Assembly: GCA_001914405.1 (NCBI GenBank)
Contig: MSDW01000001.1
Span: forward strand, 1,054,001-1,118,000
Length of the DNA: 64,000 nucleotides
Reading direction: 5' to 3'
DNA from: Candidatus Methanohalarchaeum thermophilum
Lineage (GTDB): Archaea; Halobacteriota; Methanonatronarchaeia; Methanonatronarchaeales; Methanonatronarchaeaceae
In this document: piece after piece, positions 1 through 64,000 of the stretch
How the letters are laid out: each line of letters opens with the position of its first letter
Position numbering within the stretch: position 1 is the stretch's first letter
Notes under the pieces: model-generated
Seen by the model: only the letters and a program-made list of their open reading frames with translations
Told to the model about the DNA's origin: nothing
Databases searched by the model: none
Made by a program: the position numbers and the translations under genes

Positions 1-587
1 GGATCTGCGCCTTCAAAGGGTATACCAAAGTTTAGAGTATCACAGACTCTGATTATGGCTTCCGGAGATATAGATAAGATCTCTTCAATTAATGGAAACG
101 CAAATTCATTCAAACTTGATCTTGTGAGATCCTCTATATGACACCTTGGTTTTAATCCGTGATCAACAACTTCTTGGATTACATCTAGGTAATGTTGTCT
201 AGCTTCCTCATAGTCTTCAAAGCCAATTTTATCGAATAAATGAGTATCTGAAACAGAAACCAATACACCAGTTTCGTTTATTCTCTCGAAGTCATTTAAT
301 AATTCCACATCTTTTTTAGCTGCTCTAATCCAGCCAGTGACCTCTGGTTTATCGTAACCTAGATCTAACATCTTTTTTGTAACTTGTCTGTCTCTATCAT
401 TATATAAAAAATTCTCAACCTTTTCAATACCTATCTTATGAAGGTATTTGTATATTTCAAGTTTGTCTTTGCTTTTAATAACTACTCCAGGCATTTGGGC
501 TCCTTCTCTCAATGTACCGTCGCTCAACTTAATCTCTCTGTCGTTTGGGATCTCTACCTCTGGTAGGTCTTCATATTTTCTGAACAT
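1..587 (-). CDS. DRE-TIM (HMGL/isopropylmalate-synthase-like) acyltransferase, N-terminal part
   Basis: The gene is cut by the window edge; only the first 195 codons are visible. I translated it by hand from the minus strand. It begins MFRKYEDLPEVEIPNDREIK and carries DGTLREGAQMPG near residue 23, the metal-binding DGTLR signature of the pyruvate-carboxyltransferase/HMGL barrel family (isopropylmalate, homocitrate and citramalate synthases, HMG-CoA lyase). Further along are SVSDTHLF and RCHIEDLTRSS, which fit later barrel strands, and IRVCDTLNFGIPFEG, close to the usual DT-G-P segment. The start is chosen because GAGGT lies 6 bases upstream on the minus strand. The usual DGxR(D/E)GEQ reads DGTLREGAQ here, so the substrate cannot be named. 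It is divergent from gatC. Confidence 0.72.
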   Translation of the reverse strand, partial: MFRKYEDLPEVEIPNDREIKLSDGTLREGAQMPGVVIKSKDKLEIYKYLHKIGIEKVENFLYNDRDRQVTKKMLDLGYDKPEVTGWIRAAKKDVELLNDFERINETGVLVSVSDTHLFDKIGFEDYEEARQHYLDVIQEVVDHGLKPRCHIEDLTRSSLNEFAFPLIEEILSISPEAIIRVCDTLNFGIPFEGAD

Positions 588-790
588 TTCATTACCTCAA
601 TTTTTTCTCCTAGTTACATTAACGGTTATATAATAATTTAAGATATCAAAAACAATTAAAATGTAACTCTTTCTCACAAAATTTAATCCTCCAAAAAAAT
701 ATAATTTCTTCCAGTTAAAATACAAAGAAGACTAAATTTTCATATGGGTTTTAACTTGATAATTTCGTTAAATTAAAAGAGGTGGGTTTT

Positions 791-1087
791 ATCTCTGACA
801 AAGAAATAACAGAAGAAGATGTAAAACATATAGCTAATTTAGCTAAGATCGACTTAGATGAAGTAGAAATTAAAAAATTCAAAAAACAGTTCAATGATAT
901 TTTAGATTACTTTAATAAGATAGATGAAGCTGAAACTGAAGGAGTCGAACCAACATACCATGGATTAAACTTGAAAAATGTAACCAGAGAGGACGAGGTA
1001 AAGGACGAACTAAGTCAAAAAGAGGCACTTGAAAATGCAAACGAGAGTGAGGACGGCTTCTTTAAGTCTCCAAGGGTGAAAGAATGA
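791..1087 (+). CDS. gatC: Asp/Glu-tRNA amidotransferase subunit C, probable AUC start
   Basis: GatC is the small belt subunit that clamps GatA to GatB in the amidotransferase that converts Asp-tRNA(Asn) (and in bacteria Glu-tRNA(Gln)) to the amide form. The protein has the family pattern: ITEEDVKHIANLAKIDLDE, then FNDILDYFNKIDEAETEGVEP, and a C-terminal acidic tail ending FFKSPRVKE. A GTG at 782 is in frame but lies inside the Shine-Dalgarno sequence GAGGTG (779-784). An ATC at 791, six bases after it, gives (M)SDKEITEEDV, which looks like a normal GatC N-terminus. I take ATC as more likely. The stop overlaps the gatA start, so gatCAB is translationally coupled. With 99 residues it has normal length. 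Confidence 0.88.
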   Translation: MSDKEITEEDVKHIANLAKIDLDEVEIKKFKKQFNDILDYFNKIDEAETEGVEPTYHGLNLKNVTREDEVKDELSQKEALENANESEDGFFKSPRVKE

Positions 1088-2487
1088 ATGCTAAGGAGAT
1101 TGTAAATGAAATAAAGAGAGGCGAGAAAACCGCGGCTGGTTTTCTATTTGAATGTAAGAATAAAATAGAAAAAAAGGAAGAAGAGATTAATGCATTTATA
1201 TCTCTCGATCTGGAAAGATCAATTGAAAAAGCTAAAGAAATAGATAAAAAAATAAAAGAAGGTAAAGATGTAGGTAAGCTAGCTGGTCTACCAATTGCAG
1301 TAAAGGACTCTATAACTACAAGTAATTTTAAGACTACCTGTGGCTCCAAGATGCTTGAAGGCTACCATCCTCCTTACGATTCTACAGTGGTATCTAAGAT
1401 AAAAGAAGAGGATGGGATCGTTATAGGTAAGGCCAATTGTGACGAATTCTGTATGGGTTCCTCAACCGAAACCAGTTACTTTGGGTCTACTAGAAACCCT
1501 GTTGATGAGGAGAGAGTGCCAGGAGGATCTTCAGGAGGAAGTGCGGCATCTGTAAAATATGGAGCGAATCCTCTCGCATTGGGCTCTGATACTGGAGGAT
1601 CCGTCAGATGCCCTGCCTCTTTTTGTGGAGTATATGGCCTTAAGCCAACATATGGCCAAGTCTCTAGGTACGGTCTAATAGCGTATGCAAGCTCTTTAGA
1701 TCAAATTGGCCCAATAGCTAATTCAATAGAAGGCATATCTCTTTTATTTAATGTAATCTCTGGTTCAAATGATATGGATTCAACAAAGGTAGAAGAAGAG
1801 AGAGGTGGATCCCAGATAGAATTAAGTTTGAATGATTTAAATATAGGAATTCCAAAAGAGTTCTATGGAGAAGGAGTAGATGAAGAGGTCGAAGAGAAAG
1901 TAAAAGAGAATTTAGACCAACTAAGAGATAAAGGAGCCAAGTTAAAAGAGATTAGTATTCCTAGTATGGAATACGCTTTATCAGCTTATTATATTGTAGC
2001 TATGAGTGAAGCGAGCAGTAATTTAGCGAGATTTGATGGTATACGATATGGATTTAAACAAAAAATGAATGATAACTGGGAAAAGGTGTTCTCACAGGTA
2101 AGAAAAACAGGTTTTGGAGAGGAAGTACGCAGAAGAATAATGTTAGGGACATACGCCCTGAGCACTGGTTACTACGAGAAATACTATGAAAAAGCACTTA
2201 AGGTCCGAACCCTCCTTAAAAGAGACTTTGAAAAGGCCTTTAAGGAAGTTGATTTTATAATAACTCCAACAATGCCATTTAGAGCATTCGAGATAGATGA
2301 AAAGATAGAGGATCCTCTATCTCTGTACATGGCAGATATATTGACCGTACCAGTAAACATGGCAGGCCTGCCATCTCTTTCAGTTCCCTGCGAAACAAAT
2401 GGGTTACCAATCGGTTTACAGATAATCGGAGATTCATTTGAAGAAGACAGAATAATTGAGTTAGCAAGGAAAATAAAGGAGGAATAA
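1084..2487 (+). CDS. gatA: Asp/Glu-tRNA amidotransferase subunit A (amidase)
   Basis: GatA hydrolyses glutamine and supplies ammonia to GatB through a tunnel. The amidase-signature triad is intact: Lys74 in GLPIAVKDS, cis-Ser149 in PGGSSGGSAA, and nucleophile Ser173 in GSDTGGSVR. The spacings of 75 and 24 residues match bacterial GatA. The protein has 467 residues, slightly shorter than many homologues, and ends in IGLQIIGDSFEEDRIIELA, the usual C-terminal amidase motif. It overlaps gatC by four bases and is followed after three bases by gatB, so the three subunits form one operon. GatCAB in an archaeon points to indirect Asn-tRNA synthesis; Gln-tRNA in archaea normally uses GatDE, which is not in this window. 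Confidence 0.96.
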   Translation: MNAKEIVNEIKRGEKTAAGFLFECKNKIEKKEEEINAFISLDLERSIEKAKEIDKKIKEGKDVGKLAGLPIAVKDSITTSNFKTTCGSKMLEGYHPPYDSTVVSKIKEEDGIVIGKANCDEFCMGSSTETSYFGSTRNPVDEERVPGGSSGGSAASVKYGANPLALGSDTGGSVRCPASFCGVYGLKPTYGQVSRYGLIAYASSLDQIGPIANSIEGISLLFNVISGSNDMDSTKVEEERGGSQIELSLNDLNIGIPKEFYGEGVDEEVEEKVKENLDQLRDKGAKLKEISIPSMEYALSAYYIVAMSEASSNLARFDGIRYGFKQKMNDNWEKVFSQVRKTGFGEEVRRRIMLGTYALSTGYYEKYYEKALKVRTLLKRDFEKAFKEVDFIITPTMPFRAFEIDEKIEDPLSLYMADILTVPVNMAGLPSLSVPCETNGLPIGLQIIGDSFEEDRIIELARKIKEE

Positions 2488-2490
2488 ATT

Positions 2491-3888
2491 ATGGATATTG
2501 TAATAGGTCTAGAGGTTCATATTCAGCTTCAAACGAATACAAAACTATTCTGTGGATGTAGCACGAATTATAGAGATTCCAAACCAAATAAACATACTTG
2601 TCCAATTTGTTTAGGACTACCAGGAAGCCTTCCTAAATTAAATCAAAAAGCCCTAGAATATGGGATCAAAGCCGGATTAGCTCTTGACTGCAATATAGCT
2701 GATTCGATGCAGTTCCATAGGAAAAATTACTTTTATCCAGACCTACCTAAGGGATTCCAGATCTCACAGTATGATTCTCCTTTAGCGACCGAGGGAACTG
2801 TTGAATTAAGCAATGGAAAAAAGATTGAGATCAGAAGAATACATCTGGAGGAAGATCCCGGTAGATTGGAACATCCAGCTGGTAAAAAACAATCTTATGT
2901 CGATTACAATAGATCTGGGGTTCCACTGTTAGAGATCGTGACAGAACCCGATATGTCGAGTCCTCAAGAGGCAAGAGATTTCTTAAGAAAGATTAGAGAG
3001 ATAATGGAGTATCTAAAGATCTTTGATGGAGGTCTAGAAGGATCATTAAGATGTGATGCGAATATCTCAATTGAAGGAGGCGGACGAGCAGAAGTAAAAA
3101 ATATTTCTTCTTATAAAGGAGCAGAAAAAGCTCTTAATTACGAGATTACGAGACAAAAAAACCTAATGAGAAGAGGAAAAGAGGTCAAAAGAGAAACTCG
3201 ACACTTCAATGAGGAACAAGGAATAACCAAACCATCTAGAGAGAAAGAAGAAGAACACGATTACCGTTACTTTCCTGAACCCGATCTACCTAGAGTAACT
3301 ATATCAAAAGAAAAGATCAAAGAGATCGAGGAATCTCTACCCGAGTTACCTGACGAAAAAAGAGATAGATTCCAGAAGGAATACGGGCTTTCTCAGGATC
3401 AAGCTGAGTCATTGACAACTTCTTTATTTTTGGCCGACTTCTATGAAGAAATTGCGTGTCAAATAGATCCAGAACTAACTGCAACTTGGGTTGCTGATAC
3501 TCTTAAGGGAGAACTTAGTTACCGAGGCATCAATTTGAAGGAATCTAATATAGAAAAAGAAGACTTGCTTTTCATCCTTAGATACTTAAAGGAAGACGAA
3601 ATAACTGAAAAGGGAGCCATAAAGGTAATGAGATCTACCTTGGACGAAAATAAGAAACCAGAAAAAATTATAGAAGAAGAAAATTTAAGGAGTATTTCTT
3701 TGGATGAAATTAGTGAAATAGCTAAAAGAGTAATAAAAGAAAACCCAGAAGCGATTGAAGATTATAGACAGGGAAAAGAAAAGGCCGTAAATTACCTAGT
3801 TGGCCAAGTTATGAAAGAAACAAATGGAAGAGCGGATCCTGGAGAAACTAATAAATTAATTCAAAAACAACTGGAGGAAATTGATTGA
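2491..3888 (+). CDS. gatB: Asp/Glu-tRNA amidotransferase subunit B
   Basis: GatB phosphorylates the mischarged aminoacyl-tRNA with ATP and amidates it. The N-terminal kinase half has [17 protein letters not shown], the zinc cysteines of the CGCS and CPICLGLPG motifs, and [34 protein letters not shown] and the [12 protein letters not shown] motif follow. The C-terminal 140 residues are the YqeY-like helical domain that touches the tRNA elbow. At 465 residues the length is standard. An ATG start is preceded by AAAGGAGGAA. The last codons overlap the TTG start of topA, an odd partner that suggests a housekeeping transcript rather than a dedicated gatCAB unit. Confidence 0.96.
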
Positions 3889-5915
3889 AGAAATTAATAA
3901 TAGCCGAAAAGGATAACACTGCAAAAAGAATAGCAGAAATATTATCAGAAGGAGATTTTGAAAAAGAAACTAAAAACAAGTTGTCTGTTTATTCCTTTAA
4001 CGGAAGCCAAGACCAAGTTAAGGTAATGGGTCTCAGAGGACATATAATGAAACTAGATTTTATCGAAAAATACAGTGATTGGCAGGAAACAAATCCTGAT
4101 GACCTAATAGATGCGGAAATAAAAAAAGATCCTCTTTATAAGAACATCTACGACCGCATTAAAGAAGAATCAAAGGACTCTGATAAAGTAATAATAGCAA
4201 CAGACTACGATAGAGAAGGAGAACTAATAGGTAAAGACGCTTACGATATAGTAAACGAAGTAAATGGATCGGATATAAGAAGAGCAAGATTTAGTGCCTT
4301 AACAAAAGACGAAATAGACGAAGCTTTTGATAACCTGGGAACTTTAGACTTTAATCTATCAGATTCTGGTGAAGCCAGACAGATAATAGATTTAATATGG
4401 GGAGCATCCCTAACCAGATTTATTTCACTAAACTCGATGAGATTTGGTAATAATTTCTTATCCGTAGGAAGAGTGCAGACCCCAACATTAGCTATAATAG
4501 TAGATAAAGAAAAAGAAATAGAGCAGTTTGACCCTACCCCATACTGGGAGATATACGCAAAGTTTGATGAAGAAAACGAATTTGAGGCCAAACACATAGA
4601 AGATAGATTCTGGGATAAAGAGAAAGCAGAAAAGGCCATAGATCAAGTAACAAAAAAAGCAACGGTCAAAGAATCTGAAACGAAGAAGAAATACGAATCC
4701 CCTCCCATACCCTTTAATACTACACAGTTCCTAAGAGCTTCTTCTTCCATAGGACTTTCTCCTTCAGCTTCAATGAGTATAGCTGAAACATTATACACAG
4801 AAGGATATATAAGCTACCCTAGAACAGATAATACTGTTTATCCTGATTCACTAGACTTTAATGAAAAACTAGATATGCTTTCAAGTGTAAGCGAATTAAA
4901 TGACCTAGCAAATTCATTATTAGGCAAAGAAAAATATTCTCCAACTAAAGGAGATAAATTTAGTACGGATCACCCTCCTATTCATCCAACTAGCCCAGTA
5001 AAAAAAGATAAGTTATCTAAAAAAGAATGGAAGGTCTACGAATTAATAGCAAGAAGATTTATGGCAACATTAGCAGATAAAGCAGTTAAAAGAAAAATTA
5101 AACTAAAAATAGAATCAAACGGTGAAGTATTTAAAACTACTGGCAAGAAATACATCAAACTAGGATGGAGACGATATTATCCTTATTACAAGAAAAAAGA
5201 AAGAGAACTACCAGCCCTTGAAGAAGGAAAAACGATTAAAGTAATTGAAAAAGACCTACATGAAAAGGAAACCAAGCCACCTAGGAGAATAGGAACAAAT
5301 AGACTTATCTCTAAAATGGAAGACCTCAACCTTGGAACAAAAGCAACAAGACATAATATTTTATCAAAACTATACTCTAGGAACTACATCCATGGTGATC
5401 CACCAAAGCCCACTAAAACAGCTGAGACAGTTATAGAAACCTTGGAAGAATATGCCGAACATATAACTAAGCCAAAAATGACAGCCGAACTTGAAGAAGA
5501 AATGGAAAAAATAAAAGAAGGTAAAGTAAATAAGGACCTGGTAGTAGATGACTCCAGAAAAATGCTAAAAAAAGTATTCAAGGAATTAAAAGAAAACAAA
5601 GACCTAATCTCGGAATCAATGCGTAAAGGACTCAGAGAAGACAAGATTATAGGCAAATGCCCAGAATGCGGTGAAGACCTAATTATAAGAAGAAGCAAAA
5701 AGGGCTCCAGGTTTGTAGGATGTACAGGGTACCCAGACTGCGAGTTTTCACTTCCACTGCCAAAAAAAGGTACATTAATTAAAACAAAACAAATATGCGA
5801 AGACCATGGCCTAAACAAACTTAAAGTAAGTAAAAATAATAGCTCCCCTTGGTTCCTAGGTTGTCCTCAATGTAACTACGAAGAATGGAAAAAGAGTGAA
5901 GCGACCTCTACCTAA
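3885..5915 (+). CDS. topA: Type IA DNA topoisomerase (topoisomerase I)
   Basis: The enzyme relaxes negatively supercoiled DNA through a 5'-phosphotyrosine link. The Toprim domain is at the N-terminus ([16 protein letters not shown], then DYDREGE at 107-113). The catalytic Tyr is 311 in YISYPRTDN. The C-terminus has two zinc modules: CPECGEDL with CTGYPDCEF, and CEDHG with CPQCNYEEW. The length of 676 fits archaeal TopA. The TTG start follows GGAGG and overlaps the gatB stop. The stop codon sits inside the hairpin of a mobile-element end (see 5897-5960), so the last residues, about ATST, are probably supplied by the insertion; the ancestral C-terminus may have been a little longer. The second zinc module is complete, so the enzyme should still work. 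Confidence 0.95.
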
Positions 5916-5960
5916 ACCAGAGATTTTAAAAGGTATCTTCTCGACCACTATAAGATAAGT
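5897..5960 (+). mobile_element. Solo right end of a non-coding IS200/IS605-like element, fused to topA
   Basis: The segment reads GAAGCGACCTCTACCTAAAC, then CAGAGATTTTAAAAGGT, then TCTTCTCGACCACTATAAGA. It matches the right ends at 32549-32610, 34360-34402 and 18784-18832, including the terminal TCTTCTCAACC and the following AT-rich AGATAA. The interior of the element is missing; what lies to the left is the topA coding sequence. The TAA that ends topA is inside this end. Confidence 0.6.
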
Positions 5961-5973
5961 CAGAATCTAACGA

Positions 5974-6392
5974 GTGACATCCGTCCTCTCAATAAAGGAA
6001 TAGGGCTTCCCTATCTGTACCCTTCTGGTCCAGGGTTAAGGTATTATTGAGTGGAAGTAGCCGTGAACGGCCACCAACCGTACATACCCATCTTTCGAGA
6101 ATTCCCGCTCCATATCGCCGGCTTTCTACCTATCAACCTACCTATCAAAGAACCAAAAAGCTGATAGGGAGATGCCTTGGTCCTAGGCTCGGTCACAAGA
6201 GCCCCGTTCCCAACCTCACCATGTATTTATTGCGATGGAGACTTGCGCTTGAGTGCTTGGCCACTCGAACTTGGCTTATAAGCTGAGAATCTCTCAGCAA
6301 AAACCCTATTAGTCTCTCAGATACAAATACCTTGTAGTGATCCATCCCTTCTACCTAAAATCAGAGATTTGAGGAAAGAGGATTTCTCACCA
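5974..6392 (+). mobile_element. Non-coding structured mobile element, copy A
   Basis: This is a protein-free element, visibly richer in G+C than its surroundings. The left end is GTGAC followed by an imperfect hairpin and GGGCTTCCCT. The right end is GATCCATCCC, a CTACCT...AAATCAGAGATTT palindrome, then GGATTTCTCACC. The 3' half (about 6185-6390) aligns with copy C at 22464 over a long run: CTCGGTCACA, GAGCCCCGTT, TATTGCGATGGAG, GCTTGGCCACTC, ATACAAATACCTTG. The 5' half aligns with copy D at 23294: TTCCCGCTCCATATCGCC and ACCAAAAAGCTGATAGGG. A hairpin at 6063-6085 has eight-base arms (one mismatch) around the loop CCACCAA and covaries with copy D. The 79-codon reading frame inside has no recognisable protein and is not shared by the other copies. 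Confidence 0.72.
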
Positions 6393-6469
6393 AACACAGT
6401 TAAAGTTTTCTTCTAATAAAACCGTACAAATAATGTTTACTAGTATCTACAAATGATGTTTACTAGTAT

Positions 6470-7260
6470 CCAGAGGTTGTATAGGCATATTGAATTAGTA
6501 AATGAAATAGTCTTGTTGAGAAGTTTTTTGTTGTGGTTTTTGCTCTGAATCTATTTTTTTCAACTTTATAGCTTGTTTCTGTTCTTCGTCTTTGTTTAAG
6601 GAGTTTAGTATATTTTTTAGCGTTCTTATTATTAGTTTCTATGTTGGTTATGAAGTAGGTTTTTGCTTCTTCTCTTAATTTGTTGGGGGGTATAAGGGGA
6701 TTTGCTTTTTCTTTTCCAGTTGTTTTTCTTTTTTTTTTGCTTATTTGATGGTTTTTTGTAATTGTTTTTTTATTTTTGTTTTTTTCTAGTTTTTTTTTGT
6801 TTTTGTGGTCTTTTTTGTTTGTATAGTGAAGTTTGAATCAAGTTTTTTAAGCAAATTAACTACACGGACACAGTAAATTTCTCTATTTAAGTATACTCTC
6901 TTAGCATTTATTTTGTCTAAGCTATATTCTGAGAACTTTTTTAAGGATTTTATTTTCTTTGAATAGCTTTTTAATGATAAGGCTTTTAATATAAATCTTT
7001 TTTTGTCTTCTACTCTGAATACGGCTATAAACTTGTATGTGTGATGTGTTTCTTTTTTTGGTTGGGTTCTAAGAACTGTATCTGTGTCATTTTTTCCGTA
7101 GTATAGCTAGTCATGTATGTCTACTGTTATATCTGTGGGTTTTTTAAAATTTTTTATCTTTTTTAGTTTTTTCATATGTTTTTTCAAATACTGAATCTAA
7201 TTGGGGCTCAGTTTCTTTTTTTTTAGGTTACTTAGGTGGTATAGCAATGTATTAGGCTGA
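6470..7260 (-). pseudogene. Decayed ISH3/IS4-like DDE transposase
   Basis: Translation of the minus strand gives fragments typical of ISH3-type transposases: KPTDITVDIHD, then LYYGKNDTDTVLRTQPKKE, then THHTYKFIAVF, RVEDKKRFILKALSLKS, KRVYLNREIYCVRVVNLLKK, and, after a frameshift, ETSYKVEKNRFRAKTTTKNF with STRLFHLLIQYAYTT. The order matches the family. There are in-frame stops (one just after VDIHD) and the second catalytic position reads VYLNRE where active relatives have VYLDRG, so the element is dead. I see no clear terminal inverted repeats. It lies between element A and the minus-strand block that starts with the cyclodeaminase-like gene. Confidence 0.75.
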
Positions 7261-7683
7261 AGGATGATTATTTTTCTTGACTAAGCTATATGTTTTTGAG
7301 CCATTATTTGCGAATTTTATTGAAGGAAACATTGGGGGTGTTTATGTGAAGTTTCCTAAAACATGGAAAGGTTCGGAAGAGGCAATAGCGATTATTAACT
7401 TCTTTAAAAATGTAAAAATTAAAACAGACAAGGAAAAATAAAAAAACAAATTATTTATCTATTTTTTTAATTTACTTTCCGAACTACTGTAAAGGACGGA
7501 GCCTATACTGCTTCCTTACAAACCCACAAGGAGATAAAAAAGATAAAAACACCTGAAAAATATAATAGAAGTAATAAAGTTAATAAAAAAAATTAGGAAA
7601 AAAACAATGTTAATTTCCTTAGCTTAGTTTCTTTTCTCTGGCTCAGTTTATATATCTAAAAAATTATCTATTTGACTGAGAGG
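7261..7683. other. AT-rich gap, mobile debris
   Basis: About 420 bases with no gene I can support. A plus-strand frame near 7295-7441 can be read as FANFIEGNIGGVYVKFPKTW followed by KGSEEAIAIINFFKNVK and a stop; it has no start or Shine-Dalgarno sequence and I do not recognise it. The rest is low-complexity AT-rich sequence. Confidence 0.4.
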
Positions 7684-7730
7684 ACACCTTTCTAAATCTT
7701 TTGATTAGGCAGGGGTAGTTCACTTTTGGG
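7680..7730 (+). mobile_element. Solo right-end hairpin of the E-type non-coding element
   Basis: CACCTTTCTAAATC pairs imperfectly with GATTAGGCAGGGG, followed by GGGGTAGTTCAC. This matches the right end of copy E at 41324-41364 (AGGGGTAGTTGACA). It lies 10-50 bases past the stop of the minus-strand gene at 7739, so this is a second gene end carrying a solo element end. It could also act as a transcription stop for that gene. Confidence 0.45.
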
Positions 7731-7738
7731 TCCTTGAT

Positions 7739-8731
7739 TTATTTAAAGATCTGTATTTCCTTGTTTTTGTTATCTGGTTTGTTGGCTTTGTTATAGATCA
7801 TCCATCCGGTTGCTACATCCTGTACTGCGAGGCCAGTAGAGTCAAAGATTGTTACATCATTTGGTTCTTTTCTTCCCTTGGTTTTTCCAGTTACTAGTTC
7901 TCCTATATCTCCGTTTATGTCTTTTTCAGTTATAAGGTTCTCTGAGTAGGGTACATTTATCTCTCCACCGTGTTTAGCGGGTTCGAATTGATCTACATAT
8001 ATTTTTGATTTTTTTAGTATTTCTCCTTCTAATTCCTGTTTGCCTTTTGCGTCTGCTCCAATGGCATTGATGTGTAAACCGTCTTCAATCCATGACTCCT
8101 TTATTATTGGTTCTCTAACGGGTGTAGTAGTTACGAGTATATCAGTTCCTCTTGTTACCTCTTCTGCGTCCTCAAGTTCTATTGCTTCGATGCCTTGGTT
8201 CTGTATATAATCCCGTAGTTCTTTTCTCTTTTCTTCGTCTATGTCATAGATTTTAACATAGCTGATGTCTCTTACTTCATTTATTGCTTGAAATTGTTTT
8301 TTAGCTTGTACGCCACTTCCTATAAGTCCTAAAGTACTTGAATCTTTCTTGGATAGGTATTTAGTAGCTACTGCTCCTGCTGCACCTGTTCTATAAGATG
8401 TTAGCTCAGTTGCATCCATTAAACAAAATGGATAACCTGTTTTTGGATCGATCAGCAGTAAAGTGGCTAAAACTGTGGGCAGGTCTTCGTTGTCTGGATG
8501 AACATTAACTAACTTGCATCCTGCTACATCCTCTTCCTCGAGATAACCTAACATTGAACGGTAATCACCATTGTATTGATCAAAGAAAAGATAGGTCTTA
8601 GCAGGGATCTGCGTCTTACCCTCACCATATTCCTTAAAAGCTGATTCAACGGCTTCGATTACTTCTTCCATGGATAAAAGGTCACTTACTCTATTTCCAT
8701 CTAAGAAAACTGTGTTATTATTTTTTACCAT
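7739..8731 (-). CDS. Ornithine cyclodeaminase / mu-crystallin family NAD(P)-dependent enzyme
   Basis: The family includes ornithine cyclodeaminase, alanine dehydrogenase of archaeal type and ketimine reductases. The N-terminal substrate domain has GKTQIPAKTYLFF and GCKLVNVHPDN. TGAAGAVATKYLSKKDSS precedes the Rossmann motif GLIGSGVQAKKQF near residues 150-160. TTTPVREPI and HINAIGADAKGKQEL follow, typical of this family. The length of 330 residues is normal. The real substrate (ornithine, alanine, or an imino acid) cannot be read from the sequence. It is 30 bases downstream of the GGGPS gene and in the same direction, so it may be the last gene of that operon. The ATG is preceded by AAGAGGAAAACC on the minus strand. 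Confidence 0.88.
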   Translation of the reverse strand: MVKNNNTVFLDGNRVSDLLSMEEVIEAVESAFKEYGEGKTQIPAKTYLFFDQYNGDYRSMLGYLEEEDVAGCKLVNVHPDNEDLPTVLATLLLIDPKTGYPFCLMDATELTSYRTGAAGAVATKYLSKKDSSTLGLIGSGVQAKKQFQAINEVRDISYVKIYDIDEEKRKELRDYIQNQGIEAIELEDAEEVTRGTDILVTTTPVREPIIKESWIEDGLHINAIGADAKGKQELEGEILKKSKIYVDQFEPAKHGGEINVPYSENLITEKDINGDIGELVTGKTKGRKEPNDVTIFDSTGLAVQDVATGWMIYNKANKPDNKNKEIQIFK

Positions 8732-8760
8732 AAGGTTTTCCTCTTTAAGTTAGTGTAGAA

Positions 8761-9486
8761 TCAACAGATTCTTTCTTTAAAGCTACTTACTGCATCTTTT
8801 ATGTTATCTTTTGTTTCTATTGCAGTTCCTGTAACTATGAAGTCGGCTCCAGCTTTTGAAATTGCCTTAGCATGCTTAGGGTTTCTGATACCTCCGCCAA
8901 CTATTAGGTTAGCATCAATGTTTTCTTTAACTGCTTTTACCATCTTTGGTGGAACAGGTTTGTTAGCTCCTGAGCCGGCTTCCAGATAGATGTAATCCAT
9001 TCCCATGTATTGGCCAGCTAAGGAGTAAGCAACTGCGATTTCTGGTTTTTCTCTAGGAATTTCTTTTGCATCGCCGATGTAACCTACAGTACCTCCTGGC
9101 TCAACAATTAGATAGGCCATGGGTAGTACCTCTAAATCAAATTTTTTTATTAATGGAGCTCCTCTCATCTGAAATCCAGTTGTGTACATGGATTCCCTAG
9201 AGTTTAATAAACTCATGAAGAAAACTGCATCAGCTTTTGGGGTTAAACCTGAATGGTCTTGAGGGAAAAGTATTACTGGGAGTTCGGTAGTTTTCTTAAT
9301 AGCCTCTACTGTTTTATCAAGTATGGATTCTCCCTTTACTAGGGATCCTCCTACCATAAAAGCGTCTGTTCCTCCTTTTTCTGCTTCACTAGCTATTTCC
9401 TTTACTTTTGAGGGGCTCTGTTCATCCGGATCTATCAGTGATAAATGCTGGGTTTTTTCTTTGTCGAGGAGTTCTTCTATGTTCAT
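8761..9486 (-). CDS. Geranylgeranylglyceryl phosphate synthase
   Basis: The enzyme makes the first ether bond of archaeal membrane lipids, joining sn-glycerol-1-phosphate to geranylgeranyl diphosphate. Family marks on this TIM barrel are [10 protein letters not shown] at the start, [59 protein letters not shown], the phosphate-binding [14 protein letters not shown] and [11 protein letters not shown]. With 241 residues it is the usual size of archaeal group II GGGPS. Its ATG overlaps the stop of the L40e gene (ATGA), so the two are co-translated. This is one of the clearest archaeal markers in the window. Confidence 0.96.
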
Positions 9487-9629
9487 CCTCTCCCTTCTTT
9501 AGATTTCTCTCTTAATCCCTTGTATCCACATTTTCTGCATTTTTCTGCATCTGATGGGTTTCTTGCGTTGCATTTCATACAAATTTTGAATTCAAATAAT
9601 TTTTTTTCTGCTTCTGGAAATCTTGCCAT
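9483..9629 (-). CDS. rpl40e: 50S ribosomal protein L40e (48 aa)
   Basis: This small gene is easily missed. Minus-strand translation starts [20 protein letters not shown], then [20 protein letters not shown] and ends EKSKEGRG. It carries the four zinc cysteines of L40e as CMKC and CRKCG, and the length of 48 residues is exactly that of archaeal L40e. The ATG is preceded by AGGTGTTAGAA on the minus strand. Its stop overlaps the GGGPS start by four bases. L40e is a late-assembling large-subunit protein, and NMD3, a large-subunit factor, is two genes away. Confidence 0.93.
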
Positions 9630-9716
9630 TTCTAACACCTTATTTCAGTTTTGATTTAAATTAAATCTTTTAGGAAATTAATTTTTTTAGGTTATAAAAA
9701 AATTGAGGTTTCTGTC

Positions 9717-11309
9717 TTACTTGATAACTTTTTTTACTTTTCCTACTCCTTTGCTTTTTCCTTCTCTAAAGATGAATTTTTGTCCTTCATATATGTAATG
9801 AGGGTTGAATTTGAATCTTAATCTGGCCTCCGAAGAGTCTCCTGCAACTATGAAATCTCCTTTTATTTCCATAAATTCTGCTGCTTCTGAAATTGTTTCT
9901 AAGTGTATTACAGGTTCGTAGCCTTCATGTATCTTTGTTGGATGGTTTAAGACCATTATGTCTGCTTTAAATTCTCTTACTGTTTCTGGGTTTACTTCAG
10001 TAGAAACTAATGTCATTCCTCTCTGTATATCCACATCTTCTATACCTTTAAGGGCGATACCAACTATCTGTCCTGATTCGGCTCTTTCTACTTTATGGTG
10101 ATGCATTTCTATTGATTTAATCTTTACTGGTTTGTATTCCCCTGTTTTGGTAGGCCCTAAAAGTACTTCTTTTCCTTCTTTAACTTTGCCACTCATAACG
10201 GTTCCACTGACTACTTTTCCCACGCCTGTTACATCATATATTCTGTCTATGTACATCTTGAATGGCTTTTCTTTGTCCTCTTTCTTAGCTGGTAAGCTGT
10301 ACAGTAACTTATCCAGAAGAGATATTCCTCTGAGGGAAACGGCTGAAGTCTTTAGTATAGGTATTAGTACATTGCTTTTGTTCTCTAGTACTGTATTTAT
10401 GTCTTCTCTGCATTCGATCTTGTATGGAACCTTACCCACTTTTTTTAATAGCTTAGTAGTTTCTTGTAATGTTTTATTTAGTCTCTTTTCATCGGCTAAG
10501 TCTGTTTTGGTTATAGCAACTATAACCGGAAGATCCATTGCCAAAAGTATCCCTAAATGTTCTCTAGTTATGTGTGTGACACCTTCGTCTGCTGCAATAG
10601 CGAGTAAACCATAATCTAATTTCTGTCCTACTAGTCCTCTAATTGTAGTTCTTAGCCAAGGTTCATGGCCAACTGTATCAACGAAGGAAACTATTTTATT
10701 GCATTTTGATATTATTTTTCTTCTTTCCTGGCTGCTTAGTGGATTTCTTAATTTAACTGGTTCCCCATTTTTGTTAAAACCATATACGCCATAACTTAAG
10801 TCAGCGCTTAATCCTCTTTCGATTTCGTGTGGCTGTACATCGAAGTATGTCCTAGTTTTCCCGGTTCCGTTGTCAGCTTCTCCAGTTACTAAGGAACCTA
10901 TTAGAGAACTTTTTCCATGATCCACATGTCCAGCAGTTCCTACTATTAGGTGCTCCGAGTCCTTTGATGTGGAATTAATTTTGATTAAACCAATTTTTTT
11001 GTTTTTACTTATCTTTTTTTCCTTTATGTCTATTATTTCTGCGTTTACTTCTTTGGAGATTTCTTTTATTACTTTTACAGTTTCCCTAAATTCGTCTTTT
11101 TCCAGTCCGATTTTATTTTTATCATCGTCCACTCCAATTAAATAGTTGGCTAAGCCTTTTCCTTCAAGTAACCTAAATTTGAGTTGACTTGCTAAACTAG
11201 ATTTTTTATTTGTTTTTAGATGTAGGTCTTTCTTTAACTTTTCTTTAAACTCTAAATTTCCACATTCTCCTTTTTCTATAAGCTTCTTAAATTCGGTCAT
11301 TTTAAGCAA
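9717..11309 (-). CDS. GTPBP1-like translational GTPase
   Basis: This belongs to the EF-Tu/eEF1A-like superfamily, closest to the archaeal/eukaryotic GTPBP1 group. An N-terminal extension of about 120 residues (GLANYLIGVDDDKNKIG) precedes the G domain. G1 is GTAGHVDHGKSS, G3 is VDTVGHEPW, and G4 is AITKTDLADE. Domains II and III follow (VTGVGKVVSGTVMSGKVKEG; HPTKIHEGYEPVIHLETISE). Length is 530 residues. In eukaryotes GTPBP1/2 work in mRNA surveillance and rescue of stalled ribosomes; an archaeal role in ribosome rescue is inference. It overlaps the NMD3 stop by eight bases, so the pair is probably co-translated. Confidence 0.9.
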   Translation of the reverse strand: MLKMTEFKKLIEKGECGNLEFKEKLKKDLHLKTNKKSSLASQLKFRLLEGKGLANYLIGVDDDKNKIGLEKDEFRETVKVIKEISKEVNAEIIDIKEKKISKNKKIGLIKINSTSKDSEHLIVGTAGHVDHGKSSLIGSLVTGEADNGTGKTRTYFDVQPHEIERGLSADLSYGVYGFNKNGEPVKLRNPLSSQERRKIISKCNKIVSFVDTVGHEPWLRTTIRGLVGQKLDYGLLAIAADEGVTHITREHLGILLAMDLPVIVAITKTDLADEKRLNKTLQETTKLLKKVGKVPYKIECREDINTVLENKSNVLIPILKTSAVSLRGISLLDKLLYSLPAKKEDKEKPFKMYIDRIYDVTGVGKVVSGTVMSGKVKEGKEVLLGPTKTGEYKPVKIKSIEMHHHKVERAESGQIVGIALKGIEDVDIQRGMTLVSTEVNPETVREFKADIMVLNHPTKIHEGYEPVIHLETISEAAEFMEIKGDFIVAGDSSEARLRFKFNPHYIYEGQKFIFREGKSKGVGKVKKVIK

Positions 11310-12360
11310 ACTTCTTTGGAATTAAGATCCAGTTTCTTCCATTTTTTAGGGCTTTGATGTTACTACCCTCACTTCTCTTTTTAATGAAATTTGGTCTTTT
11401 AAGACTTACATTTTTATGAGTATTTGGTTCAATTATCTGAACTTCGTTTTCAGTAACAAGTGAAATTACTGCAGATTCAAAATCATCTTGGCTTCCTATT
11501 TTCTCAACTTCTTCATCTTTAAATTTCTTCCACGGAATCTTTTCTTTTTTTCCAGTTCTTAAGTTTACAGCAGAAATAACCTTTCCAACATCTATTATGC
11601 CAAGAATTTTTTCTTTAAGTCTTACAACATCACCCACGGTGAAACTAGGTAGCCTAACCGAAAAGGAGATCCTATGCACTTCTTGTCCATCTTTCATACC
11701 TATAAGTGTACTTGATTTTGAGTAACTGCCACCAAATTTTTCTATTACATTGTTTGAGATCTTTCTAGCTAAATCAGTTGTACCTGTGAATATATCTAGT
11801 CCTCCATCCTTTTCGCTTATCTCGGATATGAAAGACATTCTATTTTCTTCGCTCAACGTATTCGTTAATTGGTTAATCATTTGACCGATTTTTTCTCTCT
11901 CTTTCTCACTTAGATCTCTATTCTTTCCTCTTAACTGTACTTTAGATTCAAAGTAACCGTTTTCTATTTTATTACATCTCTTGCAGGTGACTTTATTTAA
12001 TTTAACATTGGTTTTTTCATCAAATCTAACTTTTTGTCCTCTTAGGACACCAAATATATGTAATATAACATCTATGTGATCATTTTTAGACCTAGAAGAA
12101 ATTTTTATATCTAGGTCTTTAACCGACCTGTGAACCCTAAGATTAGACATAACAGCAGATTCAGCAGCAGCAGCTTTTGATGGTCCTTCAATCTTTTTCC
12201 AAGTGGATCCATCTTTGAATGATCCACATTTAGGACAAAACTCTACTTCAAGTTCATCTGGAAGGAAAACTAGATCTTCTTCCTCTATGAAGCAATCCAA
12301 ACAAATTTTTCCTACAAACCTCTCTTTTTCTTTTCCACATTTTGGGCAGAATTTATTCAT
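11302..12360 (-). CDS. nmd3: NMD3-like 60S/50S subunit factor
   Basis: The protein starts with the double zinc finger of NMD3: CPKCGKEKERFVGKICLDCF, then EFCPKCGSFKDG, with a further CKRCNK near residue 128. The following residues (GQMINQLTNTLSEENRMSFI; GGLDIFTGTTDLARKISNNV) fit the archaeal NMD3 core. The C-terminal third (VGDVVRLKEKILGIIDVGKV) is an OB/SH3-like segment. At 352 residues it lacks the eukaryotic export signals, as in all archaeal forms. In eukaryotes NMD3 loads on 60S subunits during late maturation; a similar function in archaeal large-subunit maturation is inferred. It is downstream of DUF424 and upstream of the GTPBP1-like gene. Confidence 0.92.
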   Translation of the reverse strand: MNKFCPKCGKEKERFVGKICLDCFIEEEDLVFLPDELEVEFCPKCGSFKDGSTWKKIEGPSKAAAAESAVMSNLRVHRSVKDLDIKISSRSKNDHIDVILHIFGVLRGQKVRFDEKTNVKLNKVTCKRCNKIENGYFESKVQLRGKNRDLSEKEREKIGQMINQLTNTLSEENRMSFISEISEKDGGLDIFTGTTDLARKISNNVIEKFGGSYSKSSTLIGMKDGQEVHRISFSVRLPSFTVGDVVRLKEKILGIIDVGKVISAVNLRTGKKEKIPWKKFKDEEVEKIGSQDDFESAVISLVTENEVQIIEPNTHKNVSLKRPNFIKKRSEGSNIKALKNGRNWILIPKKFA

Positions 12361-12404
12361 CCATTGAATCCTCTACTTAAACATTTTTTTTATATAACTA
12401 TAAA

Positions 12405-12695
12405 TTAAAGTAGAACCATTTGGGCGTGTGGAGTTCCGTTTATCTCAATTACATGATCCTTATCGATGAATCCATGTTTGATTCCGAGTTCAACGCTATT
12501 TTTTCCAACAAGATTTCCAATCGTTGCTTTTTTCATAGCTTCTTTTATTTCTTCTTGGCTAAATCCTTCTTTTCCATAGAACTCTCTTTTAATAGTTATC
12601 TCTATATCTTTTTCTCCAATGGTTTTTCCTAGTAATTTTTCATCACAAACTGCTACGATCGTCTCTTCTTTTTTCTCATGGATCCTCATATACAT
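12405..12695 (-). CDS. DUF424 family protein
   Basis: This is a short archaeal conserved protein of 96 residues. It starts MYMRIHEKKEETIVAVCDEK and continues LLGKTIGEKDIEITIKREFY, typical of DUF424. The C-terminal part has AKKATIGNLVGKNSVELGIK-like sequence and ends HVIEINGTPHAQMVLL. The listed frame can be read from TTG at 12698, but ATG at 12695 is better placed, eight bases after GAGGAG. DUF424 proteins are often near translation or RNA-processing genes and a structure-based RNA-binding role has been proposed; nothing here proves a function. Here it lies between mcm and nmd3, consistent with an information-processing operon. Confidence 0.85.
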   Translation of the reverse strand: MYMRIHEKKEETIVAVCDEKLLGKTIGEKDIEITIKREFYGKEGFSQEEIKEAMKKATIGNLVGKNSVELGIKHGFIDKDHVIEINGTPHAQMVLL

Positions 12696-12742
12696 CAAAC
12701 AATCTCCTCTTTTTAAAAAATAAATCGTGTCTAAAAACTGAT

Positions 12743-15391
12743 TTAAGTGGTTCGAACAGTCTTACCGGCTTTAGGTTCTATAATATCTCCTTTTTCTCTA
12801 AGTTTCCTTAAACTTTCCTTAACTTCAGTTTTTTCTAATCCATGTTCACTTGCTTTTTCAAGTACTTCTTCAATTGGTGCTCCTTTAGATTTGCCTTTCT
12901 CCAATTGGTCGATTACACCTCTAATTATCTTGATTTTGTCTCTTTGGCTTTTAGTAGTTCCAGTAGCTAATACATCAATATCAAGTTCCCCAGTCTCAGG
13001 ATCCATTCCGACCTCCTCCAGACATTGTCTAACTATTTTTATGGATCTCTCCGCATCTGTAGGAGTTATCTTATCGCTTAACCTAGTTCTTGCACTTGCC
13101 TCTGCCAACCTAATTAAGGCCTCCAACTGTCTTGCAGTAACGGGAACTGGAGAATCTTCCTCCTCACCTATCTCCCTTAGGTTTAAGTAATATTTCTTTA
13201 TTTTTTCCTTAGCCTCATCAGTTAATATTGGTACAATTCTCTTTGAAAAAGCCACAAATTTTCTAAGTAACTCAGGCTTAATCTCTGGATCTATTTCTTC
13301 TTCCGTATCCTTCTCCTCATTATTGCTCTTTTCTTTATTAATAGGCTTCATTGTCTTTTCTCCCTTGTGATGAGTGGTGATTATGTGGTCGGCTATTTTT
13401 TTATCCCTGTTTTCATCCGGTTTATCAGTAAGCGTAAATATTAGGTCAAACCTAGATAACAAGGTAGGCTCTAGGTTTATTTGTTCAGCTACAGGCTCAA
13501 ATTCATCAAACCTACCATATTTTGGATTAGCCGCTCCAAGTAATGCACATCTAGATTGTAAAGTAGCTGTAATACCAGCCTTAGCTATTGAAATAGTCTG
13601 TTGCTCCATAGATTCATGTAATGCGCTTCTATCTTTTTTATCCATTTTATCTATTTCATCGATAGTTGCAATACCTTTATCTGCTAAAACCAGGGCACCT
13701 GCCTCTAATGTCCATTTTCCATCTCCAAACTCGTCTCTAACTGCTGCTGCCGTTAAACCAGCTGAAGTTGAATTTTTACCTGATGCATAGACCCCTCTAG
13801 GAGCTAAATTTGATACATATCTAAGTATTTGACTATTATGAGAGAATATATCGTCAGTAATGTAGTTATGGTGGTTATTGATTTCAAGATCGTAGACCCA
13901 ATCAAAACTAGGCTCAAAGTAATTTATTTCACTGACCTCGTAATCACAGATTTGATTGACCTCAAGAACCTCCCGGCTCGAGGCTGCAGGATCTTGGTGA
14001 ATTTCTCTATTCCTATCTTTATGTTTTGAAGAGATTGGTTTGATTCCCTTTACTAACATTCCTTCATCAATGTGCCTTGCTTTTTTCCATCTGATTCCAG
14101 TCTCTTCTATAAGTAATGGATGACTGGGAGTTACCTTAATCGATTTACCACTAGTTGTCTTTATCTCTACCATTTCCTTTGGAGCCCTTCTTTTCCATAC
14201 TCGATTTATCTCTCTTTCTGTTATCTTTTTTTTCTCCAAATTTAATGATTTCACCTTTAATCCATTTTCAACGGGTTGTTGGTAACCATCTTCAATTTCT
14301 TTTGCATCGTTGTCTAGGTAAGATTCAACTAGATCTAAGATCTGTATTTGTTGTCCAGAACCCAATGTTATCTTAGTTTCGGGTGAAACGCATTTTCCAA
14401 TTCCAGGGTCTCCAACTAGTAGAGTATGTATATCTCCTCTTATTCTTGATCCATTTGGGAGTTTTTTAGGTATTCCAGAAAAGAGTTGTAGGGCCATTGC
14501 CTCTTTTACTTTTTCGTATCCATATATGGAAGGAGCTATTGAGTCCCTAATTTTATCATATACATTTTTGTCCTTCGAGAATTCTAGAATTTTTTCTTTT
14601 TCTGTGTCAGAGATTTCTAGTTCTTTAAATTCCTGTTCCTTTATTTCGATGGAATTGGCTTCAAGAAATACATCAAATAGAGTGGTCTTTTTTTTATTCT
14701 TTGTTTTCTGAAAAGATTTAAGGACTCCATTAAGAACTATACGATTTCCAGGAACGGCTATACCAGTTATATCATCACTTATATGGATGTTTAGCTCTTG
14801 TGGCTGTTCTCCTCCTCTTAGATCCTCAGGGGGTTCTTGTATTTGTAGCTTCTGCGAGTCAATAAAGACTGATTTTTCCTCTAATAAGTTAAAAGGGCCT
14901 TTTCGTTCGCAGCTCGTGCATTTATTGGGTTCCGTTAGATCTCGGTCATTTTGAACTACTTCGATCTCCTCTCCGCATCTCAGACATTTAAATGTAGCTT
15001 TTGTTAGTTTGGGCCTGACTTCTGTTGCTTTTCGTACTATTCCTTCAGTTGATATTAATTTACCAATATGTTTACTTCTTATATTACTAGCTAGAATTCT
15101 CTTTTCTTTAGGTAGATTTATTACTCTAAAATTAATTTGGTCAAATTTTTTGTCTATAGGTAAATCAATAGTTCTAATAGATTTTTTAGCTGCTTCTATA
15201 ACCTCTTCAGGGTCTTTTAGTAATTTATCTTTTAGGTCTGAGTCAAATTTCTCTAAGTCGCTATACTCTATCCTCAAAGACTTATTTTCAGGATAAGATT
15301 TAGCTAAATTAAGAACTTCTTTACGGTAATATTTATTAAGAAATTCCTTAATCTTATCTATATAAGTAATATCTTCTAAGGATGTTTCCAT
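12743..15391 (-). CDS. mcm: MCM replicative helicase with mini-intein
   Basis: MCM is the ring helicase that unwinds DNA at archaeal forks. The precursor has 882 residues; removing residues 334-519 leaves a 696-residue MCM. The N-terminal domain carries a zinc finger (CLRCG...CTSCERKG, about 136-164) and the beta-hairpin region. Walker A is split: GDPGIGK, then the intein, then [20 protein letters not shown]. Walker B is [11 protein letters not shown], followed by sensor 1 [11 protein letters not shown] and the arginine finger LLSRFDLIF. The winged-helix C-terminal domain starts near residue 800. The start ATG is chosen over none better. A second, intein-free MCM lies at 37343. The gene must splice to be active, because the intein separates the Walker A Lys from its Ser. 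Confidence 0.96.
13835..14392 (-). other. Mini-intein in the MCM Walker A motif (186 aa)
   Basis: The intein runs from Cys1 ([14 protein letters not shown]) to HN (ITDDIFSHN), followed by Ser of the extein. Splicing blocks are present: block A at the N-terminus, block B as [12 protein letters not shown] with its TxxH, and block F/G as [16 protein letters not shown]...SHN. No LAGLIDADG or HNH motif fits in the 186 residues, so the homing endonuclease is lost. The Walker A insertion site is a known MCM intein site in archaea. All residues needed for canonical splicing (Cys1, block B His, terminal His-Asn, +1 Ser) are present, so splicing should be possible. Confidence 0.93.
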
Positions 15392-15444
15392 TTTGTGCCT
15401 CTAATTAAATTAATTCTATATTGATAGTGTAATCCAAATTGACT

Positions 15445-16329
15445 TTATCTTGATAGTATAATTGAACAAGGAATACTTTCAACAATTTTTTTGTCAATAT
15501 TTTCTGTTAAGGATAGTCTTTCTTCCTTCATGATGTCTCCTAGTACTATAATGTCAGTATTTCTTTCTTTACATGCACTCAAAGTGATCTTTTCTATTTT
15601 CCCTTCGATTATTTCTACGTCAGGGGTTACTGACAATTCTTTGCATTTATCTTTGAATTCATTGACGAAATCTTCAGCCCGATCCCTCATCTCTTTTCTA
15701 GTCAATTTACTTTCAACAATATTTTCTTTTTCATACTTGTAGTCTTTTTCTTTAGAGTAATCGAGTATGTAGGCTAGATCAACTGATTTTAGATCAAATT
15801 TCTTTATAAGTTCAAAAACAGTGTCATATGCGACTTCGTTTACCGTTAGATTAGAAGCGACTAGCATAAGTTTCATGCCTTCTTCTTTTTTGTACAACCA
15901 TAGAGGAAGAGAACTACTCTGTATAACACTGTAATTTAAATACTTTCGGCCATGAAAACCAATTAAAATTAAATCTACTAATCCTTTATCGATAAAATGG
16001 CTAATAGAGTCACTAAAACAGCCAACTTCAATTGGCTCGATCTCTATGTCAACATCCTTTTCCTCAACAGCACTCTTAGTCTTTTTCAATATTACATCCT
16101 CAGCTACCTTAGTTCTTTCATTGATTATCTCCTCTTTTAGCTTTTTCTTGTCCTCTTCAGTCATCATAGTATCTGAGACATTATTTACATCTTCAAGCAT
16201 TTTTTCCTCTATTATATAAAGGATATGTAACTTCCCATCCTCGTACTTCGATGCTAAGTCGGCTGCTCTCTCTATAGCTTCTTTAGAATACTCTTCAGAT
16301 GAAACTGGAACTAAGATTTTACTGAACAT
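15445..16329 (-). CDS. Two-domain universal stress protein (UspA family)
   Basis: Two tandem Usp folds in 294 residues. The first begins MFSKILVPVSSEEYSKEAIE with RAADLASKYEDGKLHILYI and has ILIGFHGRKY near residue 115. The second starts GMKLMLVASNLTVNEVAYDT and ends TDIIVLGDIMKEERLSLTEN followed by VESIPCSIILSR. The ATP-binding signature G-2x-G-9x-G(S/T) is not clear in either half (LIGFHGRKYLNYSV and LGDIMKEERLSL), so it is probably a non-ATP-binding Usp. It is divergent from the SLC13 transporter; Usp domains often accompany transporters, so a regulatory link to that gene is possible but not shown. Confidence 0.82.
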   Translation of the reverse strand: MFSKILVPVSSEEYSKEAIERAADLASKYEDGKLHILYIIEEKMLEDVNNVSDTMMTEEDKKKLKEEIINERTKVAEDVILKKTKSAVEEKDVDIEIEPIEVGCFSDSISHFIDKGLVDLILIGFHGRKYLNYSVIQSSSLPLWLYKKEEGMKLMLVASNLTVNEVAYDTVFELIKKFDLKSVDLAYILDYSKEKDYKYEKENIVESKLTRKEMRDRAEDFVNEFKDKCKELSVTPDVEIIEGKIEKITLSACKERNTDIIVLGDIMKEERLSLTENIDKKIVESIPCSIILSR

Positions 16330-16481
16330 GTGGATCTACCATGAATGTTATTAAATATATAAAGCTATCTTAATTAAAATTACACGACCCGGCACTTAAA
16401 AATATAAAAAGAAAATAATATAATGCTTTCTTTCCTGATTCCTAAATAATAAACTGGGAGGTAACTGGGAGGTGATCTTCT

Positions 16482-17909
16482 TTGGTTCACAAGTTTGTCA
16501 GTAATTCCATTAGAGAGGTTAATTATTTTAAGGTAATAGTGTTGTCAGTTGGTTTTTTATTTATATTAGCTGCTTTTACATTGCCTAATCCTGAAGGTCT
16601 TTCGAGAGATGGCCAAATAATGATTGGTGTATTACTTCTGGCAGCATTATTCTGGGCAACTGAACCGATTCCAATAGAGGTTACGGCTATACTTGTTATG
16701 GTTTTACCTCCACTTTTTGGTGTAATTTCATCAGAGAGTGTCTTTCAAGGATTTGGAAACAAAGCAGTTTTTTTCCTTCTAGGGGCTTTTATGCTTGCGG
16801 CTTCGATAGAAAAATATGGTCTTCATAAGATAGTTGCTCTTAAATTAATGGGTTTATTTGGATATAAGCCCAAGAGATTTATTTTAGGTCTCTTATTTGT
16901 TGGAGGATCCTTGTCTTTTGCTATGCCTGAACATGCAGTAGCTACATTACTTTATCCTATTGTCGTTAAGGTTCTTAGAACAATTGAATTAACCCCAAAA
17001 GAAAGTAATTTTGGTATAGCAGCTGCTCTTTCCCTTACATTTGGCACATCGGTAGGTAGTTGGGGAACGCTACTGGGAGGAGCTCGTAACCCACTCACAA
17101 TTGGTTTTTTAGAAGAACAATATGGCCACCAGATATCATTTGTAGATTGGACGAAAATAACTCTCCCAGTTGTTTTGGTTTCTATACCAGTAGTTTGGTT
17201 TATTTTAACGCGTCTTTTTCCTCCTGAAATAACAGAAAAGGATATGAAGAAAGTTAAAGAAACTATAAATAAGGAAATAGAAGAAAAATCAGGATTAAAC
17301 AGAAATGAGGTTATCACATTAGCTATTTTTACTTTTACTGTAATAATGTGGGTTTTGTTTTCAACAACTCTAGGAGTAGCAATAATCGCATTAATAGGAG
17401 CAATCTTATTGTTTGTATTCGGTGTAGTAGATTGGAGTGATATTGAAGAAAGAGTACCGTGGGGAATTATATTACTTTACGGAGGAGCAATAACGCTCGG
17501 AGTTAGCTTAAATAAAACTGGAGCCGCAAAATGGATAGCAGAGATAATAACTAAACTAGGAGCAGGTAATCAAATCTTAGTTATCTTGTTATTACTAATT
17601 GCTGGTTTCGCATTAACAAATTCAATGAGTAATACAGCAGCAGTAGCTCTACTACTTCCTATTGGTCTACAGATAGCTACAAATGTAGGCATATCTCCAA
17701 TTATAGCCGGATTCGCAATAGCTCTATCAGGGGGAGGAGCCTTAATGCTAGTGGTTTCAACTCCTTCAGCGGCAATAGCGTACTCTACTGGATATTTTTC
17801 TACGAAAGATCTATTTAAAGCAGGATTTGTGACATTCTTAGCTCTATTAGCTATAATACTGTTGTTTTCTCTAACATATTGGCCATTTATTACAAGTTCA
17901 TTAGCCTAA
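16482..17909 (+). CDS. SLC13/DASS-family sodium-coupled anion transporter
   Basis: The family imports dicarboxylates, sulfate or similar anions with sodium. The sequence of 475 residues has about 11-12 hydrophobic segments. Family motifs are ALFWATEPIPIEVTAILVMV near residue 60 and the second repeat ALTNSMSNTAAVALLLPIGL near residue 375, each containing the substrate/sodium clamp residues (TEP; SNTAA). The first SNT-like clamp is less clear (TFGTSVGSWGTLLGGARNP). The start is TTG at 16482; GGAGGTGATC lies just upstream, and the ten bases ACTGGGAGGT occur twice in tandem there. The UspA gene is divergent. The substrate cannot be told from sequence. Confidence 0.88.
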   Translation: MVHKFVSNSIREVNYFKVIVLSVGFLFILAAFTLPNPEGLSRDGQIMIGVLLLAALFWATEPIPIEVTAILVMVLPPLFGVISSESVFQGFGNKAVFFLLGAFMLAASIEKYGLHKIVALKLMGLFGYKPKRFILGLLFVGGSLSFAMPEHAVATLLYPIVVKVLRTIELTPKESNFGIAAALSLTFGTSVGSWGTLLGGARNPLTIGFLEEQYGHQISFVDWTKITLPVVLVSIPVVWFILTRLFPPEITEKDMKKVKETINKEIEEKSGLNRNEVITLAIFTFTVIMWVLFSTTLGVAIIALIGAILLFVFGVVDWSDIEERVPWGIILLYGGAITLGVSLNKTGAAKWIAEIITKLGAGNQILVILLLLIAGFALTNSMSNTAAVALLLPIGLQIATNVGISPIIAGFAIALSGGGALMLVVSTPSAAIAYSTGYFSTKDLFKAGFVTFLALLAIILLFSLTYWPFITSSLA

Positions 17910-18044
17910 ACTCTCTGTTAAAAGTTCCCTCAAAATCATTTAGCTATTAACAATAATCATATTATAGAATAAAAAATATTTAAAATATAAATCATATCTT
18001 CATTGAAATAAGTATTTAAGCTAGAATATGGGAGTTTTAAGGAT

Positions 18045-18299
18045 ATGACTAAGGTAATAAAAAGAAATGGAAGCGTAGAACCATTTATATATGAAAAAAT
18101 TGTTACCAGTATACTTAAGGCAGGAGCAGATCTCGAGATCGCCCGCAAAGTAGCAGATAACATTCAGGCAGGTATAGAAGAAAGAGATGAAGTTAAAAGC
18201 GCTGAAATAAGAGAAATGGTACTCAGTAGATTAAAAGAAAAAAATAAGAAATGGCACGATAACTGGATTAAATACGATAGATTTGCAAAAGGCAAGTAA
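18045..18299 (+). CDS. Stand-alone ATP-cone domain protein
   Basis: The 84-residue protein is an ATP-cone domain with nothing attached: MTKVIKRNGSVEPFIYEKIV, TSILKAGADLEIARKVADNI, and EIREMVLSRLKEKNKKWHDN. ATP-cones are regulatory nucleotide-binding domains of ribonucleotide reductase, NrdR and 2-phosphoglycerate kinase. The zinc ribbon of NrdR is absent. Stand-alone cones are found in several archaea and their role is unclear; ATP/dATP sensing is inferred. It is isolated, with an AT-rich promoter-like stretch (AAGTATTTAAG) about 25-30 bases upstream of the start and a non-coding element downstream. Confidence 0.85.
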   Translation: MTKVIKRNGSVEPFIYEKIVTSILKAGADLEIARKVADNIQAGIEERDEVKSAEIREMVLSRLKEKNKKWHDNWIKYDRFAKGK

Positions 18300-18381
18300 A
18301 ATAATTAAACCATAAAAAAATAAATTGTTTCAATTAGAGCCTTTTTAGATAAATTAATCATAACATTAAAATATAGGTGAA

Positions 18382-18832
18382 GTGACCCCTTCCTAAATCA
18401 AATGATTTAGGAGGGGCTTCCCTGTGACCTTGTCCTCGAAAGAGGAGTTTGTTTTCCACGGTGCTTGTCTCATATACACCGTCAACAGGGAACTTGCGCT
18501 TTGAGGAAGGGTGGATTAGGGGCACAGTTCCCATATATTAGCTACACAATGGCTCCTCTTATTCTCTCCGGTTGCTCCACACAACCACTACACCCTACTC
18601 CCGAAGTTTCGGGCTTACCCATCTACCTTACTACTTACCTAATACACCTATTCGATGTAGAGTCCGAGGCTTTAGCCAGTTACCTCAAGGGCATGGGATT
18701 GCTTTTTGGTAAGGCAGACTCCCAACCAACTGCCAGTTACTCTTAATTAGTCTCAAAAACACTTAAAACATCTGTAGTTGATTCATCACCCACCTAAATT
18801 AAAAATTTAGGAAGGTGTCTTCTCAACTATTT
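18382..18832 (+). mobile_element. Non-coding structured mobile element, type 1 (copy B)
   Basis: The left end is GTGA followed by a strong hairpin at 18386-18416 (CCCCTTCCTAAATCA against TGATTTAGGAGGGG) and GCTTCCCTGTGACC. The right end is GATTCATCACC, a hairpin at 18787-18817 (CACCCACCTAAATT against AATTTAGGAAGGTG), then TCTTCTCAAC. Inside are small stems: CCTC-GAAA-GAGG (18434-18445), ACGGTG/CACCGT (18458-18482), GGTTG/CAACC, CCCGAA/TTCGGG and GGCAG/CTGCC. It is collinear with the copy at 33991, which lacks about 60 internal bases but keeps these stems with changed bases. No protein frame is conserved between the two. Confidence 0.75.
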
Positions 18833-18908
18833 AGATAATAAATTTCTTCTAAAAAAATAAAGATATTTTTAAAAATTAATTTATGGAAATGAATCTTTAA
18901 TTGATTCT

Positions 18909-19928
18909 TTAGATTTCTTTTAAATTGTAATTTCTTTCTCCTAGACCGATTTCTTCTGCGTATTCTACTTGTCGCTCTGGATTCAACTTTTTGTCTAGGT
19001 TATTTTTTCCTACTAGATCCAAGCTGGCTTGATCGATTGAAACGATGTCATCCGAATAGAGTACACCAAGGTCATCGGTGGCCTTTTCTTGTTCTTGGTC
19101 CACACAATCACATCCTGGAGTGATACTATTTAATACATTTATGAAATATGTTTCTTTATCCTTGTCTGCTCCATATGCATACTCACATATTCTTTCTTGT
19201 AGTTGCACAGGTGTAGCATCATCCCAAGGTATTTTTATCGCTTCATTTGGACAAACTGCGATACATTTACCACAGCCAATGCATTTTTCTTCGTTTAGGT
19301 ATGCTTTATCTTCTTGTATATCAATAGCATCGGCAGGGCACTCTTCAATGCATTCTCCACATCCTTTGCATTCGGATCTCTCTATTTCAAGGTTAAAAGC
19401 GTTATGCATTTCTAGTTTTCCACTTTTGCTGCCTAAACCCATTCCCATGTTTTTTAAAGCTGCTCCAAACCCAGTAACTTCGTGTCCCGTAAAGTGAGCT
19501 ATAGAAAGTATCCCATCGTATTTTTTAAGTGAAGCTCCTAGCTTTACTCTATCAAAGTGATTAAGGTTTACTTCTCTTATCCACTCGTCCTCTCCTTTCT
19601 CCCCATCAGCAATTTCAATCTTTCCAAAATTAAATCCATTTTCTTTTGCTAATCTTATATGTGACGAACCTTTTGACCGTTCACTCTTATATAAGACATT
19701 GCAGTCAATTAAAACTAAATCTGAAACCACTTCATTTAATTTATTATAAATTTCTTCAACTAATTCTGGATCCAAATGAGTTTCGCTGTTTTTTTCACCA
19801 AAATGAAGTTTTACAGCTAAAGACTCGAGTCCACCAAATTTTTTGTCTAAATGTTCAAGCACATTATAACTAAATTTATCATAGTTCCTTCCATTTCTTG
19901 CTTCCTTAAAGTACCTAACTTCGCTCAA
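18909..19928 (-). CDS. DUF362 protein with two [4Fe-4S] ferredoxin clusters
   Basis: A DUF362 domain (residues about 1-185, with VKLHFGEKNSETHLDPELVE and GFGAALKNMGMGLGSKSGKL) is interrupted by a bacterial-type ferredoxin module: CKGCGECIEECP and CIGCGKCIAVCP. The C-terminal part (YFINVLNSITPGCDCVDQEQ; GVLYSDDIVSIDQASLDLV) is again DUF362. The arrangement is typical of archaeal DUF362 proteins, found mostly in anaerobes; the function of the family is unsettled (oxidoreductase proposed). It is 339 residues, 60-70 bases downstream of the UPF0216 gene on the same strand. It would be a soluble cytoplasmic protein. Confidence 0.9.
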   Translation of the reverse strand: MSEVRYFKEARNGRNYDKFSYNVLEHLDKKFGGLESLAVKLHFGEKNSETHLDPELVEEIYNKLNEVVSDLVLIDCNVLYKSERSKGSSHIRLAKENGFNFGKIEIADGEKGEDEWIREVNLNHFDRVKLGASLKKYDGILSIAHFTGHEVTGFGAALKNMGMGLGSKSGKLEMHNAFNLEIERSECKGCGECIEECPADAIDIQEDKAYLNEEKCIGCGKCIAVCPNEAIKIPWDDATPVQLQERICEYAYGADKDKETYFINVLNSITPGCDCVDQEQEKATDDLGVLYSDDIVSIDQASLDLVGKNNLDKKLNPERQVEYAEEIGLGERNYNLKEI

Positions 19929-19994
19929 GATTAATACCTCACATTAACTTAAAAGTTAGAAACCAACATCCAGGTTAGCTATTTCTAGTAACTA

Positions 19995-20438
19995 TTAATG
20001 TAATTCTGTAAGGAATGTGTATCTTGTGGTCGTCTTTAATTCTCTCCTCAGCTTTAACACCTCTGGCCTGTAGATAAAAACTTCTTCATCACTAACCTTC
20101 CACTCTTTATCCAATATCGATTTAACTACTTTCGTCGCTAGTTTCCCCTTAACTCTATATGTACCTCGATTAAATTTCCTACTAGCTTCAATGTATATAG
20201 GTAGCTTTAATCTATCATAAAATTCACTAGGAACAATTTTTTCTAATTTTTTTAGTTCCTCTTCATCTACTTTCTGTATAGAGTTATCCTTCCCCTCAAA
20301 TTCGGGGTCATCTACTTCCATTAGTTCTTTTAAAGTCTTTCTTCCCTTTGGAAGATGTTTATTTAAATCCCTTAACTGCTTAATAAGTAGCTTTTTCTGT
20401 CTATCCGATAACCTATCATTAGTATCTTTTCTATTCAT
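19995..20438 (-). CDS. UPF0216 (DUF61) family protein
   Basis: The 147-residue protein matches the archaeal UPF0216 pattern: LIKQLRDLNKHLPKGRKTLK, ELMEVDDPEFEGKDNSIQKV, then LPIYIEASRKFNRGTYRVKG and a C-terminal KVVKSILDKEW. The family is conserved in archaea, of unknown function. A normal ATG start is used. It is followed on the same strand by the DUF362 gene. I do not infer a role from the neighbours. Confidence 0.82.
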   Translation of the reverse strand: MNRKDTNDRLSDRQKKLLIKQLRDLNKHLPKGRKTLKELMEVDDPEFEGKDNSIQKVDEEELKKLEKIVPSEFYDRLKLPIYIEASRKFNRGTYRVKGKLATKVVKSILDKEWKVSDEEVFIYRPEVLKLRRELKTTTRYTFLTELH

Positions 20439-20611
20439 TTTTATCTAAATTCATCTATTCATTTAAATCAAACCAAGTAAATAAAAAACATCTAAATAAA
20501 ATATATTTTTATCTCTACAATATCTTTTCCATCTCTCTAAAATAAAACATCCACTACAAAAACCTAAAGCAAGATTAATAAAACAAAATTCGGATTTAGA
20601 ATTAGAATTAA

Positions 20612-20661
20612 GCTTTGAATTGATTTTGATTAGTTGGCTTTGAATTGATTTTAATTAGTTC
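20612..20661. repeat. 25-bp tandem repeat, two units
   Basis: GCTTTGAATTGATTTTGATT followed by AGTTG occurs twice head to tail, with two base differences. It sits just past the 3' end of the minus-strand histidine kinase gene, in a 230-bp gap. No function is evident. Confidence 0.8.
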
Positions 20662-20669
20662 TTTGTGGC

Positions 20670-22370
20670 TTAAACTTTTTTTAAGTAGATATTAAATTTG
20701 GTTCCACCATTTTTTGATTGTGCTAATTCAACTCTTCCCTCATATGTTTTTGCTATCCTTTTAACCAAATATAGGCCTAGACCAGTTCCTCCAGTTTCAC
20801 CTTGTTTGAAGCCTTTTTGAAATATTTTGTCTTTTTTCTCTTCAGGTATTCCCTTTCCGTTATCTTCGATTGAAATTTTGCAAAACTCTTTGTTTTCGGT
20901 ATAATTTACTTTGATTAAATTAGCATTAGAGTGCTTTATACTGTTCTCTATTATGTTATTAAACAGTTCCTTTAGTAGTTTTCCTCCTTTTACCCTACAA
21001 TTAGAGTCATGATCATTCTCTTTAATCTTGATTCCTTTGTCGCGTGCCCTACTGCGGTTTTCCCTCAATACATCTTTTAATAAACTATTTATATCAATTT
21101 CTTTAATTTCCTCCTCTTCAATTTCCCTCAATGTTCTAACTTTTTCAATGATGTCTTCACTCTCCTTTGTAGCCTTCAGGCTTTTATCAATGTATTTTCG
21201 TGCTTCCTTAGGTAATTTCTTTTCTTTGAGTAGTTCTAGATAACCCTCAATAACTTGGTTCTTATTTTGTACATCATGTCTCAATAACGAATGTAAAAAC
21301 TCCTCTCTTTGTTTTGCCTTTTCTCTTTCTGTAATATCCTCAAACATTATCAGTTTTCCTAGGTGCTCCTGACCTGCTGCAAAAGGACTTTGATTAACTT
21401 TATAGTACCTAGTTTCGTTATTTAATTCGATTTCAAGGATTTTTCTTTCTTTACCTAAAACTTCGCCCAAATTTGGTTCTATATCCCCCAAGCTTTTTCC
21501 GATTGAGTTGATATTCTCTAAATTTGAAAATAGTTCCTTGGCTCTATTATTGTATTCATGTATATTATTCTGTGGACCTAGTACGATAACTGGATTTTTG
21601 TAGCTTCCCGCGATTTTTACTTCATTAAATCTATTTAAATAAATTAAAACTACTCCTACAGCAAATAAAGCAACTCCAATTGGTTCATATGTTATATCTA
21701 TCAAATAAGGGCTGGTATATCCAATTACATCGAATATAATCGGTAAAGCAGTTAGCCCAGCCAGAAAAATAAGGGATTTGCTCTTATAACTTACTCTATC
21801 AAATTTCTCTAAGAGCATGAAGTATCCGACAAGAGATAAGCCGTATGCTAATCCCATAGTAAAGAGGTGTAATATCTTGTTATCAACGGTTAGGTGAGGA
21901 AAAGGCAAAGAAGCAAATTCCATTGAAAAATATAGATGATGAACTGGATTTGATAACTTCACAACTGCTAGGATAACAAAAACAACTATAGCTAATTTCT
22001 TTATTTGGGGCTTTTTATGTAACACCCTATTTGTATACGCAGAACAAAAATAAAGCCAAGCACCAACTGCTATCAATCCAACCAACAAACCAATTTCATA
22101 AAAACCAACTTTTAGTAACCTACTTGGAGCTAATAGAAAACCTACATGAGAAGCACTCCATGCCCCACAGGATATTAGTAAAAAATATAGGCCTTGACGA
22201 GTATCCGAGCCTTTCACCTCATCTAATTGCGTAGAAACCCAAAAACAAACAACAGCAGCCGATGCAAAAATTAATACATAGATTAAGAATATTGGATTAC
22301 TAAGATCCAAGTATATCATATTCAAATTAGATATTAGTTTCCACAAAACTTCAGATAACAATAAGTACAT
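20670..22370 (-). CDS. Membrane sensor histidine kinase (7TM-PAS-HisKA-HATPase)
   Basis: The protein has 566 residues. About seven to eight hydrophobic segments fill residues 1-255 (a histidine-kinase 7TM sensor region). A PAS segment follows (VIVLGPQNNIHEYNNRAKEL, through LGKLIMFEDITERE, about 262-350). The H-box is FLHSLLRHDVQNKNQVIEGY near residue 372, the form common in haloarchaeal kinases. The ATPase domain shows N-box NNIIENSIKHSNA, G1 DNGKGIPEE, and GGTGLGLYLVKRI. Ligand and partner are unknown; no response regulator is next to it. An in-frame later ATG (MIYLDLSNPIFLIY, residue 18) is an equally likely start. Confidence 0.9.
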   Translation of the reverse strand: MYLLLSEVLWKLISNLNMIYLDLSNPIFLIYVLIFASAAVVCFWVSTQLDEVKGSDTRQGLYFLLISCGAWSASHVGFLLAPSRLLKVGFYEIGLLVGLIAVGAWLYFCSAYTNRVLHKKPQIKKLAIVVFVILAVVKLSNPVHHLYFSMEFASLPFPHLTVDNKILHLFTMGLAYGLSLVGYFMLLEKFDRVSYKSKSLIFLAGLTALPIIFDVIGYTSPYLIDITYEPIGVALFAVGVVLIYLNRFNEVKIAGSYKNPVIVLGPQNNIHEYNNRAKELFSNLENINSIGKSLGDIEPNLGEVLGKERKILEIELNNETRYYKVNQSPFAAGQEHLGKLIMFEDITEREKAKQREEFLHSLLRHDVQNKNQVIEGYLELLKEKKLPKEARKYIDKSLKATKESEDIIEKVRTLREIEEEEIKEIDINSLLKDVLRENRSRARDKGIKIKENDHDSNCRVKGGKLLKELFNNIIENSIKHSNANLIKVNYTENKEFCKISIEDNGKGIPEEKKDKIFQKGFKQGETGGTGLGLYLVKRIAKTYEGRVELAQSKNGGTKFNIYLKKV

Positions 22371-22463
22371 GGATTACATCATCAAATTATTTTATTTTAA
22401 TCCTAATTCTTCGATTGTCTAATCGCCTTTATTCTCATAGATATCTGGCTTATCAGAGTTACA

Positions 22464-22870
22464 GTGACCTCCTCAACTACCTAATCAAAGATTTTGGAAG
22501 GTGCTTCCATCCATTTACAAGACCAGCACCTAGGATTTGGTGTCTTGTTACCGAATGGTCTAACGAAGGTAGGCACGGTCTGATAGGATATTGCAGGTCC
22601 TACAAGGACTTATGCTGTTTTCCAGGACAGGCACCCATGTCTGTCACTACTATGTGCCTTGGTTTTGGGCTCGGTCACAGAGCCCCGTTTCCAACCCCAC
22701 CACGTATCTATTGCGATGGAGCCTTGTGCTCGAGTGCTTGGCCACTCAAACTTGGCTATTGGGCTAGGAACCTCTCAACAAAAACCTCATTGGCCCCCCA
22801 ATACAAATACCTTGTGGTGATTCATCCCCTACTTATCAAAGAAAGGAAGAGAGTCTTCTCCGATGAATAG
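22464..22870 (+). mobile_element. Non-coding structured mobile element, copy C
   Basis: It starts after GTGA with CCTCCTCAACTACCTAATCA and a weak palindrome followed by GGAAGGTGCTTCCAT. Its 3' half is nearly collinear with copy A (CTCGGTCACAGAGCCCCGTT, TATTGCGATGGAGCC, CGAGTGCTTGGCCACTC, ATACAAATACCTTG). The right end is GATTCATCCCCTACTTATC...AGGAAGAGAGTCTTCTC. Its 5' half contains two hairpins, CAAGAC...GTCTTG near 22523-22552 and GACAG...CTGTC near 22624-22640. A 151-codon open frame covers the element but is not conserved in copies A or 35.7 kb, so I treat it as chance. Confidence 0.72.
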
Positions 22871-23289
22871 ATAAAATCGAGGTTTTTTATATGTGATATA
22901 ATGAATTTAAAACATTATTGATATAGTAATTGATATAATAAGACTTAGAAAATAAGACTTAGAAACTTAAAAAAAGAACTATTGGTGGGTAGAAGGGATT
23001 TTGTTATTTATGTAGATAAAAATTGTTGCAATTTGATGTTATTAGTTTGATTATGTGATTTAGTTTATTTGTTTATTGGAGCCAACTAAATCTTCTAAAT
23101 GTAAACTGTTCTTCTTATACTGAAATAACTTAATTATTAGTTTATTGGTATTGTTTGAATTAATGGCTAAACTAGCCAACCCTTTCTACCCTTTACCAGT
23201 TCAATTAATACTTGTATTTTAATGCACTTAAATTTTATTGGTAAGCTATTCTTTTCTACTTTTTAATCCTAGATTTTTTTAACCAGAAA
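22871..23289. other. AT-rich gap
   Basis: About 420 bases between two mobile elements. I see only low-complexity AT-rich sequence, no gene and no clear signal. Confidence 0.5.
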
Positions 23290-23293
23290 TAGC

Positions 23294-23800
23294 AGTTGGT
23301 GGCAACCTCTTAGGCCTAAGAGGATGGGGCTTCTCTCTATTCCCGTCCTTTTAGTCCACGGTTAAAGACAGTACCGAGGGAAGTACCATGACAGGCCACT
23401 GACCTGTCATGTTATAGGCATTGTTGACTGTTCCCGGTCCATATCGCCGATTTCCCATCTATCAAGTGACCAAAAAGCCGATAGGGGGAGGCTTTTGGAT
23501 CCTAGTTAAGGAGTTCCATTTTCCTAGCTTAGACTTTATTTGCTGGAGAGAAAGTCTAGAGGAAACTGGATGGCTCTGCCATAGGAGCCCTGTCATGCGA
23601 CTTTCCGAAGGAATTCGATCCCCAAGAACTTCGTAGTGCGCCTTTCTCTCCGTGGCAGAGAGGACTCAGGGAATGGGGTTGTTCAAAGGGTTGTCACCAC
23701 GACCCTACTTAATCTATGTTCGTTGAACTCACATTTAAGTTTGTTGGATACAAGAATCGCTGAATCCTCTGCCTAAAGGGCGGAGTCTTTAGTGACTTAT
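23294..23800 (+). mobile_element. Non-coding structured mobile element, copy D
   Basis: The left end has the palindrome CCTCTTAGGCCTAAGAGG (23306-23323) followed by ATGGGGCTTCTC, as in other copies (GGGCTTCCC). The right end is CTGAATCCTCTGCCTAAAGG then GCGGAGTCTTTAGTGAC. Its first 230 bases align with copy A (GTCCACGGTTAA, CGGTCCATATCGCC, GACCAAAAAGCCGATAGGG). An eight-base perfect stem at 23388-23410, ATGACAGG against CCTGTCAT, closes the loop CCACTGA. The second half (GGAGAGAAAGTCTAGAGGAA; CTTTCTCTCCGTGGCAGAGA) is unrelated to copy A and unique in the window, so the family is modular. Confidence 0.68.
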
Positions 23801-24360
23801 TAAGATTAAATTTTTATTACAAAGTTTCTTTTTTTGGTTTATTTGGCTTATTTAGTGAGGAAACCTTCTTTCATTCTCTTTTGATTAAAAATCAAGTAAG
23901 AAAAGAGTGGTTTAAATGATTTTAAAGAGGCTAAATAATTTATTAAGGTTTTAATGTTTTTTAGGATTTTTACTGTTATAGGTGTTTGTGTTTGCTGTAA
24001 TAATTGGTTTAAATTAGGGTTTGGACAAAGATAATTTTTTTACTTTTTTCTTTGGCATTTTTCTTAATATAGTTTTTAATTTGGTTACTGGCTTTAGGGA
24101 CTTAGAACATAAATATGTACTGTTTATTGAAGAGTCTTCCTACTGTAATTAATATTACGGGTTTTTGATTGGTTTATTTGTTTTTTTGTGTTTTAATTTG
24201 ATAGGGGAGATTCTTTTAGGTTTGAACTCTTTCATTTTGCTTTTACTAAATTTTGCCAGGAAAACTATCTGCTTTATTGGTAGGGTGAATGGTGAGCTAT
24301 TGATGGAGAGATATGGTAAATTTGTATTTGGAGTTTTGAGTAAACTCCAAGGTTTTTGTG
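23801..24360. other. AT-rich gap with possible transposase debris
   Basis: No gene is supportable. The later part (about 24160-24360) may be the frame-broken middle of the DDE transposase whose C-terminus follows, since it has the right position, but I cannot match residues with confidence. Confidence 0.35.
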
Positions 24361-24369
24361 GATTATAAC

Positions 24370-24580
24370 TGTAACTTTATTTCAGGGGACATTAGGAATT
24401 ACATTGAACGCTGGTTTCAAACATTAAAGAGAAGAATAAACCAGTTTTACTGCTAATTTTTGAAAATTAAGTGCGTTAAACATGCAAAAGAGATGGCTAA
24501 AGATGTTTATCTTCTACCACAACCACATGAGAAAACACCAAGGATTGGACTGGCAGACACCAAAGGAGATGCTTAACTGA
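24370..24580 (+). pseudogene. C-terminal remnant of an IS6-like DDE transposase
   Basis: One frame reads GDIRNYIERWFQTLKRRINQ then FYC and a stop, with further stop and frame changes before KMFIFYHNHMRKHQGLDWQT and PKEMLN. The order ERWFxTLKxR...FYxxxxRxHxGL...TPxEML is the C-terminal catalytic Glu region of IS6/IS481-like DDE transposases. Stops and a frameshift make it dead. The segment 24640-24715 ends in AGATAGGGGTAGTTTACTG, which resembles the right end of the E-type non-coding elements, so two mobile relics abut here. Confidence 0.6.
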
Positions 24581-24756
24581 ACAGTGGCACTAGTCACTAA
24601 ATAAGGCATTAATAGCGAAGAAAGATTTAGGTTCCACAGAATAAGTTCTTTGAAGCTCCTACTTCACAAGCAAAGCAAGTTAGATAGGGGTAGTTTACTG
24701 TTAAGACGGTAATTTTTTTAGGATATAAGATTAGGTTTTTGTTATAGGTATTTGGG

Positions 24757-24942
24757 GTGAGCCAGATTAGGGATCTGTTTTTGTTTATTATTTTGGTAGC
24801 TTTTTTGGATTTATTTGTTCCTTTTGTTTTTTTGAAGGGGTTAGGTTCTTTCTTTGGAAGTTATCTATTTTGGGTTTTACTTACTCTTGTGGTATTAGTT
24901 TATGGTAGGTTTAAGATGAAGGGATGGGGTAGGGTAAGATGA
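24757..24942 (+). CDS. Small two-helix membrane protein paired with the SSS transporter
   Basis: 61 residues, with two hydrophobic helices (LFLFIILVAFLDLFVPFVFL and YLFWVLLTLVVLVYG) and a basic tail RFKMKGWGRVR. It starts at GTG after GGGGTGA. Its stop overlaps the ATG of the symporter (ATGA). Small proteins of two helices encoded just before SSS symporters (DUF3311-like or YhdT-like) are a known arrangement, so an accessory subunit is a fair inference. I cannot assign the exact family. Confidence 0.7.
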   Translation: MSQIRDLFLFIILVAFLDLFVPFVFLKGLGSFFGSYLFWVLLTLVVLVYGRFKMKGWGRVR

Positions 24943-26396
24943 AGCCGGTTATATTGTATTCTGGTCTATTGGTTTGGGTTTTTATTGCATTGGTGTTAAC
25001 TGAGTTAGGTAGGCGGAGGATGGGTGAAGGTATTTTTAGTTTTGTTTTGGCTGATAGACGGCTGAGTGGGTTTATTTCGGCAATGACTTATAGTGCAACT
25101 ACTTATAGTGCTTTTATGATGATTGGGTTGGTTGGTTTAACATATACGGCTGGTGTTGCAGCTTTGGGTTTTGAAATGACTTATCTTATATTTACGGTCT
25201 TACTTCTCATTGTTTTTGCTCCTAGGTTCTGGGTGGCTGGTCAAAGATTCGATCATTTGACTCCACCTGAGTTATTGAAGGATAGATATAGTAGTAGTTT
25301 AGTTGGGGCAACAGCTGCTGTAATTTGTTTGGTGATGTTAATACCTTATCTTTCTGTTCAATTGATGGGAAGCGGATATTTATTCGTTGAATTAACTAAT
25401 GGACAAGTTTCTTATATGACCGGTGTTCTTATTATGGCTGTATTTGGTGCAGTAGTTACTTTAATTGCAGGTATGAGGGCGGTTTCGTTTACTGATGCAT
25501 TTCAGGCTATAACTATGCTTATTACATCGATTATTTTATTATTTTACATTTTTTATGCCTTTTTTGGTTCTCCTATAGGGTTCTTTGATGTAATGTCTTC
25601 TAATTACTCGGAATTATTGAAAGTGAACTGGAGTTTTAAGAAATTTGTTGGGCTTTCATTGCCTTGGGCTTTTTTTGCTATGACAAATCCTCAGGTATCT
25701 CAAAGGATGTTTGTTTCTAGGGATGTTGGTAGTTTGAAGAAAATGATCTTGTATTTTTCGATTTTTGGTTTTATTTATACAATTATTACAACTCTCTTTG
25801 GGCTCTCAGCAGCCCATATTGTCCCTAATATAGCTCAACCTGATAAAGCTATGCCTATCTTATTAACGAAGGTTCCAGATATTTTAGCTTTGCTTGTGTT
25901 TTTAGGTATTTTTGCGGCTGCTACTTCGACACTGGGATCTATTTTCTTAACTTTAGGTTCTATAGCTTCAAGGGATATTGTTAAAACTCTTGATGTAGAA
26001 GTTTCTGAAAAAAGTGAGGTAAATTTAGCTAGATTTGTTATAACTCTTCTATTGGTTTTTACCATATTTTTTGCTCGGCTCAGACTAGATTTAATAGCTG
26101 TTTTATCAAGTATGGCTTCTGCAGGTCTTCTTGTTATGGCTCCATCGATAATTGGTTGCTTTTTCTGGAAGAGGGCAAATTCAAAGGCTGCTTTCTCTAG
26201 CATGGTTACTGGATCGATCCTTGTTTCGGCTTTATATTTTTTTAATATCTACATAGGGGGTTGGTGGCCTTCAGTTGTTGGTCTACTCGTAACTGTAATT
26301 GTCTTTGTTACTGTATCGTTCTTAACTGGAGAAAAAGAAGACGGCGGGTTTATTAAAGAGATAGAAGAAGGATTAATTGAATACAATTTTAAATGA
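24939..26396 (+). CDS. Sodium:solute symporter (SSS/SLC5 family)
   Basis: 485 residues with about 13 hydrophobic segments. Family features are FVLADRRLSGFISAMTYSAT near the start, YSAFMMIGLVGLTYTAGVAA, RFDHLTPPELLKDRYSS, LIAGMRAVSFTDAFQAITML and FFAMTNPQVSQRMFVSRDVG, the last a hallmark of the family. The C-terminal TM domain has IFAAATSTLGSIFLTLGSIA. The substrate could be a vitamin, a carboxylate or an amino acid; sequence alone does not decide. It is overlapped by the small membrane gene at 24757. The gene is visibly GT-rich compared with neighbours such as gatA, which may reflect transfer or strand effects. Confidence 0.9.
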   Translation: MKPVILYSGLLVWVFIALVLTELGRRRMGEGIFSFVLADRRLSGFISAMTYSATTYSAFMMIGLVGLTYTAGVAALGFEMTYLIFTVLLLIVFAPRFWVAGQRFDHLTPPELLKDRYSSSLVGATAAVICLVMLIPYLSVQLMGSGYLFVELTNGQVSYMTGVLIMAVFGAVVTLIAGMRAVSFTDAFQAITMLITSIILLFYIFYAFFGSPIGFFDVMSSNYSELLKVNWSFKKFVGLSLPWAFFAMTNPQVSQRMFVSRDVGSLKKMILYFSIFGFIYTIITTLFGLSAAHIVPNIAQPDKAMPILLTKVPDILALLVFLGIFAAATSTLGSIFLTLGSIASRDIVKTLDVEVSEKSEVNLARFVITLLLVFTIFFARLRLDLIAVLSSMASAGLLVMAPSIIGCFFWKRANSKAAFSSMVTGSILVSALYFFNIYIGGWWPSVVGLLVTVIVFVTVSFLTGEKEDGGFIKEIEEGLIEYNFK

Positions 26397-26583
26397 TTTA
26401 AGAGCATATATTGGGGTTTTGGCGTTTCTAATATTTTTAATTTTTAGGGTTAGATGGTTTAACAACACTTTTGAAATAGGTTCTTAATTTAATTAATGAG
26501 CTGCTTGATGTTTTCTAAGATATTTTTTAGCTTTTAATCTAGAAAAAAGTTTTTTGTCATTTGAAACGAAAAATTTTAGTTTT

Positions 26584-26892
26584 TTAGGCTTTTTTGAATC
26601 CTAAGTAGAATCCTGCGACAAATCCTCCTCCGAAAGGTGCTACGGCAAGAGCTGTGTTAAGTAATGATCCAGCATACCCTGCTGCTGCGCTTGATGTGCT
26701 ATTTAAAAGTGATTCGAATGCTTCTTGATTGAATGAGATTACGCCTTTTTTAGATAAGTAGACTAAGCTACCGAAGTAAAGGCCTATGAATACAAGAAGT
26801 ATTTTTAAGATGATTTTTGAGGCATAGCCTACTACTGCTCCTATAACTCCTCCAGTTCCCATGTCTACTAATAGGTTTGAGATCTCTATCAT
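26584..26892 (-). CDS. FUN14 family membrane protein
   Basis: The 102-residue protein has GTGGVIGAVVGYASKIILKI near the start and ends GGGFVAGFYLGFKKA, both FUN14 (DUF) signatures, with three hydrophobic stretches. Family members occur in archaea, bacteria and the mitochondrial outer membrane (FUNDC1, where they link to mitophagy); the prokaryotic role is not known. It is 34 bases upstream of the photolyase gene on the same strand, so possibly co-transcribed; the two functions are not obviously linked. Confidence 0.85.
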   Translation of the reverse strand: MIEISNLLVDMGTGGVIGAVVGYASKIILKILLVFIGLYFGSLVYLSKKGVISFNQEAFESLLNSTSSAAAGYAGSLLNTALAVAPFGGGFVAGFYLGFKKA

Positions 26893-26925
26893 TTATCCTT
26901 AAATTGTTTTTCACTCTATATAAAA

Positions 26926-28317
26926 TTAATTAAACCTTGAATACATTTTTTTGGCTTTTTTGATCCGAGGTTTGTGATCGACTATTGGTTGGGGGTAATC
27001 TTTTCCGATGTCTAGATCTATTTGTGATTGAATTTTTTTGGGTGTTTTGTGGGGTTCGTGTATGTAATCTGTGGGGACATCCTTGAGTTCGGATAACCAT
27101 CTTTTTATGTATTTGCCCTTTGGGTCGTATTTTTTGCTTTGTTTAATAGGGTTAAAGACTCTAAAATAAGGTTGAGAGCTTGGGCCAATAGAATAACACC
27201 ATTGTATTCCTCCGAGCATAGATGCGATCTCTGCATCTATAAAATGTTTTTTATAGAATTTGTGTAGTTTTTTCCAGTCTAAATATAAGTCCTTTGCTGC
27301 AAAGGATGTTATCAACATCCTTAATCTATTATGTATCCATCCCTGGTTCTTTAATTGTCTTATACCTGCGTCAATAACTGGATAACCGGTTTTAGCGTTT
27401 TTAAAGCTTTTCCATTTTTCTTTTTTGTTCCATTCTATTTTACTATATTTTTCTTTAAAAGCTCTTTTTCTTATTTCAGGATGATTATGTAGTATCTGGA
27501 AGTAAAAGTCCCTCCAAGCTAGTTGTCTTTGCCATTCCGTCACCCCTTCGGTTTTTTCAGTATTTTTTTGTTCTTCAGCTTTCCAGTAAGCCTCTCGGAT
27601 AGAAATCTTTCCAAATTTGAGGTAAGGTGAGATCTTGGATGTAAATCCCTTGTTAGGATATTCTCCCTTTTCCTTGTATTCACCTATTTTGTCCATAAAT
27701 TCATTTAATCTAGTTAATCCTTCTTTTCTTGTGGGCTTCCAGATTTCTATCTCTTTTTCAGTCTTTTCAATGTTTTCTAGTTGTTTTAATCTGGGTAAAC
27801 TGCTGTTTTCTATGTTAGGGGTCTTAAAGGAACTAACTTTCTTTGGTTTTCTCTTATTTTTATCCAACCATTTTTTATAGTAATAAGAAAAAGCCTGGTA
27901 CGGTTTGTCATTGCTATTTAATATCTCTTTTTTCTCTGATAGAACAATATCTTTAAATTCTTTGATTGGAATATCTAACTTATTTCTTACTTTTTGATCT
28001 CTTTTTTTAGCATAATGTGAATAATCTCGGTTAAAAAATATTTTTTCAAGTTCTTTTTTATCTACTTGTTTTTTTAGGATCTGAAGTGGATCACCTGTTT
28101 TGATTAACAGGTCTGCTCCATTATCCATCAATTGCCTTTTTAGGTCTTTTAGGGCTCTGTACCAAAATCTTATTCTTTTTTCATTTTCTGTTTTTTTTAG
28201 TATGTTCTTATCTATTATGTAAAGAGGAATTATTTCATCGAATTCATTTGATGCTTCGATTAAGGAGGTGTTGTCGTTTACTCTTAAACTTCTTCTTATC
28301 CACACTATGCAGGCCAT
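26926..28317 (-). CDS. phr: Deoxyribodipyrimidine photolyase (class I-type)
   Basis: The enzyme repairs UV cyclobutane pyrimidine dimers using FAD and blue light. The N-terminal Rossmann domain begins MACIVWIRRSLRVNDNTSLI with VIPLYIIDKNIL-like sequence. The FAD domain includes EWQRQLAWRDFYFQILHNHP, KTGYPVIDAGIRQL, GWIHNRLRMLITSFAAKDLY, then GGIQWCYSIGPSSQPYFRVF. Length of 463 is normal. The usual tryptophan-rich motif (W..S..GTDA) reads QWCYSIGPSSQPYFR here, so a cryptochrome-like variant is possible, but the DNA-contacting segments look like a repair enzyme. A photolyase suggests exposure to sunlight, fitting a surface brine. The next plus-strand start (30335) is far upstream. Confidence 0.92.
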   Translation of the reverse strand: MACIVWIRRSLRVNDNTSLIEASNEFDEIIPLYIIDKNILKKTENEKRIRFWYRALKDLKRQLMDNGADLLIKTGDPLQILKKQVDKKELEKIFFNRDYSHYAKKRDQKVRNKLDIPIKEFKDIVLSEKKEILNSNDKPYQAFSYYYKKWLDKNKRKPKKVSSFKTPNIENSSLPRLKQLENIEKTEKEIEIWKPTRKEGLTRLNEFMDKIGEYKEKGEYPNKGFTSKISPYLKFGKISIREAYWKAEEQKNTEKTEGVTEWQRQLAWRDFYFQILHNHPEIRKRAFKEKYSKIEWNKKEKWKSFKNAKTGYPVIDAGIRQLKNQGWIHNRLRMLITSFAAKDLYLDWKKLHKFYKKHFIDAEIASMLGGIQWCYSIGPSSQPYFRVFNPIKQSKKYDPKGKYIKRWLSELKDVPTDYIHEPHKTPKKIQSQIDLDIGKDYPQPIVDHKPRIKKAKKMYSRFN

Positions 28318-28406
28318 ATTTTTATTTTTAATTCTAATATTATTTTATGTTTTTCTTTAGCGATTAGTGTAATTTCTGAAATTTTTTGCTTGAATTGAGG
28401 TGATAG

Positions 28407-29777
28407 CTAGCTTAAGAGTTTTTTTCTAGTTTCTTTTCCAAATAAGATCACTACAGTTCCTCCAATTAAGAAGGATAAGCCTAGTGGTAAAGTTGCAGCT
28501 TTATAACTCTTTGAAACCAGTAGACCTGCAATTATTGGTCCTAGTACGCCAGCTATTTTTCCAATTCCACTTGCGTAGCCTAGTCCCATACTTCTTATTT
28601 TAGTTGGGAATAGTTCTGAAGTGTAAGCGTAAATTATGCCCCAAGAACCCACTGCGAAGAAACTTGCAGCTGTTAAAATAAGTTTTAGGTATAATAGGTT
28701 ACTTTGAGTTATATTGTCTAGCTTAAGTGAGAAGATCAATATCAGTAAACCGGCGAGCAACATAAAAGATGATAGTGACTTTTTTCGTCCTAGCTTATCG
28801 ATCAAATAAGCTGCAAAGAGATAACCTGGAACTTGGACTAGCGCAATTAATATTAGGTAAAGATAAACATTATCAAATAATTTTACGGCAGTTAAAGTAT
28901 CTGGTAGCCAAATAAAAAACCCATAATATCCAAAATTAAGAGTAAACCATATCACGCCTAAGAAAATAGACCTTAATCTGTAGTCTTCACTAAATAATTT
29001 TTTAAATCCCGTACTAGATCCTTCATCCACATTTATTTCAGACAACTGTCCTTGAATGTCCTTTGTACTGAAGATTTTTTTGATCTTCTCTTTAGATTCT
29101 TCAAGTTTACCATTCTCTAAAAGATGATAGGGGCTTTTCCTTACTCTGCTTTTTATTGGAAAGATAATTAATATTGGTAAAAATGATAGTAGAAATAAAA
29201 AACGCCAATTATCAATTGCCCCAAGATACGGCAACGCTATGCTGCCTTGAAATGAAAAGTAGGATAAAATAAAAAATGAGGATAGCGCAGCTAATATGTT
29301 TCCAATTGGCCAAAAACCATCTAAATAAACTATAAATCTCCCTCTAGCTTCATTAGGAAGAGATTCTGTTACTAAAGAGGTTCCAACGATTAAAGCTCCA
29401 CCTAAACCTAGTCCAGTTAGAAATCGGAGTATGAAACCAGAACTAAAACTAAAAGCAAAAGCCGTTAATCCTCCAAAAATAGAGTAATTTAAAACACAGT
29501 AAATAAAAGTATCTTTTCTTCCCCATCTATCAGAGATATTACCCCAAAAGAAGTTACCTATCATCATTCCAATAATACCAGCACTTCCAATCAATCCAGT
29601 TTGAAAACCTGACATATTCCAGGTTTTAGTAAGAATCGGTAAAACGAAACTTATTATCATTACTTCCATGCCATTCAGTGCTCTTTCAAGTCCGAATAGA
29701 CCTAATAAATTGTAGTGGTAACCATTTATGGTAGCTGATTCAAGTATTTTTGAAAGCTTTTTGGTTCCATCAGCCAT
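28407..29777 (-). CDS. Major facilitator superfamily transporter
   Basis: 456 residues with 12 predicted helices. The loop 2-3 motif is GNISDRWGRKDTFIYC, and the repeat in loop 8-9 is YLIDKLGRKKSLSSF. RFLTGLGLGGALIVGTSLVT and PNEARGRFIVYLDGFWPIGN match the sugar porter/aromatic-acid-hydrogen symporter branch (GxLTGxGLGG). Substrate unknown. The ATG is preceded on the minus strand by GAAGGAGGAAAAA. Copy E2 of the non-coding element sits directly upstream and so separates this gene from the divergent UspA gene. Confidence 0.9.
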   Translation of the reverse strand: MADGTKKLSKILESATINGYHYNLLGLFGLERALNGMEVMIISFVLPILTKTWNMSGFQTGLIGSAGIIGMMIGNFFWGNISDRWGRKDTFIYCVLNYSIFGGLTAFAFSFSSGFILRFLTGLGLGGALIVGTSLVTESLPNEARGRFIVYLDGFWPIGNILAALSSFFILSYFSFQGSIALPYLGAIDNWRFLFLLSFLPILIIFPIKSRVRKSPYHLLENGKLEESKEKIKKIFSTKDIQGQLSEINVDEGSSTGFKKLFSEDYRLRSIFLGVIWFTLNFGYYGFFIWLPDTLTAVKLFDNVYLYLILIALVQVPGYLFAAYLIDKLGRKKSLSSFMLLAGLLILIFSLKLDNITQSNLLYLKLILTAASFFAVGSWGIIYAYTSELFPTKIRSMGLGYASGIGKIAGVLGPIIAGLLVSKSYKAATLPLGLSFLIGGTVVILFGKETRKKLLS

Positions 29778-29810
29778 TTTTTCCTCCTTCGATTAAAGAA
29801 TGTTTAGTCA

Positions 29811-30262
29811 AATACCCACTATTTAATCAAGGATTGGGAAGGGGTTGTGTGTGGCATAACTAGGCCATAGGGACGAATTTAATTGTCGGTTGACTCGGTA
29901 AACTATCCATATTTAGGCAGACGAGGTTCCCGGTTATCCCGGAACCAGAATTCGGGAACCAGTTGATCATTGGCCTCGTCCTTTTTCCACCTATGGGTTT
30001 GGACATGGTCGACAGTTTTTTCGGCCCTCTAAACCACGTTTTTGCCCAAATCGAAGACAAAAACCTTCAGATATTTGAACATGGCATCTCCCTCTGAAGA
30101 AACGGTTCTCTCTCTTTTAAGAGAGTGCCTTGAAACGGGAGCTAACCATTCAAACCCATTAACTCCAATTAATAGTGTCTCTTTTTCCCATTTAAATATT
30201 GCCTTAATTCCTCTTCTACTTAATCAAAGATCAGGAAGCAGTCTCCCTAAGATGGGAAGATA
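29811..30262 (-). mobile_element. Non-coding structured mobile element, type E, minus orientation (copy E2)
   Basis: Read on the minus strand, this is collinear with the plus-strand copy at 40930-41367. Shared blocks in order: AGGAATTnAGGnAAT, GGGTTTGAATGGTTAGCTCC, AAGGCACTCTCTTAAA, GACAATTAAATT, CACACAA, CCCCTTCC. The left end hairpin (plus 30213-30241) contains TTAATC and its partner; the right end (plus 29814-29845) is a GATTGGGAAGGGGTT-type palindrome. It fills the gap between the divergent MFS and UspA genes. A 73-codon plus-strand frame in it is antisense to the element and is not conserved in the other copy. Confidence 0.72.
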
Positions 30263-30334
30263 AATTCATCTAAATAAAGGGTTTTACAAAAATTATTTAT
30301 ATTCCAACTAAATATGGGATGTGAGGAAGCAAAA

Positions 30335-30805
30335 ATGAGTTGGGGAGTCGAAAAAATCCTTTTGCCCACTGACGGGAGCAGTAATTCAATGCATTCAATT
30401 AGCTATGCAGTAGATTTAGCCCAAAAATATGACTCAGACCTTCATTTACTACATGTCATTGAAACAAATAGTTACAAGGGCGTTCTTCCCTATCCTGAAG
30501 GAGAATCATTAAAAAATCGAATAAACGATAATTTGAGAGCAAGAGGAAATGAAATATTAAAAGATATGGCTAAAGAAATTGAAGACCCCTCAATAGAAAT
30601 TAAAAAGGTCTTAAGGGAAGGCACCCCAAGTAAGGAGATATTAGATTATATAGACGAAAATAAAATAGACATAGTGGTTATGTCTACCCATGGCAGAACA
30701 GGTACCAGTAAATTCTTAATGGGAAGCGTTGCAGAAAAAGTCGTCCGAAAATCAAACTCACCAGTTTTAACTATAAACACCAAAGAAGAAAAACTAAACA
30801 AATAA
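30335..30805 (+). CDS. Universal stress protein, single domain
   Basis: 156 residues from the ATG at 30335, chosen because GTGAGG lies about 8 bases upstream (an earlier in-frame ATG at 30314 is at the very front of the promoter). The fold starts GVEKILLPTDGSSNSMHSIS. The ATP-binding signature is complete near the C-terminus: VVMSTHGRTGTSKFLMGSVA then EKVVRKSNSPVLTI, giving G-2x-G-9x-G-(S/T). It is thus a typical ATP-binding UspA, unlike the two-domain protein at 15445. The upstream stretch TATTTATATT near 30290-30300 may be its TATA box. Confidence 0.9.
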   Translation: MSWGVEKILLPTDGSSNSMHSISYAVDLAQKYDSDLHLLHVIETNSYKGVLPYPEGESLKNRINDNLRARGNEILKDMAKEIEDPSIEIKKVLREGTPSKEILDYIDENKIDIVVMSTHGRTGTSKFLMGSVAEKVVRKSNSPVLTINTKEEKLNK

Positions 30806-31277
30806 ACCAGATAACTAATTAAAGAAACAAAAAATTATGCTTTAAATAAATATATTAGAGAGATTAAACACTTAAATTTCTTCAAATACTAAACTAAAAA
30901 TATCTAGCTATTTATTTATTTATTTATTTAAAATTAGTTCTAAAAAAATAAATGGAATAAAAAATTGTTTTTCTAGGACTTAACCTTACTATTATTTTTT
31001 AACTAAACTTTATTACTTCGCTATCTATTCTTCTTCGAATATTACTTGGTGTCTTCGGTTATTTTTGGTTAGTAAATAGATTTAAGTAATATATACTGAC
31101 ATATTGGGTATTTTTTCATAAAAACCAGGCAATTTCATGGCTTCGACTATGGGTAGCTGACCTTTCTCTTATGTACTTAACTAATTATCTTTGGTTCTCT
31201 TTTTATAGCTTGGTTTATGAAGAGGTTGTTTTTTGGACCAAAGAACTCTTTTGGTTTGGTGAATAAAATTTCTTGAA
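30806..31277. other. AT-rich gap with TATT microsatellite
   Basis: No gene. A run of about five TATT/TTTA units lies at 30909-30930. The rest is AT-rich without a readable feature. Confidence 0.5.
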
Positions 31278-32327
31278 ATGCTTATATATGAAATTGTTTT
31301 TCGGTTGCTAGCTGGTGTTTTCTTAATTTTAGCTAATGGTTTTTTTGTTGCTATAGAGTTTGGTTTGACTAGGGCTAGGCAGTATAGTAAAGAGGTATTC
31401 GAGAAACCAGGGCTTAAGTTGGCTTGGAAGATGACGGAGGAGCTTGAAATTTATTTGACAACTTGTCAGGTTGGTATTACTGCAACCAGTATAGCTCTTG
31501 GTATTGTTGCTGAACCAGCTTTAGCGGTTATATTGGAGCCATTTTTTGCTGGAACATTTTTAGCTTCAATTGGATTAGGGTCAATCTTGGCTTTTTTGGT
31601 TCTAAATCTATTTCATTTAACTCACGGAGAGCAGACTCCAACCTATTTGGGCGTTGAAAAATCACTTTTTGTTTGTAGATATTTCTCTAAGCCATTATAT
31701 TATTTTAATAAAATTGTTTATCCCTTAATCTGGATAGGTGACTCTGTTGCTAAGAAAACTTTAGCTTTATTTGGAGTAGAGATGAGCGGTGAATGGCTAA
31801 AAACCAACGAAGAGGTAATTGAGTCCAGAGCTGATCTAAGAAATGAACTTAATAAGATATTAAAAAAAGGAGACTTAACTAAAGAACGGAGAAGCGAAAT
31901 AATGAAAGCACTAGAGATAGGAAACCAAAAAATAAAAAATATTATGGTACCCAGAGAAGACATTAAGTTTTTATCAACGGAAAATTCACTACAAGAAAAT
32001 ATTGAAGTAATAAAAAGAAACCCTCACACCAGATATCCTCTTGTTAAAGATGATTTAGATAGCTACCTTGGGGTTATATATTCCCCAGATATTATAGAAG
32101 AAGTAAAAGGAAAGAAAAATTTAGATTTAACCAAATATGCTGAAGAAGCTCTATGCCTTTCTCCAGACACCACAGTAAGCAAAGCAATAGATTTATTTCA
32201 AGAAAAAAAACAGGAATTAGGTTTAATCAAAGAAGAAGATAACATAAAAGGATTAATTACAATAACAGATACAGTCGAAGAAATACTGGGCGAATTCGAA
32301 GATCCAATGAAAAGACCAAAATCCTAA
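31278..32327 (+). CDS. CNNM/HlyC-like DUF21-CBS membrane protein, short form
   Basis: 349 residues. The DUF21 membrane domain is at 1-190: ANGFFVAIEFGLTRARQYSK, LTTCQVGITATSIALGIVAE-like helix, FLVLNLFHLTHGEQTPTYLG, LYYFNKIVYPLIWIGD. A pair of CBS domains follows (NQKIKNIMVPREDIKFLSTE; DTTVSKAIDLFQEKKQELGL). The family handles divalent-cation (magnesium) export or sodium-coupled transport. The usual C-terminal CorC_HlyC domain of about 80 residues is missing, the protein ending at EFEDPMKRPKS; short forms are known. The more usual (G/V)E(V/I)xPK is HGEQTPTYLG here. The segment just after the gene contains a mobile element. Confidence 0.88.
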   Translation: MLIYEIVFRLLAGVFLILANGFFVAIEFGLTRARQYSKEVFEKPGLKLAWKMTEELEIYLTTCQVGITATSIALGIVAEPALAVILEPFFAGTFLASIGLGSILAFLVLNLFHLTHGEQTPTYLGVEKSLFVCRYFSKPLYYFNKIVYPLIWIGDSVAKKTLALFGVEMSGEWLKTNEEVIESRADLRNELNKILKKGDLTKERRSEIMKALEIGNQKIKNIMVPREDIKFLSTENSLQENIEVIKRNPHTRYPLVKDDLDSYLGVIYSPDIIEEVKGKKNLDLTKYAEEALCLSPDTTVSKAIDLFQEKKQELGLIKEEDNIKGLITITDTVEEILGEFEDPMKRPKS

Positions 32328-32384
32328 ATAATCCAACTTTCGTGAGAAACTGAAAAATCAGTAATTCCTAACTTTTTTTACAGA

Positions 32385-32612
32385 GAAGTCAAACTCTTAC
32401 CCCTCAAATCACCGTAGGTAGGGGAGGAGCCATCCAAAAAAAAGGGAGAAATTCCACCCTTATCAGAACGTACCTGATTGGATTCGGTCGGCCACTCCAA
32501 AAACTGGTTTACTTCTTTTATGGTGCCACAAGTAAATAGAAGGAATTGAAGTGACACCTATCTAGATCAGAGATTTTGGAGAGAGGTCTTCTCAACCATT
32601 AAGATAATTTCC
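32385..32612 (+). mobile_element. Short non-coding mobile element (deletion derivative)
   Basis: About 220 bases. A left hairpin at about 32397-32427 (CTTACCCCTC against GTAGGGGAGG) is followed by GAGCCATCC. The right end GAAGTGACACCTATCTAGAT...TTTTGGAGAGAGG then TCTTCTCAACCATTAAGATA matches the solo end at the topA stop and the type 1 right ends. The interior is short and shares no block with the long copies, so it looks like an internal deletion. Confidence 0.6.
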
Positions 32613-32817
32613 CTAATCAACATTTAGATAGGTTTTGATGTCGCGATATCAACCATAAACTGCTATATGCCTTGTATCGGTCGGTTTATAGTTTTAAGTA
32701 ATCGAAGACCCTGAGTTAATTTACTACATAAACGTATCTTATATTGAGGTATTGAGGGGATGTTGTATTCTTGGTTCAAGTTTGGATATCTACTGTAATA
32801 ATTTTGATCTCAATAAG

Positions 32818-33801
32818 TTATTTAGTTTTTTGCGGTTTTATAATAAGTTTACCTAAAAAACTATCTTCAATTATTTTTCTTTGAGCCTCAGCTGCTTCTT
32901 CAAGCCTATATGATTTATTCAATATGGGTCTAACTTTGTTTTTGTCCATTAAACCCTTTAGTTCTCTTAAGATATCCCTGAAACTGGGTGTATTGAACAT
33001 ACTCATAAATGAGACATTTAGTTCTTTGTTCCTAGCGACTGCCGGGTTTTTGATCTCCACGTTATCTGTCTCTCCGATTCCAATTATTTTTCCAAAGTCT
33101 GAGACCAAATCGATATCTATTTCCAAGTATTTATCCAACATATGATCTAATATTAAATTAGGTCTCCTTGCCTCTATTATATCTTTCTTTAAAGTTTCTG
33201 AATTGTAATTAAAGACAAAATCTGCTCCTAGTTTTTCCATTTTTTCCTTGTATCTATCCGATCCTACTGTTGTAAGTACATCCGCTCCAATCGATTTAGC
33301 TAATTGAATGGCTACATGTCCAACTCCACCGTTTCCGCCATGGATAAGTACACTATCCTTAGGTTCTAGTTTTCCATGGCTTATTAGTGCGCGATAAGCT
33401 GTTACTCCTACTAATGCAATTCCGGCTCCTTCATTGAACAAGATGTTATCAGGTAACCTAGCTAACTTGGTTTGATCAACTGTTAAATATTCTGCGTAAC
33501 TTCCATTGGGGCTTTTTCCTATACCGGTGCCAAATACCCTATCACCTTCTTTAAATTCATTTACTTTTTCTCCCGTTGATTTTACAATACCTGCAAAATC
33601 AGAACCTGGTTTTTTTGGTAGGCTATCAACTTTATATGTCCCCCTTCTGAAGTGAACGTCTACTGGGTTAACAGATGCGGACTTAACCTCTACTTGGACC
33701 TCATTAGACTCTGGAAGAGGTTCTCTAATCTCTTCTAATTCCAAGACTTCAGTACCACCATACTCATTAAATCTAATAGCTCTCATAGTTCTATTACTCA
33801 T
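32818..33801 (-). CDS. Zinc-free MDR oxidoreductase (quinone-reductase-like)
   Basis: 327 residues. The medium-chain dehydrogenase fold starts MRAIRFNEYGGTEVLELEEI. NPVDVHFRRGTY and KKPGSDFAGIVKSTGEKVNE replace the zinc ligands of alcohol dehydrogenases, as in quinone reductases. The coenzyme site is VLIHGGNGGVGHVAIQLAKS, the AxxGxxG-like motif of NADPH quinone reductases. The C-terminal ILNKSYRLEEAAEAQRKIIE is usual. Substrate unknown. An internal ATG at residue 6 (MRAIRF) could be the real start, since the first five residues are weakly supported. Confidence 0.87.
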   Translation of the reverse strand: MSNRTMRAIRFNEYGGTEVLELEEIREPLPESNEVQVEVKSASVNPVDVHFRRGTYKVDSLPKKPGSDFAGIVKSTGEKVNEFKEGDRVFGTGIGKSPNGSYAEYLTVDQTKLARLPDNILFNEGAGIALVGVTAYRALISHGKLEPKDSVLIHGGNGGVGHVAIQLAKSIGADVLTTVGSDRYKEKMEKLGADFVFNYNSETLKKDIIEARRPNLILDHMLDKYLEIDIDLVSDFGKIIGIGETDNVEIKNPAVARNKELNVSFMSMFNTPSFRDILRELKGLMDKNKVRPILNKSYRLEEAAEAQRKIIEDSFLGKLIIKPQKTK

Positions 33802-33990
33802 AAATAAAATAAATACAAAAACAAAAAACTGTTTCCGTTTTAGGTGGCGGCTTGCCTAGGAAAAAAAGTATTAAGTTTTTGAACTAGTATTTGAAAGAAA
33901 TGATATGAGTGGGTTAAAGAAATAATTAAAAAAAGTTTCAAGAGGAAAAGGACCTGATTTAGTTGGTGTAGCGGATTTAAATGAAGTGAA

Positions 33991-34402
33991 GTGACCCCTG
34001 CCTAACCTCACATCTGTTCGGTGAGGAGAGAGGCTTCCCTGTGACCTTATCCTCGAAAGGGAGTTTGTTTTCCATGGTGCTTGTCTTATTTACACCGTCA
34101 GCAGGGAACCTATTGCTTTGAGGAAGAATTGGATTAGGGAACAGTTTTCCATATACTAACCCTAGATGGTTCCTCTTATTCACTTTCGGTTGCTCCACAC
34201 AACTGCTAGACCCCTACTCCCAAGCTGTTTCGGGTTTACCCAGAGGTTTTTTATAGATGGGATTGCTTTTTGTTTGAAGGCAGACAAACCAACCAACTGC
34301 CTATTACCCTTAGTTAGTACTGGAGCTAAGTAAAGTGTTACGGTTGATTCATCACCTACCTAGACCACAGATTTAGGAAGGTGTATTCTCAACCATTTAG
34401 AT
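33991..34402 (+). mobile_element. Non-coding structured mobile element, type 1 (second copy)
   Basis: It starts after GTGA like the copy at 18382 and is collinear with it: GGCTTCCCTGTGACCTTATC, GAGTTTGTTTTCCATGGTGC, TTTGAGGAAG, CGGTTGCTCCACACAAC, TTTCGGG, GGGATTGCTTTTTG, GACAAACCAACCAACTGCC. The ACGGTG/CACCGT stem becomes ATGGTG/CACCGT (34074-34098), keeping pairing through a G-U wobble. The GAAA loop (34055-34058) is unchanged. The right end is GATTCATCACC, a CTACCTAGACCACAGATTTAGG palindrome and TATTCTCAACC. About 60 bases present in the first copy are absent. Confidence 0.74.
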
Positions 34403-34492
34403 ATAAATTAAGAAAGCAGAAAAAAATAAAATAAAAAAAATACCAAGGTTTAGGGAAGGTTTACCTGAGTTTGATAAAAGTACGGGTGTACC

Positions 34493-35392
34493 ATGAAATA
34501 TAAAAACTTAGTTTTTTTCGTGATGTTGTCTATTGCTTGGGGAACAGCTTTTAATGCTATTAAAGTTGGTTTAAATTCTTTTCCTCCAGTTTTATTTGCT
34601 GGAATTCGTTATAGTTTGGCTGGAGCTATTATGTTATCATATGCGTATTTGGTTACTGATAGATTTTTTCCTAAAAGTAAAGAGGAATTTTTACAGGTTT
34701 TAGTAGCAGGTTTCTTTATGATAGCTTGTTACCATTCCTTTTTATTTGTTGGAGAGTTAAAGGTTACTAGTAGTGTTGCTTCGATAATAGTTAGTTTAAG
34801 TCCTGTATTAACAACTGGAACTTCAAAAATAATCTTGCCAGAAGAAAAAATAGATTTAAATTTAATAATTGGGTTACTTTTAGGTTTAATAGGTGTAATT
34901 ATTCTATTCAATCCAGGCACACTTAATATATTAAAATTTGATTTTTATAGGTTTTTGATTTTTTTGGCAGCATTCTCATTTGCTATTGGAAGTACATTAA
35001 CAAGATTTATAGATACAGATATGCCTCCTGAATCCCTGGAAGCTTGGGCAATGGTGACAGGAACACTCTTTATGTTAATAACAAGTCAAGTTTTCCTAGA
35101 GGAGAGTCTGATCCTTGATTTAAATGTGATCTCAGTAGGTTCACTGGTGTATCTTTCAATTATTTCAAGTGCCTTTGGATTTCTACTTTATTTTAATCTA
35201 CTAAGAGAATTAGGGCCGATCGAAGTTAATCTGGTTTCCTATTCTGCCCCCATATTTGCAACATTACTAGGGATATTCTTATTAAAGGAAACTTTGAGTT
35301 TAAATACAATAATAGCATTTTTATTTATATTTATAGGTTTTATATCCCTAAAAAAAGATAGTATTAGAAGAGAAATAAGTAAATGGAGATAA
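34493..35392 (+). CDS. EamA-family DMT superfamily transporter
   Basis: 299 residues with ten hydrophobic segments in two EamA repeats (residues about 8-140 and 150-290). First-repeat motifs are SIAWGTAFNAIKVGLNSFPP and RYSLAGAIMLSYAYL; second-repeat motifs are FLAAFSFAIGSTLTRF and GPIEVNLVSYSAPIFATLLG followed by FLLKETLSLNT. The typical E(x)lt near the end of helix 9 is visible (LKETLS). Members export amino acids or other metabolites; no substrate can be read. It is a lone gene behind a type 1 mobile element. Confidence 0.88.
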   Translation: MKYKNLVFFVMLSIAWGTAFNAIKVGLNSFPPVLFAGIRYSLAGAIMLSYAYLVTDRFFPKSKEEFLQVLVAGFFMIACYHSFLFVGELKVTSSVASIIVSLSPVLTTGTSKIILPEEKIDLNLIIGLLLGLIGVIILFNPGTLNILKFDFYRFLIFLAAFSFAIGSTLTRFIDTDMPPESLEAWAMVTGTLFMLITSQVFLEESLILDLNVISVGSLVYLSIISSAFGFLLYFNLLRELGPIEVNLVSYSAPIFATLLGIFLLKETLSLNTIIAFLFIFIGFISLKKDSIRREISKWR

Positions 35393-35699
35393 ACATCCCT
35401 GTTCCCATTTTCCTAAATGTATTTCAATTATTTTTACTATTCTTTTTGGTCCTAGGAGAGAAATATTTCGCTGTTAAAAAAATAAAACCAATATCCCCAG
35501 TCACGGAGAATCTTAGTTGAACCTTTTTTTATCTTATTTACTGATTAAGTAAGACTTCTCTTTCTTAGGAAGACGATACAACCAACACCTAAAAATATGT
35601 CAAATAGTACTTAAAAATATCAGATTCAACGTCCAATTCGTGACAAAGACCTATATATGACCCTCAACAGCCAAGAGTAAAAAGGGCATCAAATTTTTT
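35393..35699. other. Intergenic gap
   Basis: No gene seen. AT-rich sequence ending in the partial mobile element at 35700. Confidence 0.45.
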
Positions 35700-35957
35700 G
35701 GAAGTTGAATTTCTTGATAGATAAGAACAGAGCAGTTTTCCTGTCGCCGAGTCTAGGACCAAAGCACATAATAGAGATGGACATTGCCGAAGTACTGGAA
35801 AGCAATGTAAGTCCCTGGAACCTGCAAGGAGTGGCGAACCGTGTTCACCTAGAAGACCATTTGATAGCAGGGCACAAAACCCCGTATACTGGTTCCATGA
35901 ACAGATGGAAGCACCTTCCTAAATCTCTGATTTAGGTAGATGAGGAGGTCACTTACA
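35700..35957 (-). mobile_element. Truncated non-coding mobile element, A/C family
   Basis: Read on the minus strand it begins GTGAC and CTCCTCATCTACCTAAATC, AGAGATTTAGGAAGGTGCTTCC, then runs to CTATTATGTGCTTTGGTCC and TAGACTCGGCGACAG. This follows copy C (CTCCTCAACTACC...; ACTATGTGCCTTGG; GGCTCGGTCACAG). It stops before the conserved 3' half, so the right end is missing. The plus-strand 76-codon frame in it is antisense to the element. Confidence 0.62.
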
Positions 35958-35989
35958 GTACCTTGGCAATAGGATCATCTGCTTTAGCG

Positions 35990-36310
35990 ATGGGATGGAT
36001 GGCGAACTGTTAGTAGGAGTAGGGATAGATGTGTGTTTAGAGTTTTGGGTAAGTTTCTAGTCTTCAAGGCCGGTTGAGGGTGGTAGGACAGGATCTAATG
36101 AATCCCGTTCTTGGCAGCGAAGCCTCTATCCGAAAATCAGGAAGTAGCTACTGGCAGTGCTCTTTTCTTGAATCCCAAACCGTTGAATCTGTTCTCTGTA
36201 AATCCGCATTTGGGTGGGTCAAGTCGGTTTTTAAGGATCGGGGACCTGCAAAAACCCCTACCTGTTGCGTGAATGTTTTCGACCGGTAGCCCAAAAAACC
36301 GAATGATACA
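35990..36310. other. G+C-rich non-coding relic
   Basis: The base composition is clearly like the mobile elements and unlike the flanks (for example GGATCGGGGACCTGCAAAAA and TTTCGACCGGTAGCCC). I could not align it with any of the other copies and see no terminal hairpin. It may be the body of a further element type whose ends have decayed. A 71-codon frame in it is not convincing. Confidence 0.35.
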
Positions 36311-36559
36311 GGTGGATAGATGGAAACTCCACGAATTTATGTATGGGAGGATGTCAGTATTCTAAAGTTTTATTGAAATAATTTATTTTTAGAATTTTTT
36401 GAATTAATCTTTTTATCTCTAAGGTTCTATATTCGATCTTGAAAGTTTAGGGCCTTGTCTAAATTTTTTTAGTATTATGTTTTTGGTGAAATCTAATTCT
36501 TCAAGGGCTTTTGCGTAAGTTTTATTTCTTGACGGACAAATTTTCCTAAGGTTATTATC
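36311..36559. other. AT-rich gap
   Basis: About 250 bases, no feature seen apart from a weak AAGGTTATT in front of the gene at 36560. Confidence 0.4.
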
Positions 36560-36994
36560 ATGATTAGATTTACGTTACCCAATGGGGAAGTAGTTTTCTA
36601 TTTTCCAGAGTCTGAAGGCAGTAAGGAATTAGCTTACATTTCAGAAGATGGATATATCTATTTCCTTAAAGAGGAAACCAAAATTGACTTAAGGAACCCT
36701 GATTTTTCAAGGGATCTGAGTGAAGCAAGTCTGGATGATTACGAGGATTTTTTCAATAAATTTGGTCTACCAAAACTAGGCATAAACTTCTTTGGTGAAC
36801 TTAAAAGATTAAGCGATGAGGAGAGGTTAGATCAAAATAAGGAAATTGATACTCTTAAGGATCACTTTAGAGAGATTGATAAGCATATGACGAAGGCTCT
36901 TTCCCTCGTTGATGAAAAGGAAGAAAAAATAAATATACTTAAAGATATCTCTAACCGATGTAAATCAAATATAGAGAGAATAGAATCCAGCTAA
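36560..36994 (+). CDS. Uncharacterised protein upstream of the second MCM
   Basis: 144 residues, not recognised. It begins with a short hydrophilic beta-rich segment (MIRFTLPNGEVVFYFPESEG) and has FFNKFGLPKLGINFFGELKR in the middle. The last 60 residues are strongly helical and charged (DHFREIDKHMTKALSLVDEK, EEKINILKDISNRC), compatible with a coiled coil. It is on the strand of the MCM at 37343, 350 bases upstream, but a separate transcript is as likely. Codon composition looks normal and the frame is clean for 145 codons, so I accept it as a gene. Confidence 0.65.
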   Translation: MIRFTLPNGEVVFYFPESEGSKELAYISEDGYIYFLKEETKIDLRNPDFSRDLSEASLDDYEDFFNKFGLPKLGINFFGELKRLSDEERLDQNKEIDTLKDHFREIDKHMTKALSLVDEKEEKINILKDISNRCKSNIERIESS

Positions 36995-37342
36995 AGAAAC
37001 AGTATCTTTATCTTATCAATGGGTTGTAGACATTTTTCTTTATCTCTGATTGTATAGGGGTAGTTGACAAATTACATTTTCAAATTTTCTGGGATTAGAT
37101 ATAATTGTGTTAGTGAAAAAACCTCTATTAATGTTATCTTAGGCTGAAAGAATTTATGCTATTTGATAAATTTAGAATTAGCTTCTGTGAGGGGTTGATG
37201 AAGGCTGTGGGCCTTGTTTTTTTGGTTGTAATGGATGTTATAATGGAATGTAAAAATTTTTACAATTGCAATAACATATTTGTTTGTGTATCTTTTTACA
37301 TTTTAGTTATTTGTAATTGTTTTCATAGATGGCTGGTTTTTT
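36995..37342. other. Gap before the second mcm gene
   Basis: The gap contains the likely mcm promoter region. A relic of an E-type right end may lie at 37040-37072 (TCTCTGATTG then TATAGGGGTAGTTGACAA). A 64-codon frame from 37156 has no family look and is rejected. Confidence 0.4.
37249..37264. promoter_or_regulatory. 16-bp perfect palindrome upstream of the second mcm
   Basis: TGTAAAAATTTTTACA is a perfect 16-base palindrome about 80 bases before the mcm start. It could be an operator or a chance in AT-rich DNA; no second copy was found in the window. Confidence 0.3.
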
Positions 37343-39478
37343 ATGAATAATAGGATATCTGTGGATGATGAGGAGGGACTTAAAGAGGTAGTAGAGGAAT
37401 TTTTAGATAGATATTATGATTCTCAGGGAACAGAGTTTACATTAAGAGATTTAATTGAATCTTATCCAGGTAGAAAACATTTGAGCATAGATTATAAAAG
37501 ATTAGAGTTTTTTGATCCGGATTTAGCTGATCTCCTGTTGGTCGAACCATTGGTTATTGATGAACTTGAGAAAAAAGCTAGGGAGATGGCTTTAGAGAAG
37601 TATGACGCTAATCTGGATAAAGGGTTTAATGTTAGAGTTAAGAATCTGCCTGATGACATTTATTTACAGATCAGAAATATTAGACAGCATCATATTAACA
37701 GATTTTTTCCTATAGATGGGATTGTGCAGAAGGCTACTCAAGTGATGCCGCAAGCAACTTTAGCGGTATTTAAGTGTGAGGAATGCCATGAGATCATGGA
37801 GATTAGACAGAAAAGTGAAACTGAGTTTAAGTCTCCTCCAAAATGTTATAACGAAAAATGTGGTGCAGGTTCTAGTAAGATAGAGTTTTTAGAGAAGAAA
37901 TCGGAATTTCGGGATTTTCAGAAAATAAAGATACAGGAACCACCTGAGCAGTTGACAGGAGGAGAAAAACCGGAGGATATTACAGTAAAGGCTAAGGATG
38001 ATTTAGCGGGGAAAGTTACTCCAGGTAATAGGGTTACTGTAAATGGTTTCGTTAAGATTGAGAAGAGGGAAAATTCTAGAATATACGATCCATATGTCGA
38101 AGCTAATAACATCGAACTTGAGGAACAAGAGTTTCAGAGGATTGAAATCTCTTCGGGGGATGAGGAGAAAATAAGAAAACTTTCTGAAGATCCTCAGATC
38201 TATAGTAAAATAATTGAATCTATGGTTCCAGCCGTTTATGGTTATTCAAATATAAAGGAAGCTGTTGCCCTGCAGCTTTTTTCGGGTCAACCTAAAAAGA
38301 ACCCTGATGGAACCCGAATAAGAGGAGATATACATACTTTATTGATTGGAGATCCTGGAACAGCGAAATCTCAGATACTTCGGTACATAAGTGATTTAGC
38401 TCCTAGAGGAGTCTATGCCTCAGGTAAATCAGTTTCAGCAGCTGGGTTAACGGCGGCAGCAGTTAAAGATGAATTTAGTGAGGGGGCCTTCACTTTAGAA
38501 GCGGGTGCCTTGGTTTTAAGCGATCAAGGTGTTTGTGCTATCGATGAATTTGATAAAATTGAAGCAGAGGATCTAAATGCACTTAACGATGCAATGGAAC
38601 AGCAGGAGATAGCAGTCCATAAAGCTGGGATTGATAGTACATTGAAAACGAGGTGTGCGGTATTATCAGCAGCAAATCCAAAATATGGTAGGTTTGATGA
38701 ATTTGAGCCAATTCCTGAGCAATTAAATATAGATCCCACCTTGTTATCTAGGTTTGATCTCATTTTTCCTATAACAGATAAACCAGATAGAGATAGGGAT
38801 AATAGAATTGCAGAGCATATACTGAATACTAATCGATTAGGAGAGAAGAGAAAAAGGGAAGAGGTGATGGATAGAAATATTGTAGATGAAGGAGATGCTG
38901 AAGTAGTTAGAGTTAAATCGGAGATAGAACCTGATTTGCTAAGGAAATATGTAGCTAAAGCCAGGCAAATTTCTCCAGTAATGACACAAGAAGCTAGAGA
39001 TAAGTTAAAGGAATTTTACATAGAATTAAGAAATGAAAGATGGGATAGTAGTTCTAGTGTAGATGAGGATCCTCTTCCCATCACTGCAAGAAACCTAGAA
39101 GCACTTATTAGATTAGGTGAAGCTAGTGCTAGAACTAGATTAAGCGATAAAGTAAAACTAAAGGATGCCGAAAGAGCAATTAGGATCGTAGATAATTGCC
39201 TAAGTAAAGTTAAGGAATCTTATTCTGAATCAAATGTAAGTTTAGACACTATCGAGGTAAAAAAGGAAGAAAACTTATCAATGACTGAGAAGGTATCTAA
39301 TGTTTTAGATGTAATCGAAAAGGAATTTGAAGGAGAAGCAGAAGAAAATGAACTAATACATAAAATGAAAGAACTTATGGGTATTGAAGATACAGAAAAA
39401 GCCAAAAAATTGATTGAAAGAGCAAAAAAAGAAAACAGGATATACGAACCAAGAGATCAAGTTTACAAAATAGTATAA
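37343..39478 (+). CDS. mcm: Second MCM helicase, intein-free
   Basis: 711 residues. N-terminal zinc region CEECHEIMEI...CYNEKCG. Walker A GDPGTAKSQILRYISD, Walker B CAIDEFDKIEAED, sensor 1 [11 protein letters not shown] and the arginine finger LLSRFDLIF are intact, so an active AAA+ helicase is expected. It differs from the first MCM in IDEFDK (against IDEIDK), GTAK (against GIGK) and in a C-terminal winged-helix tail (TEKVSNVLDVIEKEFEGEAE). Archaea with several MCMs usually keep one essential copy and extra ones of mobile origin; this one is not within an obvious mobile element. The ATG start is 7 bases after GGTTTT, with no strong Shine-Dalgarno. Confidence 0.94.
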   Translation: MNNRISVDDEEGLKEVVEEFLDRYYDSQGTEFTLRDLIESYPGRKHLSIDYKRLEFFDPDLADLLLVEPLVIDELEKKAREMALEKYDANLDKGFNVRVKNLPDDIYLQIRNIRQHHINRFFPIDGIVQKATQVMPQATLAVFKCEECHEIMEIRQKSETEFKSPPKCYNEKCGAGSSKIEFLEKKSEFRDFQKIKIQEPPEQLTGGEKPEDITVKAKDDLAGKVTPGNRVTVNGFVKIEKRENSRIYDPYVEANNIELEEQEFQRIEISSGDEEKIRKLSEDPQIYSKIIESMVPAVYGYSNIKEAVALQLFSGQPKKNPDGTRIRGDIHTLLIGDPGTAKSQILRYISDLAPRGVYASGKSVSAAGLTAAAVKDEFSEGAFTLEAGALVLSDQGVCAIDEFDKIEAEDLNALNDAMEQQEIAVHKAGIDSTLKTRCAVLSAANPKYGRFDEFEPIPEQLNIDPTLLSRFDLIFPITDKPDRDRDNRIAEHILNTNRLGEKRKREEVMDRNIVDEGDAEVVRVKSEIEPDLLRKYVAKARQISPVMTQEARDKLKEFYIELRNERWDSSSSVDEDPLPITARNLEALIRLGEASARTRLSDKVKLKDAERAIRIVDNCLSKVKESYSESNVSLDTIEVKKEENLSMTEKVSNVLDVIEKEFEGEAEENELIHKMKELMGIEDTEKAKKLIERAKKENRIYEPRDQVYKIV

Positions 39479-39620
39479 ACACAGCTTAATTTAAATCTTT
39501 TTTTTCCCTCTATATTCGATTTGGTTTTTTCTTGTTCTTATTTTATTTATCTACAGCTGGCTCTGATTGGCTTTTGAGTTATTTTTGAATTGCTACATTT
39601 TCTTTTTAGTATCGATTGGT

Positions 39621-40009
39621 TTAAATCTTCATTTTCCTGTCTGATTTGTCGTCAAATGATCTGTTATTTATTAACTCATGTTTGTCTTCTAGGTTCTCTA
39701 TTTTCTGGTTGAGTTTTCTGTTGTAAATTTTGAGTTCTCTTAAACCTTTTTCGGTTAATTCGTATTCCTTAATTCTTTTATCCTCATTGACGTGGTATTT
39801 GATTAATCCCTCATCTTTGAATTTTTTTATTACATTACTAACAGATTTTTTTGAGTAATTACTTTCTTTAATTATTTTTTTGAAACAGTTATTCCCCTCA
39901 AGTATTAAAAGCAATACTTCTATTTTTGAAGGAATTTTTATTTCACTATCAAAAGCAATACTTCTATTTTTGAAGGAATTTTTATTTCACTATCTTGATT
40001 TAAATTCAT
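39621..40009 (-). pseudogene. Winged-helix (MarR-like) regulator broken by a 44-bp duplication
   Basis: Reading from the natural ATG at 40009 gives MNLNQDSEIKIPSKIEVLLL and then a stop caused by a 44-base tandem duplication (39907-39994). If one unit is removed the frame runs straight into LILEGNNCFKKIIKESNYSK, KSVSNVIKKFKDEGLIKYHV, NEDKRIKEYELTEKGLRELK, a winged-helix domain with wing DKRIKEYELTEKG. A 97-codon frame from an internal TTG at 39914 is still open but lacks the first helix. The gene could be repaired by loss of one unit. Regulator targets are unknown. Confidence 0.68.
39907..39994. repeat. 44-bp perfect tandem duplication
   Basis: Two identical 44-base units (39907-39950 and 39951-39994), each starting AAAAGCAATACTTCTATTTT and ending ATTTCACTATC. 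The unit is not a multiple of three, so it shifts the reading frame of the winged-helix gene. Confidence 0.95.
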
Positions 40010-40929
40010 TTTCATATGTCTTTTTATGTAATGAAGTAACTTAAAACCTACTTTGTAGATTTAATAATATATTAATAACTTAAGTAAATGAACTAAACCT
40101 ATTAATCTATTAAATCCTAAAATTAAGGAATATATCTTTTTTACAACGAAATAACCTTGTCTAAAAATTAATTAACAAAATCAGTTTATTCTAAGTAATT
40201 ATATTAGATAAAAACAACAAACTTAAAATAGGATTTTAAAAAAATTGAGTAAAATTGGAAAAATACCACCAAATTAATTTATTTATACCTACCTTTAATC
40301 ATATATTATAACCAACAAATAAAATTAACATAATAAATTTAGTTTAAAACTAGTCTTAAGCTTCTTCTTGTATAATAAATTTGTTGTCTAAATATGTAGC
40401 TATTGGTTCATAAGTTTTAGTTAGCCAGATCTCTTAAATAGAAAAACAAATAAAATCAAATTGCATCTAAATTACAGGGTCTTTAAACAAAGAACCTAAT
40501 TCCTCGATTTTCTTTTCACTTATTAATATTAATGTGTAAACTATTATCACTCCCTAATCTTTTGAAAATAACCATAGACTCTATCTTTAATTTGTATCCA
40601 AAACTAGAGTTTCACTAACTTATCTTATTTTTATTTATTTTTATTTAAAATATATTTAAGTTTTATTTATTGTTAAATAGATTTAATAGGATTTTTATTT
40701 AAGTAAAATCTTGGAAATACCTAGGAATGGGGATTTCTTGGTAATTTATTCTGATAAAGTAGCTGAGAGCTTAAGGAATTCTGTCTAAAAATTAAAATAT
40801 AAGCGAATCATGGCTTTCTTATGAAACAGATTTCTTGTCTCTTGAAGGCGAGTTTAATTTATTTGGGTGAAAGTTTCTTCTCTTTTTTTCAGTGGCAAAT
40901 AGTTTTTAGTGTGGGAGAGAGGTTCATCT
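40010..40929. other. 900-bp AT-rich region without genes
   Basis: No reading frame, RNA gene or repeat family could be supported. Short T/A-rich direct repeats (TTATTTTTATTTATTTTTATTT near 40625) are low complexity. It is the longest empty stretch that is not mobile-element sequence. Confidence 0.5.
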
Positions 40930-41367
40930 TTTCACCTCAAGGAGACTCCTTCCTAATCTCTGATTAGGTGGGAGAGGAATTGAGGTAATGCTTAAATGGC
41001 TAGAACACATATTTTTGGTCAAAGTCAATAGGTTTGAATGGTTGGCTCCTGGTTTAAGGCACTCTCTTAAAGGAGGGAAAACCGCTTCTTTGGGGAACGC
41101 TACCATGCTTGAGAACCTGAACTTTTCCGCTTCGGGCAAAAGCGTGCTCGCGAGAGCCGACGGGACCACTGACCATGTTCGGTTCCCAGAAGTGGATGGG
41201 TCACGGTCAACTGGCCCTTGGAATCGGTTCTAGATGAGCGAGAACCTCTCTGTGTGTAACGGAAGTTCTCCGAGGAAACCGATAATTAAATTGTACATGT
41301 GGTCTGGTCCTATCATACACAAGCCCCTTCCAAAATCTTTGATTTTGGTAGGGGTAGTTGACATGGA
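40930..41367 (+). mobile_element. Non-coding structured mobile element, type E (copy E1)
   Basis: Left hairpin at 40946-40974 (CTCCTTCCTAATC against GATTAGGTGGGAG). Right hairpin at 41324-41354 (CCCCTTCCAAAATC against GATTTTGGTAGGGG), then TAGTTGACATGG. It is collinear with the minus-strand copy at 29811. Paired segments include GGCACTCTCTTAAAGG, GCTTCGGGCAAAAGC (a stem with AAGC...GCTT character) and GAACCTCTCTGTGTG...GGAAGTTCTCCGAGG. The centre is G+C-rich (GCGTGCTCGCGAGAGCCGAC). Overlapping frames of 66-81 codons on either strand are not conserved between copies. Confidence 0.74.
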
Positions 41368-41447
41368 GTTGGATAAGTTAAATAAGAAGGGTTGGTATGT
41401 GAACAAAAACATATTCATAATTCAATTCCATTAATCTTTAGGTAGTT

Positions 41448-41768
41448 ATGAATTCGTTGGAAGACCTGCAGGAAGAAGTGGATAGTTTTATAAATAACTA
41501 TGAAGAGGGATATTGGCCTCCTCTCTCTATGTTGGCTGCTTTAGTTGAAGAAGTTGGGGAATTATCTCGGGAACTTAATGACGAGTTTGGGAGTAAGCCA
41601 AAAAAAGATTTAAAGGAAAAAGGTGACATAAGAAATGAGTTGGGAGATACTCTTTTTTCTTTGATCTGTATAGCAAATTATTTAGATATAGACTTGGAAA
41701 GCGCTCTCGAATCCACTATGGAGAAATACAGAGATCGGGATAGTGATAGGTGGACAGAAATTAAATGA
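41448..41768 (+). CDS. mazG: MazG-type nucleotide pyrophosphohydrolase
   Basis: 106 residues, single MazG domain. The metal-binding motif appears as ALVEEVGELSRELNDE, followed by IRNELGDTLFSLICIANYLD, giving the EExxE...ExxD pattern, and ends LESTMEKYRDRDSDRW. It hydrolyses NTPs or dNTPs to NMP and pyrophosphate and is thought to clean the nucleotide pool. It follows the E1 element closely and precedes grpE by about 155 bases. Confidence 0.9.
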   Translation: MNSLEDLQEEVDSFINNYEEGYWPPLSMLAALVEEVGELSRELNDEFGSKPKKDLKEKGDIRNELGDTLFSLICIANYLDIDLESALESTMEKYRDRDSDRWTEIK

Positions 41769-41923
41769 GGTAAGTTTTACTAGTGGGAGTTGATTGAGGT
41801 ATGGTGGTCTGTTTGGGTGTGTGTTTAAATGTGTGTATCGGTGGTTCAAAAGATTTATTAAAATATAAATAAACATTTCTTCTGACTTTTTAGGGTACTT
41901 GTATTTTTTGAGGAGATTTATAT

Positions 41924-42493
41924 ATGGCGGATTCTGAAGGATCTACTAAGGAAGTAGATAAGTTATTGGAGCTTAAGGAAGAGTTAGAAGAAAAAAAGGA
42001 AGAGTTAAATGTTGTTAAGGAAGAGTTAGAGGATAAAGAAGCTGAATTGGAGGAAAAAAGCGATAGAATTAGTGAGTTAGAGGATCTTGTAAAGAAGATA
42101 CAGGCAGATTTTGAGAATTATAAAAAGAGAACTGAAAAAAAGATTAAATCAAAGATAAATAAATCTGAGAAGGAATATACTAAAGATCTTCTTGAGGTTC
42201 TAGATGCGTTTAAATCGGCTTTAGATACTGAAGCTGATATGAATAGTGATTTCCTAGAGGGAATTAGAAATACCCATGATCTATTGGTTGAAAAATTACG
42301 AGATAGAGGATTAAGAGAGATTGAAACTGAAGAATTTGATCCAAAGAAGCATCGTGCTATTTCTAAAGAACACTCTGAACAGCATGAAGATGGTGAAATT
42401 ATAGAAGTCCTTCAGAGAGGTTATCTCTTTAAAAAACAAGTTTTAAGACCTGCTGTGGTTAAGGTTGCAAAATCAAGTAATAATTCTTCATAG
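41924..42493 (+). CDS. grpE: Nucleotide exchange factor GrpE
   Basis: 189 residues. The N-terminal half is a long charged coiled coil (LLELKEELEEKKEELNVVKE, EKSDRISELEDLVKKIQADF) and the C-terminal wing has the family end IIEVLQRGYLFKKQVLRPAV then VKVAKSS. ADFENYKKRTEKK marks the middle. It releases ADP from DnaK. The ATG follows GAGGAGATTTATAT. A TATA-like stretch (TTATTAAAATATAAATAAAC, about 41850-41875) lies 50-75 bases upstream, so the chaperone operon probably starts here. DnaK in archaea came from bacteria. Confidence 0.95.
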   Translation: MADSEGSTKEVDKLLELKEELEEKKEELNVVKEELEDKEAELEEKSDRISELEDLVKKIQADFENYKKRTEKKIKSKINKSEKEYTKDLLEVLDAFKSALDTEADMNSDFLEGIRNTHDLLVEKLRDRGLREIETEEFDPKKHRAISKEHSEQHEDGEIIEVLQRGYLFKKQVLRPAVVKVAKSSNNSS

Positions 42494-42538
42494 TAATCAG
42501 TATTCGAATTCTTGAAATTAAGTATCTTGGTGATAAAT

Positions 42539-44413
42539 ATGTCAGAAAAAAAAGAGAAAATAGTTGGTATTGATTTAGGAACTACTAATTCAGCTATGGC
42601 TATATTAGAAGGTGGAGATCCGGAAATTATAGAGAATGCAGAGGGAGAACGGACAACTCCATCTGTAGTAGGTTTTAAAGATGACGAAAGGCTTGTTGGA
42701 AAACCAGCCAAAAATCAGCTCATTACTAATTCAGAGAATACGGTTAAATCAATTAAGAGACATATGGGAGAAGACTACAAGGTTGAATTAGAGGGAAAAG
42801 ACTACACTCCTCAAGAGATATCGGCAATGATACTCCAAAAACTAAAAAGAGATGCTGAAGAATACCTAGGAGAAGAATTAGAAAAAGCCGTAATCACGGT
42901 TCCAGCATATTTCACTGATGCACAGAGACAGGCCACAAAGGATGCAGGAGAAATTGCAGGCTTCGAAGTTGAGAGAATAATTAATGAACCCACTGCTGCA
43001 TCTCTAGCTTATGGCTTAAAGGATGAAGAAGAAAAAACTATCTTAGTATACGACTTAGGAGGCGGAACATTTGATGTCTCCATCTTAGAACTAGATGAAG
43101 GGGTCTTTGAGGTAGTTGCAACTAGTGGAAACAACCAACTTGGAGGAGATGACTTTGATGAAGAACTAATAGACTGGGTAGCCAATAAATTCGAAAAAGA
43201 ACATAATGTCGATTTAAGAGAAGACCCACAGGCACTTCAAAGGATAAAAGAAGCAGCAGAAGAAGCAAAAAAAGAACTTTCCTCCAGGAAGCAGACCACG
43301 ATAAACATACCATTTATATATCAAGATGACGATGGAGCAAAGAACATAGATTACAAGATAACTAGAGCAAAATTTGAGGAACTAATCAGGCCTCATGTAG
43401 AGAAGACCGAACAACCAACTAAAAGAGCTTTAAAAGATGCAGGAATCAATAAAAGTGATATAGATGATGTTATCCTAGTAGGTGGTTCTACAAGGGTGCC
43501 TTTGGTTAGGCAAAAAGTCGAAGAGCTAACAGGACAAGAACCTAATAAAAATGTAAACCCTGATGAGGTAGTAGCTCAAGGAGCAGCAATACAAGGAGGA
43601 GCTCTAGCAGGAGAAGTAGACGACCTATTATTGCTAGATGTTACGCCACTTTCATTAGGTGTGGAAACCAAAGGAGGCGTATTTACAAAACTAATAGAGA
43701 GAAACACAACCATACCAACGGAAGAACAAAAAACTTTTACAACAGCTGTAGACAATCAGACTGCCGTAACAGTGCATGTATTACAGGGTGAAAGAGCTAT
43801 GGCTAAAGACAACAAATCATTAGGCCAATTTGTACTCGATGGAATCCCTCCAGCACCAGCTGGAACCCCACAGATCGAAGTTACATTTGAAATTGATGCA
43901 GATGGTATCCTACAGGTATCAGCGGAAGATAAAGGATCTGGAAAAGAACAATCGATTACCATACAGGACCAAGCAAGATTAGATGAAGACGAAATAGAAA
44001 GAATGAAACAGGAAGCCCAGGAACATGAAGAAGAGGACAAGAAAAAGAGAAAAAGAATCGAAAAAATTAACTCTGCAGAACAATTGATCCGTGGCACAAG
44101 AAAAACAATGGATGAAATTGATGAACAAATCGATGAAGACCTAAAAGAAGAAGTTGAAGATAAAATAAACGAGTTAGAAGAAGTATTAGATAAAGATAAA
44201 CCATCTATTGAAGAATTAGATCAAAAAATGAACGAACTTCAAGAAAAAGCACAAGAGATAGGTCAAAAAGTCTACGGTCAACAGGCACAAGCACAAGCAA
44301 ATCAATCTGCAGCCGGTTTTAACGCTGAAGATGTGAAACAGGGTGCACAACAAAGAAACCAAAGTCAAGACGAGGATGTAGTAGACGCGGACTACGAAGA
44401 AGTAAAAGACTAG
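42539..44413 (+). CDS. dnaK: Hsp70 chaperone DnaK
   Basis: The ATPase domain begins [20 protein letters not shown]. Further phosphate motifs are [16 protein letters not shown] and [20 protein letters not shown], with [20 protein letters not shown] and [13 protein letters not shown]. The substrate domain contains [20 protein letters not shown]. Total 624-625 residues from the ATG at 42539; an earlier frame extends to TTG 42512, but GGTGA sits 5 bases before the ATG and normal family N-termini fit it. The tail is acidic ([15 protein letters not shown]). It lies in a grpE-dnaK-dnaJ order. Confidence 0.97.
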
Positions 44414-44440
44414 AGTACAATCAAAAATTATTATTTATCT

Positions 44441-44470
44441 TAATTTAATCTAATTTAATCTAATTTAATT
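44441..44470. repeat. Three 10-bp units TAATTTAATC between dnaK and dnaJ
   Basis: TAATTTAATC occurs twice and then TAATTTAATT, head to tail. It fills most of the dnaK-dnaJ gap and may contain the dnaJ promoter or be a microsatellite. Confidence 0.75.
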
Positions 44471-44487
44471 TATTTTTAAATGATATA

Positions 44488-45603
44488 ATGGCAGAAGATT
44501 ACTATGAGATTCTAGGAGTAGACAGGAACGCAAGCCAGGAAGAAATAAAAAAGGCATATAGAAAGAAGGCTAAAAAGTATCATCCGGACTCAAATTCAGA
44601 TGAAGCGGATGAAGAAAAGTTTAAGGAGATCAATGAGGCCTATAAGGTTTTAAGTGATGAAGAGAAGCGGAAAAAATACGATCAATTTGGAAAAGCTGGA
44701 GTAGATGATAGCTATAAAAGAAGAGCAAGATCCGACTTCAGTGACTTTGAAGATATCTTTTCTTCTTTCTTTGGTGATATATTCAATCAGGGAAGAACTG
44801 GTAGAAGAAGAGAAAGAGGCCAAGATCTTAGAGCAAAAATAGATATTACCCTCAAAGAGGCCTATGAGGGCGGGGAAAAATCAATTGAACTAGAAAGATA
44901 CACCAGGTGCTCACAATGTGATGGAACCGGAGCCGAAGACCAGTCAAGTGTAAAAAAATGTACTAAGTGCAACGGGAAAGGAAAAGTACAGCAGGTAAAA
45001 AGAGGAGCTTTCGGCCAGCAGGTCGTAATAACGGAATGTGATATGTGTGGAGGAACCGGTGAGGAGATCGGAGAGAAATGCAGTAACTGTAGTGGTGAAG
45101 GAAGAGTTAAAAAGACTGAGAAAATAAAATTTGAGATACCAGCTGGAGTTAAGAATGGACAAAAGGTGAGGGTTCAGGGAAAAGGCCATGCCGGAAAAAG
45201 AGGAAAAAAACCTGGCGATCTTTATGTTATAGTTGAAATAGAGGAAGATGATGTATTCGAAAGGAGAAATGAAAATCTATTCTACAATCTTAAGATGAGT
45301 TTCCCTGATGCTGCACTAGGAAGTAAAGCAGAAATACCAACCATGGATGGTGAAGTTGAATTAGATATACCAAAAGGAACCCAAAACGGGGACATATTTA
45401 GACTACAGGGAAAGGGAATGCCAAAGCTAAGAAGAAGAGGATATGGTGATCTCTATGTTAAAGCCGTAGTAGAAACACCGGAGAACCTAAACGAAGAAGA
45501 AAAAGAGCTACTGCAAAAACTCCGAGAACACGAATCACAGCACAAAGAACCAGACAAGGGATTCTTCGAGACAGTTAAAGAAAACATAAAAGACGCATTT
45601 TGA
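44488..45603 (+). CDS. dnaJ: Co-chaperone DnaJ
   Basis: 371 residues. The J domain has [20 protein letters not shown] and the HPD tripeptide in [12 protein letters not shown] glycine-phenylalanine-rich stretch is short ([17 protein letters not shown]). The four zinc repeats are [27 protein letters not shown] and CSNCSGEGR. The C-terminal substrate domain has [20 protein letters not shown] and [20 protein letters not shown]. It is a full-length class A DnaJ. Transcription ends in a T-rich run (45640-45649). Confidence 0.97.
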
Positions 45604-45639
45604 AGACAAAATACAAGAACCGAAACAAACCTATCCTTT

Positions 45640-45649
45640 ACTTTTTTTA
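45640..45649 (+). terminator. T-run after dnaJ
   Basis: ACTTTTTTTA soon after the dnaJ stop; oligo-T runs act as archaeal terminators. Not structure-supported. Confidence 0.35.
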
Positions 45650-45852
45650 TTGCAAGTTCTTTATTATTTAATAGATCATTTTTTCTGAGGTTAGTTCTTT
45701 TAGTTTTGTATTTAATCTAATGAATTAGTTAAATACAGTTTATTATATTTTTATTTGGTTTAATATGGGATTTAGTTTATTTGTTTTTGTTTTTATTTAT
45801 TAAAAATCAATTTGTTAATGGATATATTAACATTTTTATTGAAAAGTTATAG

Positions 45853-45868
45853 GTTACGATTTCGTAAC
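45853..45868. promoter_or_regulatory. Palindrome GTTACGA-TT-TCGTAAC
   Basis: Seven-base perfect arms separated by TT. An outer AAAAGTTA at about 45842-45849 also faces TAACTTTT at the far side, giving nested symmetry. A dimeric regulator or an RNA hairpin could use it. It is about 140 bases upstream of the likely start. Confidence 0.45.
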
Positions 45869-45877
45869 TTTTTTCTT

Positions 45878-45914
45878 TATCACCAGAGTATGTCAATAAC
45901 ATATTAGCGTGATA
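45878..45914. promoter_or_regulatory. 37-bp spaced palindrome TATCAC-5-TATGT-5-ACATA-5-GTGATA
   Basis: The half-sites TATCAC and TATGT recur in reverse as ACATA and GTGATA with equal five-base spacings. The symmetry extends over 37 bases. It is a plausible binding site for a dimeric regulator or a pair of dimers, about 85-120 bases before the start of the operon. Confidence 0.45.
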
Positions 45915-45998
45915 GTTTGAAGAATAGTTTAGAACTTTACTTTTTTGGAAAAGATGGCAAAAAACAGTTTTTTATAACCTCGAACAGGAGGGAAGGGG

Positions 45999-48869
45999 AT
46001 TTTTGAAGATCTAAAACTAAGTAGAAGAAATTTTTTGAAAGCAACGGCAATGACGTCTGCTGCAGGACTAGCAAGCTATTATTCATCTAGAGAAATGGTA
46101 GAAGGCCCGATTGGTGAAGTAAATGCTTCCCCGGAGAGCGAAGAAAAGTTAGTTCCAACGATATGTTCTTTTTGTGCAATAGGATGTGGTTTTAAAGCCA
46201 GAGTAAAAGATGGCGAACTCGTGGGACAAGAACCCTGGTATGATAACCCAATAAACCAAGGAGGACAATGCTCAAAAGGACAAGCAAGTATACAAGAAGC
46301 AAAGAACGAGAAAAGAATAAAACACCCACTAAAGAAAGTAGACGGTGAATGGCAGCGAGTAACCTGGGACGAAGCACTAACTGAGATATCAAACCAATTA
46401 CAAGATTATAGAGAAGAATCAGGTCCAGACTCAGTTTATTGGATGGGCTCAGCTAAGATGAGTAACGAAGAATCTTATATGTTCAGAAAATTAGCAGCAT
46501 TCTGGGGAACAAACAATGTCGACCACCAAGCCAGGATTTGTCACTCCACAACAGTAGCAGGATTAGCTAACACATGGGGATACGGAGCACAAACGAACCA
46601 CTCAAATGACATACAAAACACAGATTGTGCTTTCTTTATTGGATCAAACGCTGCCGAATGTCATCCAGCTCTAATGAAAAATGTACTAAAAGCAAAAGAA
46701 AATGGAGCAAAAGTAGTTGTAGCAGATCCAAGAAGAACTAAGACAGCATCAAAAGCAGATCTATATGTTCCATTTAGATCTGGTACAGATGTCCCATTAC
46801 TGATGTATGTACTCAAAAGAGCTATTGAATCCGATTCCTACGACAAAAAAATGGTAGAAGAAAGAACATATGGCTTTGCAGCACTACAAGAAGCAGTTAA
46901 AGACTATGACCTTGAAACAGTTCACAACATCACTGGTACACCAAAAGACAAACTAAAAGAATTAGCTGAAGTTCTTATAAGTAACAGCGGTAGCGCAGGT
47001 CCAATGACCTTAATCTACTCAATGGGATCAACTCAACACAGCAATGGAGCCCAAAACACGAGATTATATTGTATACTTCAACTAGTTCTTGGAAATGCAG
47101 CAACTCCAGGAGGAGGAGTAAACGCCCTTAGAGGACATGATAATGTACAAGGCGCAACTGATATGTGTATTCTTTCACATACTTTACCAGCCTACTATGG
47201 CCTATCTGAAAGCGCTTGGAAACACTGGTGCCGTGTCTGGGATGTAGATTACGACTGGATGAAAAGTAGGTTTGAAAACCAAGAACTAATGGGTAAACCA
47301 GGTTTCACCGTAGCTCGTTGGTTTGAAGGAGTACTAAAGGATCCAGAGGAAATAGATCAACCTAATAACCTTAGAGCCATATTTGTATGGGGCCATAGCT
47401 TAAATAGTGTCTCTGAAATGGTCAGAGAGAAAAAAGCACTTGATGAAATAGATCTGGCTGTAGTAGTCGATCCATATCCATCAGCAGCAGCTGCACTCTC
47501 AGACAGAGATAACAACCTATATGTACTACCAGCAGCCACAAGATTTGAATCTGAAGGAAGTGTTACAAACAGTGGAAGGCAACAACAGTGGAGATTTAAA
47601 CCGGTAGATCCTTACTACAACAGCAAAACCGACAAGGAAATAATGATAGAATTAGCCAAGAAACTAGGATTTGGAGATAAATTCACAAAAAACATTGATG
47701 GAGACTGGACAGAGCTACCGGAGGATATAACAAGAGAGATAAATAAAGGAGCAAGAACGATCCAGATGAGTGGAGGAACCCCAGAGATTCTAAAAGGACA
47801 TATGAAAAACGCTGGAGACTTTGATACCACAACTCTAAGAGCTGAGGGAGGCCCATACGATGGAGATTATTGGGGTAAGCCGTGGCCATGTTGGAATGAA
47901 GACCACCCAGGAACACCTATTCTCTACAGAAACGATATTCCTGTAAGCGAAGGAGGCCACGATGTTAGAGTTAGATGGGGTCCAGAATCACCTGATAAGC
48001 AATCCATAGAAGAAGGATTAAACGACCAGATGAAAGACATAGTAGAGCCAGTGTCAAAGGAACTAGCAAACCAAACAATGCTCTCCGGCCAAAATGGACA
48101 TGACCAATTAACGGAGAGATACAACAACAATCATTGGGCTTATGACTTAGAAACAGATTACAAACAGGCAGTTGAGAACAACTTAGTACCAAGCGGAAGA
48201 GGAAGAGCCAGAATATATGTTTGGTCCTGGGCAAACGATGGTGGAGACGGAGTACCAGTACATAGAGAACCAATAAACAGCCCAGAACCTGGATTAATTG
48301 AGGAATGGCCAACATACGAAGACTTAGATAACCAATATAGGGTTAAAACTGAATTTAAATCCGCTCAACAAGAAAGAAAAAATGATAGCGAAGATTATCC
48401 TTTTGTCTTAACTACTGGAAGAGTAGTTGAACACATGGGTGGCGGAGGAGCTACCAGACAAGAATGGTGGTTAGTTGAAAGAAGCCCAGAAGTATATGTT
48501 GAAATAAACCCAAGTGACGCAAACGACCTAGATATCGAAAACGATGACTGGGTATGGGTTAAGAGCAAAGAAGGAAAAGCAAAAGTAAAAGCAAAGGTCA
48601 CTCCAAGACCAATGGAAGGCCTAGTTTTTATACCATACCACTGGTTTGGGTACTTCCAAGGAGAAGACAGAACAGACGAATACCCAGAAGGCAGCGTTCC
48701 ATATGGTATAGGAGAACCAGCAAATGGCGTAACTAACTACGGATACGCTTGGACGACTCAAATGCAAGAAACCAAGGCAGGATTGTGTAGCGTGGAAAAA
48801 GCAAGCGATCAATCAGCTCCAGGAGAAAAAGGATTCTCTTGGGATGAAGAGAATAATCGCATAGGATAA
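45999..48869 (+). CDS. fdhA: Formate dehydrogenase catalytic (molybdopterin) subunit, TAT-exported, AUU start
   Basis: The enzyme oxidises formate at a Mo/W bis-pterin centre. Read from ATT (45999), the protein has 956 residues and begins with a perfect twin-arginine signal, KLSRRNFLKATAMTSAAGLA. Without that start the frame opens only at an in-signal TTG. GGAGGG ends six bases before ATT. The [4Fe-4S] cysteines are CSFCAIGC and GGQCSKGQ (56, 59, 63, 91). The active site is QARICHSTTVAGL, so Cys181 replaces selenocysteine and the next His is kept, as in formate dehydrogenase rather than DMSO or nitrate reductase. The protein should work on the outer face. The ATT could instead mark a sequencing frameshift at the T-run. 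Confidence 0.87.
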   Translation: MFEDLKLSRRNFLKATAMTSAAGLASYYSSREMVEGPIGEVNASPESEEKLVPTICSFCAIGCGFKARVKDGELVGQEPWYDNPINQGGQCSKGQASIQEAKNEKRIKHPLKKVDGEWQRVTWDEALTEISNQLQDYREESGPDSVYWMGSAKMSNEESYMFRKLAAFWGTNNVDHQARICHSTTVAGLANTWGYGAQTNHSNDIQNTDCAFFIGSNAAECHPALMKNVLKAKENGAKVVVADPRRTKTASKADLYVPFRSGTDVPLLMYVLKRAIESDSYDKKMVEERTYGFAALQEAVKDYDLETVHNITGTPKDKLKELAEVLISNSGSAGPMTLIYSMGSTQHSNGAQNTRLYCILQLVLGNAATPGGGVNALRGHDNVQGATDMCILSHTLPAYYGLSESAWKHWCRVWDVDYDWMKSRFENQELMGKPGFTVARWFEGVLKDPEEIDQPNNLRAIFVWGHSLNSVSEMVREKKALDEIDLAVVVDPYPSAAAALSDRDNNLYVLPAATRFESEGSVTNSGRQQQWRFKPVDPYYNSKTDKEIMIELAKKLGFGDKFTKNIDGDWTELPEDITREINKGARTIQMSGGTPEILKGHMKNAGDFDTTTLRAEGGPYDGDYWGKPWPCWNEDHPGTPILYRNDIPVSEGGHDVRVRWGPESPDKQSIEEGLNDQMKDIVEPVSKELANQTMLSGQNGHDQLTERYNNNHWAYDLETDYKQAVENNLVPSGRGRARIYVWSWANDGGDGVPVHREPINSPEPGLIEEWPTYEDLDNQYRVKTEFKSAQQERKNDSEDYPFVLTTGRVVEHMGGGGATRQEWWLVERSPEVYVEINPSDANDLDIENDDWVWVKSKEGKAKVKAKVTPRPMEGLVFIPYHWFGYFQGEDRTDEYPEGSVPYGIGEPANGVTNYGYAWTTQMQETKAGLCSVEKASDQSAPGEKGFSWDEENNRIG

Positions 48870-48886
48870 AAAAGGAGGAAAACAAA

Positions 48887-49402
48887 ATGGCCGATGTTAG
48901 ATACAAATTTGGTTTTGATCAGGATCGATGCATAGACTGTGGAGGATGCGAAATAGCGTGCAAAAGAGAAAATGATGTTCCTCCAGGTGTTTTTAGGAGA
49001 AAAGTAGTCACTCTAAACGAAGGAGAACCCAATGAAGCTTATGTGAGCTTAGCCTGCATGCACTGCACCGACGCTCCATGCATACCAGCATGTCCAGTTG
49101 ACGCTCTCTCTCAGAGAGATGATGGCATAGTCCTTGTTGACAAAGACAAATGCATAGGATGCGGTTACTGTCTCTGGGCTTGTCCATTTGGAGCACCACA
49201 GTTCCCGAAATCAGGGAAATTTGGAAGTAAGGGCCCAATGGATAAATGTGATTACTGTGTTGACCGGATAGATGAAGGAAAAAGACCAGCCTGTGAGCAA
49301 TGTCCAACTGAAGCTCTTTTAGCAGGAGATGCATCCGAGATATCCAGAAAAATTAGGGAAAGAATTGGGACAGAGATGGATGGAGGTTACGTATCTCCTT
49401 AA
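48887..49402 (+). CDS. fdhB: Formate dehydrogenase iron-sulfur subunit (four [4Fe-4S])
   Basis: 171 residues of the NrfC/FdnH electron-transfer type. The four cysteine groups are CIDCGGCEIACKRENDVPPG, CMHCTDAPCIPACP, CIGCGYCLWACPFGAPQFP and CDYCVDRIDEG...CEQCP. No signal peptide or membrane anchor is present, so it would travel with the TAT-exported catalytic subunit (hitchhiking), as in other formate dehydrogenases-N. E. coli FdnH has a C-terminal membrane helix that is missing here; the separate small membrane gene at 49442 may replace it. Preceded by AAAGGAGGAAAACAAA. Confidence 0.93.
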   Translation: MADVRYKFGFDQDRCIDCGGCEIACKRENDVPPGVFRRKVVTLNEGEPNEAYVSLACMHCTDAPCIPACPVDALSQRDDGIVLVDKDKCIGCGYCLWACPFGAPQFPKSGKFGSKGPMDKCDYCVDRIDEGKRPACEQCPTEALLAGDASEISRKIRERIGTEMDGGYVSP

Positions 49403-49441
49403 ATCCCTTTTTTTATATCGATGAAACCAAGGGAAGATAAA

Positions 49442-49765
49442 ATGAATGTAAAAGACATATCTACGATTTCACTGATCGCAGGGATAGCAGCCATATTACT
49501 TGTCGTAGGATTTATAGGGCTAGGTGGAAAGGACCTCAATACGGAGATAAGTAGATTTCCAGGACAGGATTATATAGATGATAACGGGACCTCTGCAACT
49601 AATCCATTTTTAGGATCCAGTAATCCCACAAGTTACATACAATCAATTGAACAGTCACAAATGGTTAAAAAAGTTATGAAATTTGTTATAGTGCTAGGAG
49701 GAGCTATGATAGCTTTTTTAGCAGTTTTAGAGAAATTAGACTGGAGAAGACAAAATGTCAATTGA
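49442..49765 (+). CDS. Small membrane subunit of the formate dehydrogenase, uncharacterised
   Basis: 107 residues from ATG 49442 (an in-frame ATG at 49421 is also possible). It has one N-terminal helix (ISLIAGIAAILLVVGFIGLG), a polar loop of about 45 residues (SRFPGQDYIDDNGTSATNPF) and a C-terminal helix (FVIVLGGAMIAFLAVLEKLD). It is placed between the iron-sulfur and cytochrome genes and overlaps the latter by 11 bases, so it is likely a stabilising or anchoring subunit that replaces the missing helix of FdnH. I do not recognise its family. Confidence 0.68.
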   Translation: MNVKDISTISLIAGIAAILLVVGFIGLGGKDLNTEISRFPGQDYIDDNGTSATNPFLGSSNPTSYIQSIEQSQMVKKVMKFVIVLGGAMIAFLAVLEKLDWRRQNVN

Positions 49766-50396
49766 AGAAACAATAAAAAGATTTTCACCTCAACAAATAA
49801 GCGTCCACTTCCTTTACGGTACATCGGTTCTAATTCTGTACATTACGGGTTTACCAATATTCTTTTCTGAGGAACTATCGTGGATTCCTACATTACTTGG
49901 AGGCTACGAGGTCACAATGATCTTGCATAGGTTAGCAGCTATAGGCATGATAACATCAGTCTCCTATTACTTCGTATTCTCTTTAGTCTACGCTATTTCA
50001 ATTGACTCAAAAGTATTTACAAATATACTTATAACAAAAAAAGACATCAAAAATTCAATAGAAGATATCAAAAACATATTTAAGGGAAAAAGTGAAGAAG
50101 TCAGCGAAGAAAAATACAGTTATAGACAGAAACTAGACGTCTGGATAATAGCTGCAGAAGCAGTTATTTTCATACTAACAGGACTAATGCTGTGGAAACC
50201 TACCTTTTTCATAGGGACGTTCTTCAAAAAGGAAGCAATGCTATCGATTAGATATATACATGGAGCTTTCGCTATATTAAGTCTAGCAGGACTGCTTTTC
50301 CACTACATGGAAACTCACTTATCCCCAAGCGAATATCCATTAGATAAAACAATTTTTACGGGAAAAGAATCAACAAAAGAACTTGAAGAAACCTAA
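49755..50396 (+). CDS. Formate dehydrogenase cytochrome b (gamma) subunit
   Basis: 213 residues with four hydrophobic helices, as in di-haem FdnI-type cytochrome b. Candidate haem ligands are His in ISVHFLYGTSVLILYITG, MILHRLAAIGMITS and YIHGAFAILSLAGLLFHYME. WKPTFFIGTFFKKEAMLSIR is the loop before the last helices. It would take electrons from the iron-sulfur subunit and pass them to a quinone or membrane electron carrier, possibly methanophenazine or menaquinone depending on the organism. The start overlaps the previous gene. Confidence 0.86.
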   Translation: MSIEETIKRFSPQQISVHFLYGTSVLILYITGLPIFFSEELSWIPTLLGGYEVTMILHRLAAIGMITSVSYYFVFSLVYAISIDSKVFTNILITKKDIKNSIEDIKNIFKGKSEEVSEEKYSYRQKLDVWIIAAEAVIFILTGLMLWKPTFFIGTFFKKEAMLSIRYIHGAFAILSLAGLLFHYMETHLSPSEYPLDKTIFTGKESTKELEET

Positions 50397-50421
50397 ACAA
50401 CAAAAGAGGGATGCTTAAAAA

Positions 50422-50613
50422 ATGAACGAGAACTTCAATAAGAATTTACTTAGGAAGCCATTAGTTTGGCTCCTAGTATTTTCAATAATATCACTCCTAG
50501 TTGGAGGTGCTGACATATACAGAGGCCTCATAATAGAGGTTGGAATAAATCTATCGATGATATTTGTATTTGTAGCTTTGATCTCAATGATATACGGGTT
50601 CGTTTCCAAATAA
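50422..50613 (+). CDS. Two-helix membrane protein, last gene of the dehydrogenase core
   Basis: 63 residues: PLVWLLVFSIISLLVGGADI and LIIEVGINLSMIFVFVALIS, ending YGFVSK. The only family signal is two membrane helices. It is 25 bases after the cytochrome gene with GAGGGATGC upstream, so likely an accessory to the complex. A long T-run ends the transcript at about 50622-50639. Confidence 0.62.
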   Translation: MNENFNKNLLRKPLVWLLVFSIISLLVGGADIYRGLIIEVGINLSMIFVFVALISMIYGFVSK

Positions 50614-50621
50614 CATAAAAA

Positions 50622-50639
50622 CTTCTTTTATTTTTTTTT
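50622..50639 (+). terminator. T-rich terminator-like run
   Basis: CTTCTTTTATTTTTTTTT separates the five membrane-complex genes from mobA. Fits an archaeal oligo-T terminator, though read-through is likely given the shared function. Confidence 0.4.
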
Positions 50640-50666
50640 AATTCTACGTTTTAAGAGGTTAAATTA

Positions 50667-51272
50667 ATGAAATCGGCCGTAATTTTGGCTGGAGGCGAGA
50701 GTTCTAGATTTGTTTCAGATAAAGCTTTTTACGAAGTAAAGGATAAACCAATGATCCAGTATGTAGTTGATAAGATCTCCAGTATAACGGATCAAGTTTT
50801 AATAGTAGCAGGAAACAGAAAAGAGGAATCAAGATTGCGTTCGAAAGTTAATGGAGTCGATATATTTACAAGAGATCCCGTAGAGGACTATGGCCCTGTA
50901 GCTGGAATATACTCTGGCCTAAAGAGATCAGATGGAGATTATACGGCACTCGTAGCGTGTGATATGCCATTTATTAAGCCAAAAATCTTTAAATTACTTT
51001 TTAATGAAATAGGCAGTTACGATGCAATTATTCCTATACACAAAAATGGATACACGGAAAACCTACATTCTGTATTAAAAACAGATATTGCAGTACAAGC
51101 TGTTGAAAAAACATATAAAAGAAATCAAAAACGAATAAAAGCAGTTGTAGATAAGATTAATACATTATATTATCCAGTTGAAGAAATAAAAATATATGAT
51201 AAAGGATTAACTACTTTCACTAATATAAATTACACTACAGATCTAAAAAACAACTTGGAGGAGTTTAATTGA
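50667..51272 (+). CDS. mobA: Molybdenum cofactor guanylyltransferase MobA
   Basis: 201 residues. The nucleotidyltransferase start is VILAGGESSRFVSDKAFYEV. A GDP-binding LVACDMPFIKPKIFK, EDYGPVAGIYSGLKRSDGDY and IIPIHKNGYTENLHSVL follow, as in MobA. It attaches GMP to molybdopterin, giving the dinucleotide used by the dehydrogenase. It ends in TTGA overlapping the next gene. GAGGT lies 7 bases before the ATG. Confidence 0.92.
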   Translation: MKSAVILAGGESSRFVSDKAFYEVKDKPMIQYVVDKISSITDQVLIVAGNRKEESRLRSKVNGVDIFTRDPVEDYGPVAGIYSGLKRSDGDYTALVACDMPFIKPKIFKLLFNEIGSYDAIIPIHKNGYTENLHSVLKTDIAVQAVEKTYKRNQKRIKAVVDKINTLYYPVEEIKIYDKGLTTFTNINYTTDLKNNLEEFN

Positions 51273-53275
51273 AAATAGGTCTTTTTTTGTGTAACTGTAA
51301 AAACCTAGTTGAAATCAAATATAAAGATATTAAGGGTATAGAAGGAATAGATGTAGTAGAATTATCCGAGAACCTTTGCTCGGAAGATGGAAAAAATACT
51401 GTTAAAAAGGATATAGAGAGAAACGACTTAGATCATGTAATTATTGGTTGTCCTTATCCAAAGGATGACTACAAAACTGAATTGGAATTAGAGCCAAATA
51501 AAATACATTTCCTTGATGTTAGAGATCTTACTCTAATACCCCATGGCGAAAAATCACATAAGACCACTAAGAAATTAGTTAGAGCGTATAAGAAGAAGCT
51601 AGAATTAACTGAACCGGATGAAGAGGTAGATGTAGAACTTGGAGATCGATTAATTTTTTATGCGACCTCTTCCTCAGATGTAGTACTAGCCGAGTTATTA
51701 TCAGATTTATTTGAAGTTAAATTGGTTATTGGAAAAGATGTTGATGAAAAAATAATTGAATCTAGATTAGATGTATATAAGGGACAGATAAATAAAATAA
51801 ACGGGGATTTAGGTGATTTCAGGGTCGAAATAAACCAAAATAGGAATATAGACTTTAATAAATGCAATGACTGTGGAAAATGTAAAATAATCTGTCCTCA
51901 GAACGCTATTTCTGATAATCTTTTTATTGGAGATGAATGTGATGATTGTGTTAAATGCCTAGAATCCTGTCCAACGAATGCGATTACCCTAGAGGATAAG
52001 AAAGTAACTTTAAGAGCAGATCAAGTGGTTGTAGGAGAAAAAACTGAGTATGAAACCAAGGATCAATTTGGTATCTACGACCTAGATAAACAGAACGCTT
52101 ACAAAGTTATAAAAGAAGCTCTTTCGAAGAGAAATGGCTATAGTACACTAAATAAATTAGATATAAAGAGGGATAAGTGTGCTGCAATAGGTATGGGGGA
52201 TTTAGAAGGATGCAGCCTCTGTATAGATGAATGCCCAGAAAATGCAATATCCATCTCCAGTGAGAATAAAATAGAATTTAACTTATTAGAATGTAATTAC
52301 TGTGGCCTATGCCAGAGCCTATGTCCTCTCTCAGTGGTAGAGGTTAAAGGAAGTAATAACGAGATTGTATTAAGCCAGGTCGATGAAGTCTTAAAGGACA
52401 ACACCGGGTTTTTCGGGAGTTCACTAAAAAAGAATGTCGTAATATTCAGCTCCCCTGATTACTACGAGGAACTAATCTCTTTAGGTAAAGAAACAAGAGA
52501 TCTACCACCTGTAATTCCCTTAAAGACATCATCTAAAGCAATTACTAACTCAATGGTGCTTGGATCCATACTAAAAGGCATAGATAAGGTAATAGTAGCA
52601 GGTGAAGTCTCGAATAGGTTATTATTATCTAAAAAAATATTAGAAAAACTAGATCTCGAGGAACACCTCAAGATAATAGATAAACAAAACAAAGATAATT
52701 TGAGAGAGAAACTATGGGATATATATAACTCAGCACCTAAGAACAGCTTAAAAAACACTTCAAAAGAAATAAAATCCTTTGAAAATAGATCTTCTTTCAT
52801 AAATTTCTCCCAGAAGCTCTCCAAGGAAACTGGAACAGACCTCGGAGAATTCGAGGAAATCGAACAACCATTCGCAGTGATCTCTATAGACGATGGATGC
52901 ACTTTATGTGGAGCATGCGTCAATGTATGTCCCACAGAAGCTCTTAGAAAATACAAAAAGGAAATAAGCTTCAAACATGAAGACTGCATAAACTGTGGAT
53001 TGTGTGAAAAGGCCTGTCCAGAAGACTGCCTAGAGATAGAACAAAAACTCGATTTCAATGACCTCAAAGAAAAAGAGATATGGAAAGCTGAAATGATTAG
53101 ATGTAAAAACTGTGGTAAACCCTTTATGTCCAAATCTGCTTTTAAAAGAGTAAAAGATAAACTAAATGGAAAAAAAGGCGTATTTCAAGAAAACGAAAGA
53201 TTAGAAGTTATGAAATACTGCGAAGAATGTAAATCAAAAGTAGCGTTAGAAAAAATATTGGGGGACAAAAAATGA
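51269..53275 (+). CDS. Polyferredoxin-like protein with six [4Fe-4S] motifs
   Basis: 668 residues. Residues 1-120 are a Rossmann-like segment with MKIGLFLCNCKNLVEI and VIIGCPYPKDDY, similar to HdrA-related proteins. Six ferredoxin motifs follow: CNDCGKCKIICP, CDDCVKCLESCP, CAAIGMGDLEGCSLCIDECP, CNYCGLCQSLCP, CTLCGACVNVCP and CINCGLCEKACP. The C-terminus has a zinc-like CKNCG...CEECK. No membrane segment. It may supply or remove electrons between a soluble pool and the dehydrogenase or its maturation. The third motif has an unusual insertion (CAAIGMGDLEGC). It overlaps mobA and the chaperone gene. Confidence 0.8.
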   Translation: MKIGLFLCNCKNLVEIKYKDIKGIEGIDVVELSENLCSEDGKNTVKKDIERNDLDHVIIGCPYPKDDYKTELELEPNKIHFLDVRDLTLIPHGEKSHKTTKKLVRAYKKKLELTEPDEEVDVELGDRLIFYATSSSDVVLAELLSDLFEVKLVIGKDVDEKIIESRLDVYKGQINKINGDLGDFRVEINQNRNIDFNKCNDCGKCKIICPQNAISDNLFIGDECDDCVKCLESCPTNAITLEDKKVTLRADQVVVGEKTEYETKDQFGIYDLDKQNAYKVIKEALSKRNGYSTLNKLDIKRDKCAAIGMGDLEGCSLCIDECPENAISISSENKIEFNLLECNYCGLCQSLCPLSVVEVKGSNNEIVLSQVDEVLKDNTGFFGSSLKKNVVIFSSPDYYEELISLGKETRDLPPVIPLKTSSKAITNSMVLGSILKGIDKVIVAGEVSNRLLLSKKILEKLDLEEHLKIIDKQNKDNLREKLWDIYNSAPKNSLKNTSKEIKSFENRSSFINFSQKLSKETGTDLGEFEEIEQPFAVISIDDGCTLCGACVNVCPTEALRKYKKEISFKHEDCINCGLCEKACPEDCLEIEQKLDFNDLKEKEIWKAEMIRCKNCGKPFMSKSAFKRVKDKLNGKKGVFQENERLEVMKYCEECKSKVALEKILGDKK

Positions 53276-53919
53276 CAAATAAAAAAGAACTAAATTCATT
53301 TAGGAACCATTTTTATAGTTTTTTAAGCAGATTATACTTAGAAGAAATCAGCAAATCAATGGCTAAAGATATTGCAGAAAACAAATTCCCAATACCAGAT
53401 CCCGAAGAAAACACCTGGATGAATAAAGACATGGAGAAAGGATTCGAGATTCTCCAGGAATATATAAAAAGCAACGAAGACCCAGAAAAAATAAAACACC
53501 AATTAGATGTAGAGTATACAAGCCTATTCCACGGACCGGTCTCAAAGGACCTATATCCCTACGAGTCATATTACATAGACAATGAATTAAGAAGCGACTC
53601 CTTACTAGAGGTTAAAGAATTCCTAAGAGAAATTAACTACGGAAAAAGCGATGACTTCCCAGAGCCGGAAGACTTTATCGCATTCGAACTAGAAATAATG
53701 CGGTTTTTAACCAATAAACCCGAATTCATCGAAGAAAAAGAAACAATCTATAAACAAAAAGAATTTCTAAGAGATCATTTAATCACTTGGATCCCAGATT
53801 TCTGTGACGATCTCTACGAAAAAACAGACTCAGATTTCTACAAGGCCACATCACTAATTACTAAAGGATTTTTAGAATTTGAAAAAGAATTCATCGGAAA
53901 GATAGAAAAGAGGAAATAA
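53272..53919 (+). CDS. TorD-like molybdoenzyme chaperone
   Basis: 215 residues of helical TorD/DmsD type. Signals are RNHFYSFLSRLYLEEISKSM, LDVEYTSLFHGPVSKDLYPY then ESYYIDNELRSDS, and DDFPEPEDFIAFELEIMRFL. These proteins bind the twin-arginine signal and the apo-enzyme before export. It overlaps the polyferredoxin gene by four bases. Together with the TAT signal on the catalytic subunit this supports a folded export route. Confidence 0.86.
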   Translation: MTNKKELNSFRNHFYSFLSRLYLEEISKSMAKDIAENKFPIPDPEENTWMNKDMEKGFEILQEYIKSNEDPEKIKHQLDVEYTSLFHGPVSKDLYPYESYYIDNELRSDSLLEVKEFLREINYGKSDDFPEPEDFIAFELEIMRFLTNKPEFIEEKETIYKQKEFLRDHLITWIPDFCDDLYEKTDSDFYKATSLITKGFLEFEKEFIGKIEKRK

Positions 53920-53920
53920 A

Positions 53921-54184
53921 ATGGTAGAAGTTGGATGCCCCTCCTGTGGAACTGAACACCAACTAGAAAAAAAAGAGGAAAACGATCTTAATGTTATAGG
54001 AGAATGCTGTGAATGGTTTTTTGTTCAGATCAGCATCAGAGACGAAGAACGAATAATAGACCAGGAACCAAAGAAACAAAACTTAAGCAACTGCAAATTC
54101 TATATAATCTACTCAGGAGAAAGAAACGAGATATTAGCCGTTAACCAAAAAGACTACAATGAAAAAATTAATAGAGAAAACTAA
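53921..54184 (+). CDS. Small cysteine-rich protein, uncharacterised
   Basis: 87 residues, not recognised. Cysteines occur as CPSC near the start, ECCEW in the middle and SNCKF later, so a metal or disulfide site is possible. It is directly after the chaperone (one base apart). It may assist maturation, but that is inference. Confidence 0.6.
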   Translation: MVEVGCPSCGTEHQLEKKEENDLNVIGECCEWFFVQISIRDEERIIDQEPKKQNLSNCKFYIIYSGERNEILAVNQKDYNEKINREN

Positions 54185-54210
54185 AAGATAATTGGAAGAA
54201 TCAGTTGGAA

Positions 54211-55398
54211 ATGTCCTTAATAAAAGATCTATCAGAAATAAGAAAAGAATTCCCCGTTTTAGATAAAGTAGTTTATTTAGATAATGCAGCAACCAGTCTA
54301 ACACCTGAACCCGTTCTAAAAGAATTAATAGAATACAATAGAAACTATAGAGCCAACATAGAAAGAGGAGTCCACCACCTATCAAAAATAGCTACGCACA
54401 GATACAAAGATGCACATCTCAAGGTAGCCGAACTCCTAGGAGCCGAAGAAGAAGAAATTGTATTTCTAAAAAACACTACAGAAGCAATCAACACAGTTGC
54501 AAGAGGCCTAGATATCAAAAAAGGCGAAAACATAGTATGTTCTTCAATGAGCCATCACTCGAATATACTCCCATGGCAAAGGATCCGGGATCAAAAAGAC
54601 ATAAACTTGAAATTTGCCAACCCTAAAAAAGGAACAGTAGATGAAAAAGAGATTAAAAAACTAATCAATGAAGATACCAAACTAGTAGCTATATCACACG
54701 CCTCCAATGTCACAGGCAGCCTGAATCCAATTAAATCAATCTCAAACTACTGTGAAGAAAAAGGTGCTTACTTCCTAATAGATGCAGCACAAACCGCAGC
54801 CCACACCCCAATTGATGTCAGCGAAATCAGATGTGATTTTTTGTGTGCATCCGGACACAAAATGCTGGCTCCAACGGGAACAGGATTACTATATGTAAAA
54901 AAAGAACATTACGATGAATTAGAGCCACTCTCACTGGGAGGCGGACATGTAAGGGAGGTAACCCTAAGTAATTATTCAACAAAAGATGGATACGAGGGCT
55001 TGGAAGCAGGAACACCTAACATTGGAGGCGGAATAGCGCTAGGAAAAGCAGCAGATTACCTTAGAGAAATAGGATTAAATAAAATCAGAGACCACGAAAA
55101 AAAGTTAACAAACTATTTGTTGAGACAGCTCACAGAAATAAACGAGATAGAAGTAGTCTACCCTGAAGTAGAGCGAGTAGGAGTTGTTTCTTTTTACATT
55201 GAAGAGATAGATGCCCATACTTTAGCTCAACTATTAGACCAAGAAAATGTAATAGTTAGATCAGGAGATCATTGCTCTCAACCACTTCTAAGGCAACTAG
55301 GATACGATAAATTAGTCAGAGTTTCATTATCATTTTATAACACATTAGAAGACATAAATAAATTAATTGGATCAATGGAAGATATTCTTAGAGGGTAA
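54211..55398 (+). CDS. sufS: Cysteine desulfurase (SufS/Csd type)
   Basis: The enzyme moves sulfur from cysteine as persulfide. PLP Lys lies in LCASGHKMLAPTGTG. The active Cys is in VIVRSGDHCSQPLLRQL. Other family marks are VVYLDNAATSLTPEPVLKEL, SSMSHHSNILPWQ and SHASNVTGSLNPI. From the ATG at 54211 the protein has 395 residues; the TTG at 54205 is a less likely start. It likely supplies sulfur to FdhD and to the many iron-sulfur clusters of this operon. Position right before fdhD fits sulfur relay IscS-to-FdhD known from E. coli. Confidence 0.9.
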   Translation: MSLIKDLSEIRKEFPVLDKVVYLDNAATSLTPEPVLKELIEYNRNYRANIERGVHHLSKIATHRYKDAHLKVAELLGAEEEEIVFLKNTTEAINTVARGLDIKKGENIVCSSMSHHSNILPWQRIRDQKDINLKFANPKKGTVDEKEIKKLINEDTKLVAISHASNVTGSLNPIKSISNYCEEKGAYFLIDAAQTAAHTPIDVSEIRCDFLCASGHKMLAPTGTGLLYVKKEHYDELEPLSLGGGHVREVTLSNYSTKDGYEGLEAGTPNIGGGIALGKAADYLREIGLNKIRDHEKKLTNYLLRQLTEINEIEVVYPEVERVGVVSFYIEEIDAHTLAQLLDQENVIVRSGDHCSQPLLRQLGYDKLVRVSLSFYNTLEDINKLIGSMEDILRG

Positions 55399-55404
55399 AT
55401 ATAG

Positions 55405-56130
55405 ATGTGGAAACAGATAAAATGCCTTAAAGATAAGGAAGAACCTTTTATAGAACTACCAATCGAGAAACCCCTGAGAATCTACTTAAATGGAAGAAAA
55501 CTAACTACTGCCATGGTCTCACCAACTAATGAAAAATCATTCGTGATAGGCCATCTCTTTTCAGAAGGAATTATCAGCGACTACGATGATATAGAATCAA
55601 TAAGAATTGACGGTAAAGAATCAAGCGTCCTATCTGAAAAAGCATCTTTTAGAGAATCAGAAGGATTAATTGTTAGCGGTTGCGGATCAGGAAACGCATA
55701 CAATATAGATACTCCAGAGGTTGAACCAAGATTAGAGATAAACATTAAACAGATAAGTGATGCAATGATAGAGCTATTAGAGAAATTCAAAAACGAGTCG
55801 GGAGGCGTTCACTCGGCTGGATTATTCAGTAAAGAAAAAAAATTCCTAGTAAGAGATATAGGAAGACACAACTGTATCGATAAAATAATAGGCATGGGCG
55901 TCAAAAACGAAATCGATTTCTCCCAAACCTTTGTAGTAAGCACAGGAAGACTTTCCTCAGACATGGTAAAAAAATGTGCAAATGTAGGTATACCCATAGC
56001 AGCATCACACAAATCATCAACATCTCTAGCCGTAGAAATAGCACAAAAATCAAAAATCTCATTAATAATAGATACAGGAACCAACAACTACATCCTAACA
56101 AACTTCGGACAAATAAAAAAGAATAAATAA
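55405..56130 (+). CDS. fdhD: FdhD sulfurtransferase for formate dehydrogenase cofactor
   Basis: 241 residues. FdhD receives sulfur from a desulfurase and sulfurates the Mo/W centre, an essential step for formate dehydrogenase. Marks are KSFVIGHLFSEGIISDYDDI, the SGCGSGN segment, GGVHSAGLFSKEKKFLVRDI and GRHNCIDKIIG. In E. coli the sulfur loop is CGVC; here SGCGSG keeps only the first cysteine, a single-Cys variant. The gene is six bases after sufS, so the sulfur relay is encoded as a pair. It closes the operon. Confidence 0.92.
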   Translation: MWKQIKCLKDKEEPFIELPIEKPLRIYLNGRKLTTAMVSPTNEKSFVIGHLFSEGIISDYDDIESIRIDGKESSVLSEKASFRESEGLIVSGCGSGNAYNIDTPEVEPRLEINIKQISDAMIELLEKFKNESGGVHSAGLFSKEKKFLVRDIGRHNCIDKIIGMGVKNEIDFSQTFVVSTGRLSSDMVKKCANVGIPIAASHKSSTSLAVEIAQKSKISLIIDTGTNNYILTNFGQIKKNK

Positions 56131-56394
56131 AATTTAACCCAAAGATGTAGGGGTCAAACCGGTAAAACAATAAAATAGAATCGAAATAAAATTTCTTAAT
56201 ACAAATTAAAAAACAAAAAAAATTAAGGCCTATTTAAACCATTAACAGTTATTTAAAGCATTTAAGTTTCAAAATTTAAGCTGAAAAATTTTTTAAATAA
56301 GTTGATTAAAAACCTAGAAAATATTAATAATACATATTTTCCTAATTGAGCAATTAGTTTTCTTGGTTAAGCAACTAATGCTGATATAGGTTTT
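56131..56394. other. Convergent gap
   Basis: 264 bases between the convergent fdhD and moaA genes. AT-rich, with a short inverted pair GAGCAATTAG...AAGCAACTAA at about 56350-56380 and T-runs that could end transcription on either strand. Confidence 0.4.
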
Positions 56395-57288
56395 TTATTT
56401 TTGAAAATATGGTTCTCTTTTGTTGATAGCTTTTAGTAGGCTTTTTTCGATGTTTTCATTTATTTTTACATTTAGATCGTTTCTCATTAAGCAGGGCTTA
56501 AATTTCCCATCGCTTGTTACTCTCATTCTTGTACAGTTCTTACAGAATTCTGTGTTGTGCATGGGTTTAACTAATTCAATCTGAGCTCCATCGAAGAAAT
56601 ATTTGTATCTATGATGCATTTTTCTCTGTTTGATTTTTTCTGCTTTTTCGCGGAGATTTTTTTCTAATTCCTCGAAGCTGTAATGATAGTTGTGGTATGA
56701 TTCTTGGTTTGATAGTGTATTAGTGTCATGGAATTCTATAAATTGCATGATAATATCTCTTTCTTTTGCGAATTCTATGAAATCGCTGATTTCATCATCG
56801 TTCACTCCATCTAGTAGGACAGTGTTTATTTTGATCGGATAGAGTGCAGATTTTTCAGCTGCGGTAATTCCATCTAGGACAGCTTTAAGTCTACCACCTG
56901 TAATTTTTTTGTATTTTTCAGGTTTTAATGAATCAAGGCTGATGTTTGCTCTATCAAGGCCTGCTGAAACTAATTCATCTATTTTATTAGTAAGAAGGCT
57001 TCCGTTTGTGGTAATTGAGACATCGTCTAGATAAGGAGAGATCTCTGATATTATTTCAGTTAAATCCTCTCTAACTAGAGGTTCACCACCGGTTATTTTG
57101 ACTTTTCTAATCTCTTTGTCTTTACCTACTTTTACTATATCTTGGATCTTTTCTTTACTAATCTCGGTTTTTTGGGTATTTTCTCCTTCTTGATGACAAT
57201 AAAAGCAATTTAAATTACATCTTTGGGTTATAGAGAACCTTATATTGGTTATCGGTCTACCATAATTATCTTTGATATGGGATACCAT
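56395..57288 (-). CDS. moaA: GTP 3',8-cyclase MoaA
   Basis: 297 residues. The radical-SAM cluster is [13 protein letters not shown]. Family marks are [20 protein letters not shown] and [14 protein letters not shown]. The C-terminal second cluster is [20 protein letters not shown]. It makes the first intermediate of molybdopterin from GTP. The catalytic tail of bacterial MoaA (GG at the end) is replaced by NKREPYFQK, as in many archaea. It is on the opposite strand to the dehydrogenase operon and appears alone; partner genes moaC, moaD and moaE are not in the window. The start ATG overlaps no other gene. Confidence 0.93.
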
Positions 57289-57520
57289 TACATTAAAATA
57301 AATATGTTACTGGATATTAATTTTGGTGGAAAATTTAGATTAAATATAAAAAAATCAACTACGATATTTAAGCCCTAGAGATTAGATGGATAGGATTTCG
57401 AATTTTTACTAAATCAATATCTTATTTGAAAAAATTAAAGAAAAGTAAATTTTTTTTGTGTAGTATTTAAGCTCTGTTTTCGAAATTGGTATTTTTTCTT
57501 TTTTGGTTTTTTATCGGGAG
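57289..57520. other. AT-rich gap before the IS605-like relic
   Basis: No gene. The left border of the relic starts somewhere near 57520 but has no visible hairpin. Confidence 0.4.
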
Positions 57521-57679
57521 GTTGATTCTGGGTATTAAAGAAGATTAGAAGAAGTCAGGCAGATAACCCTTATGTCCTTTACGGCATGAAGGTGAATGCC
57601 GAAATCCTGAAAAGTTCAACTATCTGTACGAATACCTAGCAAAAGAAGACTATAAAGGAAGATATAAAGGACCACGAGA

Positions 57680-58035
57680 TATGTTCATTATAACATAAAT
57701 TATCATCTCGTATGGTTACCAAAATATGGAATGCTTTTTTAGCGGGTGATGTTAAAGAATACCTGAATCAAAAAATAAATGCTATAGTTAAAGACAAGGA
57801 TGGGGTTGAGATTAAATCGATAGAGAATGCAGACAGATCACGTCTATTTATTTGTTTCGGCGAAACCACTTTATTCACCATCAAAGCTAGTTAACATCTT
57901 TAAGAGAGCTTCAAGTCGAAAACTACGGAACCAATCCCCAGAGCTAAAGGAGAGAGATAAGTTTTAGACAAGAACCTACCATGTGGGGACAGTAGGAAAA
58001 GTAAGCGAAAAAAAAAAACATCGCGAGATAAATAG
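57680..58035 (+). pseudogene. Decayed IS200-type TnpA (Y1 transposase)
   Basis: Frame reading gives YVHYNINYHLVWLPKYGMLF, several stops, then QTDHVYLFVSAKPLYSPSKL, VNIFKRASSRKLRNQSPELK and TRTYHVGTVGKVSEKK. This is the TnpA order of IS200/IS605, where HxH belongs to the HUH nickase site; here it reads HVYLF, with the second His changed to Tyr. The catalytic Tyr region is frame-shifted (cf. IARYIEE). The gene is dead. The tnpB relic follows directly. Confidence 0.8.
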
Positions 58036-58079
58036 AAGAATATAAATAAAGAAGACAATTAAAGCGAAGATACATAAGC

Positions 58080-59053
58080 CAACTAGGACAAAAAACAGAG
58101 GTTCACTTATTTATACAAGTAATGGAACAAAAATGTTCTGGATTACTTAGAAGGACGGAGTCACGAAGAAAGAAGAAACAAATACAACCTAAACACAGTT
58201 TATATACAGAAAGATAAGCAACTAAGGATAAAAGGCAACCTTGGAGAACAACCCATCTATATAATGAATCAAACTCTCAAGATAAAGAAAACCGATAATG
58301 AATTAGTTGATTACTTTGCAAGCATTCCTGTTCACTCATATGAAAGGGTTTAGTTACCGATTAAAATACTTGAGAAACATAAGCAAACAATTAAAGATTG
58401 AGAGATAATCTATGAACCTAAAGGTGTTTTAGCTATTGTTCTAGGAAGTAGGTGGATTGGAGTTGAGGTCTGTGGCTTCGACAACAAGCCACTGTTCATG
58501 GGAGAAAAGATACGAGAAACGAGAGCCAAATACCAATATCTAAGGAAACAGGTTCAAGAAAGAGGGATGGAGGGCAAATTCAAGAGAAAAGAATAGAATA
58601 AAGTCGATGACTTGATTCATAAGATAACGAAGTGGTTAGCTAAATTTGCAGGAAAAAACAAGTTAGCAATAGAAACAGGAGACATAAAAAGACATAAATA
58701 GAGAAACAGGAAAAGGAAAAGGAAAAGAATTTATTCGAAGAGTAAACACCATGCCCACTCATAAATTCAAGAAATATCTTAAATACAAATGTAATGAAAG
58801 AGGCGTTCCATTTGTTTTAGTTGATAAAGCATGTACTACACAACCCTGTAGTCGATGTAATGAGAGAGTTGGAAGACTAAATAATAAGGAATTCGAATAC
58901 CCAAATTGTGGATTAAAAATCCACGCAGACCGTAATGGTGCTATAAATATTAAGGAACGAGGCTTGGACAAGCTTGATTTAGAGCCTCTGCCTATGCTAT
59001 GGGCGTCCTTGACAACGCCTAAAACCCTGAACCCAGTATTAATTACGCTATAG
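58080..59053 (+). pseudogene. Decayed TnpB (IS605 OrfB) with zinc ribbon
   Basis: Pieces in order: KYNLNTVYIQKDKQLRIKGN, ELVDYFASIPVHSYERV, KGVLAIVLGSRWIGVEVCGF, then AKYQYLRKQVQERGMEGKFK and KITKWLAKFAGKNKLAIETG. An open 100-codon end (58751-59053) has CTTQPCSRCNERVGR and HADRNGAINIKERGLDK, the zinc ribbon and final RuvC motif. The first RuvC Asp (GIDLG in active copies) reads GVEVCG and one zinc cysteine is changed (EYPNCG), so no active nuclease. The last residues (TTPKTLNPVLITL) may reflect the element end. Confidence 0.83.
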
Positions 59054-59157
59054 CAAAATAGTGAATTGGGTACAATGGAATGTGTTTCCAGTAGGGGAAG
59101 GGGGTCTTAAACTTTCTTATAGGGAATTATTTTGCCTCTTAGGCTAATGGGAGGTTG

Positions 59158-61101
59158 TCAAATTTGTATCTGTTTTCCTGTTTTTTCATAGGCTTTTATG
59201 CCACTGTATTCTGATAGCTTGTTTTTGAATTTTTCAGTTCTTATTTTTTTAATTAGGGTTTTTACTATTGTTTTTGAGTAACTGTTTTTGTTTATTAAGA
59301 AATCATATTCTTCTGTATCTAGTTTAATGAAATCTAGGTTATTTTTTTCAGCAAAATATTTGATTCCTATTCCTGCATCGGCTTTTCCTAATTTAACGGC
59401 TGAACCGACTCCAGAGTGTGTTTTGGAAGAAGTGTTGTATCCTTTAATTTCTTTTTTTATTTCTTCTATGTCTTTTTTGTCTTTATTGGCTATTTTTTGA
59501 AGTTTTAGGTCAAGATACCGCCTTGTTCCGGATCCTTTGTTTCTGTTAATTAATCTTACATCTTTATTTATTAAATCTCTAAGGTTCTTGATGTTCTTGG
59601 GATTTCCTTTCTCAACTAATATGCCTTGTTCTCTTAGATAACCTTTTATGAGGATTGTATCCGTCATTTTATTTTTCTTTAATAGGGGTAGGTTGTATTC
59701 TCCTTCTTCTGATATATAATGAGCTCCTGCCACATCTGCAATATTTTTGGATATCATTCTGAATCCTCCTCGTGAACCTACATGGATAGACTTAACTGAG
59801 CCATTCAACATCTTTCTGATTAAGTCGATTCCGATGCAGTGGCTGCCGATAATAAGTATATCAGGTAGATCTATGTTCTTTGAAAACAATTGAACTTCTT
59901 TTTTAGCTCCAGCTTGAATGTAATTTTCTTCTTCAGGTATTTCTATAACTCCTTCAGCTTGTGAAAGAGATGAAATAGCACCGGAGCCTTTCTCTATGGG
60001 ATAGACAAGAAACTTATTGTTTCTTTTTACGAGGCCAACTGGATGAAAATGTCTTCTACCACTGGTAGAACGGACTTTAACTGCTGTTTCTGCTTTTATT
60101 TTATTTGTCTCAGTTTTTTTACCTATTAATTGATGTATTAATGGAGCTATTAGTAAATTAAATATCGTTAAAGCTGATGTAGGATACCCAGGGAGACCTA
60201 TTACTATTTTGTCTTCTAACTTAGCACAGATAGTAGGTTTACCTGGTTTAACGGCTACTCCATGGAAGATTATTTCCCCTTCTTTAAGGACATCGTGTAG
60301 TAAATCACTGGAACCTGCTGAAGTTGAACCTGAGGTCAATAATAGATCGCACTCGGAAATTCCTCTCTTTATTTTTTCTTCTATTTTTTCTCTATCGTCA
60401 CCTACAATACCGTAAAATCTGGGTTTACCACCAGCTTCAATTATGGCGCTCTGTATCGAGTAGGAGTTGGTGTCAAAGATCTGGCCGTCTTTAATTTTAT
60501 CTCCTGGATTTCTTAGCTCTTCTCCTATTGATAAAACCCCTACCTTCGGTTTAGAGTATACTTCGACCTCTTTTCTACCTATTGCACCTAAAACACCTAT
60601 ATCCCTGGGATTTAGTTTTTTATCCTTGGAAAGTACCTTCTCACCTGCCATCATGTCGCTACCTGCGTACATTATATTATCTGCAGGTGCAACAGATTTC
60701 CTTACCTTAATTCCTTCGTTATTATCTTCCTCATCTATGTATTCGATCATTACAACTGCATTTGCTCCATCTGGCATAACTGCTCCAGTAGCAACCTCAA
60801 CAGCTTCTCCATTGTGTACGGATATATTTTTATTGTCTCCTGGAAAGATTTCTCCCTTTTTTTTAAGTGAAATAGGGTTATCCTCTCTAGCACTAAAAGT
60901 ATCTGAAGCCTTAACTGCATAACCGTCTTTAGCTGCTCTATCAAAAGGAGGAACATCGACCTTGGTATAAATGTCTTCAGCTAACTTAAGGTTAGAGCAT
61001 TCCTGTATATCTTTTAATTCTTTATTACGATCAAATTGGCTAAATAATTTTTTCTTAGCTTTTTCAAGAGATATAAGGTCTCTAAATTCTATTCTATTCA
61101 A
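59158..61101 (-). CDS. moeA: MoeA fused to a periplasmic-binding-like (PBP) domain
   Basis: 647 residues. The first ~400 residues are MoeA: FDRAAKDGYAVKASDTF, GEAVEVATGAVMPDGANAVV, KPKVGVLSIGEELRNPGDKI, CDLLLTSGSTSAGSSDLLHD and GLPGYPTSALTIFNLLIAP. The C-terminal ~230 residues are a substrate-binding (LysR/molybdate-binding like) domain, with ILIIGSHCIGIDLIRKMLNG, NRNKGSGTRRYLDLKLQKIA and AVKLGKADAGIGIKYF. MoeA inserts molybdenum or tungsten into molybdopterin; the PBP domain may bind metal or oxyanion. It overlaps the second moeA by eight bases. Confidence 0.92.
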   Translation of the reverse strand: MNRIEFRDLISLEKAKKKLFSQFDRNKELKDIQECSNLKLAEDIYTKVDVPPFDRAAKDGYAVKASDTFSAREDNPISLKKKGEIFPGDNKNISVHNGEAVEVATGAVMPDGANAVVMIEYIDEEDNNEGIKVRKSVAPADNIMYAGSDMMAGEKVLSKDKKLNPRDIGVLGAIGRKEVEVYSKPKVGVLSIGEELRNPGDKIKDGQIFDTNSYSIQSAIIEAGGKPRFYGIVGDDREKIEEKIKRGISECDLLLTSGSTSAGSSDLLHDVLKEGEIIFHGVAVKPGKPTICAKLEDKIVIGLPGYPTSALTIFNLLIAPLIHQLIGKKTETNKIKAETAVKVRSTSGRRHFHPVGLVKRNNKFLVYPIEKGSGAISSLSQAEGVIEIPEEENYIQAGAKKEVQLFSKNIDLPDILIIGSHCIGIDLIRKMLNGSVKSIHVGSRGGFRMISKNIADVAGAHYISEEGEYNLPLLKKNKMTDTILIKGYLREQGILVEKGNPKNIKNLRDLINKDVRLINRNKGSGTRRYLDLKLQKIANKDKKDIEEIKKEIKGYNTSSKTHSGVGSAVKLGKADAGIGIKYFAEKNNLDFIKLDTEEYDFLINKNSYSKTIVKTLIKKIRTEKFKNKLSEYSGIKAYEKTGKQIQI

Positions 61102-62284
61102 AAAGAAATACCTCCACTTTTTGTCCTTTATCTAATCCTTCAGTTTCTTCATTAATAGAAACAAAACCATCTGAGGAAGTTAATGTAGATTGAATACCAG
61201 AACCTGAAGTCCTGATTGGAACTGCCTGTCTTCCTTCAATTGAGACACGAGTAAATGTCCTGAAACCTACCTTTGATTCTATTTTCCTAGATAAATACGC
61301 ATCCGTAGAACGAAGACCTAGATCCTTTTTATTAGCTAACTTTAAGAGAGCAGGCCTCATAAAAAGCTGAGCTGAAATAAAACAAGCAACAGGATGACCA
61401 GGAAGACAAATAACGGGAATATCATCATACATTCCAAGTAAAGTAGGTTTACCTGGCTTAATCCCTATACCATGCGACGAAATTTCCCCATGTTCTTTAA
61501 CAACCTTGGCAGTGTGATCTCTTTCACCAACTGATGTACCCCCACTAAAAACAACCAAATCAAATTTTTTTCCTTTCTTTAAAGCTTCATATAATCTCTT
61601 AGGGGTATCTCCAACAATATCGTGCTTAGAAACAAGAGCATCTAACCTCTCAGCTATAACCTTGATCACGAGAGAATTACTCTCTATAACCTCTCCTGGC
61701 CCAGGATCTCCATCTCTTGGAACAACTTCATTTCCAGTAGGAACAACCAGAACCCTTGGTCTTCTAAAAACCTCAACCTCTGGAACCTGAAGGCTTCTTA
61801 GCAACCCCAAATCAAATGGCCTTAACTCTTGGCCTTTTTGAAAAATCAATTCCCCTTCTTCCACATCCTCACCAACTAAGTCAACATTTTCGCTTGGAGA
61901 TATAGCTTTAAAAACCTGCAGCCGTTTCCCATTTTTCTCTGTGTCCTCGATCTTTACTACAGCATCCGCTTCACTAGGGATAGCAGACCCAGTATGAACT
62001 TTTTCAGCTCCCTTATCACCAGGATCTTTATCCAGATCTAATGTAATAGGACTTGAACTTCCTCCACCATATGTATCTGATGCCTTAACGGCAAACCCAT
62101 CCATAGCTGCTCTTTCAAAACTAGGAATAGGATTAGGAGAAGATAAATCAGAAGCTAATACCCTACTATCTGATTCTTCTAACCTAACCTCTTTTTTTTC
62201 ATTAATTGATTTAATAGACTCTAAGAAATCTCTTTTTGCTTTTTTAAATTCTGTTAGTTTTTGAAAGCCATCTCTAATTTGCAT
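61094..62284 (-). CDS. moeA: MoeA, second copy without PBP domain
   Basis: 396 residues. Motifs are PSFERAAMDGFAVKASDTYG, VHTGSAIPSEADAVVKIEDT, RPRVLVVPTGNEVVPRDGDP, FDLVVFSGGTSVGERDHTAK and GIGIKPGKPTLLGMYDDIPV with CLPGHPVACFISAQLFMRPA. It is a full MoeA and lies upstream of the fused copy in one unit. Two moeA genes are usual in archaea that use molybdenum and tungsten or that need different metal loading; this organism's choice of metal cannot be read. Confidence 0.94.
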   Translation of the reverse strand: MQIRDGFQKLTEFKKAKRDFLESIKSINEKKEVRLEESDSRVLASDLSSPNPIPSFERAAMDGFAVKASDTYGGGSSSPITLDLDKDPGDKGAEKVHTGSAIPSEADAVVKIEDTEKNGKRLQVFKAISPSENVDLVGEDVEEGELIFQKGQELRPFDLGLLRSLQVPEVEVFRRPRVLVVPTGNEVVPRDGDPGPGEVIESNSLVIKVIAERLDALVSKHDIVGDTPKRLYEALKKGKKFDLVVFSGGTSVGERDHTAKVVKEHGEISSHGIGIKPGKPTLLGMYDDIPVICLPGHPVACFISAQLFMRPALLKLANKKDLGLRSTDAYLSRKIESKVGFRTFTRVSIEGRQAVPIRTSGSGIQSTLTSSDGFVSINEETEGLDKGQKVEVFLFE

Positions 62285-62337
62285 CTAGAATAAACTATAT
62301 GTTGTAATACAAAAAATAATCTTTCCAGGGACAAAAT

Positions 62338-62496
62338 ATGAAGATAGAATTAAAAATAGATGAAGAAAAAATTCCCCTGAACCGATTTGTAAGCAGCGTA
62401 CTAAAAAATATATTAATAGGAGTAATTAAAGAACTTCACGGCATTGAAGAAAATTGGAAAAACATAGAAATAAATATAAAAAAAGAAGAAAAATAA
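62338..62496 (+). CDS. Small conserved-looking archaeal protein (52 aa)
   Basis: Not in common gene calls because of its size. It starts MKIELKIDEEKIPLNRFVSS, continues VLKNILIGVIKELHGIEENW and ends KNIEINIKKEEK. I recall short archaeal proteins of this pattern (beta strand, PLN.FV..., helix, GI.., strand) whose function is unknown. ATG 62338 has CCAGGGACA about 8-12 bases upstream. It is divergent from moeA, 53 bases away. Confidence 0.6.
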   Translation: MKIELKIDEEKIPLNRFVSSVLKNILIGVIKELHGIEENWKNIEINIKKEEK

Positions 62497-62807
62497 AAAT
62501 AAAAAATAAAATAAAAAAACAGCTTGGTTCTTTAAAACCAATTCAGAGCAATTTCAATTGAAATTAGGGTATACCGATAAATCTAGGGGTAATCCAAGTC
62601 AGTAAATAATAATTTACTGTTTGTAAGAGCAACAGAACCTATTTGGGTTAACTTGAAAGAGAAGCATCTTAACTTAATGAAAATTAGTGATTAAATGTAT
62701 ATAACGTGAATCACAAACAGGTTTGTTTGGATAATTGAAAGAGATACTTTTTCTATAATTTTTTTATATAAACGGTTTTTCGGGGAGTTTTAACTTTTTT
62801 TGGTGAG
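62497..62807. other. AT-rich gap
   Basis: About 310 bases with no gene and no clear repeat, between the 52-aa gene and the left hairpin of the tnpB element. Confidence 0.45.
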
Positions 62808-62870
62808 AAATCCCTGTCCTTAATCTTTGATTTAGGTTAGGGATGAATCACCACAAGATGTGTATAAGTA
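62808..62870 (-). mobile_element. Inverted 3' end of the A/C non-coding element at the head of a tnpB element
   Basis: Read on the minus strand: CACATCTTGTGGTGATTCAT, CCCTAACCTAAATCAAAGAT and GGATTTCTCACC. This is the same as the end of copy A (ACCTTGTAGTGATCCATCCC...GGATTTCTCACC) and copy C (ACCTTGTGGTGATTCATCCC). Hairpin CCCTGTCCTTAATC/GATTTAGGTTAGGG is at 62812-62842 on the plus strand. Confidence 0.65.
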
Positions 62871-62899
62871 GTTGAATAATGTTTATATGGGAGATATAT

Positions 62900-63040
62900 G
62901 TGGAAGACCCGACAACCATACAGATAGAAAAAGAAACACGGAAGAAACTCAAGGAGCTAAGGATAACAAGGAGAGAAATATATGACGAAATATTAAATAG
63001 GTTGATGAAAAATGCAACTAACTCAAAAAATAAAGATTGA
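62900..63040 (+). CDS. Short RHH-like protein overlapping tnpB
   Basis: 46 residues from GTG 62900 (or 53 from ATG 62879): VEDPTTIQIEKETRKKLKEL, RITRREIYDEILNRLMKNAT. The pattern TTIQIEKETRKKLKEL...YDEILNRLM is that of small archaeal ribbon-helix-helix proteins (VapB-like or transposon-linked). It overlaps the tnpB start by 29 bases in another frame. It appears intact although the tnpB is not. Role: a DNA-binding repressor of the element is plausible, not shown. Confidence 0.62.
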   Translation: MEDPTTIQIEKETRKKLKELRITRREIYDEILNRLMKNATNSKNKD

Positions 63041-64000
63041 GTTAACAGAAGAACAAGAAGAAGTTCTTACTTCTCTTTCTGAGATATGTAGGTTGCTCTA
63101 TGATTTTTCACTCAAAGAAAGAATAGAGAACTGGAAAGAAAACAAGGACAAATCAAAAGAAGAAAGAAACTACATTACATATACAGATCAATAAAATAAG
63201 TTACCCAGATTAAGAGAAGGATATCCAAAATATAACTGGGTGTATTTAAAAGTCTTACAAATGGCTTTAAAGAAATTGGGCGCTAATTACAAGTCTTTCT
63301 TCTCTCTATGGAAGAAAGGAGACAATAAAGCGAAGCCACTAAGATTTAAAGGCAGTAAATACTTCACGAATTTATGCTATAACTAATCCGGGTTCAAAAT
63401 AAAAAAAGGGGAAAATAAAGTTTTTTCACAATCATCCAGACAAGACAGAACTATTTTTTGATGTTCCAACCAAGTTTTATTTGGAAGATAAGGACATTAA
63501 ATAAATCGAAATTTTCAGAGATGAAGTTAAGGAAGAATACTATGTCTTAATATCTTATGGGGTGGATATTCCAAGATACAAAGATAACGGAGAGTATCAA
63601 GCTTTCGATTTAGGAGTTGACAAACACATGGGAGTTGATATGGGTGGGAAGTTTGTTGGGTTCAGGAACCCAAGACCGGGTAAGTTTTGGCAATTGAAAA
63701 TGGAAGAAGTTTAATCAAAATGAGACAGATGTAAAAAAGGAAGTAATGGATGGAGATGGTATAATAAGAAATTGCAACAGGTGAAAAGAAGACTTGCTAA
63801 TTAAGTGAAGGATTGGCGACATAGATTAGGTTAAAAGATAGTTGAGAACATTAAAGCGAATATTATAGTAGTTGGAGTTTTAGATACTGAAGATATGGCA
63901 TAGAGCAACAAGGATGTAGGGGGTTTGAACAGGAGTTTACAAAATACAGGCACCATAGGTGGATTTGTTAGGTTTCTAATCTACGAGGCAGAACTTGTAG
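63012..64000 (+). pseudogene. Decayed tnpB running off the window
   Basis: The first 60 codons are open (MQLTQKIKIELTEEQEEVLT, LYDFSLKERIENWKENKDKS). Then stops and shifts interrupt PRLREGYPKYNWVYLKVLQM and ALKKLGANYKSFFSLWKKGD. Later pieces are GVDKHMGVDMGGKFVGFRNP and VGVLDTEDMA, then GLNRSLQNTGTIGGFVRFLI and YEAEL, the usual C-terminal RuvC-region order of TnpB. The D of GVDMG may be partially kept, but the frame is broken several times. The element continues past the window. Confidence 0.8.

Follow-up and report, generated by a model that had tools for sequence, protein, structure and literature searches.

A torD-Linked, Flavin-Free HdrA-MvhD-Like Polyferredoxin That Probably Helps Finish an Exported Formate Dehydrogenase

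INTRODUCTION

The supply of iron-sulfur clusters and molybdenum cofactor to formate dehydrogenases (FDHs) exported by the Tat pathway is understood only in part beyond FdhD, FdhE, and the TorD-like chaperones. A stretch of 64,000 nucleotides from Candidatus Methanohalarchaeum thermophilum (assembly GCA_001914405.1, contig MSDW01000001.1, positions 1,054,001 to 1,118,000; hereafter the window) raises the question of what a large multicluster ferredoxin does among the maturation genes of such an enzyme. A sequence-only reading had offered two options, namely, the passage of electrons from the quinone side to a cytoplasmic acceptor or their donation for cofactor assembly. The analysis below points to a protein assembled from leftover parts of a methane-pathway enzyme, which probably helps to finish the exported FDH before export.

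THE POLYFERREDOXIN GENE AND ITS NEIGHBORS

Ten window proteins were scanned, and their identities are drawn from Pfam and NCBIfam. Their genes occur in the following order:

45978..48869, + strand: fdhA, catalytic subunit; called start TTG 46035
48887..49402, + strand: fdhB, FDH3-beta-like iron-sulfur subunit (NF038355, E 1.7e-64)
49421..49765, + strand: 114-aa membrane protein with two hydrophobic stretches, without a family match
49755..50396, + strand: cytochrome b561-type membrane anchor (PF01292)
50667..51272, + strand: mobA, with a 4-nt overlap with the polyferredoxin gene
51269..53275, + strand: polyferredoxin gene, TTG start, 668 aa
53272..53919, + strand: torD, TorD/NarJ-family chaperone (PF02613, E 1.4e-28)
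53921..54184, + strand: 87-aa cysteine-containing orphan, without a family match
54205..55398, + strand: SufS-family cysteine desulfurase (TIGR01979, E 2.9e-127)
55405..56130, + strand: fdhD, FdhD sulfurtransferase (PF02634, TIGR00129)

The polyferredoxin gene thus lies where it had been placed, between mobA and the torD-like gene, and overlaps each of them by 4 nt. The fdhA frame is open from 45978, and its Tat motif, SRRNFLK, at 46020-46040, is situated upstream of and across the called TTG. Two of the assignments rest on scores under the family cut-offs: 217.2 bits for fdhB against NF038355 (cut-off 240) and 424.9 bits for the SufS-family protein against TIGR01979 (cut-off 475.1). The polyferredoxin is predicted to be soluble, as proposed earlier, because its highest 19-residue Kyte-Doolittle mean is 1.39, as against 2.18 in a cytochrome b control, a value that indicates no transmembrane segment. 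FdhE was undetected in the Methanohalarchaeum genome; we do not claim that the polyferredoxin substitutes for it because FdhD/E are given as encoded in trans in 97% of the species with TorD-fdh operons in the available part of Bay et al. 2015 (PMC4464133).

DOMAIN ARCHITECTURE

No full-length Pfam or NCBIfam family covers the polyferredoxin; the NCBIfam matches listed above cut-off (EFR1 ferredoxin, 96.9 versus 75 bits; FdxA_fam, 78.5 versus 65) are confined to its ferredoxin modules, as are the Pfam Fer4-type matches. Profile and structure comparisons resolve the following parts:

51269..51613, + strand: HdrA-like N-terminal domain, residues 1-115, by a profile match to the HdrA N-terminus
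51614..52168, + strand: shortened HdrA flavin domain without the FAD motif, carrying clusters 1 and 2 (C199-C234, 51863-51970)
52178..52324, + strand: HdrA C-terminal-type ferredoxin, clusters 3 and 4 (C304-C352), with an atypical C-x10-C
52421..52768, + strand: MvhD/FlpD-like domain, residues 385-500, by profile and structure matches
52898..53017, + strand: HycF/NuoI-like 2[4Fe-4S] ferredoxin, clusters 5 and 6 (C544-C583), by a profile match
53102..53230, + strand: zinc-like CxxC...CxxC site, C612-C654, with cysteines invariant in 26/26 archaeal rows

The rows are those of an alignment of the window protein with 25 archaeal relatives, a chosen subset of the available loci. The N-terminus matches HdrA (5odc_A) over residues 3-147 with an E value of 1.3e-12, and the profile of the 26 rows recovers HdrA chains (E 8e-45), MvhD over positions 384-503 (E 9.2e-13), and, over positions 552-673, residues 38-164 of 7z0s_F, which is formate hydrogenlyase subunit 6, HycF (E 7e-16). 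An AlphaFold2 model of the polyferredoxin (mean pLDDT 84.2, pTM 0.80) is consistent with these results: it matches HdrA in Foldseek with an E value of 7.7e-19, and its residues 1-376 superimpose on HdrA 8rvy_A with a VIA Z score of 13.8 (367 residues, rmsd 4.0). MvhD was absent among the best 50 Foldseek matches listed for the whole model and appeared when residues 383-668, folded separately (mean pLDDT 76.1), were used alone. The MvhD-like domain superimposes on 5odc_D with a Z score of 12.5 (116 residues, rmsd 2.9) and on 7bkb_F, the MvhD-like subunit of the formate dehydrogenase-Hdr-Fwd complex, with a Z score of 12.4, both matches spanning 115-116 residues at an rmsd of 2.8-2.9. The stretch 385-500 does not figure in the earlier description of the protein.

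That description had recognized an HdrA-like segment at the N-terminus, which is real; the resemblance, though, extends beyond the N-terminus to about residue 377. The part that is missing lies within: model residues 1-377 span HdrA 4-652 with just 369 residues aligned, and residues 124-290 match HdrA by structure as a shortened flavin domain. The model thus puts the loss at about 280 HdrA residues, mostly from the flavin domain. The GxGxx[GA] motif is kept in only one of the 26 rows (locus L034) and is absent in the window protein. We read the polyferredoxin as an HdrA-MvhD (type Ia-like) chain from which the flavin has been lost and to which a HycF-like tail has been added.

CYSTEINES AND CLUSTERS

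The protein has 33 cysteines, of which 24 fall within the six [4Fe-4S] motifs (C199/202/205/209, C224/227/230/234, C304/315/318/322, C342/345/348/352, C544/547/550/554, and C573/576/579/583). The third motif has the atypical spacing C-x10-C-x2-C-x3-C. The count of six given by the sequence-only reading stands; chance is an inadequate explanation for them because Pfam Fer4 families match with E values to 2.4e-24 and most of their cysteines are invariant in the archaeal alignment. Cysteines constant in all 26 rows comprise C10, C199, C202, C205, C234, those from C304 to C352, C544, those from C550 to C583, and the four (C612/C615/C651/C654) of the putative zinc-like site. The last four, which bear out the earlier proposal of such a site, also align with cysteines of the bacterial relatives. 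The remaining cysteines are the lone C587 and an N-terminal set, C8/C10/C37/C61, kept in 25, 26, 25, and 22 of the 26 rows, respectively, which may hold a seventh [4Fe-4S] cluster.

Ferredoxins usually build a cluster from three cysteines of one motif and a fourth from the other motif. On this rule, cluster I (C199, C202, C205, and C234) and cluster VI (C573, C576, C579, and C554) are constant across the 26 rows. In all seven of the haloarchaeal-looking rows C209, C224, C227, and C230 are jointly absent, and under the same rule one whole cluster has therefore been lost there; C547 is missing in six of the same seven. The window protein has no cysteine between residues 352 and 544, having lost all three of the cysteine columns of the MvhD-like domain that 19-22 of the 26 rows keep. 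Since the clusters vary across the rows, the full cluster chain is not essential.

DISTRIBUTION AND LINKAGE IN ARCHAEA

The polyferredoxin has a match in 65 of 392 genomes of the phylum (E 1e-12), and torD lies within 2 kb of its gene in at least 61 of these 65, which is a lower bound in that TorD positions were taken from the genomes with a polyferredoxin match, among the matches listed. The four without a nearby torD among the TorD matches listed are G024, G025, G082, and G227, of which G082 and G227 match over short C-terminal stretches only (69 and 150 residues). FdhA (E 1e-150) occurs in 39 genomes, 36 of which also have the polyferredoxin (Fisher p 1.5e-29; table 36, 3, 29, 324). The three exceptions (G242, G286, and G320) are all fragmented or incomplete assemblies, and the threshold, which misses weaker or split haloarchaeal matches, accounts for some of the 29 genomes that have the polyferredoxin but no FdhA match.

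The same picture emerges from the named loci of the best 80 of 188 relatives, a set overlapping the whole-genome one (L040 and L128, for instance, are one contig), so that the two counts are not independent. Of the 80 loci, 75 contain torD and 67 contain fdhA; where both flanks reach 3 kb or more (62 loci), each gene is present in 58. Polyferredoxin and torD are codirectional in 76/76 pairs (75 named loci and the window), and the estimated gap between them is at most 100 nt in 68 of these. A strict Tat twin-arginine pattern was found in 59 of 67 FdhA N-termini; at least five of the other eight read SRRTFTK, which is also twin-arginine.

Carriers among these best 80 relatives include Methanophagales (ANME-1), Methanocellales, Syntrophoarchaeum, Ethanoperedens, Methanoperedens, and many haloarchaea; a haloarchaeal form carries the annotation "hydrogenase iron-sulfur subunit." No relative was found in viral contigs. 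Chadwick et al. (PMC9012536) describe an exported FDH, in some cases with DmsC-like genes, from five ANME-1 genomes, and the available part of their account of the ANME-1 FDH leaves the polyferredoxin unmentioned. The anchor varies, being cytochrome b561 in the window and in L041 and DmsC-like in L042. What the linkage tracks is the set of chaperone and cofactor genes rather than one anchor type. Accordingly, the claim that FDH operons usually lack such a gene is wrong for the TorD-linked, Tat-exported type, and the family, although broadly distributed, is linked to molybdoenzymes rather than scattered apart from them.

A few loci have other partners. In G025 (locus L048), whose only listed TorD is on a different contig, neither FDH nor TorD adjoins the gene, which instead heads a [NiFe]-hydrogenase operon with a small subunit bearing DRRTFLK, a large subunit, HycI, HypB, and HypF, with HypD and HypE in the same stretch. 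The polyferredoxin-torD pair of L040/L128 stands beside hypF, hypD, hypA, and hypE in a genome (G277, 81% complete) that yielded no hydrogenase. In L151/L152, a shorter relative and TorD adjoin an aldehyde oxidoreductase (AOR)-family gene and an Fe-S protein with RRRFLK (Pfam on L151), and in L154 an AOR gene follows the polyferredoxin gene by 7 nt. In the available flank of three haloarchaeal loci (L094, L099, and L118), torD and fdhA are both absent. The rare non-FDH partners, namely, the Tat [NiFe]-hydrogenase operon, the hyp genes, and the AOR-family genes, point to exported metalloenzymes generally.

BACTERIAL RELATIVES

A tblastn search against plasmids recovered relatives in Alpha- and Betaproteobacteria, and comparison of the archaeal and bacterial profiles (hhalign) spans 626 columns with an E value of 7.7e-74 and a probability of 100. 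Six annotated proteobacterial plasmid loci were examined out of 83 records (not all bacterial) and a further 36 records, with the unannotated Halomonas omitted; all six carry it, annotated as "4Fe-4S binding protein," within a TorD-containing cluster of the FDH3 type. Five of the six stretches include an annotated FDH alpha, the Sinorhizobium stretch having just a small FDH protein and TorD annotated. The Diaphorobacter order is 4Fe-4S, TorD, MobA, and in the betaproteobacterium Variovorax the gene overlaps torD by 4 nt, as in the window; in the remaining four, torD lies a few kb away in divergent orientation.

In the available part of Bay et al. (PMC4464133), 43% of the TorD-fdh operons are listed as containing "hypothetical ferredoxins," and the legend of Fig. 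2 names a "fer4" gene; from the place of the gene we infer that the archaeal and bacterial genes described here correspond to it. Both the bacterial FDH3 clusters and the 43% figure further contradict the supposed rarity of such a gene, and because of them we regard the polyferredoxin as a regular, uncharacterized member of the TorD-fdh operon type, not as an oddity. No study of or experiment on this family was found in the literature searched, which lay mostly outside subscription journals.

FUNCTIONAL IMPLICATIONS

Of the two options originally offered, electrons for cofactor assembly fits the gene neighbors best. Since the linkage spans two anchor types and a hydrogenase, we favor, with moderate confidence, a role in the assembly of the Tat-exported FDH, in which this flavin-free polyferredoxin would act in the cytoplasm alongside the TorD-family chaperone. 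The architecture, the genetic linkage with torD, and FdhA's Tat signal are observed features of the locus. The steps built on them are conditional: the polyferredoxin would dock with TorD on unexported FdhA (or FdhA-FdhB) and pass on the electrons or Fe-S units needed for loading or reductive activation of the Fe-S cluster and the Mo-bisPGD cofactor; MobA, SufS, and FdhD, all encoded in this gene run, would supply nucleotide and sulfur; and the loaded enzyme would then be released and exported. Such a role would resemble that of NapF. The companionship with torD across archaea and proteobacteria makes the protein a specific candidate for a missing maturation step, and its gene can be deleted in culturable bacteria.

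Some observations pull against the maturation role. The HdrA-MvhD-HycF build consists of electron-wire parts and is more elaborate than an Fe-S scaffold needs. The neighborhood cannot tell assembly from electron transfer, the clusters vary, and L094, L099, and L118 are devoid of torD and fdhA in the available flank. An AOR gene is often near the haloarchaeal loci, which would also suit an electron carrier. Finally, the strong effect of NapF deletion is limited to R. sphaeroides in the accessible text of PMC10609526.

The foremost alternative is an electron conduit between the quinone side of the FDH complex and a cytoplasmic acceptor such as ferredoxin, in either direction. Six or seven clusters in an HdrA/MvhD/HycF layout are indeed parts of known electron wires, and 7bkb_F, from a complex that includes a formate dehydrogenase, is among the best matches of the 385-500 domain. 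However, the mature FDH is expected outside the cell, since FdhA has a Tat signal and FdhB is without a strong membrane stretch, and the polyferredoxin is without a transmembrane segment of its own. Moreover, the linkage persists with either a b561 or a DmsC-like anchor and recurs with a hydrogenase. The proposed delivery of quinone-side electrons to the cytoplasm hence found no direct support, and we judge such transfer unlikely and less likely than the maturation role.

A different kind of carrier, serving a cytoplasmic ferredoxin-dependent Mo/W enzyme, such as one of the AOR family, that shares an island with the FDH, seems improbable. An AOR-family gene was seen in 47 of the 111 loci examined (duplicates such as L108/L150 included); it follows the gene by 7 nt in L154 and adjoins the shorter relative in L151/L152. 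Yet most haloarchaeal AOR genes are 2-7 kb off on the opposite strand, the other 64 loci, among them the ANME-1 and bacterial ones, have no AOR match, and none is present among the ten window proteins scanned. Still more doubtful is a role without net electron transfer, either as a redox or metal sensor or as a scaffold tying TorD to the Moco and sulfur-transfer enzymes. The constant zinc-like site, the several clusters dispensable across relatives, and the cysteine-free MvhD-like domain of the window protein would speak for it, whereas the cysteines that 26/26 rows keep in clusters I and VI and in motifs 3 and 4 go beyond what a pure scaffold should need.

The preferred maturation role admits a broader version, which we consider unlikely: TorD and the polyferredoxin might constitute a general pre-export module for redox charging or proofreading in archaea and bacteria. 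An old HdrA-MvhD wire that lost its flavin would dock on unexported FDHs, [NiFe]-hydrogenases, and AOR-type tungsten enzymes, and the redox state of these metalloenzymes would be tested or set before the Tat machinery takes them.

COMPARISON WITH KNOWN SYSTEMS

Residues 1-500 of the polyferredoxin keep the domain order of HdrA2 and the type Ia HdrA-MvhD fusion, i.e., N-terminal Fe-S domain, inserted ferredoxin, C-terminal ferredoxin, and MvhD. Unlike the fusion, it lacks the FAD motif together with the greater part of the flavin domain and adds the HycF-like tail. Because of the two former losses it is rejected as a true HdrA; in addition, the genome has no match above the curated HdrA cut-off (NF041778), and no HdrB or HdrC family was detected among the ten window proteins scanned. 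In the available part of a survey that recognizes four HdrA types with 28 classes, among them an HdrA-MvhD fusion, we found no class devoid of the flavin domain (PMC12054007). The HdrA-MvhD chain is here reused without flavin and outside heterodisulfide reduction.

The tail matches the 2[4Fe-4S] domain of HycF and the cysteine region following it. HycF is a small subunit of a membrane complex, whereas the HycF-like part here ends a longer, soluble polypeptide, and identity with HycF is rejected as there are no hydrogenlyase genes nearby: none for its membrane partners was present among the ten window proteins scanned.

NapF differs from the polyferredoxin in size. It differs also in domain architecture and comes from nap, not fdh, operons, and the match to TIGR00402 (48.2 bits versus a cut-off of 102.2) covers the ferredoxin part only, which excludes identity with NapF. 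The functional parallel is closer: NapF is likewise cytoplasmic, multicluster, and linked to a Tat-exported Mo-bisPGD enzyme. As described in the accessible text of PMC10609526, R. sphaeroides NapA requires this cytosolic, four-cluster protein for Fe-S reconstitution in vitro, ahead of export, although deletion of NapF has a marginal effect in E. coli and Wolinella.

HydN and YsaA are small proteins that act on FDH-H of the hydrogenlyase complex and are unlike the polyferredoxin in length and architecture. They too are ferredoxin-like accessory proteins that affect an FDH, and the part of PMC6004506 available credits them with raising the dye-linked activity of FDH-H.

The closest counterpart is the TorD-fdh "4Fe-4S binding protein" of bacteria, which has a full-length relation to the window protein and has TorD, FDH, and MobA as common neighbors. 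The bacterial members depart from it in that the first ferredoxin pair is absent in three of the four aligned and in that DUF3305 and DUF3306 genes accompany them. By its sequence and neighborhood, the polyferredoxin is thus assignable to this unnamed family.

Genomic neighborhoods of polyferredoxin relatives

An AOR-family oxidoreductase gene shares a locus with the polyferredoxin in 47 of the 111 loci, chiefly those of haloarchaea, as in the following example:

L154, 11208-13103: AOR-family gene

At two further loci (L151, 8365-13459; L152, 3841-8989), a shorter relative of the polyferredoxin, together with TorD, adjoins both an AOR-family gene and a gene whose Fe-S protein product has a twin-arginine motif. 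At another locus (L048, 2690-11106), a relative stands at the head of a run comprising a Tat [NiFe]-hydrogenase and hyp genes, with neither TorD nor FdhA nearby. The copies at two haloarchaeal loci, L094 and L099, are likewise without fdh or torD; upstream of each lies a small protein of about 130-146 aa (L094, 7408-7803; L099, 3585-4022) that carries MELRVCKHCYTG, and a search with the L094 version matched no Pfam family. One archaeal member (L034, 1483-3654) retains GGGAVG, an FAD-type motif, and may represent a transitional stage from HdrA to the form that lacks flavin.

The fdhA start and other genes of the window

Within the window, the first in-frame ATG, GTG, or TTG of fdhA after 45978 is the TTG at 46035, and that codon falls within the Tat motif (stretch 45978-46040). 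An AGGAGG at 45986-45991 is followed, at a spacing of 7 nt, by an ATT at 45999, and this ATT may be the true start of fdhA.

Other window features are as follows:

49421-49765: small membrane ORF with two stretches, between fdhB and cytochrome b
58751-59053: 100-aa ORF with CxxC pairs, noted by eye
59158-62284: two tandem moeA-like genes, noted by eye

By visual inspection, the 100-aa ORF resembles the terminal zinc ribbon of a TnpB/OrfB-type protein, and the tandem pair looks like moeA genes, the first of them extended at its C-terminus by what resembles a periplasmic-binding-protein-like domain. At the position equivalent to that of the small membrane ORF, hypothetical genes are annotated in Diaphorobacter and Haladaptatus.
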